A DNA stretch of 38,883 nt from Sedimentisphaerales bacterium (GTDB lineage Bacteria > Planctomycetota > Phycisphaerae > Sedimentisphaerales > SM23-30): positions 1 to 38,883 of the forward strand of contig JAFGHE010000286.1 of NCBI GenBank assembly GCA_016930295.1, read 5' to 3'. Positions 1 to 38,883 of this stretch are shown here, piece by piece. Position 1 is the stretch's first letter. Each line of letters opens with the position of its first letter. A program made the position numbers and the translations under genes. The notes below the pieces were generated by a model that was not told the DNA's origin, searched no databases, and saw only the letters and a program-made list of their open reading frames with translations.

Positions 1-129
1 AAGAGTATAGTTCCTGATTCAGGTAAACAGAGATTTACCCTGAAGAAACAGGACAGAAAAGAAGTCCGAATGATGAAAACCTGTAACGAATTACCTCTCG
101 AAATGGGTAACCTCCTAAATATAGTATAA
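1..129 (+). CDS. 3' end of an unidentified upstream reading frame
   Basis: Frame 1 is open from the window edge to a TAA at 127-129 and encodes 42 residues rich in Lys, Arg and Gln with no recognisable motif. It ends 17 nt before the start chosen for the symporter, so it could be the tail of an upstream gene in the same operon. The stretch is too short and too featureless to name, and it could also be untranslated sequence that happens to be open. Confidence 0.3.
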   Translation, partial: KSIVPDSGKQRFTLKKQDRKEVRMMKTCNELPLEMGNLLNIV

Positions 130-146
130 ATTAAATGGAGCCAATA

Positions 147-2417
147 ATGAACATTGCAAATCAAAAACTGTCATTTAAAGAAAAAGCCGGCTACGGCTTT
201 GGTGACTTGGCGTCGGTATTATACTGGCAAACGTTTATGGCTTATTTGCTCTTTTTCTATACGGATGTATTTGGGATTTCCGCAGTGGCGGCCGGAACGC
301 TGCTACTGGTTTCCCGGCTGTGGGATGGTGTAAACGACCCCATGATGGGCATGATCGCCGACCGTACCCGCACCCGCTGGGGGAAATACCGACCCTACTT
401 ACTCTGGCTGGCCGTACCCCTGGCCGTTTTGGGAGTTTTGACCTTTAGCACCCCCAATTTAAACATCACCGGAAAAATTATTTATGCGTATGTAACGTTT
501 ACCTTATTAATGATGTTATATACGGCCATCAATATCCCTTATTCCTCCATCTTAGGGGTTATTACCTCAAATCCCACCGAACGGACCAGCGTTTCTTCCT
601 ATAAATTCATTTTTGCTTATATCAGCGGAACCATTGTATCAGTCACCCTGCTGATTATGGTGGACTATGTGGGCCGGGATAATAACTCCATCATTCAGGT
701 AAGTAATACCGATTCCGTCATTCAAATCAAAGAGGTGGCTCAGGGCAGCGCCAAAGTCAAATTATATGCAACCGATAGCGCCGGGGAAACCACCGAAACG
801 GAATTCGCCTTCCGGGTAAATCCCACCGAAAGTAATTTACCCCTTATTAAAAATAGTATACCCACCACCAACCTGGAACAGGGTTTTCTAAAACATGAAA
901 TCGATCTTTCCGATGTATTTATAATAAATAATCCTGAAGATATTAAATACAAAATCAGCGTCAGTAATGATTCGGTGGTGGAGGCCGAAGTCGAAAACTC
1001 TAAGATTGTTCTGAAAGAAGTTGGAGTTGGATCCGCCCGCATCACTCTGACAGCCGAAGATAAAAAATGGGGTTCAACCGAAACCAGATTTGACGTCAAT
1101 GTAAATGAAACCGGTAATTCCAGGCCCGTGGTCGCCCATGCGGTGAATGAATACAAACTGAAACAGGGATTTGATGCGTTTACCCTGAATTTGGCCGCGA
1201 TGATCACAGATCCGGATAATGATCCCCTGATATTTGTCGCCGAAAGTGATAACACTAAAATTGTATCCCCCAGTGTTAAAGACAGCGAGTTATCATTTTT
1301 AGAGCGAAAACCGGGTCTGGCCAATGTAAAAGTAAAGGCCTCCGACGGCAAAGGAGGCATTGCCGAATATAAATTCAAAGTCATTATTACCTCAGCTGAA
1401 AATAATCCGCCCTTCCTGAGTAATCCTATTTCGAATATTTCCCGCAAAGCAGGTTTTGGAAGCCAGCAAATCGATATATCCGATGTTTTCATCGATGTCG
1501 ACGACGGCCCCCTGACCTATTCCTTTCAGGTCGTCAATTATGCCAAAGGCTGGCGCAATTCATTTATCATATATGGTATTGCCGCCGTATTGTTTTTTAT
1601 GATTGCCTTCCTGTCGGTGAAGGAGCGGGTACAGCCTCCTAAAGCCCAGAAGACCTCTGTTAAGAAGGATTTGGTCGATTTATTCAGTAATAAACCGTGG
1701 GTATTGTTGTTGATAACCACCTTACTGTTCATACTTTTTGTGGCGACCCGTATGAGTGTAACGGCTCACTATTTTAAATACTATATCGGGGAACACCAGG
1801 TTGAGTTCATAAACAAGACCTACAATCTGGGCTTCGAGGAACTGGTCTCCGGATTTAATGCCGTGGGACAGGCCTGTTCCATACTCGGGGTTCTCTTTAT
1901 CGCCTGGTTTGCCAAAGTCGTCGGGAAACGAAGAGCGTTTTTGCTATTCTTTATCATTGCCTGTATTTGTACCGGCGCGTATTACTTTTTAAGGCCGGAC
2001 CAGTTGTTCCTGATATTCTTCCTGCAGGCGATCGGGTCCTTTACCGGCGGTCCGCTCAGTCCGCTCATCTGGGCCATGTACGCCGATACCGCAGATTATT
2101 CCGAATGGAAAACGGGCCGCCGCGCGACAGGACTGATATTTTCCGCGTCCACCATGTCCCAAAAGTTCGGATGGGCAATTGGCGCCGCGGTGGTCGGTGC
2201 GTTATTGAGCTATTTTGGATTCCGGGCCAATGAAATTCAGTCGCCCGAAGTCCTCAATGGGATTAAGGCGCTTATGAGTATTATTCCCGTGGCCGCCGGC
2301 GTGGTAGCTATTTTTATTATGTTATTTTATAAACTGGATGAAAAAACCATGAAGCAAATTGAAGGCGACCTTTCCGAAAGGCGAAAGGCAAGCGATGAAG
2401 ATACGGCCCCGGCTTAA
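147..2417 (+). CDS. GPH-family sugar/cation symporter (MFS) with a large insert in the TM5-TM6 loop
   Basis: Predicted inner-membrane symporter of the glycoside-pentoside-hexuronide family, expected to import a disaccharide with a cation. The N-terminal half has the family pattern: a GYGFGDLAS start, an Asp-containing DGVNDPMMG motif, and RTRTRWGKYRPY in the first cytoplasmic loop. TM5 ends near residue 178 and TM6 resumes at KGWRNSF near residue 466. Between them lie about 286 residues of Ig/cadherin-like repeats, where ordinary members have only a short loop. By family topology this loop is periplasmic. The C-terminal half (TM6-12) looks intact. I chose the ATG at 147 because GGAG at 137-140 is well spaced for it; an in-frame ATG at 135 lies on top of that signal. 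Normal family length is about 450-480 aa; this protein is 756 aa. The GH130 phosphorylase and mannanase-epimerase genes downstream suggest the substrate is mannosyl-glucose or mannobiose. Confidence 0.88.
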   Translation: MNIANQKLSFKEKAGYGFGDLASVLYWQTFMAYLLFFYTDVFGISAVAAGTLLLVSRLWDGVNDPMMGMIADRTRTRWGKYRPYLLWLAVPLAVLGVLTFSTPNLNITGKIIYAYVTFTLLMMLYTAINIPYSSILGVITSNPTERTSVSSYKFIFAYISGTIVSVTLLIMVDYVGRDNNSIIQVSNTDSVIQIKEVAQGSAKVKLYATDSAGETTETEFAFRVNPTESNLPLIKNSIPTTNLEQGFLKHEIDLSDVFIINNPEDIKYKISVSNDSVVEAEVENSKIVLKEVGVGSARITLTAEDKKWGSTETRFDVNVNETGNSRPVVAHAVNEYKLKQGFDAFTLNLAAMITDPDNDPLIFVAESDNTKIVSPSVKDSELSFLERKPGLANVKVKASDGKGGIAEYKFKVIITSAENNPPFLSNPISNISRKAGFGSQQIDISDVFIDVDDGPLTYSFQVVNYAKGWRNSFIIYGIAAVLFFMIAFLSVKERVQPPKAQKTSVKKDLVDLFSNKPWVLLLITTLLFILFVATRMSVTAHYFKYYIGEHQVEFINKTYNLGFEELVSGFNAVGQACSILGVLFIAWFAKVVGKRRAFLLFFIIACICTGAYYFLRPDQLFLIFFLQAIGSFTGGPLSPLIWAMYADTADYSEWKTGRRATGLIFSASTMSQKFGWAIGAAVVGALLSYFGFRANEIQSPEVLNGIKALMSIIPVAAGVVAIFIMLFYKLDEKTMKQIEGDLSERRKASDEDTAPA
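681..1538 (+). repeat. In-frame block of Ig/cadherin-like repeats inside the symporter gene
   Basis: Residues 179-464 of the symporter consist of a C-terminal half repeat (179-230, 52 aa), a full repeat (231-324, 94 aa), a second full repeat (325-418, 94 aa) and an N-terminal half repeat (421-464, 44 aa). The full repeats share an LKQGF/LEQGF element, an LSDVF or LAAMI element, an aspartate-rich turn such as DPDNDPL, a V-G-x-G-S-A or P-G-L-A-N-V element and a closing beta strand. The last half ends in YSFQVVN, where a full repeat reads YKISVSN. The first half begins NSIIQV, where a full repeat continues DSVVEA. The two halves are therefore contiguous in repeat phase and together make one 96-residue unit. 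Such modules usually occur in secreted adhesins and enzymes, not inside transporters. Confidence 0.8.
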
Positions 2418-2560
2418 TACGCCCGCACCACGTGGATTGCTTGTGACAGCCGGCGGGCCTGGAATAAAATTTAAATACTCAATAAATGAAAGATACAGAA
2501 TCTGAACTGATTATAAAAAATAGGTATAGAACTCGAATTTAATTCAGAAGGAGAATCAGA

Positions 2561-3547
2561 ATGAGTCAAACAATCATTGGTGAACCATTACCAAATATTC
2601 CCTGGGAAGATAAACCGGCCGATTGCCGAGAAGCCGTGTGGCGCTACAGCCAGAATCCCATTATCAAACGGAATCCCGGTCCCCAGGCAGCTCGCGTATT
2701 TAATAGTGCGGTCGTTCCCTATAAAGGTCAGTTTGTCGGCGTTTTTCGGGCGGATACCCGCAAGGTCCGGCCCCAACTGTTTTACGGCGAAAGCACTGAT
2801 GCCCTTAACTGGACCCTCGAGGACGAACCGATTAAATGGCAGGACGAATCCGGAAAGCCGGTGAAAAACGGTTATGCCTACGACCCGCGCCTCTTAAAGG
2901 TCGAAGACACCTACTACATCATCTGGTGTGACGATTTTCCCGGCCCATCAATCGGCATGGGCAAGACCAGGGATTTCAAAACCTTTATCAAGATGGAAAA
3001 TCCCCTCATGCCCTTCAACCGCAACGGCGTACTCTTCCCGCGCAAGGTCAACGGCATGTATGCCCTGCTCAGCCGGCCCAGTGACAGCGGGCATACGCCA
3101 TTTGGTGACATCATCATTTCTTACAGTCCGGATATGACTTTCTGGGGCAAACACCGCCTGGTCATGCAAAGCGGCGGCGGCTGGTGGCAGGGTACCAAAA
3201 TCGGCGCCGGCCCGGCCCCTATCGAAACCAGCCAGGGCTGGCTGCTGTTCTATCACGGCGTGATCACCACCTGTAACGGCTATGTTTACAGTATGGGCGC
3301 CGCCCTGCTGGATCTAAACGATCCTACTAAAGTGCTCCTGCGCACCAGTGACTATCTGGCCACCCCGGAGGAAGATTACGAAACCGTCGGCTTCGTCCCT
3401 AACGTCTTTTTTCCCTGCGCCACCCTGGTTGACGCTCTGACCGGCCGAATCGCCATCTACTACGGCGCCGCCGACACCGTCACTGCCGTGGCCTTCTGCC
3501 AGGTGGATGAACTGCTGGCCTTTTTGAAAGAAAATTCGGAAATCTAA
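2561..3547 (+). CDS. GH130 phosphorylase, probable 4-O-beta-D-mannosyl-D-glucose phosphorylase
   Basis: Predicted cytoplasmic phosphorylase that splits beta-1,4-mannosyl-glucose with phosphate into mannose-1-phosphate and glucose. The 328-residue sequence is GH130 from end to end: NPIIKRNPG and FNSAVVPY near the N-terminus, the YDPRLL motif with the likely proton-donor Asp at residue 108, PFNRNGVLFPRK, SRPSDSGHTPFGD, TKIGAGPAPIETS, the FYHG motif, and IAIYYGAADT near the C-terminus. The long conserved blocks resemble the mannosyl-glucose phosphorylase branch (the Bacteroides fragilis type) rather than the mannooligosaccharide branch. I assign this from memory of the family. There is no signal peptide. 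AAGGAG lies upstream of the ATG. It sits 143 nt after the symporter gene and 102 nt before the mannanase-epimerase gene, the expected company for this enzyme. Confidence 0.88.
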   Translation: MSQTIIGEPLPNIPWEDKPADCREAVWRYSQNPIIKRNPGPQAARVFNSAVVPYKGQFVGVFRADTRKVRPQLFYGESTDALNWTLEDEPIKWQDESGKPVKNGYAYDPRLLKVEDTYYIIWCDDFPGPSIGMGKTRDFKTFIKMENPLMPFNRNGVLFPRKVNGMYALLSRPSDSGHTPFGDIIISYSPDMTFWGKHRLVMQSGGGWWQGTKIGAGPAPIETSQGWLLFYHGVITTCNGYVYSMGAALLDLNDPTKVLLRTSDYLATPEEDYETVGFVPNVFFPCATLVDALTGRIAIYYGAADTVTAVAFCQVDELLAFLKENSEI

Positions 3548-3649
3548 TATGAAAATGTTAAATGCACGGGTTGCCTGGTCCGTTTCACGGGTCAAGCAAA
3601 CGTGTCTGTCTTTCCGGCGGTTGTTATGTAAAACAAGGGGAGACATATT

Positions 3650-6346
3650 ATGATAAAGTCCAAGCGCATTTCTGTCATGGTTGCTTCGTTTTTCCTGGCG
3701 ATTTCAGGTGTTTCGGGAACTACGGCTATGAAGGAACACAAAGGAACCCTCCCTTTAAAAAACTTCATTACCCGTGACGGGGATAAATTGATGGCCGGCG
3801 ATCAGGAGTTCCGGTTCTTTGCCCTGGCCTCTTCCAACCTGCATCAGAACGAAGAGCAGTTACTCCCGGATTATTCCAACCGGTTCCCGGACGAATATGA
3901 AATCCGTGATACCCTCACCTCCATCCGCCAGATGGGCGGCACCGCGACCCGCTGCTTTACCCTTTCGATCCGAAAAAAAGGCCAGGAGGAGATACCGGTT
4001 TATATCGAGGGACCCGGCGACTATAACGAATCAGCGTTTCGCACGCTGGACAAGGTATTACAACTATGCAACGAACTGGATGTCCGGCTTATCCTGCCGT
4101 TTATCGATTCTCATTCATTCTGGGGCTGGCGCGGTGTAAAGGAATTCGCCGCTTTTCGTGATAAAGACGGCAACGTTTTCTGGTCCGATCCCCAACTCAA
4201 GGAGGACTTCAAAAACCTCATTCAGGACGTACTCAACCGGAAAAATGTTTATACCGGCGTTCTATACAAGGATGACCCGGCCATCCTGGCCTGGCAGTTG
4301 GGCAACGAACTGGACAGCTATATCTACGACAACCAACTGGCCGATAGAGAAGCATTCTGGAAGGAACAGATCACCCACTGGTCGCAGGAGATGGCCGCAC
4401 ACATTAAAAGCCTGGACCACAACCATCTGGTTATGGAAGGGGGGGGTGACATGGCTAAATTTTTGGGAGATCCCCATATCGATATAATCAGCAGGCATTA
4501 TTATGTGTACTGGAATGCCTGGGCCGGGCGCTCCACGGACCTGGCTGACCTGAACCGCAAAGACAAACAGCAAACCAAAGCCGCCGGCAAGGTTCTGATT
4601 GCCGATGAGTTTGGTATGGGCGATACGGAGGTACTGGTCAAGTTTATGGATGAAGTGATACGCAACGGTACCTCGGGCGCCCTGTTGTGGGGTATCCGGT
4701 CTCATCGCCGGGATGGCGGATTCTTTTTTCACGGCGAATCAGGCGGCTATGCCTCCTATCATTGGCCCGGATTTGCCTCGGCTGATAATATTGATGAGAA
4801 AAATCTTTTGCATACCTTAAGGCAAAAGGCTTATCAGATTCGCGGCCTGCCCGAACCGCCGCTGCCCGTGCCCACCCCAACTCCGCACCTGTTGCCCATC
4901 CATTCCGTTGATGATATACTATGGCGTGGCTCTACCGGGGCCGCCGTTTATGATATTGAACGAGCCGAAACGCCCAAAGGTCCCTGGAAAATTGTAGGAA
5001 AAGGAATTGAAGATGCCGTGCCGGACAGAAGACTGTTTGGCAATATAACGGCCCCAAAAGGCAAAACCTATTATTACCGGATCAAAGGCAGGAACATATC
5101 CGGCGAAACGGACTATTCCAATATACAGGAGAGTGCCATGACCGTACATATGCAACCATTAAAAGAAAAGGCGCTGGAGGAAGTTAGAAACAACATTCTG
5201 TCGTTCTGGATGGAAAATACTGTCGATACCGCCAACGGTGGCTTTTACGGACAAATCGCTCCGGATAATACCCCTGACCGGGAAGCCAATAAGGGCATTG
5301 TTTTAAACGCCCGTATTCTCTGGACCTTTTCCGCGGCCTATCGCGTTTTGCAGGACGAAAAATACCTCAAGATCGCTCAAAGAGCGTATGACTATTTGAC
5401 CCATTACTTTTTAGATAAGAAGTATGGCGGCTATTATTATGAACTGGATTCTATGGGAGAACCGGTGGATCCGCGCAAGGTGATTTACTGTCAGGCGTTT
5501 GCCCTTTACGGCCTGAGCGAGTATTACCGTGTGACCCTCGATGAAGATGTCTTGAAACAGGCGCTGGACCTGTACCGTTTAATGAAGCAACATGCCCTTG
5601 ATACCGAGTATCAGGGGTATTTTGAAAATTTTACCCGTCAGTGGAAACTGATGCGCAGCGCCTGGACGGATTCCAGTCTCGCTCGCGATAAATCATTGAA
5701 TACCCATCTTCATATCATTGAAGCTTATACCTGTCTCTATCTCGTCTGGCCGGACGATACACTCAAAAAGGATATCACGGCCATGCTCGATTATCTGTTT
5801 CTGGAGAAAATGATCGATCCCGACGCCGGTCATTTCCGGGATTTTTTCAGCCGCGACTGGCAGGCGCTCCGGGATGATATGTCCTGGGGCCACGACATCG
5901 AGGCGAGTTGGCTGCTGCTGGAGACCGCCCATATTCTCGGCGATGAATCCTTAATCAAAAAATGCGAGGAACTGGCCCTGAAGATCGCCGACTTTACCTA
6001 TCAGGGCATTTCCCCCCAGGGCGGACTCTGGAACGAGGAATTATCACTATCCAGGAATGTCCCCTATTCATGGTGGCCCCAGTCCGAAGGCGTGATCGGA
6101 TACCTTAACGCCTGGCAGATATCCCATAACCAGAAATACCTCGATACCGCCAACCTTATCTGGAATTTCATAGACCGGTATTTCATCGACCATCAATACG
6201 GCGAATGGATTAACAGCCTCGACGAAAACCTGACCCCCAGACCCTTTGCCAAAGTAGGCTTCTGGAAAGCTCCCTATCACAATACGCGCATGTGCCTGGA
6301 AATCATCACCCGCGCCGACGATATGTTATCTCCGCCGGCGAAATAA
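3650..6346 (+). CDS. Secreted GH5 mannanase-like / Fn3-like / cellobiose (mannobiose) 2-epimerase fusion
   Basis: A signal peptide covers roughly residues 1-26. A GH5 (beta/alpha)8 domain follows to about residue 405, with the acid/base Glu220 in WQLGNEL and the nucleophile Glu320 in IADEFG; endo-beta-1,4-mannanase is the best guess from the sequence and neighbours. A Pro-rich linker leads into an Fn3-like domain (about 418-490). From residue 497 comes a full-length N-acylglucosamine/cellobiose 2-epimerase (about 400 aa) with NGGFYG near its N-terminus, Arg555 in LNARILW, His686/His688 in THLHIIEAY, His748 and Glu751 in SWGHDIEAS, and His877 in PYHNTRMCLE. These are the equivalents of the residues that bind and epimerise the reducing-end sugar. 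In the known pathway mannanase releases mannobiose, the epimerase makes Man-Glc, and a GH130 enzyme phosphorolyses it. Known epimerases of this kind are cytoplasmic and not fused. AAGGGGAG precedes the ATG. Confidence 0.87.
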   Translation: MIKSKRISVMVASFFLAISGVSGTTAMKEHKGTLPLKNFITRDGDKLMAGDQEFRFFALASSNLHQNEEQLLPDYSNRFPDEYEIRDTLTSIRQMGGTATRCFTLSIRKKGQEEIPVYIEGPGDYNESAFRTLDKVLQLCNELDVRLILPFIDSHSFWGWRGVKEFAAFRDKDGNVFWSDPQLKEDFKNLIQDVLNRKNVYTGVLYKDDPAILAWQLGNELDSYIYDNQLADREAFWKEQITHWSQEMAAHIKSLDHNHLVMEGGGDMAKFLGDPHIDIISRHYYVYWNAWAGRSTDLADLNRKDKQQTKAAGKVLIADEFGMGDTEVLVKFMDEVIRNGTSGALLWGIRSHRRDGGFFFHGESGGYASYHWPGFASADNIDEKNLLHTLRQKAYQIRGLPEPPLPVPTPTPHLLPIHSVDDILWRGSTGAAVYDIERAETPKGPWKIVGKGIEDAVPDRRLFGNITAPKGKTYYYRIKGRNISGETDYSNIQESAMTVHMQPLKEKALEEVRNNILSFWMENTVDTANGGFYGQIAPDNTPDREANKGIVLNARILWTFSAAYRVLQDEKYLKIAQRAYDYLTHYFLDKKYGGYYYELDSMGEPVDPRKVIYCQAFALYGLSEYYRVTLDEDVLKQALDLYRLMKQHALDTEYQGYFENFTRQWKLMRSAWTDSSLARDKSLNTHLHIIEAYTCLYLVWPDDTLKKDITAMLDYLFLEKMIDPDAGHFRDFFSRDWQALRDDMSWGHDIEASWLLLETAHILGDESLIKKCEELALKIADFTYQGISPQGGLWNEELSLSRNVPYSWWPQSEGVIGYLNAWQISHNQKYLDTANLIWNFIDRYFIDHQYGEWINSLDENLTPRPFAKVGFWKAPYHNTRMCLEIITRADDMLSPPAK
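5127..5140 (+). promoter_or_regulatory. Internal Shine-Dalgarno and ATG at the start of the epimerase domain
   Basis: AGGAGAG at 5127-5133 lies just before an in-frame ATG at 5138, with 6 nt between AGGAG and the ATG. The codons that follow match the usual N-terminus of free-standing cellobiose 2-epimerases. Initiation here would yield a 402-residue epimerase without signal peptide, the normal family length. The site could be active, or it could be a leftover from two formerly separate genes joined by loss of the upstream stop codon. Confidence 0.55.
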
Positions 6347-6418
6347 TATTTATTTCCTGCACCAATAACTCAGTATGATGGGTGGCAATATCAAGGTCGT
6401 TATCCCTGTGAAAACAGG

Positions 6419-6455
6419 AACCCGTCCCTGGCGGGTTTGGGGATGGGGATTTTTA
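6419..6455 (+). terminator. Possible weak terminator after the mannan operon
   Basis: AACCCG (6419-6424) pairs with CGGGTT (6432-6437) across a 7-nt loop, and a T-run follows at 6450-6454 after a G-rich spacer. The gap between stem and T-run is longer than in a classic intrinsic terminator. A second hairpin, GGATTGAA with TTCAATCC (6483-6506), overlaps the stop of the convergent GH30 gene and has no T-run on either side. Confidence 0.3.
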
Positions 6456-6499
6456 TTCTATAACTTGATTTTTATTTTCCTCGGATTGAATATATATTT

Positions 6500-9400
6500 T
6501 CAATCCAGCAGCCAGTTCTTGGCAAACTCCGAATATTCATGGAGATTGATCACACAATCACCATTCAGATCAATCTCGCCGCAATCGGACGCCAGCCAGT
6601 ATCCCAGGAACGCCGGTAAATCGTTCATATCCACGATGTTATCCCCGGTGAAATCCCCGTATAACGCTTGCGGCGGGATGCCGGCGATTTCAATGTTATC
6701 GATCGCCATATCGCCGCGATAGCTGCCGGCCGCCACGGCCCGGAACCGAATCCGGATCGGGCCGCTGTAAGCGCTCAGGTCCACAATCGCCCGGGTGTAG
6801 GGGGCAGTACTGGAGACATGCTGCTGCCCGCTGCGGCTCCAGATACCGTAATGCCAGGCGCCATCGTGAACATCGACACTGAGCGTACCGATATCGTCGC
6901 CGTACATGTGATAATAAAACATCATAACGCGGTCCATGGCCTCTTCAATCTCAGGACTTTCGAGGATCGCCGTATCGCCGGGATTGAAGGCGCCGCCGTC
7001 TTCCGAGGAGCACTCCAGATAGACATACCAGGTGCTGCTCAGGGCCCCGTTATCCGGTCCGGTATAAGCCGAGGATGTATCACCGGAATTGCGGGTCCAG
7101 TCATGCGAATCTATGCCTGTCATATTTACCCAGTCCCCGAAGCCGCTTTCAAAGTCTTCATAATGCATGGGAAAAATGGCCGAGGCTGAGTCTTCGTTCG
7201 AGTAACCGGACTCATTCAATTCCTCATCCACAGCGGTTACTACGTAGTAATAAGTGATACCGTTGGTAAGAGGGGCGATATCGTTATAAATCGAATTGCT
7301 TACCAGTGAAGTGTTAATCTGGGTATAGCCGCTGCCGCTGGTCGTGGAGCGATACACATTATAGCCGGCCAGGTCACTTTCCAGGTTACTGTTCCAGTCA
7401 AGTAAGATTATTTCTTCGACCGGAGTGGCTGTCAGGCCGGTCGGCGCCGCCGGCGGGGAGGAATTAGTAGAGGTAGCGCCGGCTTCATTCGAGTAACCGG
7501 ACTCATAGGAGGAGTTATCCACCATAGTGACCACATAGTAATACGTAACACCGCTTTCAGTACTGGTATCGTTGTAATAGGAACTGCTTAAAAGGGATCC
7601 ATTAAGTTTATTGTAGTCGCTGCCACTGGTAGTGGAACGATAGAGATTATAGCCGGCCAGGTCGCCGCCGGTGTCATTCCAATCCAGAAAGATATAGGTT
7701 TCCCCGGCCGTGGCCTCCAGGGCGGTCGGCGCCGGCGGCGGCGTTGTATCATGAACCGTCTCCGAAAGCGCCAGGGTTATGATCATTCTGGGCTGAATCG
7801 TTAACTGACTGATTTCGTTATAACTTCCCACTTTAACACAGTTGTTAGACTGATTGGTACGATAAAACTCAGCATCGGCATTGCTAAAGCCGGTATAGGA
7901 AATGTCGGCATCAATCGAGGTGTCGGGACTTGTATTGATGAGCACTACGGTCAGGTCCTGATTGTCCGGGCTGATATAGGCCGACATTCTCAAATCAGAA
8001 GCATTCTCCGAGGCATACACCCGTTGCCAGCCCGAATGGATAAAAGCAGAATAATGCTTAAATCCATAGTAGTCGGAGTTAATGATGTAGTCGGAACTGC
8101 CCATAGACGGCAGGGTTACCAGCCCGCCGGATTCACCCCAGAACAAATCCCAGTACAAATATCCCGATACTCCCTCTACCGTCAGTGAATTATGCAGCAG
8201 TAGTGCCAGGTTCAGGGCATCCGGCCATGAACCCGTGCTGGCCTCGTACTCTGTCTGAAAAATGGGCCGGTCGCCATATTCTGAGGCGAAGCTGGTCATG
8301 TACGAAATATAATCGTCGGGATTTTGACCACTGTTGATATTATAGAGATGGTGTGAATACCCATACACATGGGAATAGTTGGTTATATTATCTAAATAGG
8401 TATAGGAGCTGAGAAGACCTGTTGCTTCGGCCGCGAGCATCTTGGGCATGCCCGAGCCCATGCGGGAATTTAGTTCCTGCCAGACCGCTTCGAAGGCCTG
8501 GTTATAACCGGGCCACCAGTACGATTGCCGGCCGCTGTATCGGCAGGAGTCCCAGTCCGTCTCATAATCCGGCTCATTTTGTATGTTGATATAGTCGGCC
8601 TGAACACCGTATGTACCGCTCCATACCTCCAGACTGTCCGCCCACCATTCCGCCAGTTCATCATACATATATTGACCGGAAGTGTCCTTCTTGAGGGTGC
8701 CCCCGTTGAGGCTGTCGTTACTCTTCAAATAGACCGGCGGTGACCAGCAGGATATCATGATCTTCAGAGGCCTTCCTAACGCGGCCTCGCCGGCGGCGAT
8801 AATTTCCGCCGACCGGCTCAAGTAGCCGGGATTGCCCTGATCATAAACATTGCGCAAACGGTAGATATCAAGCCCCAGCTCTTTGAAAAGAATGTTATAG
8901 AGGGTTTCTTTCAGGGGATGGGCGGTAAGAAAGTTTTCATACCACGCGCCGGCTGCCCCAAAACCTTCTATCACCTGGTAGCGCGTATTCACATTGATCT
9001 GGCAGACGGCGTCCGGATTGCTGGTACCGGTCTCAGGTCCGTAAACCACCACGTTATCCACGCAGAAGTTCACTCCCGCGTCAGGACCATCAAAATACAG
9101 CAGCAATTCGGTCAGGGCCCCGTCCACTCTCAGGGTGTAATTGCCTGAAAATTTGGTCCATTTGCTGTTAACCGCCGGGACGCTGTCAATCGTATAATAA
9201 TCAGTACCACTGCTATCGGTTATTTCTATGGCAATATCGATCTTGTCGCTGGCGGCATTTACGGTCCTGACCCACCCGGAGATCTGATAGTTTTCTCCGA
9301 TCACCATTTTGCCCATCATATCCTGCTGGATCCCCTGCGTGCCGGCATTGCGGTCAAATGCCCGGCCGCTGTAGGACCCGCCCGCTACCGGCCAGGTCAC

Positions 9401-9547
9401 GGTGTTGATAGAACACCCGCGCGCCGACCAGCCGGTGGTGCCACTTTCAAAACCGGGATTTTCCAGCACATTAGCGCTGCCATACACCGGCATCCCTGAA
9501 TAAATAACCACCAGTGATAAACACACCCAGATAGATTTGCCCATCAT
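6500..9547 (-). CDS. Secreted multidomain GH30 glycosidase (CBM-GH30-Fn3-Fn3-MAM-dockerin-like)
   Basis: A 1015-residue exported enzyme, probably active on xylan or a related plant polysaccharide. After a signal peptide (about 1-25) comes a CBM4/9/22-like jelly-roll module (about 28-170, opening ENPGFESG). The GH30 domain spans about 178-600, with the acid/base Glu325 in IQNEPDY and the nucleophile Glu433 in FQTEYEAS. Two very similar Fn3 modules follow (about 606-790, each with AGYN-YRSTTSGS), then a MAM-like beta-sandwich (about 793-960, containing YEDFESGFGDW), then a dockerin-like pair of calcium loops (GDFTGDNIVD and DLNGDCVINL). The start at 9547 has AGAGGAGA just upstream. The gene is monocistronic, with a promoter and a long leader that are shared with the second GH30 gene at 18571-20964. 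No cohesin gene is seen here, so the C-terminal module may anchor by another route. Confidence 0.88.
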   Translation of the reverse strand: MMGKSIWVCLSLVVIYSGMPVYGSANVLENPGFESGTTGWSARGCSINTVTWPVAGGSYSGRAFDRNAGTQGIQQDMMGKMVIGENYQISGWVRTVNAASDKIDIAIEITDSSGTDYYTIDSVPAVNSKWTKFSGNYTLRVDGALTELLLYFDGPDAGVNFCVDNVVVYGPETGTSNPDAVCQINVNTRYQVIEGFGAAGAWYENFLTAHPLKETLYNILFKELGLDIYRLRNVYDQGNPGYLSRSAEIIAAGEAALGRPLKIMISCWSPPVYLKSNDSLNGGTLKKDTSGQYMYDELAEWWADSLEVWSGTYGVQADYINIQNEPDYETDWDSCRYSGRQSYWWPGYNQAFEAVWQELNSRMGSGMPKMLAAEATGLLSSYTYLDNITNYSHVYGYSHHLYNINSGQNPDDYISYMTSFASEYGDRPIFQTEYEASTGSWPDALNLALLLHNSLTVEGVSGYLYWDLFWGESGGLVTLPSMGSSDYIINSDYYGFKHYSAFIHSGWQRVYASENASDLRMSAYISPDNQDLTVVLINTSPDTSIDADISYTGFSNADAEFYRTNQSNNCVKVGSYNEISQLTIQPRMIITLALSETVHDTTPPPAPTALEATAGETYIFLDWNDTGGDLAGYNLYRSTTSGSDYNKLNGSLLSSSYYNDTSTESGVTYYYVVTMVDNSSYESGYSNEAGATSTNSSPPAAPTGLTATPVEEIILLDWNSNLESDLAGYNVYRSTTSGSGYTQINTSLVSNSIYNDIAPLTNGITYYYVVTAVDEELNESGYSNEDSASAIFPMHYEDFESGFGDWVNMTGIDSHDWTRNSGDTSSAYTGPDNGALSSTWYVYLECSSEDGGAFNPGDTAILESPEIEEAMDRVMMFYYHMYGDDIGTLSVDVHDGAWHYGIWSRSGQQHVSSTAPYTRAIVDLSAYSGPIRIRFRAVAAGSYRGDMAIDNIEIAGIPPQALYGDFTGDNIVDMNDLPAFLGYWLASDCGEIDLNGDCVINLHEYSEFAKNWLLD

Positions 9548-9600
9548 CTTTGTCTCCTCTGAGAATATTTAAGGTATTGTTGTTGCGTTATTCGTAATAT

Positions 9601-9757
9601 AAAGGTGAGAATAAGAAGATTTATAGGGCTGGTTCGGAGTTTGCACCCCCGGATGGAGTAAAACCTTCTCCGGTTCTCATTCCCCTCTATGAAATTTATC
9701 TAAACCATTATTAAATAACGGTTTATATGAGCCACTCCTAAGCCTGACACTCCTTGA
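9601..9757 (-). ncRNA. Conserved structured 5' leader of the first GH30 gene (copy 1)
   Basis: This 5' untranslated stretch shares ordered blocks with 21181-21338: AAAGGTGAGAATAAGAAGA (9601-9619), CTCATTCCCCTCT (9676-9688), a 25-nt inverted repeat (9701-9725), TCCTAAGCCTG (9736-9746) and CTCCTTGA (9750-9757), all written on the + strand. On the transcribed strand the hairpin arms are TAAACCGTTA and TAATGGTTTA around a 5-nt loop. Compared with copy 2, one A-U pair becomes G-C and one G-U pair becomes A-U, so pairing is kept as RNA. I do not recognise a known riboswitch class. Confidence 0.5.
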
Positions 9758-9758
9758 C

Positions 9759-9772
9759 AGTAATCGTTTACT
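9759..9772 (-). promoter_or_regulatory. LacI-type operator candidate just downstream of the GH30 promoter (copy 1)
   Basis: AGTAATCGTTTACT is a palindrome with 5-nt arms AGTAA/TTACT, resembling LacI/CcpA-family operators that have a central CG. It sits about 12 nt past the -10 box, where a bound repressor would block transcription. The LacI-family gene at 21648-22676 is a candidate regulator. The equivalent site in the second copy (21352-21365) is less symmetric. Confidence 0.4.
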
Positions 9773-9783
9773 TATAAACATTA

Positions 9784-9813
9784 TTTTAACACAACTAACA
9801 ATTATTTGTCAAG
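9784..9813 (-). promoter_or_regulatory. Sigma-70-type promoter of the first GH30 gene
   Basis: On the - strand, TTGACA (9808-9813) and TAAAAT (9784-9789) are separated by 18 nt. The homologous positions upstream of the second GH30 gene also form a good promoter, which supports the call. The transcript would carry a leader of about 230 nt. Confidence 0.6.
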
Positions 9814-9827
9814 TTATAAATAGATGC

Positions 9828-9912
9828 CAGCGTCAAAAGTGGATATTGGCATTTAAAATCGTTGTTTTTAATCTAGAAACAACCTTTCGAAATACTTTTG
9901 ACGCTAGCGTCA
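9828..9912. repeat. Dispersed inverted-repeat element, copy A
   Basis: The ends GCGTCAAAAGT (9831-9841) and ACTTTTGACGC (9895-9905) are perfect 11-bp inverted repeats about 53 bp apart. Inside lies a smaller hairpin, GTTGTTT with AAACAAC, around a loop that reads TAATCTAG-like. The right end runs into a perfect 18-bp palindrome (9898-9915). The same architecture recurs at 29574-29655 and, degraded, at 21417-21480. It resembles a MITE or REP-type element; no transposase is linked to it in the window. Confidence 0.6.
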
Positions 9913-9955
9913 AATATACCCCCCAAATTCCCATGCATACTCTCACCTCATACAG

Positions 9956-10029
9956 GTAGTAGGGATAACGCATTGCTTTACATCACCCCTCCCTCCGAAC
10001 TGTGCGTGCGGGTTTCCCGCACACGGCTC
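9956..10029 (-). mobile_element. Group II intron 3' fragment (domain V and probable domain VI)
   Basis: On the - strand, 10029 to 9997 reads as a group II intron domain V: it opens GAGCCGTG, has a distal stem GTGCGG-GAAA-CCGCAC, and closes CACAGTTC. The family consensus closes in ACGGTTC; here one C-A mismatch replaces the usual C-G pair, suggesting decay. It is followed by GGAGGGAGGGG and an imperfect hairpin ending at TTATCCCTAC, as expected of domain VI and the intron 3' end. Its position 29 nt after the hemA stop leaves no room for domains I-IV or a reverse transcriptase, so this is a truncated relic. Confidence 0.65.
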
Positions 10030-10058
10030 TCCGGTTGGTGGATGTCGGCCTGGATTGA

Positions 10059-11321
10059 TTACGTCCGGTCCTGGTGGTGGATGATGCTTTCGATGATGCG
10101 CGTGACTTCGTCGGGTCCGTGGGTTTTGGCCAGGGTGTGGAAGTTATTGATGAGCCGGTGCAGGAGTTTATCCACGATACGGTTCATGGCAGCCTGCATT
10201 TTCTGTTTCTGCAGCGGCGGAATCTCCACCTCGCCGGAGAGAAACTTCTGCAGTTCTCTCTGGCTGAGGTCGTGGAATTTGTCACGGAGTTTTCCGACCA
10301 GGGGACCGATGTCCATGACGCCGAACCAGTCCATGAAACTGGCCACATTGTCGGCAATGATTTCCTGGGCCAGGCCGATATCATCCTGCCGCGCCTTGAT
10401 ATTTTCCCGGATCACATGGGCCAGGTCATCGATGTTGTATAAATAGATACCCTCAAGGTCGTTGACGGCCGGGTCGAAGTTGCGCGGCACGGCAATATCA
10501 ATAATCAGCAGCGACCCGCGACGCCGGCCTTTTAAAAAGGTCTTATCAAATAAATGATCATGGGCATTTGCCGCCGCCACCACAATATCGACCTCCCGCA
10601 GCGCCTCCTGCAATTGGTCCCAGTCGGCCGCGGAGATATTATACCGGCGGGCCATATGCTCCGCCCGCTTGAGCGTACGGTTATAAACCGTAATCGTATG
10701 GCAGCCGATATCACTCAGATGCTGGATCAGCAGTTCCGCTGTCTCACCGGCCCCGACCACCGCCACCCGGGCCGAGGAAATACTTTCAAATATCTGTTGG
10801 GCCAGTTCTATGGCCACCCCCGCCACACTCACCCGGCGCTGGGTGATACTGGTCATGGTATAGACCTCCTTACTGGAGGCAAAGGCACAGTGGAACAGAC
10901 GGTTCAGAACCTTGCCGCTGGTCCGGGCCGCGACAGCCAGACGATAGCTGTCCTTGACCTGGGCGCTTATCTGTGCCTCACCAATGACCAGACTATCCAG
11001 ACTGGCACTGACCTCCAGCAGATGCCGGACCGCTTCATCATCACGATAGACATATAAGAATTCTTTGAAATCCTTTAATTCCACAGCGCAGTGGTCCGCC
11101 AGGAACTGTGCCAGGGTCTCCGGACCCGGATCGTTCTTGCGCGGCCCGGCCTGATAAAGCTCGGTCCGATTACAGGTGGAAAGCAGGACAAATTCGCCAT
11201 CAGGATACCTTTCCCTGAGCTCAACCAGAACCCGGGTGCTCTGGTCCTGGTTGAAGGCCAGCTTCTCCCGTATCGCTATCGGGGCAGTTTTATGATTGAG
11301 GCCAAGTACATATATCTTCAT
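10059..11321 (-). CDS. hemA: Glutamyl-tRNA reductase
   Basis: Cytoplasmic enzyme that reduces glutamyl-tRNA to glutamate-1-semialdehyde with NADPH, the first committed step of C5 tetrapyrrole synthesis. The 420-residue sequence starts with the typical LGLNHKTAPIAIREKL. It carries the catalytic Cys50 in STCNRTELY, a nucleotide-binding VVGAGETAELL segment near residue 188, and the C-terminal helical dimerisation domain. Its ATG overlaps the stop of the upstream CcsA/HemX-like gene (ATGA), so the two are translationally coupled. A group II intron relic begins 29 nt past its stop codon. Confidence 0.96.
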   Translation of the reverse strand: MKIYVLGLNHKTAPIAIREKLAFNQDQSTRVLVELRERYPDGEFVLLSTCNRTELYQAGPRKNDPGPETLAQFLADHCAVELKDFKEFLYVYRDDEAVRHLLEVSASLDSLVIGEAQISAQVKDSYRLAVAARTSGKVLNRLFHCAFASSKEVYTMTSITQRRVSVAGVAIELAQQIFESISSARVAVVGAGETAELLIQHLSDIGCHTITVYNRTLKRAEHMARRYNISAADWDQLQEALREVDIVVAAANAHDHLFDKTFLKGRRRGSLLIIDIAVPRNFDPAVNDLEGIYLYNIDDLAHVIRENIKARQDDIGLAQEIIADNVASFMDWFGVMDIGPLVGKLRDKFHDLSQRELQKFLSGEVEIPPLQKQKMQAAMNRIVDKLLHRLINNFHTLAKTHGPDEVTRIIESIIHHQDRT

Positions 11322-12214
11322 TTTTGCATTTCAACCGATTGCGTTTTCTTCGGCAGATCAGGCCGGGAAAAATCATGTTTGGTTTTACATAAAATAGTGG
11401 CTCCCACCAGCGAGAAGATTATCCAGATAAAGGCGGCAATCGTGGTCTGGGCGATACGTTTTCCCCTGATCAAACGCAGCCGGCAGGCCAGCAGGACCAG
11501 GGCCAGTATGAGCCAGGTTATAAGGACTCCCAGAATTTTTGAGTCGAAGAGCCATTTAAGTGGTTCGGATTCGAGCGTTTCCTGAGCCCGCCACACTCCC
11601 CAGATACCACTGCCGATCCCGAGAGTGACCAATACAAACGCGGCTCTGAGCGTAAATAAATTGATCCGTTCGAGTTTCTGGATATTAGGGACCACGCCGA
11701 TGACCTTGCACACGTCCTTGTGTTTGAGCCGCCGGCAGCCCAATAGATAAACCACCGCGGTGGCCGTGGCTATCAAAATCATGGCCGCGCCCAGAATCAT
11801 ACACATACCATGCGCAATAGCCCAGGGCAGCGTCGCCAGTTCATGCGGCGGACCGGCCGGGCGAGCGATGGTGCAGGTCAGTAATACCAGAATCAAAATA
11901 ACCCAGGTCATAACCGAACTAAACCATACCTGACGAATAAATAGTCCCAGAATCAGATAGATGATCCCAAAAACAACCGTCAGCATAACCATCGATTCAA
12001 ACAAGTCTGTCAGCGGTATTTTCCTGATGGCCGTGCCTCGTAATATCAGCAGTACAATCTCCAAAACCACGGCCAGGGCTATCAGATGGACCAGGGGAGA
12101 ATGATAGTTCAGCCCTTCCGGCCGTATCTGGAGCAACGCGAACACAGAGGCGGCCAGGTAAAGGACTACTACTCCCATTAAAATGATAAGTTCCGATACT
12201 GGTAAATCAAACAT
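11318..12214 (-). CDS. CcsA/HemX-like cytochrome c assembly membrane protein
   Basis: A 298-residue protein with about eight hydrophobic segments. It resembles the CcsA/CcmC/HemX family of haem-handling membrane proteins, which either assist cytochrome c biogenesis or, as HemX, sit beside hemA. The segment LPWAIAHGMCMILG contains a His in a family-typical position, and the G-x-G-x-WG-like run GIGSGIWGVWRA is the degenerate equivalent of the family's WG-rich motif. It overlaps hemA by 4 nt. In many bacteria this gene precedes hemA, where HemX is thought to tune glutamyl-tRNA reductase levels, so the linkage favours a HemX-like role. The exact role is uncertain. Confidence 0.8.
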   Translation of the reverse strand: MFDLPVSELIILMGVVVLYLAASVFALLQIRPEGLNYHSPLVHLIALAVVLEIVLLILRGTAIRKIPLTDLFESMVMLTVVFGIIYLILGLFIRQVWFSSVMTWVILILVLLTCTIARPAGPPHELATLPWAIAHGMCMILGAAMILIATATAVVYLLGCRRLKHKDVCKVIGVVPNIQKLERINLFTLRAAFVLVTLGIGSGIWGVWRAQETLESEPLKWLFDSKILGVLITWLILALVLLACRLRLIRGKRIAQTTIAAFIWIIFSLVGATILCKTKHDFSRPDLPKKTQSVEMQK

Positions 12215-12500
12215 TATTGATTCCGTTCAGTTTTTAAAAAAAATCTCATCAACCACTCACAAGTGAATTTACATTACATACTACTATATTTTAGACCTAT
12301 CGGGGCACGGAATCAAACAAAAACGACAAATAAGCCTTAACCGGAATCCTGTCAACATCTTATCTTTAACTTTCGTAGTTTTTCCGTTATAATTTTCATT
12401 CAAAAGGGCCTTTCCGTTCGTATAAGCCTAAATGACCACCAATAAAAAGTGCGAAATCGAACTTATCGTTGTCGCCGATAATTCCAATCGTTGTCCAGAA
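12215..12500. other. Intergenic region upstream of the hemX-hemA pair
   Basis: This 286-nt AT-rich gap separates the DUF4139 gene from the hemX-like gene. On the - strand TTGACA (12350-12355) is followed after 17 nt by TATTTG (12327-12332), a modest promoter candidate for the hem pair. A 27-nt stretch at 12435-12461 matches 24122-24148 at about 23 positions. No gene is evident. Confidence 0.4.
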
Positions 12501-13856
12501 TTAGTTGGCCGGCATTTCTTCCTGGCGCTTGCCGTGGTACGTGGTCAGAATGTACTGGAACTGCTTTTTAGAGCGGGCCGGCAGTTCCAGGGTGAACTTG
12601 ACGGTGTCCATGTCCACCTTTTCATACGCTCCATACGCGCCGCTTTCCTTCAGGGTCCAGTAGCTGGTATCAAAGTTGCGTTTGATCTCGACCCTGACCG
12701 GTACCTCGCGCGTATTTTTCACCTCAATCTTAAAGGTGCGAATCTCGTCCCAGCCCCACACATTAAGCTTATAATCGAACCGGTAATTATCCGTACTATA
12801 GTCCATCAGTTTCGCTTCCAGCACCACGTTGGTCACGGCGCCCAGGTTCAGTTCCACATCCTCATCCACCGGGATATATTTAAAAGCGGACTGGCCTTCG
12901 TAGGACAGATGCTTCTCGGCATCAACCGTACGATAGACCTTGAGCATGCCGCCGGGGATGGGGGTCTGACCCAACTCATGTTCGGTATCGTTTTTGAAAC
13001 TAAGAAATCGAACCACGGATTCGCCGAAACGTTCCAGTTCATATTTATAGAGATTGACCACGGGTATCTTATCCGTATCAAACGAGGGCAGACGTTTGGA
13101 CCAGCCGTTAAGAATTGTTTCTGTGCCTTCAATCGTGTAGAGAAAATACTCGCTGAGCCCTTCCTTGGTAATCTCCTTGGGGCGGGCCGGCATAGCCATG
13201 TCCATCGCCTCCATGGCCATCATCCTGCGGCCTTTTCCCCTCATTTCTTTCTCTTCCATAGACACAGCCGCCGGCAAATAGGGGCCGACTTCTCCCGGCC
13301 GACCGTAAGGATACTGGCGCCGGGCCAGTTCGGCAATCTCATCCAGTATATGGACCTTGCCCACAATGAGCCGGGTCTGGGCGTTTTCATAATCTTCGCC
13401 GCTGTTATTGCTGACCCGCACATAGCCCTGCAGTCGCATGGTCTTTTCGTCCGGCGCAAGCGTACCCATATAAAAGGCCCGCCATGAGAGACCGCTGGTA
13501 AAATAGGATATCTCGACCGGCACCTTGCCGCTTACGCCACTCTGGATATTCCACAGGCCCAGTTCCCTCACCCGGGGCGGGAAGGTAAGATCAAAGATAT
13601 CGATCTTATCCGCATTTGATAAGGCCAGCATCTCCAGACTGGTCGGGTCAATCAGCGTATTGGCCCACGAAAACTGGAGCTTATTGAGACCCTGCTTCAA
13701 CGTTAACGCCCGGCTCTCCCGCGCCAGGGTCAGGTCCGCAGAGTTGTAGATGGTCAGTTGTACGGTATCACGCGTGGGTAAGGTCACTAAATCGACTTTA
13801 GCGAAAGTAATGGAACATAATAACAACATAACTAATGGTAATAATAAGCGTCTCAT
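12501..13856 (-). CDS. Exported DUF4139-domain protein (paralogue of the anti-sigma sensor domain)
   Basis: A 451-residue protein with a signal peptide (about 1-19) and no obvious anchor. It is a DUF4139/mucoidy-inhibitor-like beta-rich protein: VTLPTRDTVQLTIYN near the start, DPTSLEM, EISYFTSGLSWRAFYMGTL, GYVRVSNNSGEDYENAQTRL and FLYTIEGTETI. Residues 20-451 align almost end to end with the extracytoplasmic part of the anti-sigma protein encoded at 15203-17050, with about half the residues identical by eye in the best blocks. It contains a Met-rich loop (RRMMAMEAMDMAMP, about residues 220-235). It lies last in a sigma, anti-sigma, DUF4139, DUF4139 series. Biochemical function unknown; an envelope target or ligand-like partner of the anti-sigma factor is an inference. 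Confidence 0.78.
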   Translation of the reverse strand: MRRLLLPLVMLLLCSITFAKVDLVTLPTRDTVQLTIYNSADLTLARESRALTLKQGLNKLQFSWANTLIDPTSLEMLALSNADKIDIFDLTFPPRVRELGLWNIQSGVSGKVPVEISYFTSGLSWRAFYMGTLAPDEKTMRLQGYVRVSNNSGEDYENAQTRLIVGKVHILDEIAELARRQYPYGRPGEVGPYLPAAVSMEEKEMRGKGRRMMAMEAMDMAMPARPKEITKEGLSEYFLYTIEGTETILNGWSKRLPSFDTDKIPVVNLYKYELERFGESVVRFLSFKNDTEHELGQTPIPGGMLKVYRTVDAEKHLSYEGQSAFKYIPVDEDVELNLGAVTNVVLEAKLMDYSTDNYRFDYKLNVWGWDEIRTFKIEVKNTREVPVRVEIKRNFDTSYWTLKESGAYGAYEKVDMDTVKFTLELPARSKKQFQYILTTYHGKRQEEMPAN

Positions 13857-13949
13857 TTCTAATCCTTCCTTATTTATTATTCATTATGTTTATCTTATCT
13901 ACCTGACAATGGATTCCTGCTTCTGCAGAAATGACAGTTTTCCAGAGGG

Positions 13950-15110
13950 TTATGGTCGAATATTAAGGCGATGGTATTGCATTTCCAGGTTTATCGCGGC
14001 CGGTCCGTCGTCGGTCCGGGCCGGTAAGGTAATCTCAAATTTCAGGGTATTGGCATCTTCCTTTTCGTAATCCATATTACAGTCGATCATTTTCCATTCG
14101 CCGGGGATATATTCGATCACGGTCAACACGGCCGGCGAATCCTTGAAGTTTTCAATCTTGGCCGTAATAATCTCGTCCATATCGTAAAGCACCATCTGAT
14201 TTTTAGTATTACGGCGGATGTTGATTTGCGTTTCTCGCATCTTGCGCTGGGTGATGACGATGTCGCGGCTGTCTCCGATATAAAGTTCCGTTTTTTCTCC
14301 TACCGGAACCATGCCGGTCACATCCTCGCCCAGGAAGATGGTGCTTTCGTGGCCATCGTCCTGGAAGATCCGGGCCTTGCCGGACCAGAGCGCGAATTTA
14401 CCCAGGTTGCTCTTCTGGTCGTTGACAATCCGATAACTGACCGGAATGCCGATATTCCGCTCCGGCATCTTTTCCGGATCCCAGGGCAGTTTTCGCGCGT
14501 CAAAGGTCCAGACCTTGGTAATAGGTACTTTGGGTTCCTTCATAAACAGCAGTTGTTTGGTCTCCTCGTGCTGGATACCGCGATCAAAGGCTTCTCCGTA
14601 ATCGATCAGCACCTTGGCCTGCTCGAAATCTTCACCGGAAAAGTTCCGTAAAATCAGAAAACTCTTCAAATCGAGCTGTGTTTCTTTTTTATCAGCCACG
14701 GCCTTATAGGTAATCAGCCGGTCGATATTGCTGAGCAGATAGCTGATCCGTACGGTCTCCTCCCAGGCCTGGGCGGAGCTTATCTGCCAGACCAAAGCCG
14801 CCTCGTTGGGCGGATAGCTGACATTCAAAAGTGTCACCTTTTCGGGATGATCCAGCACCTTCAGCCGGATGGAATCAACATCGATACTGACACCCTTCCA
14901 GGAAAAATCCACCTGGTTCATACCCTGCTGCAGGGTAAGGACCCGCTCCTCTTCGATGAGTGTGGCCTGCGGATTATCCAGCCGGATTATGGTGTCCGCC
15001 CGTTCCGGCAGCGCCACCAGCTTAATCCGCGCCTGCGCTGACGAAGTCCAAACCAGACTCGCCGTCAACAGCCAACCCATCAATTTAAAGTTACTTTTAC
15101 TTGTCATCAT
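13950..15110 (-). CDS. Exported DUF4139-like protein (divergent paralogue)
   Basis: A 386-residue protein with a signal peptide (about 1-28, ending SAQA). It has the same order of blocks as its neighbours (VALPERADTIIRLDN, LTLQQGMNQVDFSW, ISYLLSN, LRNFSGEDFEQAKV) but is far more divergent and lacks the FLYTIEGTETI block. It sits between the anti-sigma gene and the closer paralogue, with about 93 nt on each side and the same orientation, so it probably belongs to one transcription unit. Role unknown. It may be an envelope protein controlled by the sigma factor encoded upstream. Confidence 0.7.
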   Translation of the reverse strand: MMTSKSNFKLMGWLLTASLVWTSSAQARIKLVALPERADTIIRLDNPQATLIEEERVLTLQQGMNQVDFSWKGVSIDVDSIRLKVLDHPEKVTLLNVSYPPNEAALVWQISSAQAWEETVRISYLLSNIDRLITYKAVADKKETQLDLKSFLILRNFSGEDFEQAKVLIDYGEAFDRGIQHEETKQLLFMKEPKVPITKVWTFDARKLPWDPEKMPERNIGIPVSYRIVNDQKSNLGKFALWSGKARIFQDDGHESTIFLGEDVTGMVPVGEKTELYIGDSRDIVITQRKMRETQINIRRNTKNQMVLYDMDEIITAKIENFKDSPAVLTVIEYIPGEWKMIDCNMDYEKEDANTLKFEITLPARTDDGPAAINLEMQYHRLNIRP

Positions 15111-15154
15111 ACATCTCCTTAAAAAATAGTGAGATTCTTAATTTGTTCTTATCA

Positions 15155-15181
15155 GCATGCCCAAGCTTCGTGCAGGCATGC
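15155..15181. other. Hairpin after the anti-sigma gene
   Basis: GCATGCC (15155-15161) and GGCATGC (15175-15181) form a 7-bp stem in the gap between the anti-sigma gene and the next gene. No T-run follows on the transcribed strand, so it looks more like a mRNA-processing or stability hairpin than a terminator. Confidence 0.3.
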
Positions 15182-15202
15182 CACCCTTTATCAAATTACT
15201 GC

Positions 15203-17050
15203 TCATAACTGTTTATCATAGGCTTCCTGTCGTTGCCCCTGGTATATACGTTCGGTAAAGGTAAATTTGAATTTGGTCATGGGCTCAACTTCCAGAGTAA
15301 ATCGGGCCCGGGTCATATCGTGTTTGGCATATCCGACCTGAGGATGTATCATTGCCAGCGTCCAGTAGGCCGTGCCCAGGTTGTGAGTGATTTCCACTTC
15401 GATGGCCAGGTCCCGGGCATTGGTCACGGTAATCTCCCACTCACGCACCTCGTCCCAGCCGCTGATATTGGCTTTATAGTCGAATATGTAATTCTCCGTA
15501 TGCATGGCCATAACCTTCGGTTCGACCATAACCTTTTGCGCCGGCCCCAGGTCCAGTTCCACCTCTTCATTCACCGGGATATACTTCATATACGACCCGC
15601 CGACAAAGGAAAGATTTTCCTGTTCATTTATTTGCCGGTAAATCTTGATAATGCCGTCGGGAATAGGCGTGCGCCCCAGTTTATGTTCCTCATCATTGGT
15701 AAAAGTGAGAAAGCGTACCGTCTGCTTGCCCCAGCGCTGCTCATCATATTTATACAGACTCTCAACCGGGATATTCTCTGTTTTAAACGAAGGCAGACGC
15801 TTGCCCCAGCCATCCGGTATGGTTTCCGTACCCTCGATCGTATAAAGAAAATATTCACTGAGTCCTTCCTTTACAATCTGCTTGATCTTTTGGTTGCCCT
15901 CGAATTTCATATCCCCCGCATAACCCCCCATCATACCATAAATTCTATCTGGCGACTTCAAAGCACCCCAAACAGCTCCAGAGGAATCATCCATATCATA
16001 GAACCCCGGGACCGGGCCGCCGTAAGCATATTGACGAAGAGCCAATTCGACAATTTGATCGAGCAGATGGACTTCGCCTACAATCAGGCGTGTCTGAGCA
16101 TTTTCATATTCCTCACCGCTGTAATTATCCACGCGTACATAGCCCTGCAGGATCATGGTATGTTCATCTTCCGCCAGCGTTCCCATATAAAAGGCCCGCC
16201 ATTCGATGCCGGCCGTGAAATAGCTAATCTCAAACGGCGCCCGGCCGGACACCTGCGACTTGATCAGCCAGCGTCCCAGTTGCGGCAGTCGGGGTGGAAA
16301 GACCAGTTGCTCTACTTCAATCTGCCCCGCGTGTTTTTGCGGCTCCAGATGCAGCGACGTCGGATCAATCAGGGTGTCGGCCCACATGAACTGGAGCCAG
16401 TTCCATCCCTTTTTCAGGGTTAGATTGCGCTGTTCACGGACCAGCGTCAAATCCGCGTGATTATAAATAGTAATCTGCACATTCTCCCGCCGGGGCAGGG
16501 TGACCAGCTCAATATTACTGGCCGGGGCAAAAGGCGGCTTTTCCGATACCCATTCCTCTGCCGGGACTCTATCTATTTTGTCTGATTCCCTTAAAGTTTT
16601 GGCAACAATCGGTGGGGAAGATGGTACAGTCTTTACACCCATGGCAATATCTTCGACTTTTGTTTCATCTCTGGCAACCTGCTCACCTTCTATATTCACC
16701 CAAACATTATTTGGCTGCATGGGTTCATTAATTGCCTGCCACCAGAGAACGCCACCGACCACGATAATAATAGTCGCTGCTGCGGCCGGCCAGGCAGGAA
16801 GGCGAAAATATATAGGCCTGGCAGCAGGAGCAACCTTGGGTAAATTATCCAGGGTTTGCTCAATCAACTCTTCAGATACTTTTTCCGCCTGTAATACATC
16901 CAGAGCGGAAAATTTATGTTTAAGCTGTTCTAAACGCTTTCGACATTCGTCACAGGTCTCCAAATGTTCCCGGACCGCATCTTTCTGAGCATCCGAGGCC
17001 AGATTAAACTGATATTTAATTAACTGATCCTGATCAAGGTGTTTTATCAT
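15203..17050 (-). CDS. Zinc-binding anti-sigma factor fused to an extracytoplasmic DUF4139 sensor domain
   Basis: The N-terminal part is a ZAS/zf-HC2 anti-sigma domain with H29-x3-C33-x2-C36 (HLETCDEC), expected to hold the cognate ECF sigma factor in the cytoplasm. One membrane segment follows at about residues 84-107 (PAAAATIIIVVGGVLWW), then a short linker and a complete DUF4139-like domain from about residue 180 to 615 on the far side of the membrane. That domain has VTLPRRENVQITIYN, ISYFTAGIEWRAFYMGTL, NAQTRLIVGEVHLLDQ and FLYTIEGTETI. Its start overlaps the sigma gene stop by 4 nt, as usual for sigma/anti-sigma pairs. The sensor domain closely resembles the exported protein at 12501-13856, so competition, co-assembly or shared ligand recognition between them is a plausible signalling mode (inference). 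Confidence 0.85.
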   Translation of the reverse strand: MIKHLDQDQLIKYQFNLASDAQKDAVREHLETCDECRKRLEQLKHKFSALDVLQAEKVSEELIEQTLDNLPKVAPAARPIYFRLPAWPAAAATIIIVVGGVLWWQAINEPMQPNNVWVNIEGEQVARDETKVEDIAMGVKTVPSSPPIVAKTLRESDKIDRVPAEEWVSEKPPFAPASNIELVTLPRRENVQITIYNHADLTLVREQRNLTLKKGWNWLQFMWADTLIDPTSLHLEPQKHAGQIEVEQLVFPPRLPQLGRWLIKSQVSGRAPFEISYFTAGIEWRAFYMGTLAEDEHTMILQGYVRVDNYSGEEYENAQTRLIVGEVHLLDQIVELALRQYAYGGPVPGFYDMDDSSGAVWGALKSPDRIYGMMGGYAGDMKFEGNQKIKQIVKEGLSEYFLYTIEGTETIPDGWGKRLPSFKTENIPVESLYKYDEQRWGKQTVRFLTFTNDEEHKLGRTPIPDGIIKIYRQINEQENLSFVGGSYMKYIPVNEEVELDLGPAQKVMVEPKVMAMHTENYIFDYKANISGWDEVREWEITVTNARDLAIEVEITHNLGTAYWTLAMIHPQVGYAKHDMTRARFTLEVEPMTKFKFTFTERIYQGQRQEAYDKQL

Positions 17051-17652
17051 AGTTCACCTCCGGCCACTTCCGGGAGCAGGGTTGCCAAGGTCCTGAGCGC
17101 CCGAAACATCTGCGTCTTAACCGTTCCCAGCGAACATCCCATCACCTGCGCTACCTCCTTATAACTGAGACCCTGATAATAGGCCAGTACCACTGTGGTT
17201 CGCTGGCGTTCGGGAAGCTGCCCCAGGGCCTGCTGCACCTGGGCTTTTTGTTCTGTTAAACTGGCGGTTTCCATAGGATTTTCAGTTTTGTTTGTATGAA
17301 CCGTTAACGGCATCAGGGCTTCAGTACAATTCTTTCCATCACAAGTTTTTTGTGTTTGATTCAACGACACCGTTTGAGGCCTGCCCCCCTGTTTACGATA
17401 AAAATCAGTCACAATATTTGTGGCTATCGTATAGAGCCATGTTTTAAAAGAGCTCCGGCCCTTGAACAGGCCGGCCTTCTGATACGCCCGGCTGAAGGAC
17501 TCCTGAAACATATCTTCTGCCTGATGCCGGTCCTTACACAACCGCATCAGGTATCCCATCAGGGAATCCCCGTGCCGGCGAACCAGTTCACCAAACGCCG
17601 CCCCATCACCCTGCAAATGGGCCTTTATTAAAACATCATCACTTGGCTCCAT
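17047..17652 (-). CDS. ECF RNA polymerase sigma factor
   Basis: A 201-residue extracytoplasmic-function sigma factor. Region 2 includes DRHQAEDMFQESFSRAYQK and FKTWLYTIATNIVTDFYRK, which contact the -10 element and core. Region 4 includes LPERQRTTVVLAYYQGLSYKEVAQVMGCSLGTVKTQMFRAL, a helix-turn-helix for the -35 element. A linker of about 45 residues between them is longer than usual. The gene overlaps the following anti-sigma gene by 4 nt. The ATG lies inside the palindrome GCTCCATGGAGC, with GGAG upstream at a usable distance. It probably controls its own operon, including the two DUF4139 genes. Confidence 0.93.
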   Translation of the reverse strand: MEPSDDVLIKAHLQGDGAAFGELVRRHGDSLMGYLMRLCKDRHQAEDMFQESFSRAYQKAGLFKGRSSFKTWLYTIATNIVTDFYRKQGGRPQTVSLNQTQKTCDGKNCTEALMPLTVHTNKTENPMETASLTEQKAQVQQALGQLPERQRTTVVLAYYQGLSYKEVAQVMGCSLGTVKTQMFRALRTLATLLPEVAGGEL

Positions 17653-17710
17653 GGAGCTTTATTCTCCGATTCCTTACTATAATCCTTGGACGAGCCGGGT
17701 GCCTCTCCTG

Positions 17711-17738
17711 TTGACAGAAAATGTGACCGTTTTATATT
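17711..17738 (+). promoter_or_regulatory. Sigma-70-type promoter candidate reading toward tRNA-Arg
   Basis: TTGACA (17711-17716) and TATATT (17733-17738) are 16 nt apart. The nearest + strand product is the tRNA, about 250 nt away, so it may drive the tRNA precursor or an unrecognised small RNA. Confidence 0.4.
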
Positions 17739-17921
17739 TTCACTTCCATGAGAAACCACTATTCAAGCTCTCTCCTTATAACCTGCCATATTTTAAACAG
17801 TTATGTTTATTCTGCCTTTTTATCTCCCTATGTCAATGCCATAATTCAAGCGCAAATTTAATAAATTTAAATTGAATTTTACCTGCAAGCCCCGTAGATT
17901 CAGGAAGATTGATAACATTAC

Positions 17922-17950
17922 TTATAGAAAACAAACTGTCTTTCTATAAT
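17922..17950 (+). promoter_or_regulatory. Probable tRNA-Arg promoter
   Basis: A perfect TATAAT at 17945-17950 is preceded, 17 nt upstream, by the weak -35 box TTATAG (17922-17927). The tRNA begins 35 nt after the -10 box, a normal distance for a short 5' leader. Confidence 0.4.
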
Positions 17951-17956
17951 CAATAT

Positions 17957-18071
17957 TTTTATAACTCTAAGTTATAAAAGGATTTGCGCCCGTAGCTCAA
18001 TTGGATAGAGTCGCGGACTTCGAATCCGAAGGTTGCAGGTTCGAGTCCTGCCGGGCGCGGTTTTATAACTC
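17957..18071. repeat. Short direct and inverted repeats flanking tRNA-Arg
   Basis: TTTTATAACTC occurs at 17957-17967 and again at 18061-18071, on both sides of the tRNA. An inverted copy, AGTTATAAAA (17970-17979), pairs perfectly with the left copy around a 3-nt loop. The repeats may be processing signals or remnants of a small insertion next to the tRNA. Confidence 0.5.
17986..18059 (+). tRNA. tRNA-Arg(UCG)
   Basis: A 74-nt cloverleaf: acceptor stem GCGCCCG/CGGGCGC, D-stem GCTC/GAGT with one G-U pair, anticodon loop CTTCGAA with anticodon TCG at 18020-18022 (reads CGA, arginine), T-arm GCAGG-TTCGAGT-CCTGC, discriminator G and no encoded CCA. Position 27-43 is a G-A mismatch in the anticodon stem, a small oddity in an otherwise regular tRNA. 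Confidence 0.95.
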
Positions 18072-18174
18072 CTTTCTATTAAACATCTTACAAATACCGC
18101 TCAAAACTCTTTCGACCCGAAAATGCCCGTTTGGGGGCAAAGTGGGTCAGTCAGGTCGCTTGCGGGGATTTTTT

Positions 18175-18318
18175 AAGGAGTATTCCCTGCACGACCTGCG
18201 CCCTTTTCATCTCCTCATCATGGATGCTAAGGTGGTAGGTTTGGGTAGTCTGAATACTACTGTGACCGGCAAGTTAAAGAGCACCGTAAATTCTCCGGAA
18301 CTGCAGTATTTCGAGTGA
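18175..18318 (+). pseudogene. Relic of a tyrosine recombinase (integrase) C-terminal region
   Basis: In the frame starting at 18175 the residues KEYSLHDLR are followed by F, HLLIMDAKVV, LG and SLNTT. This is the order of a tyrosine integrase catalytic core (HDLR, T/HLL, the LGH region, S-x-NTT), but with residues missing around the R-H-x-x-T and LGH positions and with no catalytic Tyr. It starts about 115 nt after the 3' end of tRNA-Arg, a classic integration target. The reading is based on short motifs only. Confidence 0.35.
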
Positions 18319-18385
18319 ACTGGCGCTACCTTGATCATTCAAATCAGTGGACAGGGATTCTGATTGGTCTCCAAAGAGTGCCGGA

Positions 18386-18529
18386 TTATTTTGTACGACT
18401 TGTGCTTGTCTGCCAGTCACCAAGTATAGCAACTTGACTAAACGCCGGCCGGCTCAGAAATAACAACGTCAGCAATACGGCTGCCAGGAAAAGAGACCTT
18501 CCACATTTTTGTTGTCGTTCTTGGTTCAT
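18386..18529 (-). pseudogene. Truncated secreted-protein gene (signal peptide plus start of a beta domain)
   Basis: An ATG at 18529 opens a 47-residue frame with a clear signal peptide (basic start, LFLAAVLLTLLFLS, then RPAFS) followed by VAILGDWQTSTSRTK and a TAA at 18386-18388. The mature start resembles the ELVTPWQTGLTNEK segment inside the GH30 enzyme encoded just upstream, and codons after the stop read S-G-T, as expected after a Glu codon. A GAA to TAA change could thus have created the stop. Similarity is lost soon afterwards, near the integrase relic. No strong ribosome binding site is seen. Confidence 0.5.
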
Positions 18530-18570
18530 TTGTCATTTTGTACACGTTTAGAATAAAGTCAATTTGCTTT

Positions 18571-20964
18571 TTACCAGTTTGGTGTGCAGCCAGAGTCTGT
18601 GGGGTTATTACACTGCATCCACTGCATTGCGAAATCGCTGAAGTCGGCAAAATCAACGTCACTGTCCGGCTCAAAATCACTATGTTCACAATTGTCGGGT
18701 TCTGAGCAGTCAGTATCAAGCCAGTAGTACGTAAGTACTTCAAGATCGCCCAAGTTTACATAACAGTCCTCATTAAGGTCTGAGGCAAGCCGGTACCCGC
18801 CACTTTGAACCTGCGAACAGTTTTCAAATCCGTTGGCTTCGGCGGCCTGGACCACGAAGCCGATTATTACCTGGCGATTAACGCTGTTGTGGGTAACGCT
18901 TGGAGTTTCATCAATAGCGGTTGCGGATTTATAGCCTGTTACACCCGTGGATGATGCCGATGACTGGTGGCTTCCCTGGGTAAAACCGTTGTTTAATGTA
19001 TATGTACCCGTATTGCCGCATGTGGCTGCGTCTATAACCATATCGCCGTTATTTGTGGTAAGCGAAGACGTTAAGATTGTAGAGCTTGTACCTCCTGCGG
19101 TAGCAGAATCTCCGGTGAGGTCAGCCTGGTTGACATTTGAAAGAAATACACTGGCATATTTAATCTCGGCCGGTTCTGTATCCCAAGTCGGGTTAAATGT
19201 ATCATTGGTCGCAGCCGTGATACCCGCCTCGTCAAGAATATATGCCGCCACATAAGCCTCGATGGTAGCACTGTAGTTTCCCTCAACGACTTTGTTCATC
19301 GACTGCCCGCCGTATGTTACATCAGTAAGATCCATGACGCCGTCCATCTCACCGTGTGCGACGAAAATTAGCGCGCGGTTTGTAGCGCTCGGCTTTTCAT
19401 TGGTCAGACCTGTTTGCCACGGTGTTACCAGTTCCACGTCAGTGCTTGGCGGGTCGGTTGTCGCTGATGCCGTGCCGGACCATTCCGTTTCATTTTGAGC
19501 AGGGGAGTCATCACGTGCCCTAACACGGAATGTATATGACGTCGATGGTGTAAGATCCTGCGCTTCATAAGTTAAGCTTGTCTGCCATGTGCTGCTGGCA
19601 CTGCCGTCTGTAGTACATTCGAAATAATAGGACACGGGTGGACTATCATCGCTGGCGGTCTCAGCGGTCATAATGATCGAAGTTGACCCTGTTGCCGCAG
19701 GCTCGCCGCCACTGGCCCATTGCATCGGGTCCGGAGTCGGTGGAGTAGTTTCGCCACCGCCGATAGTGCCAACAAAAGTGTTTATACTATTCGCGGCCAA
19801 AGTATTAGTACTGCCCACAGAGCCCATATTACTTAAATTATTATCACTTGTTGTTTCATACTTTGTATAACTGTCCACGCTGCCACCAGACAGCGAAAAT
19901 GTCACGCTACTGGAAGACGAGTTCTGATTTATAGCAACAATCACCAGAGAATCGCCGCTTTTATACGCAGTTACATAAACACCAGAAGAAGGGCTGGCGG
20001 TCGCATCTACCCTGGTGTATCCCGGTCGGACGAATTTAGCGAAATGGCTCATAACGTAACCGCGTTTGGTAACATTTCCGTCTTCATCCATCGGGCCGTA
20101 GGATCTTCTTATATACCACCAGATGTATGCATTCATATTCGCAACCATACAATCATGAATTTCCTTGCCGGTTGCAAGATTGTCCACCCAGTCAGTTTCG
20201 AGCACAAGGTGTTCAGTCATGAATATATCTTTCCCTTTGTTTCGAGCCAGGGGATAATCAGAGAGACCTCCTCCATAGATATGGCCGGCGATGATTTCCA
20301 TTTGCGCTTCGGCAGCCGAATCGTTTAGTATGGGGTCAGTAAAACTTTGATTGAAATTAAACGACTCGGCAACCATTACCCTGGTTGGAATTACAGATGC
20401 ATTATTTGTGAGAAAATTTCTCATTTGTGTCGACGTCCAGTCACATGACTCGTAGGACACTGCGATATCGGGCTCGTTTTGAAGGGAGATGGCATACAAA
20501 GAGGCTCCATTCGATGACATATAATTGGCAAAATCCGTTAAATGATCAGCATAATCATCATATGCATCCGTTCTTAGTTCACCTCCGATGAGATCATTGT
20601 TAGTTTTCATAGATGCCGGAGGCGACCAGGGTGATGCGACTACAATCGCTCCGTGGCTTTTAGCTCTTACGGCGGCCGAAATTTCGCCGCTCCAGTTGGC
20701 GTTGTTATGTGGGACGTCGATACGCAAAATAGTAAAGCCGATCTGTCCGGGACCGTTGCCAAAAGCCGTATCAACCTGGTCATTAGTTAGGGTGCCAATC
20801 CATCTGGGAAAATTCATACCACCAAAGCCCCTGATAGTCTGCCTTGGGGTGCTTAAATCAATGTTCGCGGTTGCCGCCATCGCAGCCTGCGGTAGTATCA
20901 GGCAGAATGTAAAAATTGCCATCGCTATGAATCTGTAACTATGGATTTGCTTGCCATTAATCAT
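18571..20964 (-). CDS. Secreted GH30 glucuronoxylanase-like enzyme with Fn3, beta-sandwich and dockerin-like modules
   Basis: A 797-residue exported enzyme expected to cut glucuronoxylan. After a signal peptide (about 1-31) the GH30 catalytic domain opens QTIRGFGGMNFP and contains the acid/base Glu164 in LQNEPD and the nucleophile Glu251 in FMTEHL. The block WWYIRRSYGPMDEDGNV followed by KRGYVMSHFAKFVRPGY is characteristic of subfamily 8 glucuronoxylanases (XynC type). An accessory beta-sandwich reaches about residue 395. Then come an Fn3 module (about 408-505), a beta-rich module of about 190 residues with NRALIFVAHGE and VTYGGQSMNKVV (exported-protein module of unknown role), and two dockerin-like calcium loops (SDLNEDCYVN and SDFEPDSDVD). 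It shares its promoter and leader with the other GH30 gene and lies downstream of the LacI-family gene. Confidence 0.92.
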   Translation of the reverse strand: MINGKQIHSYRFIAMAIFTFCLILPQAAMAATANIDLSTPRQTIRGFGGMNFPRWIGTLTNDQVDTAFGNGPGQIGFTILRIDVPHNNANWSGEISAAVRAKSHGAIVVASPWSPPASMKTNNDLIGGELRTDAYDDYADHLTDFANYMSSNGASLYAISLQNEPDIAVSYESCDWTSTQMRNFLTNNASVIPTRVMVAESFNFNQSFTDPILNDSAAEAQMEIIAGHIYGGGLSDYPLARNKGKDIFMTEHLVLETDWVDNLATGKEIHDCMVANMNAYIWWYIRRSYGPMDEDGNVTKRGYVMSHFAKFVRPGYTRVDATASPSSGVYVTAYKSGDSLVIVAINQNSSSSSVTFSLSGGSVDSYTKYETTSDNNLSNMGSVGSTNTLAANSINTFVGTIGGGETTPPTPDPMQWASGGEPAATGSTSIIMTAETASDDSPPVSYYFECTTDGSASSTWQTSLTYEAQDLTPSTSYTFRVRARDDSPAQNETEWSGTASATTDPPSTDVELVTPWQTGLTNEKPSATNRALIFVAHGEMDGVMDLTDVTYGGQSMNKVVEGNYSATIEAYVAAYILDEAGITAATNDTFNPTWDTEPAEIKYASVFLSNVNQADLTGDSATAGGTSSTILTSSLTTNNGDMVIDAATCGNTGTYTLNNGFTQGSHQSSASSTGVTGYKSATAIDETPSVTHNSVNRQVIIGFVVQAAEANGFENCSQVQSGGYRLASDLNEDCYVNLGDLEVLTYYWLDTDCSEPDNCEHSDFEPDSDVDFADFSDFAMQWMQCNNPTDSGCTPNW

Positions 20965-21180
20965 CGTTTTCTCCTCAAAAACAAATTACTGACTACTGTT
21001 CGTATCACTCTTATCATTCTGTATATCGTTATTTAACTAAAACTAAATAGATATAACATGATTTACATAATTATAACTTCAATGTCACGAACGAGGTTCG
21101 AGTCTCTCTTTTAAATCTATAGATAATCCAGTTCCTGAATTACCCGCGGATTCATATGAAGTATAGCGGTTTTGGCTATG

Positions 21181-21338
21181 AAAGGTGAGAATAAGAAGAC
21201 AAACCGGGCTTGTGTATCTCAAACCCCTCCAGATTTTAAATATTTTGTCCGATGCTCATTCCCCTCTTTGTTAATATTATTTAAGCCATTATAAAATAAT
21301 GGCTTATATGAAAAATTCCTAAGCCTGGCTCTCCTTGA
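21181..21338 (-). ncRNA. Conserved structured 5' leader of the second GH30 gene (copy 2)
   Basis: Shares with 9601-9757 the same blocks in the same order: AAAGGTGAGAATAAGAAGA (21181-21199), CTCATTCCCCTCT (21255-21267), the inverted repeat (21282-21306), TCCTAAGCCTG (21317-21327) and CTCCTTGA (21331-21338). The transcribed hairpin has perfect arms TAAGCCATTA and TAATGGCTTA. The sequence between blocks has diverged, so the blocks look selected. Here the leader is 216 nt from the start codon, against 53 nt in copy 1. Confidence 0.5.
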
Positions 21339-21351
21339 ATACTAAGTTTTC

Positions 21352-21365
21352 AGTACATGTTTACT
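21352..21365 (-). promoter_or_regulatory. Operator-like site downstream of the second GH30 promoter
   Basis: AGTACATGTTTACT occupies the same place, relative to the -10 box, as the palindrome AGTAATCGTTTACT in front of the first GH30 gene. It keeps the outer AGTA and TACT but has a less symmetric centre. It is a candidate binding site for the LacI-family regulator. Confidence 0.35.
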
Positions 21366-21375
21366 TCTTATACGA

Positions 21376-21404
21376 ATAGTAACACAAATGGTGCTTTTTA
21401 TCAA
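21376..21404 (-). promoter_or_regulatory. Sigma-70-type promoter of the second GH30 gene
   Basis: On the - strand, TTGATA (21399-21404) and TACTAT (21376-21381) are exactly 17 nt apart. The element aligns with the promoter of the first GH30 gene, followed by the same operator and leader blocks. Confidence 0.6.
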
Positions 21405-21416
21405 GATATAAATAAT

Positions 21417-21480
21417 GCCACCGTCAAAAGTGGATAGAGGGTAATCCTATATAATCTGTAAAATGCTTGACCGCTACGCT
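21417..21480. repeat. Dispersed inverted-repeat element, degraded copy C
   Basis: The left end GCCACCGTCAAAAGTGGATA (21417-21436) matches copies A and B closely. The interior keeps TATAATCTGTAAAAT-like spacing, and the right end GCTTGACCGCTACGC is a decayed form of ACTTTTGACGCTAGC. It sits just upstream of the GH30 promoter, as copy A does. Confidence 0.45.
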
Positions 21481-21647
21481 GAGGTACCGAGGGTTTTTCT
21501 TTAATCAATAAATTGAAATCCGATAACAAACACCTGGCTGCACTACACTCTAATTGACACCCGTCACTCAAAATATTGAGAAAATTGGCATAAAGACACG
21601 CAGTTCAAATAACTTACTTCAGGCTAAAAATACCAGGGAGAGATAGT

Positions 21648-22676
21648 TTAAATTTTGGCGGTGGATCTGCGTACGATGAGTTCGCAGCCCATTTTGACAT
21701 GTTTGGTACGGGTACCGGTTAGTTTGCCGTTGATGCGATCCAACAGTATCTCAGCCGACTTGGCGCCCATCTCACGCGGCATCTGGCGCACCGTGGTCAG
21801 CGGCGGATTAATTAACTGGGCTATCTTATGCGTGTCGCTATAACCAACAATTGAAAGATCGTCCGGAATTTTTATTTCCATTTCCTCGGCTACTTTATAA
21901 ATCTCAAAGGCCACCCAGTCACTAAAGGCAAAAATTGCCGTGGGTCGCGGCTGAGACAACAGCAACTCGCGGGCCGTGTCAGGCACATCCTCATCCAGGG
22001 AACTTTCCACAATCTGGCAGGTAGCCCCTTCCAGTTCCGCCACACTTTCTTCAAAAAACTTCCGACGCAGTCGGGCCCAGCTCCAGGCCCCGTCGCTGGC
22101 CAGATGACCCATACGACGATGACCCAGTCGATATAAATGACGGGCCACACGTTCAGCACCCAGCTTTTCGTCGGTAATAACCGAATCCGCAAAATCAAGT
22201 TCATGGTCGATAGTAACGACCGGAAGATCACGCGATTCCAGTTCATCCAGGTGGGTACCATAGACCTCACTTACCTTGGGCCAGAGTATAACGCCGTCTA
22301 CACGCCGGTCAATCAGTCGGTGCATCTGTTTCAACATGAAGTTTTCACGGTCCGCACGCTCCAGACTGGCATCTTCCCAAAGAGTTATTGGAGCATAATC
22401 CGATTTGACCAGTTCATCATGAATCCCTTTGAGTACGTCTGACCAGAAGGGATTAAAAGGCGGCACCATAATCCCCACGTTTCGGGTTCTGCCGGTCTGG
22501 ATGCCGTGAATAAGCAGATTGGGCCGATAGTTCATCTCACGCGCCACCTTAAGTACACGCTCGCGAGTCTTTTCAGATATGTCACCACGGTTGCGTAAAA
22601 CCCGGGATACAGTGGTTATGGACAGGTTGGTGGCCTCGGCAATCTGCTTTAAGCTCATTTTCTGTTTCTTGGTCAT
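21648..22676 (-). CDS. LacI-family transcriptional regulator
   Basis: A 342-residue sugar-responsive repressor type. The N-terminal helix-turn-helix is clear (LKQIAEATNLSITTVSRVLRNRG, residues about 8-30), followed by the hinge YRPNLLIHGI, where the usual minor-groove Leu is Ile. A periplasmic-binding-protein-like effector domain follows (GIMVPPFNPFWSDVLKGI, VDGVILWPKV, AERVARHLYRLGHRRMGHL, FAFSDWVAFEIYK, DDLSIVGYSDT). I chose the ATG at 22676; an in-frame GTG at 22691 is also possible, and an AGGTG lies upstream of the ATG at a long spacing. It reads in the same direction as the GH30 gene 683 nt downstream. The palindromes after both GH30 promoters are plausible operators (inference). The ligand is unknown. 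Confidence 0.92.
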   Translation of the reverse strand: MTKKQKMSLKQIAEATNLSITTVSRVLRNRGDISEKTRERVLKVAREMNYRPNLLIHGIQTGRTRNVGIMVPPFNPFWSDVLKGIHDELVKSDYAPITLWEDASLERADRENFMLKQMHRLIDRRVDGVILWPKVSEVYGTHLDELESRDLPVVTIDHELDFADSVITDEKLGAERVARHLYRLGHRRMGHLASDGAWSWARLRRKFFEESVAELEGATCQIVESSLDEDVPDTARELLLSQPRPTAIFAFSDWVAFEIYKVAEEMEIKIPDDLSIVGYSDTHKIAQLINPPLTTVRQMPREMGAKSAEILLDRINGKLTGTRTKHVKMGCELIVRRSTAKI

Positions 22677-23005
22677 ATCTTTAAAATACACCTACTTACA
22701 AGTAATAGCAAGAATATTTTTGCGTTAAATTGTAAAAAAATTACATTTTATTTTGATATATAAATATCCAATTGTTTTTCCTATTGAGGCTATATCCTTA
22801 TGTAAATATACCTTTATCTTTTCATAATGCCTCATGATTGGAATTTTCCTATGTCATTATAATAAAATAAGTTATAAAAATAATCCTTAAATACCCATAA
22901 TCTGGATTAATTTAAATTTTTGATAAACTGTAAAATTATGTTAACATATTTTATGTTAAAGCGTCCTGAGGTATGAATTATCTGTAAAAATATTTGAAAG
23001 TTATT
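22677..23005. other. AT-rich divergent intergenic region (lacI-type gene and ECF sigma gene)
   Basis: About 330 nt of very AT-rich DNA lies between two divergent genes. It holds a perfect 19-bp palindrome (22941-22959) and several promoter-like AT runs, of which TTGATA at 22920-22925 is the best -35 box. No open frame in it looks real. Confidence 0.4.
22941..22959. promoter_or_regulatory. Palindromic operator candidate upstream of the second ECF sigma gene
   Basis: TTAACATA and TATGTTAA form perfect 8-bp arms around a TTT centre, ending 46 nt before the ATG at 23006. The size and position suit a dimeric regulator, but the AT-richness of the region makes chance symmetry possible. Confidence 0.35.
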
Positions 23006-23572
23006 ATGGAGACAAAAGCCCTCCATGTCACTCTGTTGTGGGATGTAGCGGCAGTTGATTCAATAGAATCCAGCCAGCGATGGATTCTTTCTGCCATGGG
23101 CCGCCATGGACCGGCTCTCGTGGCCATGCTCTGGCGGATTCTGGGGAATGAACAGGATGTATGTGATGCGTATCAGGATACCTTTCTACAATTAGCGCAT
23201 TACCATTTCGGCCAAAAACCGGATAATAGCAAAGCCTATCTGTTCCGTACTGCCAGTAATGTGGCAATCACACTGTTAAGAAAGAAAAAAACTCAACAGA
23301 AGGCCTGTCAGGTCATTGCTCAACAAAGCCGTGATAATGAACGAATTGATTCCGCTTACGATTTGGATGCCCGGAACATGCAGGAAGAATTAAGAGAAAA
23401 CATCGCTCGTCTGCCTGATTATCTCAGAAGTATAGTGATATTAAAGGATTTGGCGGAACTACCTTATAGAGATGTGGCAAAAATTCTGGGGATGTCCAGC
23501 GCTTCGGCACGGGTGCTCCGGCACCGGGCAATAAAAATCCTGGCGGGCTGGATGGCAAGGAGTAAAAGATAA
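23006..23572 (+). CDS. ECF-type RNA polymerase sigma factor
   Basis: A 188-residue sigma-70 family protein. Region 2 includes GPALVAMLWRILGNEQDVCDAYQDTFLQLA and KAYLFRTASNVAITLLRKKK. Region 4 includes RLPDYLRSIVILKDLAELPYRDVAKILGMSSASARVLRHRAIK. I chose the ATG at 23006 over an in-frame TTG at 22994. Only 13 nt separate it from the next gene, a small zinc-type anti-sigma candidate. The T2SS/pilin-like genes follow on the same strand, making them likely targets or co-transcribed partners. Confidence 0.9.
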   Translation: METKALHVTLLWDVAAVDSIESSQRWILSAMGRHGPALVAMLWRILGNEQDVCDAYQDTFLQLAHYHFGQKPDNSKAYLFRTASNVAITLLRKKKTQQKACQVIAQQSRDNERIDSAYDLDARNMQEELRENIARLPDYLRSIVILKDLAELPYRDVAKILGMSSASARVLRHRAIKILAGWMARSKR

Positions 23573-23585
23573 AATTGAGGACAAA

Positions 23586-24086
23586 ATGAAAAATCACGAC
23601 AAAAAAAATATTTGTAAGAGCATATCGGCAAACCTGCCTTATAGTATTGGTAAAAAAATTAATTTGAAAACCGGCTGGATTGAAAATCATATCATACACT
23701 GCTCCCGCTGCCGCAGACGAATCACGGGATACAGCCGGATGGAGATTGCCTTTTCACTGCTAAAAACACAACCACATAGCATGGAACTACTCAAAAACGC
23801 CAATAATCAGGCAATTAGAATGTTGAAACGCAGCCTCCGTGAGATACCCCAGGCCCGGAGTCTCAAGCAGGTAATGCCCAAGCCACACTGGTTTCACCGT
23901 TGTCTGGGTTACTCCCATTCGCTGGGTAATGCAGCAGCCTGCTTTACCATTTTAATACTGATAAAGCTGGGTATCTTCAATTCCATGAACCACATTCAAA
24001 ACGAAGGGGAAAAGGCATATAAGTATTATTATACGTACCAGATGGGTGAAGATTCATCCATTGCTAATGATTTATTTGAATCCTGA
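23586..24086 (+). CDS. Probable zinc-type membrane anti-sigma factor
   Basis: A 166-residue protein with no strong overall family match that I recognise. It has H-x3-C-x2-C in NHIIHCSRCRRR (about residues 34-43), the zinc-binding signature of ZAS anti-sigma domains, and one hydrophobic segment (about 112-130, AAACFTILILIKLGIF) that could span the membrane. The last 30 residues would lie outside and show no domain. It follows the ECF sigma gene by 13 nt, the normal layout of a sigma/anti-sigma pair. The call rests on the motif, topology and position. Confidence 0.65.
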   Translation: MKNHDKKNICKSISANLPYSIGKKINLKTGWIENHIIHCSRCRRRITGYSRMEIAFSLLKTQPHSMELLKNANNQAIRMLKRSLREIPQARSLKQVMPKPHWFHRCLGYSHSLGNAAACFTILILIKLGIFNSMNHIQNEGEKAYKYYYTYQMGEDSSIANDLFES

Positions 24087-24241
24087 GTCGGTATCATACT
24101 CGTCTGAATATAAAACTTAATAACAACCAATTAAAAGTGCGCAATTGAATATTTTCAGGTTAACATCTTGACAGCCACCGCGTCATTAAGGTTGATTGTA
24201 TATATTTACCGGAAACAACTATCTGCTTGAGAACATTACCC

Positions 24242-25381
24242 ATGCCCAAGTTTAGACATAATCCCCATCATGTGGTCAGCCTGGTTGAAGATTTGCTCAA
24301 AAACGCTATGGATTCAGGGGCCAGTGATATTCATTTTGAGCCAACGAGCCGGGAGTTACTGGTCCGATACCGGCTGGACGGGGTACTTAATACAGTCGAA
24401 AAACTGCCTAAAGCCATAGCGGATAATATGATTTCCCGATTGAAAGTACTCGGAGGACTATTAACCTATCGCAATGATATCCCTCAGGAAGGACGTATTC
24501 AACTGCATGATGAAGACAAAGGGAAAGTGATGGAACAGCGCCTGGCGGTCTATCCTACGATCCATGGTCAACGTGCGGTTGTCAGACTGTTCTACGAAGA
24601 CAGCGGTCTTAACGACATGGATCAACTGGGTTTTTCCGATCATATCCTCTCGTCCCTGAAGGAGATTGCGGCTTTGAATCAGGGTGTATTGCTCCTGACA
24701 GGTCCTGCCGGCAGCGGAAAAAGCACCACGCTGGGTGCCATGTTACGATATATTAACGTGCAATTTCCCGGTAAAAGTATTATTGCCCTGGAAGATCCGG
24801 TGGAAAGGCATATCGAAGGGATTACCCAGGTTCAGATCAATCCGCGGGGAGAAATGAATTTCCCCGCGGCCCTGCGCTCGATATTACGCCAGGACCCGCA
24901 AGTATTAATGATCGGCGAAATACGTGATGCCGAGACTGCACGCATCGTCATTGAAGCCGGCCTGACTGGCCATCTGATGCTCACCACCATGCACAGCGGC
25001 ACACCCGGCGGCGCCCTGCTGCGCCTGTTGGAAATGGGCATCGAACCGTATCAGGTAACATCCAGCACTCTGGGCGTGCTGAATCAGCGCCTGGCCAGAA
25101 AACTCTGCCCTGCCTGTAAAGCACAAAATCCCGAGACCCGGGAGTTCCGGGCCATGGGCTGCCATGATTGTTTCCAGACCGGTTACCATGACAGGATTCT
25201 CATCGCGGAACTGGTCCGGTTGGACGGACAACTGCGTAAGGCGGTCCTGGCCAAAGCGGACCTGGATGACATGGAGCAGGTAATCTCTGCCCGGGGCCAT
25301 ATGGATATCCGCCAGGACTGCATACGACTCGTCCGGCAGGGGATTACGACTCATGATGAATTGAATAAAGTCTGCGGATAA
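24242..25381 (+). CDS. Type II secretion / type IV pilus assembly ATPase (GspE/PilB-like)
   Basis: A hexameric ATPase subunit that powers pseudopilus or pilus assembly from the cytoplasm. It has the N2 domain (GASDIHFEPTSRELLVRYRLDG), Walker A GPAGSGKS (residues 154-161), an Asp box (ALEDPVERH), Walker B VLMIGEIRD near 221-229, a His box (TTMHSGTPGGALLRLLEMG) and a zinc-binding C-x2-C / C-x2-C pair (LCPACKA, GCHDCFQTGY). At 380 residues it is shorter than typical GspE/PilB (about 500-570) because the N1 domain that docks to GspL/PilM-type partners is missing. I prefer the ATG at 24242 to an in-frame TTG at 24227. It is followed by two gspF-like genes. Confidence 0.92.
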   Translation: MPKFRHNPHHVVSLVEDLLKNAMDSGASDIHFEPTSRELLVRYRLDGVLNTVEKLPKAIADNMISRLKVLGGLLTYRNDIPQEGRIQLHDEDKGKVMEQRLAVYPTIHGQRAVVRLFYEDSGLNDMDQLGFSDHILSSLKEIAALNQGVLLLTGPAGSGKSTTLGAMLRYINVQFPGKSIIALEDPVERHIEGITQVQINPRGEMNFPAALRSILRQDPQVLMIGEIRDAETARIVIEAGLTGHLMLTTMHSGTPGGALLRLLEMGIEPYQVTSSTLGVLNQRLARKLCPACKAQNPETREFRAMGCHDCFQTGYHDRILIAELVRLDGQLRKAVLAKADLDDMEQVISARGHMDIRQDCIRLVRQGITTHDELNKVCG

Positions 25382-25528
25382 CTTTAAATAAGGACTAAGC
25401 GTGATTAAACTTTCCCAGTGTTGACTGGCCATCCTACTCAGATAATAACAGTAATTCTGTGTCAGTCAGTTAAGGCGTGGGCATGCTATCCTTAATAAAA
25501 TCAGGATCGGTAAAACAAGGAACGTGAT

Positions 25529-26722
25529 ATGGCAAGGTTTGAATATCAGGCACTGACCGAATCGGGACGATTAATGGAAGGCTCGCTGGAGGCATCTTCA
25601 CACGAACAGGCGGGTCAGATTCTGGCGGAGATGAAACTCAAGGTCAATTCGATTACTCAGGTGTCCCGGGAAAAAGTTCACACCGCTATCGGGCGTAATG
25701 AATTTATGCTTTTTAACCAGCAACTGGCTTCGCTGACCAGAGCCGGCATCCCCCTGGAAAAAGGCCTGCGGGAATTGTCAAAAGACATCGGTTCACGTTC
25801 GATGCGCAAGCTGGTGACGGAAATCGTGACGGACCTGGAGTCAGGAACCGATATTGAACAGGCTTTTGATAAACGACAAAAACATTTCCCCCGCCTTTAC
25901 GGCCATATTCTCAAGGCCGGCGTCAAAACCGGCCGGCTCAGTGAAATGCTGCTCAGCCTGAACCGTCACCTGGAATTATCGCAACAAACCCGCCGAGTCA
26001 TATTCGAGGCCATGTGTTATCCGCTGGTTGTCCTGAGCATAGCGGTCTTCATTATAACCTTTATTTTTCTGATCGTCGTGCCCCAATACGAGGCCCTTTA
26101 TCAGGATATGGACTTTGGACAACTACCGGGTATAACCCTGGTATTTTTTAATATGGCCCGGCATACGGATATGGTGCTCATTATACTCTCAGGTATGGTC
26201 TTAACGCTTCTGCTAATCCGGGGAATCCTGGCGCAAAATGAAAGGGGCCGGCAATTCATGGATACGCTCAGATTAAAAATTCCGTTTATCGGGCGTCTTT
26301 ACCACCTCAGCATCCTCAGCCGGCTGGCTGATGCCATGGGGCTTCTGATTGGAGCAGGCTGCGATATCCCCGAAAGTCTCAGGCTTGGCGCCGGCGCTTC
26401 GGGCAACACTAAACTCAAACAGGAATGCGAATTACTCTCCAGCCGGATGGAAGACGGGGCCAATATTATCGAATCCGGCCTGTTCAGTCATATTTTACCG
26501 AGGCTGTTTTTGTATTCCGTGCAACTGGGGGCTCAACGCAACGAATTGCAGGACAATCTATACAGCCTGTGTGATATGTATTCTCAGCAGGCCAGGGCCA
26601 GCCAGGCCAAATTATCCGCCATATTACTGCCCCTTTTACTCTTTGTAGTGGGTGTATTTCTGGGGACGGGAATAGTAGCCATGTTTATGCCTTTGATCTC
26701 AATGATTAAAGGACTGTCCTAG
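25529..26722 (+). CDS. Type II secretion / pilus inner-membrane platform protein (GspF/PilC)
   Basis: A 397-residue platform protein. It starts FEYQALTESGRLMEGSLEA, has two cytoplasmic T2SSF helical domains (one with GIPLEKGLREL and GHILKAGVKTGRLSEML; the second with MGLLIGAGCDIPESLRL) and three membrane segments (about residues 165-190, 215-240 and 370-392). Length and topology are normal for GspF. AAGGA lies upstream of the ATG. It is 147 nt after gspE and 10 nt before a second, unusual gspF-like gene. Confidence 0.92.
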   Translation: MARFEYQALTESGRLMEGSLEASSHEQAGQILAEMKLKVNSITQVSREKVHTAIGRNEFMLFNQQLASLTRAGIPLEKGLRELSKDIGSRSMRKLVTEIVTDLESGTDIEQAFDKRQKHFPRLYGHILKAGVKTGRLSEMLLSLNRHLELSQQTRRVIFEAMCYPLVVLSIAVFIITFIFLIVVPQYEALYQDMDFGQLPGITLVFFNMARHTDMVLIILSGMVLTLLLIRGILAQNERGRQFMDTLRLKIPFIGRLYHLSILSRLADAMGLLIGAGCDIPESLRLGAGASGNTKLKQECELLSSRMEDGANIIESGLFSHILPRLFLYSVQLGAQRNELQDNLYSLCDMYSQQARASQAKLSAILLPLLLFVVGVFLGTGIVAMFMPLISMIKGLS

Positions 26723-26732
26723 TGGATTGACT

Positions 26733-28166
26733 ATGTTATTAAGTATCATAGCAATATCAGCCATACTACTTCATATCTATCTGGCCGTTAAAAAGCCGGA
26801 GATCAGCCTCCTGTCTGCGCCCATAGTCAGTTTGGCTTTAGCGATAATGGCTTATAACATTGATGACCAGGTGTCCGTGTTACTGGCGCCTCTTATTTTT
26901 CTGGTCACATATATCACGCTGGCTTTAAGCAGTGAAGAACCAGGGAAACCAGGTTGGCCCTACAGCCTGGCGCGCTGGTTTTTTTTATTTATCGGGGTGA
27001 GTTTCTCCCTGTTACTGGCAATAATTAATTTCCCTTCGGTATATGGCTTACTCTTCTTTGTCTTTTTGATTGCTTTGATCATTAACTACAACATTATCAG
27101 CCGGCATTCGCTGACCATCGATATCCTATCCACCATCAATACCAGTATGCGGCAGAACCTCCCGTTGCCGATGGCACTGGAATCGGCCGCCGCCGGACAG
27201 GATTATAAAAAGGCACGGATATTGCAAAAGATATCCGGCTGGCTCTCCGAAGGTCTCCCGCTGAGCGAAGCCCTGAAAAACGGATTTCGCCGCTGCCCGG
27301 GGCATATTGTGGCCCTGATCGCCATGGCCGAACAGATTAACCAGGTACCCCTCGCCTTGAATTGTATCCAAAAGGATATACTGGAAAAAACCCGGGAAAA
27401 ATCCAAAATAAAGCCCATACAACCCTTATATCCACTGATTTTATTAAGTGTGACATATTCTATCTTGACAGGAATAATGATATTTGTCATTCCAAAGTTT
27501 AAAACAATTTTTGCAGACTTTGAAGTCGATCTTCCCCTTCAAACACATATTATGATGAAATTTTTTATGGTCTCATACCCATGGTTCTTAAGTCTGGTCG
27601 GTTTCTTGACATTTGCCGTGTTTCCACTCATGATATATACTTGGTTTCGTCCGCGACGACCGGAAAAACCTCACCTGCTATCGATATTCGGCGATTTGGT
27701 TAAATGGTTTCTACCAATGCTGCGCTGGTTCGAGGCAAATTATTCCCTGATCCAGGTGGTTGAATGTCTGCATCTTTCCCTGAACGGCGGGTGTTCTGTG
27801 GATAAAGCCATAGATAATACCCTGACATTAGATGTTAATTTTTATTTTAAAAAGCGATTGCGTCACTGGTCAGAGAAGGTCAGGCAGGGAGAAAATATTT
27901 CCGCGGCCGCCCGTCAATGCCGGATGGGTCGGGGCCTGATCTGGGCCTTTGACCAGAATCTCAACCAGCCCGATACCCCGGTTGTACTGGAAATGCTGGA
28001 AAATGTATATCGCACAAATTACAATTACCGGGCCAGCCTGGTACACTATATAACCTGGCCCCTGGTCACTTTATTCATCGCCATGATGGTGGGTTCCGTT
28101 ATATATTCCATATTTTCGCCCATGGTGGAGATAATCAATCATACGGCCTCTATGTTTTTTCCCTGA
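26733..28166 (+). CDS. Second, extended GspF-like platform protein
   Basis: A 477-residue membrane protein. Its first 120 residues hold four or more hydrophobic segments not found in standard GspF. Two T2SSF-like helical domains follow (NLPLPMALESAAAG through PLSEALKNGF with ALIAMAEQINQVPLALN; then SLNGGCSVDKAIDNTL), with membrane segments between and after them. It would form the platform with, or instead of, the preceding GspF. I used the ATG at 26733, 10 nt past the previous stop; a TTG lies two codons earlier. Presence of two GspF-type proteins in tandem recalls systems with a paired platform such as TadB/TadC, but the sequence looks GspF-derived. Confidence 0.75.
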   Translation: MLLSIIAISAILLHIYLAVKKPEISLLSAPIVSLALAIMAYNIDDQVSVLLAPLIFLVTYITLALSSEEPGKPGWPYSLARWFFLFIGVSFSLLLAIINFPSVYGLLFFVFLIALIINYNIISRHSLTIDILSTINTSMRQNLPLPMALESAAAGQDYKKARILQKISGWLSEGLPLSEALKNGFRRCPGHIVALIAMAEQINQVPLALNCIQKDILEKTREKSKIKPIQPLYPLILLSVTYSILTGIMIFVIPKFKTIFADFEVDLPLQTHIMMKFFMVSYPWFLSLVGFLTFAVFPLMIYTWFRPRRPEKPHLLSIFGDLVKWFLPMLRWFEANYSLIQVVECLHLSLNGGCSVDKAIDNTLTLDVNFYFKKRLRHWSEKVRQGENISAAARQCRMGRGLIWAFDQNLNQPDTPVVLEMLENVYRTNYNYRASLVHYITWPLVTLFIAMMVGSVIYSIFSPMVEIINHTASMFFP

Positions 28167-28192
28167 TCAAGAAAGGATATCGCATAATTATC

Positions 28193-28573
28193 ATGCCCTT
28201 TAGAAAAAAGAAATCGAATGGCTGGATACTGACTGAGGTTATAGTCTCGATTGGTATTATAGGAATGCTGATGGGCGGCCTTTTCCTGAGCCTGAATTCG
28301 TTTAGAAAAATAAATCAACTTCAGTGGCACAGGCAGCGCTGCATCAATGCCGCTCAGGCCCTGATTGAAAGTATGGCCGCCACCGGAGAATCCATCAGTG
28401 ACAGCGACAGGCAGCGATTGTGGCCGGGTATTGATATTACTATGGTAGAGACTCCCGGCAGTGGTGACTGGGAAGGTCTGGTTCTGGTAACCGTAACCGC
28501 ACAAAGCGATTGCTCCGGCAGGGAAATATCGATGAGTCTTTCCCGTTATCTGCCGATTATAAAGGAAAAATAA
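28193..28573 (+). CDS. Pseudopilin-like protein with prepilin cleavage motif
   Basis: A 126-residue protein with a class III leader (basic, then G) cleaved before W-I-L-T-E, which puts the hallmark Glu at +5. A hydrophobic helix VIVSIGIIGMLMGGLFLSL follows. The globular part is short and unrecognised, with LQWHRQRCINAAQALIES typical of minor pseudopilins of the GspI type. It stops 2 nt before the next start codon. Confidence 0.75.
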   Translation: MPFRKKKSNGWILTEVIVSIGIIGMLMGGLFLSLNSFRKINQLQWHRQRCINAAQALIESMAATGESISDSDRQRLWPGIDITMVETPGSGDWEGLVLVTVTAQSDCSGREISMSLSRYLPIIKEK

Positions 28574-28575
28574 TC

Positions 28576-29112
28576 ATGCGTAAGGGATTTATGTTAGTTG
28601 AATGCATAGTGGCTATAACCATATTGGCATCGGTTATGGTCACCCTGTCCGCCCTGTTTAAAACGCTCCTGAGCGATATACCCCGCACCTACCGGACCTA
28701 TCAAACCCATAGTACGATGCAGTCCATGATAAGAACCCTCCGTTCGGACCTTGACCGGGCCCGCTCACTGCCCCGGACGGCAGGCATGGAAATGGTTAAC
28801 GGGAAAGTTTTTTTTATCGAGCTGCCGGAACATACCCTGGCCTATCGCTTATACGAGGATCAGATAATCAGGCAAACGCTAAATGCCGATCCCTGCAGTC
28901 CGGACCATTTCGAGCAGGTATGGACCGTGGTTCGCGGTCACATCGATTGGCAGGTATGGGTAAAAAACGATAAAGGGTATGCCGTTGAAATCACAACCTC
29001 GGTAGATCCACTTAGTGCCCAAAGACCCAAAAGACTCCTGGCCAACTCTTGTGTACTTTTTCTCAACTCGAATGGCAAAAAGGAAAACACGTATGAACCG
29101 CAAAATCCCTAA
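28576..29112 (+). CDS. Pseudopilin-like protein, GspJ-type
   Basis: A 178-residue protein. The ATG at 28576 follows the previous stop by 2 nt; longer in-frame starts would run back into the preceding gene. MRKG is followed by F-M-L-V-E (Glu at +5) and a hydrophobic helix CIVAITILASVMVTLSAL. The body includes MQSMIRTLRSDLDRARSL, a pattern common in GspJ-type minor pseudopilins. The last 20 nt overlap the next gene. Confidence 0.75.
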   Translation: MRKGFMLVECIVAITILASVMVTLSALFKTLLSDIPRTYRTYQTHSTMQSMIRTLRSDLDRARSLPRTAGMEMVNGKVFFIELPEHTLAYRLYEDQIIRQTLNADPCSPDHFEQVWTVVRGHIDWQVWVKNDKGYAVEITTSVDPLSAQRPKRLLANSCVLFLNSNGKKENTYEPQNP

Positions 29113-29530
29113 TGATGGCTTCATCTTATATTTGGCCCTGATAGCGCTGTCTCTGACGGCCACCGCCTTAATCATCCTGACACGTCTATGTAACGCAATG
29201 GGAGCCGATACTCGCCGGATGGCTCTGGAGGCATCCCATCGGAATATGACCGCCAGTGCTATGATATGGCTCACCCGTAATAAGGATAATCTCGTTGATA
29301 CAGCCTCCCTTCAACCACTGAGTCTGGACGCTTCCGCCTTCGAACAGGCAAAAGGCAGCATTATTGTATCTTACGAGGATACTCCCGAAGGCTCAGCGCA
29401 AATATCTATCGAAATCCAATGTATAAATAATAATTTCAAAATAAACAGAAAGACCCGTTTCCCTGCCGCCTCTATGAATATAAAACCTTTGTCCATAAGA
29501 TATTATTCCGGAGATTCATCCACGAAATGA
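29093..29530 (+). CDS. Pilin-like minor protein lacking Glu5 (GspK/PilX-like)
   Basis: A 145-residue protein. The ATG at 29093 has AAGGA upstream and overlaps the previous gene by 20 nt. The N-terminus has a basic leader ending in G, then F-I-L-Y-L and a hydrophobic helix (ALIALSLTATALIILTRL). Position +5 is not Glu, as in GspK, which caps the pseudopilus tip. The body has no further recognisable domain and is about half the length of GspK, so the GspK assignment is tentative. It is the last of three tightly packed pilin-like genes. Confidence 0.6.
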   Translation: MNRKIPNDGFILYLALIALSLTATALIILTRLCNAMGADTRRMALEASHRNMTASAMIWLTRNKDNLVDTASLQPLSLDASAFEQAKGSIIVSYEDTPEGSAQISIEIQCINNNFKINRKTRFPAASMNIKPLSIRYYSGDSSTK

Positions 29531-29573
29531 CCAGATTATTCAAATAGCATAATCGTAACTCCTTCCGATACTA

Positions 29574-29655
29574 TCGTCAAAAGTGGATATTGGAAATTAA
29601 AACCACTGTTTATAATCCAGAAACAAACGCTCGCAGCACTTTTGACGCTGGCGTC
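29574..29655. repeat. Dispersed inverted-repeat element, copy B
   Basis: CGTCAAAAGT (29575-29584) and ACTTTTGACG (29638-29647) are perfect 10-bp inverted repeats. The interior hairpin TGTTT/AAACA has a TAATCCAG-like loop, matching copy A at 9828-9912 in order and spacing. The right end reads GACGCTGGCGTC, nearly palindromic. It lies 45 nt after the last pilin-like gene. Confidence 0.6.
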
Positions 29656-29958
29656 CTTCCCAATATTACAATAATTGTAAACCAATGTAATATAATGAAT
29701 TATACAGATCCGGCAAAAGGCTGAACCAAATGACTGACATCCTGAATGTAATAAGACAGCATTAGAAATTATTCCTCTATACGCATTAAAAATAGCAATA
29801 AAAAGGCTTTTTATGTGAAACGAATTATGATAGTATAGTGTCATTGAGATGGCTGGTTATCGAGCCGGGCCTTTGTATGGGCATCATAGTGTGTTATTTT
29901 TAAAGATAACGGTTTGTTGATTATGGTTTTTGATGTATGAATGTGGGAGGTCTCAGAC
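29656..29958. other. AT-rich intergenic region upstream of the putative lipoprotein
   Basis: Contains the perfect palindrome TTACAATAATTGTAA (29666-29680) and a TATAAT box (29691-29696) about 260 nt before the lipoprotein start. No -35 box at a standard distance stands out. No gene is evident. Confidence 0.35.
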
Positions 29959-30948
29959 ATGAGAACGATGGGGATGATTATGGTTTTGGCAATAGCCCTG
30001 GGTTTGTGTGCGTGTGACAAATCAAAGCAAAATAAGACAAATAATAAAGCCAGAGACACTCAGGTGCTCCATGAGTTCAATCTGAAGCTGAGCCTGCCGA
30101 AAGGAAAAATCTACCGGTTCTGCCGGCGTGAGGCAGTGGACCTGAAAGAAAAAGATAAAACCTTCACGGGTAAGGTACGAAAATTCTGGTATGAAATTGA
30201 TTATACCGTGACCTGTCTGGATGTGTATGACGATGGTACCATGCTGATAGAAAAAAGCTGGGATGCCGGACGCGCCGAAGGTGTCGGAAAAGGCGGCCGG
30301 TTTGAATGGGATACCCAAAACAAAAAATTCCTGGTACCGGACGAGATAAAACAGTATGCCAAACTTATCGGTAAAAAAATCACGTTTGAAATAGGACCTA
30401 CAGGTGAAATTTACTGGATTGAAAATTGTGAAGTGATTGCTGACGCGATCCTGTATGCAAAGGGCATTATCAAACTTACCGCGGACCCGGAAACATATGA
30501 ATCCATGAGAGAAATGATCATGGATCAGGTCTGGGCCACTAAGGAATATATGTTTGAATGCGGCCTGGCCTCGTACCCGGTCAGCGTGTTAAAATCCGGC
30601 GATCGCTGGGAAGTTCAAAAGGCGACCACTACCGCCCAGGAAGGTGTGGAGGTTTATAAGCTGACCTTCGACCAGGTGGCCAACGGTATCGCAACGTTCG
30701 ATGTTTTAATATCGGCTCGGGCAGATTCGGCATCCATGGGCGCCACGCCGGCCGAAAAAGTTAAAAGTGAAATTAACGCCTGGGCCTCAGGCCGGCTCGA
30801 AATGGATGCCGACACCGGATTGATTGTGGGCCATGAGGTAAAAGGTGACCTGAAAATACAGGCGAATGTAGAAGATCGTTTATGGCAGGTGAAATATGAA
30901 CAAAATATGGAAGGGACCATCTCACAATCTCTGAAGAAAATCCCCTGA
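29959..30948 (+). CDS. Putative lipoprotein of unknown function
   Basis: A 329-residue protein. GGGAGG lies 8 nt upstream of the ATG at 29959, which decides the start over an ATG at 29941. A short basic N-terminus and hydrophobic stretch lead to L-C-A-C, an acceptable lipobox with Cys19 as the lipidated residue. The mature part is mixed alpha/beta with repeated strands and reads like a periplasmic beta-rich protein (for example LSLPKGKIYRF near the start, KKITFEIGPTGEI and GRLEMDADTGLIVGHEV later). I do not recognise the family with certainty. It sits between pilin-like genes, so an accessory role for the secretion system is possible but unproven. Confidence 0.6.
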   Translation: MRTMGMIMVLAIALGLCACDKSKQNKTNNKARDTQVLHEFNLKLSLPKGKIYRFCRREAVDLKEKDKTFTGKVRKFWYEIDYTVTCLDVYDDGTMLIEKSWDAGRAEGVGKGGRFEWDTQNKKFLVPDEIKQYAKLIGKKITFEIGPTGEIYWIENCEVIADAILYAKGIIKLTADPETYESMREMIMDQVWATKEYMFECGLASYPVSVLKSGDRWEVQKATTTAQEGVEVYKLTFDQVANGIATFDVLISARADSASMGATPAEKVKSEINAWASGRLEMDADTGLIVGHEVKGDLKIQANVEDRLWQVKYEQNMEGTISQSLKKIP

Positions 30949-31038
30949 GACGGACAACAGTTAATTCCGACGAGTAGTAGCCCACACCTGAGTATAGTAT
31001 GGCATGGCAATACTGTTCATAGTAAAAGGTGTAAATGT

Positions 31039-31746
31039 ATGAGACACAAAATTAATCACCAGACCGTTAAGCTGCCGGGAACCCCGGATCGACCCGCTGG
31101 TTTTACGCTGATTATGTTGGTTATAACATTCTCTATCGCTTTGCTCATGGGTTTGAGTATATTAGTATACGTGGCGCCGATGATGCATGTGACAGAGGCT
31201 CTCCAGAAAAAAACCAGGCCTCAGGATATTGATATGACCTGGGTGGAGGAAAAATGGTTTATGATGACCCAAAATCCGATACCCAAACTTCTGCTCTCTG
31301 AAGACCAGCTCTATCTGGAACAGCCCATTCGCTTTATGAGTGTACCCGTTGAAGGTGTCAATTCCCCACGGGGAAAACTCGAACTGATTATGAGCCCGGG
31401 TGGCTGTATAAGCGGGCAATGGTATAGTGACTATCTGATTGAAAAAGAAAAAATACACCACGATATAATGTCCGCGACATTTGAAGGTTTTTCCGATCCG
31501 GAAGAAAGATATGGAGATCCAAATCGTACAGATCCGGATAAACTCTTCTTTATTGCCCGGGGCGACTTCGCGATTATCGAACGCTCCAATCGAACTCAAA
31601 AAGTAAGCCATGTGATCGGCGAAATCTATGTTACCGGCTGGCTCAGCCAGGATTATTCCGCCAGCGGCGAACTGCATGTCATTAGCAAAGAAAGGTATCA
31701 CTGGATCTATAGATGGTCTTCTCCTCCGGGTTTTTATGTTGAATAA
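31039..31746 (+). CDS. Pilin-like protein with a non-canonical N-terminus
   Basis: A 235-residue protein. A leader of about 20 residues ends in A-G, followed by F-T-L-I-M and a long hydrophobic helix (LVITFSIALLMGLSILVYV). This is the pilin N-terminal pattern except that position +5 is Met rather than Glu. The remaining 180 residues have no recognised domain, with a cluster of short beta-like strands and a PNRTDPDKLFFIARGDF segment. AAAAGG precedes the ATG. It lies 90 nt after the lipoprotein gene and is probably a minor pseudopilin or membrane protein of the same system. Confidence 0.5.
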   Translation: MRHKINHQTVKLPGTPDRPAGFTLIMLVITFSIALLMGLSILVYVAPMMHVTEALQKKTRPQDIDMTWVEEKWFMMTQNPIPKLLLSEDQLYLEQPIRFMSVPVEGVNSPRGKLELIMSPGGCISGQWYSDYLIEKEKIHHDIMSATFEGFSDPEERYGDPNRTDPDKLFFIARGDFAIIERSNRTQKVSHVIGEIYVTGWLSQDYSASGELHVISKERYHWIYRWSSPPGFYVE

Positions 31747-31826
31747 CAAATCCTCAGAATTTTATAAAGAATGGCTGACTGCCAGGGCAAGATATGCCAA
31801 ACCCATCATTTTTTCCCTTGACCCTT

Positions 31827-32726
31827 TTACCCCGTTCGACTCTGAAGTATCGTCATTCCCACCTGCATGCCATTGAACAGACTGTGTACCGCAATGGGAA
31901 TGAGCAGGCTGCCGTATCGTTCATAGCAATAGCCCAGTCCCATGCCCAGGACCATCAGTGCCGGCCAATGCTGCCAGCCGTGCATGAGAGCCCAGGGAAC
32001 CGTGGCAATGAATATAGCCAGCCACCTCCTGGCAGGGGACAGATCGCCGGTGTCCACAATAATGGTCTGGTCACTTACCCCCAGCGGATGGTAGCCTTTT
32101 CGCAACGCTGCAAAAGTAAACACTATAAAATTCTGTATCAGACCCCGAAACATCAATTCTTCCATGAGCGGTGCAATGACCACCGGCATGACAATGAGTA
32201 TAACCAGACCCCCCACCGGCGGATCCTGGTCCAGAAGATCCAGAAACTCATGACGATATGTTTCCTTATAACCAAAATAATCACATGCCAGCAATGTCAA
32301 TAACAACGCCAGTAATGTCAAACCAGAAATCACCAGGGAATACATTACTGCCAGGCGGGGAATTTTTGCGCCTTCCTTCAAATTCATCCCAAATCCCCGT
32401 AATCCATCAGTAAAACGTATCTTCCCAAAAACCAGCAGGACAAACACCAGGATCAACTGACCCCCACCCAGGAACAGAAAGGATCTTTGCAGTTCCCCCC
32501 AGGGTGCGGTTTCATAATCGGCCGGTGAAACGTAATAGACCACTCCAATCATCCCCAGATACAACACCACCATGAACACGACATCAACAACCTCGATCCA
32601 CCCCTGACGCTGTACTGCTCCCTCAAACGCACGACGACCCCATCCCATTCCACGCAGCCAGACAATAAAAATCACCAGACTGCTGAAAATCCAGATATAT
32701 TGAATTATTTCTAATACAGGCTCCAA
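31827..32726 (-). CDS. CPBP-family intramembrane glutamic endopeptidase (CAAX protease-like)
   Basis: A 299-residue polytopic membrane protein with about seven or eight hydrophobic segments. The Abi/CPBP motifs are present: EELMFRGLIQN (glutamate pair and Arg), HGWQHWP (His) and HSLFNG (His) near the C-terminus. The family cleaves or processes membrane proteins and is widespread in bacteria; the substrate here cannot be deduced. It is convergent with the pilin-like gene and on the same strand as the propeller protein gene 82 nt upstream. Confidence 0.85.
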   Translation of the reverse strand: MEPVLEIIQYIWIFSSLVIFIVWLRGMGWGRRAFEGAVQRQGWIEVVDVVFMVVLYLGMIGVVYYVSPADYETAPWGELQRSFLFLGGGQLILVFVLLVFGKIRFTDGLRGFGMNLKEGAKIPRLAVMYSLVISGLTLLALLLTLLACDYFGYKETYRHEFLDLLDQDPPVGGLVILIVMPVVIAPLMEELMFRGLIQNFIVFTFAALRKGYHPLGVSDQTIIVDTGDLSPARRWLAIFIATVPWALMHGWQHWPALMVLGMGLGYCYERYGSLLIPIAVHSLFNGMQVGMTILQSRTG

Positions 32727-32808
32727 CTAAACTACCTCACTTTTCCTGACCATACTATAAGTTATATTTACGTAAACCAACACATCCTATCTCTTCATAA
32801 AATAGCCT

Positions 32809-34557
32809 CTAAAAATGATACAACATGCTAAAAAAGGCTGTAAACACTCCCAAGGCTATGCCAAATACGCAACTCATAAATATAACTATTTTGAAGTTTG
32901 ATCTTATCTCAATAAAAGCTTTAACAGTACTGATTGATAGATAGATAAAAAGTATCAAAATTGTGAGTCTCATTGCGATACTGCTTGACAATGAAATCCT
33001 TCCATAAATTAACAAGCATGATACTGTAAATACATATAAAATCAAACAGGTTATTACACTTAAGGGGTGTCGCCAATGACGATTAGGGCTGATTTTCCAT
33101 GTAACTACTAAAATCAACAAAGGCGCTAATGCCGCTGCCCAGGTAATCGCACGATATAAAGGTAATTTCAAGAATGGATTCGTAGGTTCTGGATCGTATA
33201 TTATGATCGGGGAGGTTTTTTCTACATCTGAAGATAATAATTGCATACCGGATATATTGTTTACCCTAGCGTTTTCTTTACGATAAATTTCTGCCGCCTT
33301 ATCCATATAGGGAGGCATACCGTACGAACTAAACGACATTGTATGCCGGATTGTCGGAAATATATATATCCATAATGATTTTCCGGTTAAAATATCAATA
33401 CATTCCACCTCCCCCAGATTGGAACCAAGTAATAAATAATTATCCGCTTGGGTAATAACCGAAATCCTGCCATTATCTTTTAAATAGGTTAATTCACCTT
33501 CCCAGTTAGCATTATCTGTTTTCAATTTAATAAAATTATGGCATTCCCAATCCGTATCTGATCTTATTGTTACTTTATCAATATTTACATAACCATCTTC
33601 GATTTTATAAGTATAGCATGAGATATACTTGTCGTCCTGGTCGGAACTACTATATTTTACACACTCCCCCTCAAGCTTTGGCGGAATATTATCAGGATTG
33701 CCCCACACTCTTCCCTGGGCAAATGTTTTATCACCTAATGTAAACGGTGTTTCACTGGATAATCGCCTTTTATCTATATCTGATGAAACATCCAGGAAAG
33801 ATACCTCCTCTCCACTTAGATTCCATACAATCATTTTCTCAAATAAGGCATCCCATCGACTTTCTGTAAATGACCCAGCTTCTATATATATTTTTTCTCC
33901 ATCAAAATACACATTTCCATAATGAATTCCTTCGGGGGATGATTTACGAAATAATTCTTTCCCCGTCTCCAACTCAAACAACAACACCATAACAGGATCC
34001 TTTTGGTTCCATGCCGATCTATGAACAAGAACGTAATCTTTTTCTGCTACAATATCCAATGCACCATCTATATGAATGGACCAGCATATTTGGCCATTAT
34101 CTATTTTTCTACACTGCACAAAACCGTTTGCATCATAGGATACTAAATAATTATCTATAATTTCGGGTGTAAAATGTAAATCTGCCTCCCAAGCTGTTTT
34201 AAATGTTACATCATCAAGCAAAGTAATCTGTGTGCCCAGTATTAGTATTCCACCATCAACCTTTTTTATGGTTCCTGAATATTCTCGATCTTTCTTTCGA
34301 GCAATAACGTTCCCTGTTATCACATCAAGTACTGTTAGTGATCCGTCTGCCTGGGCAAAATAAACTTGTCCTTTGTGTATCAGAAAATTACTATCAACAC
34401 CTATTTGAACAAATGTATAAGCTTTCACATTTAATGGGATCAAAACTATTCCAAAGATAATAACTAGGAAAAATATTTTTGAACTGACACTACTCAAATA
34501 TTCTTCTGTATTCTGCCCTGATGCGCCGGAATTCTGTATTTTTTTTCTTATTGCCAT
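32809..34557 (-). CDS. Membrane-anchored beta-propeller (PQQ-like) protein with C-terminal TM bundle
   Basis: A 582-residue protein. An N-terminal hydrophobic segment (about 27-47) can export or anchor it. Residues about 50-420 show beta-propeller-like repeats resembling PQQ/WD40-type blades (GQVYFAQADGSLTVLDVITGNVIA; FVQCRKIDNGQICWSI; YLLLGSNLGEVECIDILTGKSLWIY). The last 120 residues contain four hydrophobic segments. The layout suggests a propeller on the outer face held by a small membrane bundle. No catalytic motif is seen and no partner gene is obvious. The gene is more AT-rich than its neighbours. Confidence 0.65.
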   Translation of the reverse strand: MAIRKKIQNSGASGQNTEEYLSSVSSKIFFLVIIFGIVLIPLNVKAYTFVQIGVDSNFLIHKGQVYFAQADGSLTVLDVITGNVIARKKDREYSGTIKKVDGGILILGTQITLLDDVTFKTAWEADLHFTPEIIDNYLVSYDANGFVQCRKIDNGQICWSIHIDGALDIVAEKDYVLVHRSAWNQKDPVMVLLFELETGKELFRKSSPEGIHYGNVYFDGEKIYIEAGSFTESRWDALFEKMIVWNLSGEEVSFLDVSSDIDKRRLSSETPFTLGDKTFAQGRVWGNPDNIPPKLEGECVKYSSSDQDDKYISCYTYKIEDGYVNIDKVTIRSDTDWECHNFIKLKTDNANWEGELTYLKDNGRISVITQADNYLLLGSNLGEVECIDILTGKSLWIYIFPTIRHTMSFSSYGMPPYMDKAAEIYRKENARVNNISGMQLLSSDVEKTSPIIIYDPEPTNPFLKLPLYRAITWAAALAPLLILVVTWKISPNRHWRHPLSVITCLILYVFTVSCLLIYGRISLSSSIAMRLTILILFIYLSISTVKAFIEIRSNFKIVIFMSCVFGIALGVFTAFFSMLYHF

Positions 34558-34638
34558 CTTAAATACTAATACAACAGTTTGAATTCATTAAACCAATTAA
34601 ATTCGTGTCCTTCAGTGCTAATCTGTGTCAAAGGTTAT

Positions 34639-35457
34639 CTATCCTAACTCCCGGCTTCGTTCGGCTGCGCGCCGGACGGTTTTTTTGATAATCTCGCTAA
34701 CATCGGAAGATTCCAGGATTTTGCGGCCGGCTACCGTTGTCCCGTTGGGTGACGACACCATTTTAATCAAGTCCTCTGGGGCCATGTTCCATTGGGAAAG
34801 TAACCGGGCAGTACCGGCGAAGGTTTTCAGGGTCAAATTTCTCGCTACGTCCTGATCGAGCCCTTCTTCAACTCCGGCGGCAATGAAGCTTTCGATCAGG
34901 TAGGCGACAAACGCCGGGCCCGAGCCGCTCAGGCCGGTCACGGCATCGAGTTCTTCCTCCCGAACTGTCACCACCACCCCGGCACATTCCAGCAATCCTA
35001 TCACCATTTCCATCTCCTCGGGGGCAACATCATCTCCGCCGGCCAGAGCACCCGCCATATCATTTACCAGACACGCCGTATTGGGCATAACCCGGATAAC
35101 CTTGCCCGGCAGAATCCGACGAATTCGCTCAATCCGAACACCGGCCATGATCGAAACAATAACCTGGTCAGGACGGACCAAATCACCCATTCCTTCTAAA
35201 GCCTCCGGAAAATTTTGCGGCTTAAATGATAAAAATATTATATCAGAAAATTTTATGACTTCCTGATTATCTGAAGTTATTTGAACTTTCCAACGACTTT
35301 CCATCAATTTGACCCGTTCTTCCACCACATCGCTGCACATAATGTCCTGTGACTGGGCCTTTTTACCCTGAATTATCGCTGCTATCAGAGCCTCTGCCAT
35401 CTTCCCTGAACCCAGAAAACCGATCTTAAGACACGACTTTTTCATATTTTTACTCAT
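34639..35457 (-). CDS. proC: Pyrroline-5-carboxylate reductase
   Basis: Cytoplasmic enzyme that reduces delta-1-pyrroline-5-carboxylate to proline with NAD(P)H. The 272 residues start with the dinucleotide-binding IGFLGSGKMAEALI. They contain FLSFKPQNFPEAL, IMAGVRIERIRRIL, VRVMPNTACLV and the C-terminal dimer segment VTGLSGSGPAFVAYLIESFIAAGVEEGL followed by MVSSPNGTTVAG. Length is normal. It is divergent from serS across a 530-nt gap that holds a hairpin and a terminator. Confidence 0.96.
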   Translation of the reverse strand: MSKNMKKSCLKIGFLGSGKMAEALIAAIIQGKKAQSQDIMCSDVVEERVKLMESRWKVQITSDNQEVIKFSDIIFLSFKPQNFPEALEGMGDLVRPDQVIVSIMAGVRIERIRRILPGKVIRVMPNTACLVNDMAGALAGGDDVAPEEMEMVIGLLECAGVVVTVREEELDAVTGLSGSGPAFVAYLIESFIAAGVEEGLDQDVARNLTLKTFAGTARLLSQWNMAPEDLIKMVSSPNGTTVAGRKILESSDVSEIIKKTVRRAAERSRELG

Positions 35458-35706
35458 TTTCCTTATCTCTATAACTACTTATTTTACATGAAGTTATATA
35501 AGTTAATAAATTCGATCCATTTTCGCAAATTATTTTTAAAAAAACTATAAAAAAATCTGAAACTCACGGGAATGTCATGCGTATATAATAGTGTAAAGTA
35601 TATTGAAAACAGAAGAAACCACACACCAAGAATCAATAAAATTGCTTACATGAGTATTGAAACCTAAATGAACTAGCTATTAAAAAACACTTTCCTCCTC
35701 CTTTGC

Positions 35707-35748
35707 AAGAAGAATGTTTTTTGTTTGACAACAGAGAACATTCTTCTT
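35707..35748 (+). ncRNA. Stable hairpin of a candidate small RNA or leader
   Basis: AAGAAGAATGTT (35707-35718) pairs perfectly with AACATTCTTCTT (35737-35748) around an 18-nt loop. It lies 28 nt before the terminator stem, so the two hairpins would form the 3' part of one short transcript. Confidence 0.4.
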
Positions 35749-35776
35749 ACAATTTCAATTATAAGCCTCCTCCTTA

Positions 35777-35817
35777 CGGCCCGCCGTTCCCCTCAATTTG
35801 GCGGGCCGCACTTTTTT
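35777..35817 (+). terminator. Strong intrinsic terminator upstream of serS
   Basis: CGGCCCGCC (35777-35785) and GGCGGGCCG (35800-35808) form a 9-bp GC-only stem, followed by CAC and six T residues at 35812-35817. It reads on the + strand, 171 nt before the serS ATG. Confidence 0.75.
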
Positions 35818-35987
35818 ATATACATCCTTGCTATTTGCATCGTTCCTATCAAATAAACTTCTTGAATTCACTCCGCCTTGGCCTTATCATTCTGAATTGA
35901 AATTTTTTAATTATCCTTATTTATTTTTTGAGTTAACCATTAGTAAAAAAATATAAAAATCCTTTTGTCTGATGGGTATAAAGAGCC

Positions 35988-37259
35988 ATGATAGATATCA
36001 AACAATTACGCGAAAATCCGGAAATATACACAACTGCCTGCAAACAAAAGGGATATGATATTGACATACAACATCTTTTAGAACTTGACCGCCAGGTACG
36101 TGAGATCCGCAAAGAATTGCAGGATATTTTCACCGAAAAAAACCAGGCCGGCAAAACCATCTCTAAAATCAAAGATCCCGACGAACGCCGACAGGCCATA
36201 GACCGGATGACACAACTCAAACAAAGGGAAAAAGAACTCAACACAAATCTGGAACAGCTTAATCCCCGGATTGATGAAATACTTTTGACTATGCCCCAAC
36301 CTGCCCATCCGGATGCACCTGTGGGGCCGGATGCCTCGGCAAATGTGGAGATAAGGCGTCATGGTCAAATCCCAGAATTTGATTTTGAGCCCCGGGACCA
36401 TATTCAACTGGGTGAAGCCCTGGGTATTATCGATATCGAACGCGGCGTAAAGCTCAGTGGTACAAGAAATTATGTACTCCGCGGGGATGGGGCCCTGTTG
36501 CATCAGGCCATTCTCAGACTCGCCCATGACATTATGGTAAAAAAAGGCTTTGAGCCGCTAAACGTGCCGGTACTCACCCGCGAAAGGACCTTTATGGGGA
36601 CCGGCTGGTTCCCGGAAGGCAAACCACAGGTTTATCAGATTCCCGAAGATGAACTGTTTCTGGTAGGCACGGCCGAAGTGCCGGTGACCAGTCTGTATAT
36701 GGATGAAATCCTCAGCGAGGATGAGCTTCCCCTGAAAATGGTTGCCCAGTCCCTGTGTTTCCGCCGGGAAGCCGGGTCCGCCGGCAAGGATACCTACGGA
36801 CTCTATCGCATCCATCAGTTTGAAAAGGTCGAACAGGTTATTATCTGCCGCGCGGACCTGGAAGAAGTGGAAAAATGGCACCAGCATATATTGGCCAATG
36901 CCGAGGAACTCCTGCAAATGCTGGATCTGCCCTTTCGCGTACTGGAAATCTGTACCGGCGATATGGGTATGGGTAAATATCGCATGTATGATATTGAAAC
37001 CTATATGCCCAGCCGGGGCGGTTATTGTGAAACCCATTCGGCCAGTAACCTGTTGGATTTCCAGGCACGCCGCCTTAACCTGCGCTATCGGGATAAAGAC
37101 CGGAAAATCCATTTTTGCTATACCATGAACAATACCGTGATAGCCTCACCACGTATTCTTATACCCCTGTTGGAGTTAAACCAAAACTCTGACGGAACTA
37201 TCAATATACCTGAAGTGTTACAGCCATACATGCATGATAAAAAAATTATAGTGAAATAA
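35988..37259 (+). CDS. serS: Seryl-tRNA synthetase
   Basis: Class II aminoacyl-tRNA synthetase that charges tRNA-Ser. The 423 residues start MIDIKQLRENPE, have the long antiparallel coiled-coil arm (about 30-105), motif 1 near VLTRERTFMGTGWFPEG, motif 2 with CFRREAGSAGKDTYGLYRIHQFEKVE, and motif 3 in NTVIASPRILIPLLE. Length is normal. A possible attenuator or small RNA with a terminator lies upstream. The DAHP synthase gene follows 61 nt later on the same strand. Confidence 0.97.
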   Translation: MIDIKQLRENPEIYTTACKQKGYDIDIQHLLELDRQVREIRKELQDIFTEKNQAGKTISKIKDPDERRQAIDRMTQLKQREKELNTNLEQLNPRIDEILLTMPQPAHPDAPVGPDASANVEIRRHGQIPEFDFEPRDHIQLGEALGIIDIERGVKLSGTRNYVLRGDGALLHQAILRLAHDIMVKKGFEPLNVPVLTRERTFMGTGWFPEGKPQVYQIPEDELFLVGTAEVPVTSLYMDEILSEDELPLKMVAQSLCFRREAGSAGKDTYGLYRIHQFEKVEQVIICRADLEEVEKWHQHILANAEELLQMLDLPFRVLEICTGDMGMGKYRMYDIETYMPSRGGYCETHSASNLLDFQARRLNLRYRDKDRKIHFCYTMNNTVIASPRILIPLLELNQNSDGTINIPEVLQPYMHDKKIIVK

Positions 37260-37320
37260 ATACCATGCTCATGCTAATCGCAAGTGATTGCCACCCAAAA
37301 TAAAAGAAAGGCTCATTCCT

Positions 37321-38340
37321 ATGATCGTTGTCATGACTCCTCATTCCACCAAAGAACAACTTGAACATGTGGTCAAGCTGGTTGAGGAGATGGGCCTTAG
37401 TACACATATTATTCACGGGACCAACCGTACCGTGATTGCTGCCGTGGGCGACAAACGCATGGTGGATAAAACCGCCATCGAATATTCTCCGGGCGTTGAA
37501 AAAATCGTGCCGATCCTCTCCCCTTACAAGGTCGCCAGTAAGGAAGTCAAACAGGAAAAAACGGTTGTCAAACTGCAGCCGCATGGATCGGGTATCGGTG
37601 GGAAAACAGTCCAGGTGATTGCCGGACCCTGTAGTGTGGAAGACCGCAGCCAACTGCTGGAGATTGCCCACCAGATCAAGGACGCCGGCGCCGTCGGCCT
37701 GCGGGGCGGGGCGTTTAAACCGCGGTCCAGTCCCTACAGCTTTCAGGGACTCGCTGAAAAAGGCCTGGAATACCTCGCCGATGCACGGGAACAAACAGGC
37801 CTGGCGGTTGTGACTGAGGTGGTAACCGTCAATCACGTGGAACGGGTGGCTCAATATGCGGATGTCCTTCAAATCGGGGCGCGTAATATGCAGAATTTCA
37901 TGCTGCTCAGAGCCGTGGGCGAACAGCCCAAGCCCGTATTGCTCAAACGGGGTATGTGCGCCACCATGGAAGAATTTCTGCTGGCCGCTGAATATATTAT
38001 CAATGCCGGCAATCCCAATGTCATCCTGTGCGAAAGGGGTATTCGTACCTATGAGGAATACTGCCGCAATACCTTAACGCTTTCCATTATACCCGCTATC
38101 CAGCGGGTCAGCCATCTGCCCATCATCGTTGATCCCACCCATGGAACCGGTCATGCGTACATGATTGAACCCATGAGTCTGGCGGCCGTCGCTGCCGGCG
38201 CTGATGGACTCATTATCGAGGTCCATCCTGACCCGGAACACGCCCTTTCCGATCCGGGCCAGCAGCTTACTCCCAGCCTGTTTCAACAACTCATGCATAA
38301 ATTAGTACGAGTGGCACAGGCCGTGGACAGAAAAGTGTAA
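37321..38340 (+). CDS. aroF: 3-deoxy-7-phosphoheptulonate synthase (DAHP synthase), type I-beta
   Basis: Condenses phosphoenolpyruvate and erythrose-4-phosphate in the first step of aromatic amino acid synthesis. The 339 residues start with the ferredoxin-like regulatory domain ([18 protein letters not shown]) of the type I-beta class. The barrel motifs follow: [41 protein letters not shown] and [12 protein letters not shown] chose the ATG at 37321 (AAAGG upstream) rather than a TTG at 37288, since the class begins at this Met. The N-terminal domain is known to bind feedback inhibitors in some members. Confidence 0.95.
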
Positions 38341-38433
38341 AACAAGAAATTAAATTATACATGCCTCACAGTGGTACTAAGTTATATTAAGGAGAATGGC
38401 CTGCCTGATAAAAATGGATGAACAAGCCCCGGG

Positions 38434-38883
38434 TTAGTAATTTTTATGTCCACGACGCTTTAGCTGACCTTTTGCCTTTTTGATAAATTTTCCGAATTGG
38501 CGATCTTTTTGCTTTTTTTCACGTTCGTTCATCTCGTAATAATCTGCTTCTCTTTTCAGATCTAGGTAATTGCGGTATTGACCTTCATCCAACCGGCCGG
38601 ATTGTACAGCAGCAACCACCGCGCATCCCGGTTCGTGGGTATGGGTGCAGTCAACGTATTTGCATTGCCGAGCAAGTGATGTGATCTCATCAAACACATT
38701 ATTTATGCCGTCACCCGCATCCGTCATGCCCACTTCTCGCATTCCAGGATTGTCGATCACGATTCCGCCATTTTCAAGAAAATACATTTCTCTGCTGGTT
38801 GTGGTATGCTTTCCCCTGTCGGTCTGCTGACTTATCGCATTGGTTTTTATGACTTCGTTTCCAAGAAGATGATTGATCAAAGA
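38434..38883 (-). CDS. rsgA: Small ribosomal subunit biogenesis GTPase RsgA, C-terminal part (cut by window edge)
   Basis: The 3' portion of rsgA; the gene enters from the right edge within the G1 region (SLINHLLG). Switch and G3 motifs follow (TTTSREMYFL, DNPGMREVG), then the zinc-binding C-x-C-H-x-H-type tail (CKYVDCTHTHEPGC). A Lys-rich C-terminus (KKAKGQLKRRGHKNY) contacts rRNA. RsgA is a circularly permuted GTPase that helps mature the 30S subunit. It is convergent with the DAHP synthase gene, 93 nt away, with no clear terminator between. Confidence 0.93.
   Translation of the reverse strand, partial: SLINHLLGNEVIKTNAISQQTDRGKHTTTSREMYFLENGGIVIDNPGMREVGMTDAGDGINNVFDEITSLARQCKYVDCTHTHEPGCAVVAAVQSGRLDEGQYRNYLDLKREADYYEMNEREKKQKDRQFGKFIKKAKGQLKRRGHKNY

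What the first reader, a model, noticed from the sequence alone, without database searches (positions are those of the whole stretch)
681..1538. A sugar symporter carries a three-unit, phase-shifted Ig/cadherin-like repeat block in its TM5-TM6 loop
Seen: an otherwise normal GPH symporter gains about 286 in-frame residues between TM5 and TM6. The insert is half repeat, full, full, half repeat, and the end halves (44 + 52 aa) join seamlessly in repeat phase to equal one unit of about 94. Known: this loop is periplasmic in MFS proteins, and such repeats are adhesion or substrate-binding modules. Inference: the two end halves fold together into one domain, closing a three-domain ring over the transporter mouth, where it could capture oligosaccharides or bind the secreted mannanase-epimerase. 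A circle released by recombination between tandem repeats and inserted at a random point would give exactly such an integer, permuted block.
Basis: partly seen in the sequence, partly recalled or inferred. Interest (0 to 1): 0.85.

Follow-up and report, generated by a model that had tools for sequence, protein, structure and literature searches.

The report
Sugar transporter carrying three-domain periplasmic ring
A bacterial sugar importer carries, in one loop on the outer face of its membrane, three cadherin-like domains of which one is split between the two ends of the insert, so that they probably close into a ring; the same module sits at the same place in nine related transporters from two bacterial groups, which makes it a real but unstudied accessory part.

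Summary
Window 135-2417 encodes a 760-aa GPH sugar:cation symporter with a 286-residue insert (residues 183-468, nt 681-1538) between TM5 and TM6. It is not a misassembly: I found nine proteins in eight genomes (class Phycisphaerae, Bacteroidales, Balneolaceae) with the same insert at the same residue. In all nine the order is second-half / full / full / first-half of one cadherin-like unit, and the two halves add up to exactly 95 residues. A profile built only from the full units matches the joined halves (E 1e-16 to 2e-24; shuffles above 0.8). AlphaFold2 models the whole protein confidently (pLDDT 90.6, pTM 0.86). The seven strands of the split domain fall at the same unit positions as in the intact ones, and the chain does not superpose on rod-like cadherins (about 30 A). 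A closed three-domain ring mounted on the N-bundle is therefore the best model. Insert-less close homologs sit beside the same GH130 and GH94 genes, so the ring is an accessory and does not set substrate class. Its function is open; I favour a docking or capture platform over the transporter mouth. The released-circle origin is not supported over simpler routes.

The parts
135..2417 (+). GPH-type sugar:cation symporter gene, 760 aa, with the insert
   Evidence: TIGR00792 385 bits (cut-off 231), PF13347 309 bits (cut-off 27), both split at residue about 181/470
135..680 (+). N-terminal part of the transporter, TM1-TM5 (helix 147-179 is TM5)
   Evidence: PF13347 positions 1-163; AF2 helices
681..854 (+). 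second half (strands D-G, residues 183-240) of the split cadherin-like unit
   Evidence: unit profile positions 38-95, E 1e-11 alone; strands 187-192, 195-200, 204-213, 219-229
855..1139 (+). first full cadherin-like unit (U2, residues 241-335)
1140..1424 (+). second full cadherin-like unit (U3, residues 336-430), with the DxDxD / DGKGG motif typical of Ca-binding Big_9 modules
   Evidence: unit profile; PF17963 Big_9 matches the same unit in homologs above cut-off, E 1.3e-6 and 4.5e-6
1425..1535 (+). first half (strands A-C, residues 431-467) of the split unit, running directly into TM6
   Evidence: unit profile positions 2-35; strands 435-438, 443-447, 461-467
1536..2417 (+). C-terminal part of the transporter, TM6-TM12
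   Evidence: PF13347 positions 166-427
2561..3547 (+). GH130 beta-1,4-mannooligosaccharide / mannosyl-glucose phosphorylase: probable user of the imported sugar
   Evidence: PF04041 E 8e-75
3650..6346 (+). GH5-like + AGE/cellobiose 2-epimerase fusion with a hydrophobic N-terminus
   Evidence: PF07221 E 2e-37, PF00150 E 1e-8; NF041848 below cut-off; N-terminus printed

Best explanation
A normal GPH symporter for beta-1,4-linked di/oligosaccharides (mannose type here) carries in its periplasmic TM5-TM6 loop a cassette of three cadherin-like beta-sandwiches. One of the three is split: strands D-G follow TM5 directly, strands A-C lead directly into TM6, and the two halves fold together, closing the three-domain chain into a ring on the N-terminal helix bundle. 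Splitting a domain lets a chain of elongated domains start and end at neighbouring helices without a flexible tether, and it forces the number of units to be whole. The ring is an accessory. Its most likely job is to hold a periplasmic partner (a glycan-processing enzyme or binding protein) or a glycan chain over the entrance, as the Ig pair of PepT1/2 is thought to hold trypsin. Shown: cassette, phase, invariance, conserved position. Predicted: closure of the split domain and stiffness. Inferred: ring geometry and function (for the docking role alone I would say 0.35).
For: Nine proteins in eight genomes with the same insertion point and the same half-full-full-half order. Halves sum to exactly 95 residues in all nine although the full units carry indels (93-98, once 119). 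AF2 of the whole protein: pLDDT 90.6, pTM 0.86; insert alone 91.1 and 0.75. In unit numbering, strands of the split domain are 5-8, 13-17, 31-37, 42-47, 50-55, 59-68, 74-84, against 5-8, 13-17, 30-36, 42-47, 50-55, 59-69, 73-84 (U2) and 4-8, 14-17, 31-36, 42-47, 50-55, 59-68, 74-84 (U3). Foldseek aligns the chain to rod-like cadherins over 260-290 columns, but at 28-31 A rmsd and TM 0.25-0.29, as a curled chain would give (toy geometry). Each unit is more like its counterpart in other proteins (30-35%) than like its neighbours (25-27%), so three units have stayed in place for long. Close insert-less homologs sit beside the same GH130 or GH94 genes.
Against: Model coordinates and PAE could not be read, so contacts between the halves and ring closure are inferred from strand positions, pTM and failed superposition. 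pTM of the insert alone is only moderate. The homologous alignment of the insert is nine sequences deep. No partner is identified; no second linked gene common to all carriers was found, and the loci differ (xylan, GH94, GH130).
Confidence: 0.6

Rival explanations
1. The ring itself binds the sugar (a built-in periplasmic binding protein or CBM) and feeds the transporter.
For: All carriers with readable neighbourhoods lie beside enzymes for beta-1,4-linked mannan, xylan or gluco-oligosaccharides. Single units of the same family occur in secreted GH5 enzymes. One tryptophan (residue 312, FG turn of U2) is kept in five of nine.
Against: Other conserved aromatics are hydrophobic-core positions shared with the repeat profile; Trp312 is Ala/Lys/Arg in the other four. 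No CBM family match. Insert-less homologs use the same phosphorylases.
Confidence: 0.2
2. The insert is a tolerated passenger without much function: a domain cassette that folds on its own, does no harm in this loop, and is gained and lost.
For: Patchy distribution: carriers fall in at least four lineages of the transporter tree, one clade rejected (AU p 1e-5). The insert evolves faster than the core: median end branches 0.7 against 0.19. Insert-less sisters are common, and L068 (TDAATGVINEAKGF) may keep a deletion scar.
Against: No frameshift or stop in nine copies; unit number, phase and split-domain length are invariant although units diverged to about 30%.
Confidence: 0.17
3. The terminal halves do not close; the loop is a floppy string of two domains with two disordered stubs.
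For: No coordinates were available to see the contacts; pTM of the insert alone is 0.75.
Against: pLDDT of about 84-97 in both halves, all seven strands present at unit positions, invariant length 95.
Confidence: 0.06
4. Misassembly of the metagenome bin.
For: The window is a draft-genome contig with the gene 134 nt from its end.
Against: A second paralog in the same genome and seven homologs in other genomes have the same junctions.
Confidence: 0.01

Closest known systems
GPH sugar:cation symporters (TIGR00792, MelB and YagG type; fold of MelB and MFSD2A)
   Same: Twelve-helix core, family profile over cut-off, best structural matches MFSD2A and MelB (TMt 0.80-0.88)
   Different: Insert-less members in the alignment have only a few residues between TM5 and TM6; here 286 residues with three domains
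PepT1/PepT2 extracellular domain (Beale et al. 2015, PMC4597091)
   Same: Ig-like beta-sandwiches inserted inside an MFS transporter, transport core otherwise normal
   Different: PepT: two intact tandem domains between TM9 and TM10 of the C-bundle of animal POT proteins. Here: three cadherin-like units, one split across the ends, between TM5 and TM6 of bacterial GPH proteins
MFS transporters with separate ectodomain partners (MCT-basigin, PMC12894981; MFSD1-GLMP, PMC11252000; read as abstracts only)
   Same: An accessory ectodomain accompanies an MFS core
   Different: There it is a separate subunit; here it is built into a loop
Bacterial cadherin-like / Big_9 / He_PIG repeats of adhesins and glycan-active enzymes
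   Same: Unit length about 95, DxDxD and DGxGG motifs, Foldseek and profile matches to cadherins
   Different: Usually rod-like tandem arrays in secreted proteins (general knowledge); here an out-of-phase block of exactly three units in a membrane protein loop

Membership tests
GPH symporter family (TIGR00792 / PF13347) | profile score over the curated cut-off | tested here: met
   385 bits vs 231; 309 bits vs 27
GPH symporter family (TIGR00792 / PF13347) | twelve-helix MFS fold like MelB | tested here: met
   AF2 plus Foldseek: MelB 8t60 TMt 0.88, rmsd 3.3 A; MFSD2A TMt 0.84
GPH symporter family (TIGR00792 / PF13347) | sugar:cation symport | not testable with these tools
   needs uptake assays
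Cadherin-like / Big_9 repeat superfamily | curated profile match | tested here: inconclusive
   window units below cut-off (Cadherin_4 12.3 bits); orthologous unit in L009 and L011 over the Big_9 cut-off (27.9 and 29.6 vs 23.6)
Cadherin-like / Big_9 repeat superfamily | seven-stranded Greek-key sandwich | tested here: met
   seven strands per unit, cadherin and Ig matches in PDB by fold and by profile
PepT-type extracellular domain | inserted between TM9 and TM10 | tested here: not met
   insert lies between TM5 and TM6
PepT-type extracellular domain | two intact Ig-like lobes | tested here: not met
   two intact units plus one split unit
Carbohydrate-binding module | CBM family match or conserved aromatic platform | tested here: not met
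   no CBM hit; no exposed aromatic conserved in all members

The most novel reading that the evidence does not exclude
A class of MFS sugar transporters with a closed three-domain ring, in which one domain is completed across the two ends of a membrane loop, that sits over the substrate entrance and acts as a docking gate for periplasmic glycan-processing proteins; a cassette shared between phyla.
Probability: 0.35. Interest if true: 0.75.

Novelty: new variant of a known kind. Interest (0 to 1): 0.62.

Why it matters
Large domains inside MFS loops are rare and their roles mostly unknown; the best-known case, PepT1/2, is in animals. Here bacteria offer a natural experiment: transporters with and without the same rigid module beside the same phosphorylase genes. 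The split-domain design also shows how a multi-domain chain can be grafted into a tight loop without a linker, which is useful for protein design (rigid fiducials, tethered enzymes).

Tried and rejected
Misassembly: rejected by eight homologs. Released-circle insertion: not needed. Any out-of-phase block must have an integer number of units to fold, and unit divergence (25-27% within, 30-35% between proteins) shows that the triplication is older than the carriers; no DNA repeat trace is left. One origin with simple vertical descent on the transporter tree: rejected, but the insert tree does not significantly contradict the core tree (AU p 0.12), so repeated loss and module transfer remain open. 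A donor adhesin in the carrier genomes: none found; the only other match at E below 1e-4 was one unit of a GH5-like enzyme in G1094. Plasmids: one weak partial match. Literature on such GPH inserts: nothing found in the held library. The structure service gave no coordinates to the Python box. Viral fold library: only generic Ig-like matches.

Full report
What is there. The first gene of the window (135-2417, +) is a 760-residue GPH-family sugar:cation symporter: TIGR00792 385 bits against a cut-off of 231, PF13347 309 bits against 27, each in two pieces that stop at residue about 181 and resume at about 470. Residues 183-468, nt 681-1538, are extra. In the predicted model TM5 ends at residue 179 and TM6 begins at 469; by the standard MFS topology (established knowledge) this loop faces the periplasm.

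It is not an assembly error. The same genome (G000, a 4.2 Mb draft in 329 contigs; same order as G077, whose contig C1 matches in length, 37,211 bases, the contig CAIODZ010000001 of a Phycisphaerales MAG) has a second symporter with the same insert at contig C251, beside xylose isomerase and a GH10-GH43 enzyme. Searches of 161 genomes of the order, 397 of the class and 392 of the phylum gave five proteins in four genomes, all in the order. A scan of named genomes added a Bacteroidales MAG (L062) and Balneolaceae bacterium ANBcel3 (L063, cut by a contig end after the insert). Searches around those two added G949 (L152) and G1094 (L153): three carriers among 344 genomes of the order of L062, one among 129 in the order of L063. 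That makes nine proteins in eight genomes. The module is rare and patchy.

Repeat phase. A profile was built only from the two full units of all nine proteins (18 sequences). It matches the C-terminal piece joined in front of the N-terminal piece as one continuous unit in every protein (E 1e-16 to 1.8e-24; window 8.7e-23), and twenty shuffles of each give nothing better than 0.8. On the intact proteins the same profile reports, in order, positions about 36-95, full, full, about 2-39. The joined length is 37 + 58 = 95 in all nine, while the intact units vary (93-98, and 119 in L012). Units within one protein are 25-27% identical; the same unit in different proteins 30-35%. So the three positions have had separate histories since before the carriers diverged.

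Structure. AlphaFold2 with 40 aligned sequences (nine with the insert) gave mean pLDDT 90.6 and pTM 0.86 for the whole protein; the insert alone with nine sequences gave 91.1 and 0.75. The seven strands of the split domain lie at the same unit positions as those of both intact units, mostly to the residue. Strand C (461-467) runs straight into TM6; strand D (187-192) follows TM5 after seven residues. In a cadherin/Ig sandwich strand C belongs to the sheet with F and G (established knowledge), here 204-213 and 219-229 of the other half, so a strand assignment at 461-467 points to pairing across the halves; this is inference, since no coordinates were available. Foldseek places the transporter with MFSD2A and MelB (closest superposition to inward-facing MelB 8t60, 3.3 A) and the insert with cadherin and Ig chains. 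The chain aligns to straight cadherins over 260-290 columns at 28-31 A rmsd, with TM-scores of about one domain in three: it is not a rod. A toy geometry gives 31-37 A for 90-degree bends and 38-45 A for a closed triangle against an ideal straight rod; real cadherins are themselves curved, so this excludes a rod but does not prove closure. With both ends fixed to adjacent helices and one domain shared between the ends, a three-membered ring is the simplest reading.

Distribution and history. On a tree of the transporter core without the insert (40 rows), carriers fall into at least four lineages, and holding them as one clade is rejected (AU p 1e-5; for the five GH130/GH94-type carriers p 2e-25). 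The window's closest core relatives, L064 and L065 (68 and 66% identity), have no insert. The insert's own tree is weakly resolved and does not significantly conflict with the core tree (p 0.12). Either an old insert was lost many times (the insert-less L068, inside a carrier clade, has TDAATGVINEAKGF at the junction, close to the carriers' VINEAKGW), or the cassette moved between transporters by recombination in the flanking helices. I cannot decide. The insert changes roughly three to four times faster than the core (median end branches 0.7 and 0.19).

Context and function. The window gene precedes GH130 and a GH5-epimerase fusion, a beta-mannan pathway. By reading of the translated neighbours and phmmer: L152 is next to GH130- and GH5-like genes; L012/L041, L062 and L153 next to GH94-type phosphorylases; L009, L011 and L050 next to GH10 or GH43. 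The common theme is beta-1,4-linked oligosaccharides. Insert-less homologs sit beside the same GH130 (L013, L015, L016, L020, L021, L071) and GH94 (L066, L069, L071) genes, so the insert does not decide the substrate class. Conserved residues of the insert are core aromatics and acidic residues typical of Ca sites (D359, D363, D404, D454, position 456); no exposed aromatic is conserved throughout (Trp312 in five of nine). This argues against a general sugar-binding platform and for a structural or protein-docking role, as proposed for PepT1/2, whose Ig pair binds trypsin and was described as an unusual insertion inside the MFS fold (PMC4597091). Units of the same family also occur singly or in pairs in GH5-like enzymes of Bacteroidota (L163 in G1094, L073, L118), a possible source.

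Other inserts. Among 116 related GPH frames, insertions of 25 or more residues in the TM5-TM6 loop also occur with unrelated sequence (L132 about 148 aa, L149 64 aa, L079 33 aa); L042 carries about 185 aa in the TM7-TM8 loop. The TM5-TM6 loop therefore tolerates, and may attract, extra domains.

Verdict. Observation confirmed; ring interpretation likely but seen only through prediction; function open; origin story not needed. It is a new architecture within known families rather than a new kind of system.

Noticed in passing
L042:6234-8210 (-), G083:C63: GPH symporter (659 aa) with an unrelated insert of about 185 aa in the TM7-TM8 loop; no Pfam family over cut-off, weak GH115_C hint, looks like a beta-sandwich.
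   Followed up: partly
L132:1487-3313 (+), Bacteroidetes bin_228: GPH symporter (609 aa) with an unrelated insert of about 148 aa in the same TM5-TM6 loop; no Pfam match.
   Followed up: partly
L149:1480-3108 (+), G814:C149: Another GPH symporter of the ring-carrying Bacteroidales genome has a 64-aa unrelated insertion in the TM5-TM6 loop.
   Followed up: no
L087:5947-8361 (+), Rubrivivax MAG: GPH symporter fused at its C-terminus (cytoplasmic by topology) to a GH17-like domain (PF00332 E 5e-12).
   Followed up: partly
L163:301-2448 (+), G1094:C146; L073:2511-4940; L118:2013-4655: GH5-like secreted enzymes that carry units of the same cadherin-like family; L073 and L118 lie near GPH transporters, L163 is in the genome of a ring carrier.
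   Followed up: partly
L012, second unit (protein residues about 274-308): 24 extra residues with the repeated phrase KVENQNKK / KVENQNKE: a recent partial duplication inside U2.
   Followed up: no
window 3650-6346: Fusion of a GH5-like domain with a cellobiose-2-epimerase-like domain, with a hydrophobic N-terminus; an unusual combination if the epimerase is exported.
   Followed up: no
window 6500-9547 and 18571-20964: XynC-like (GH30-type) xylanases, the first with CBM4_9 and MAM domains: the window combines mannan and xylan degradation.
   Followed up: no
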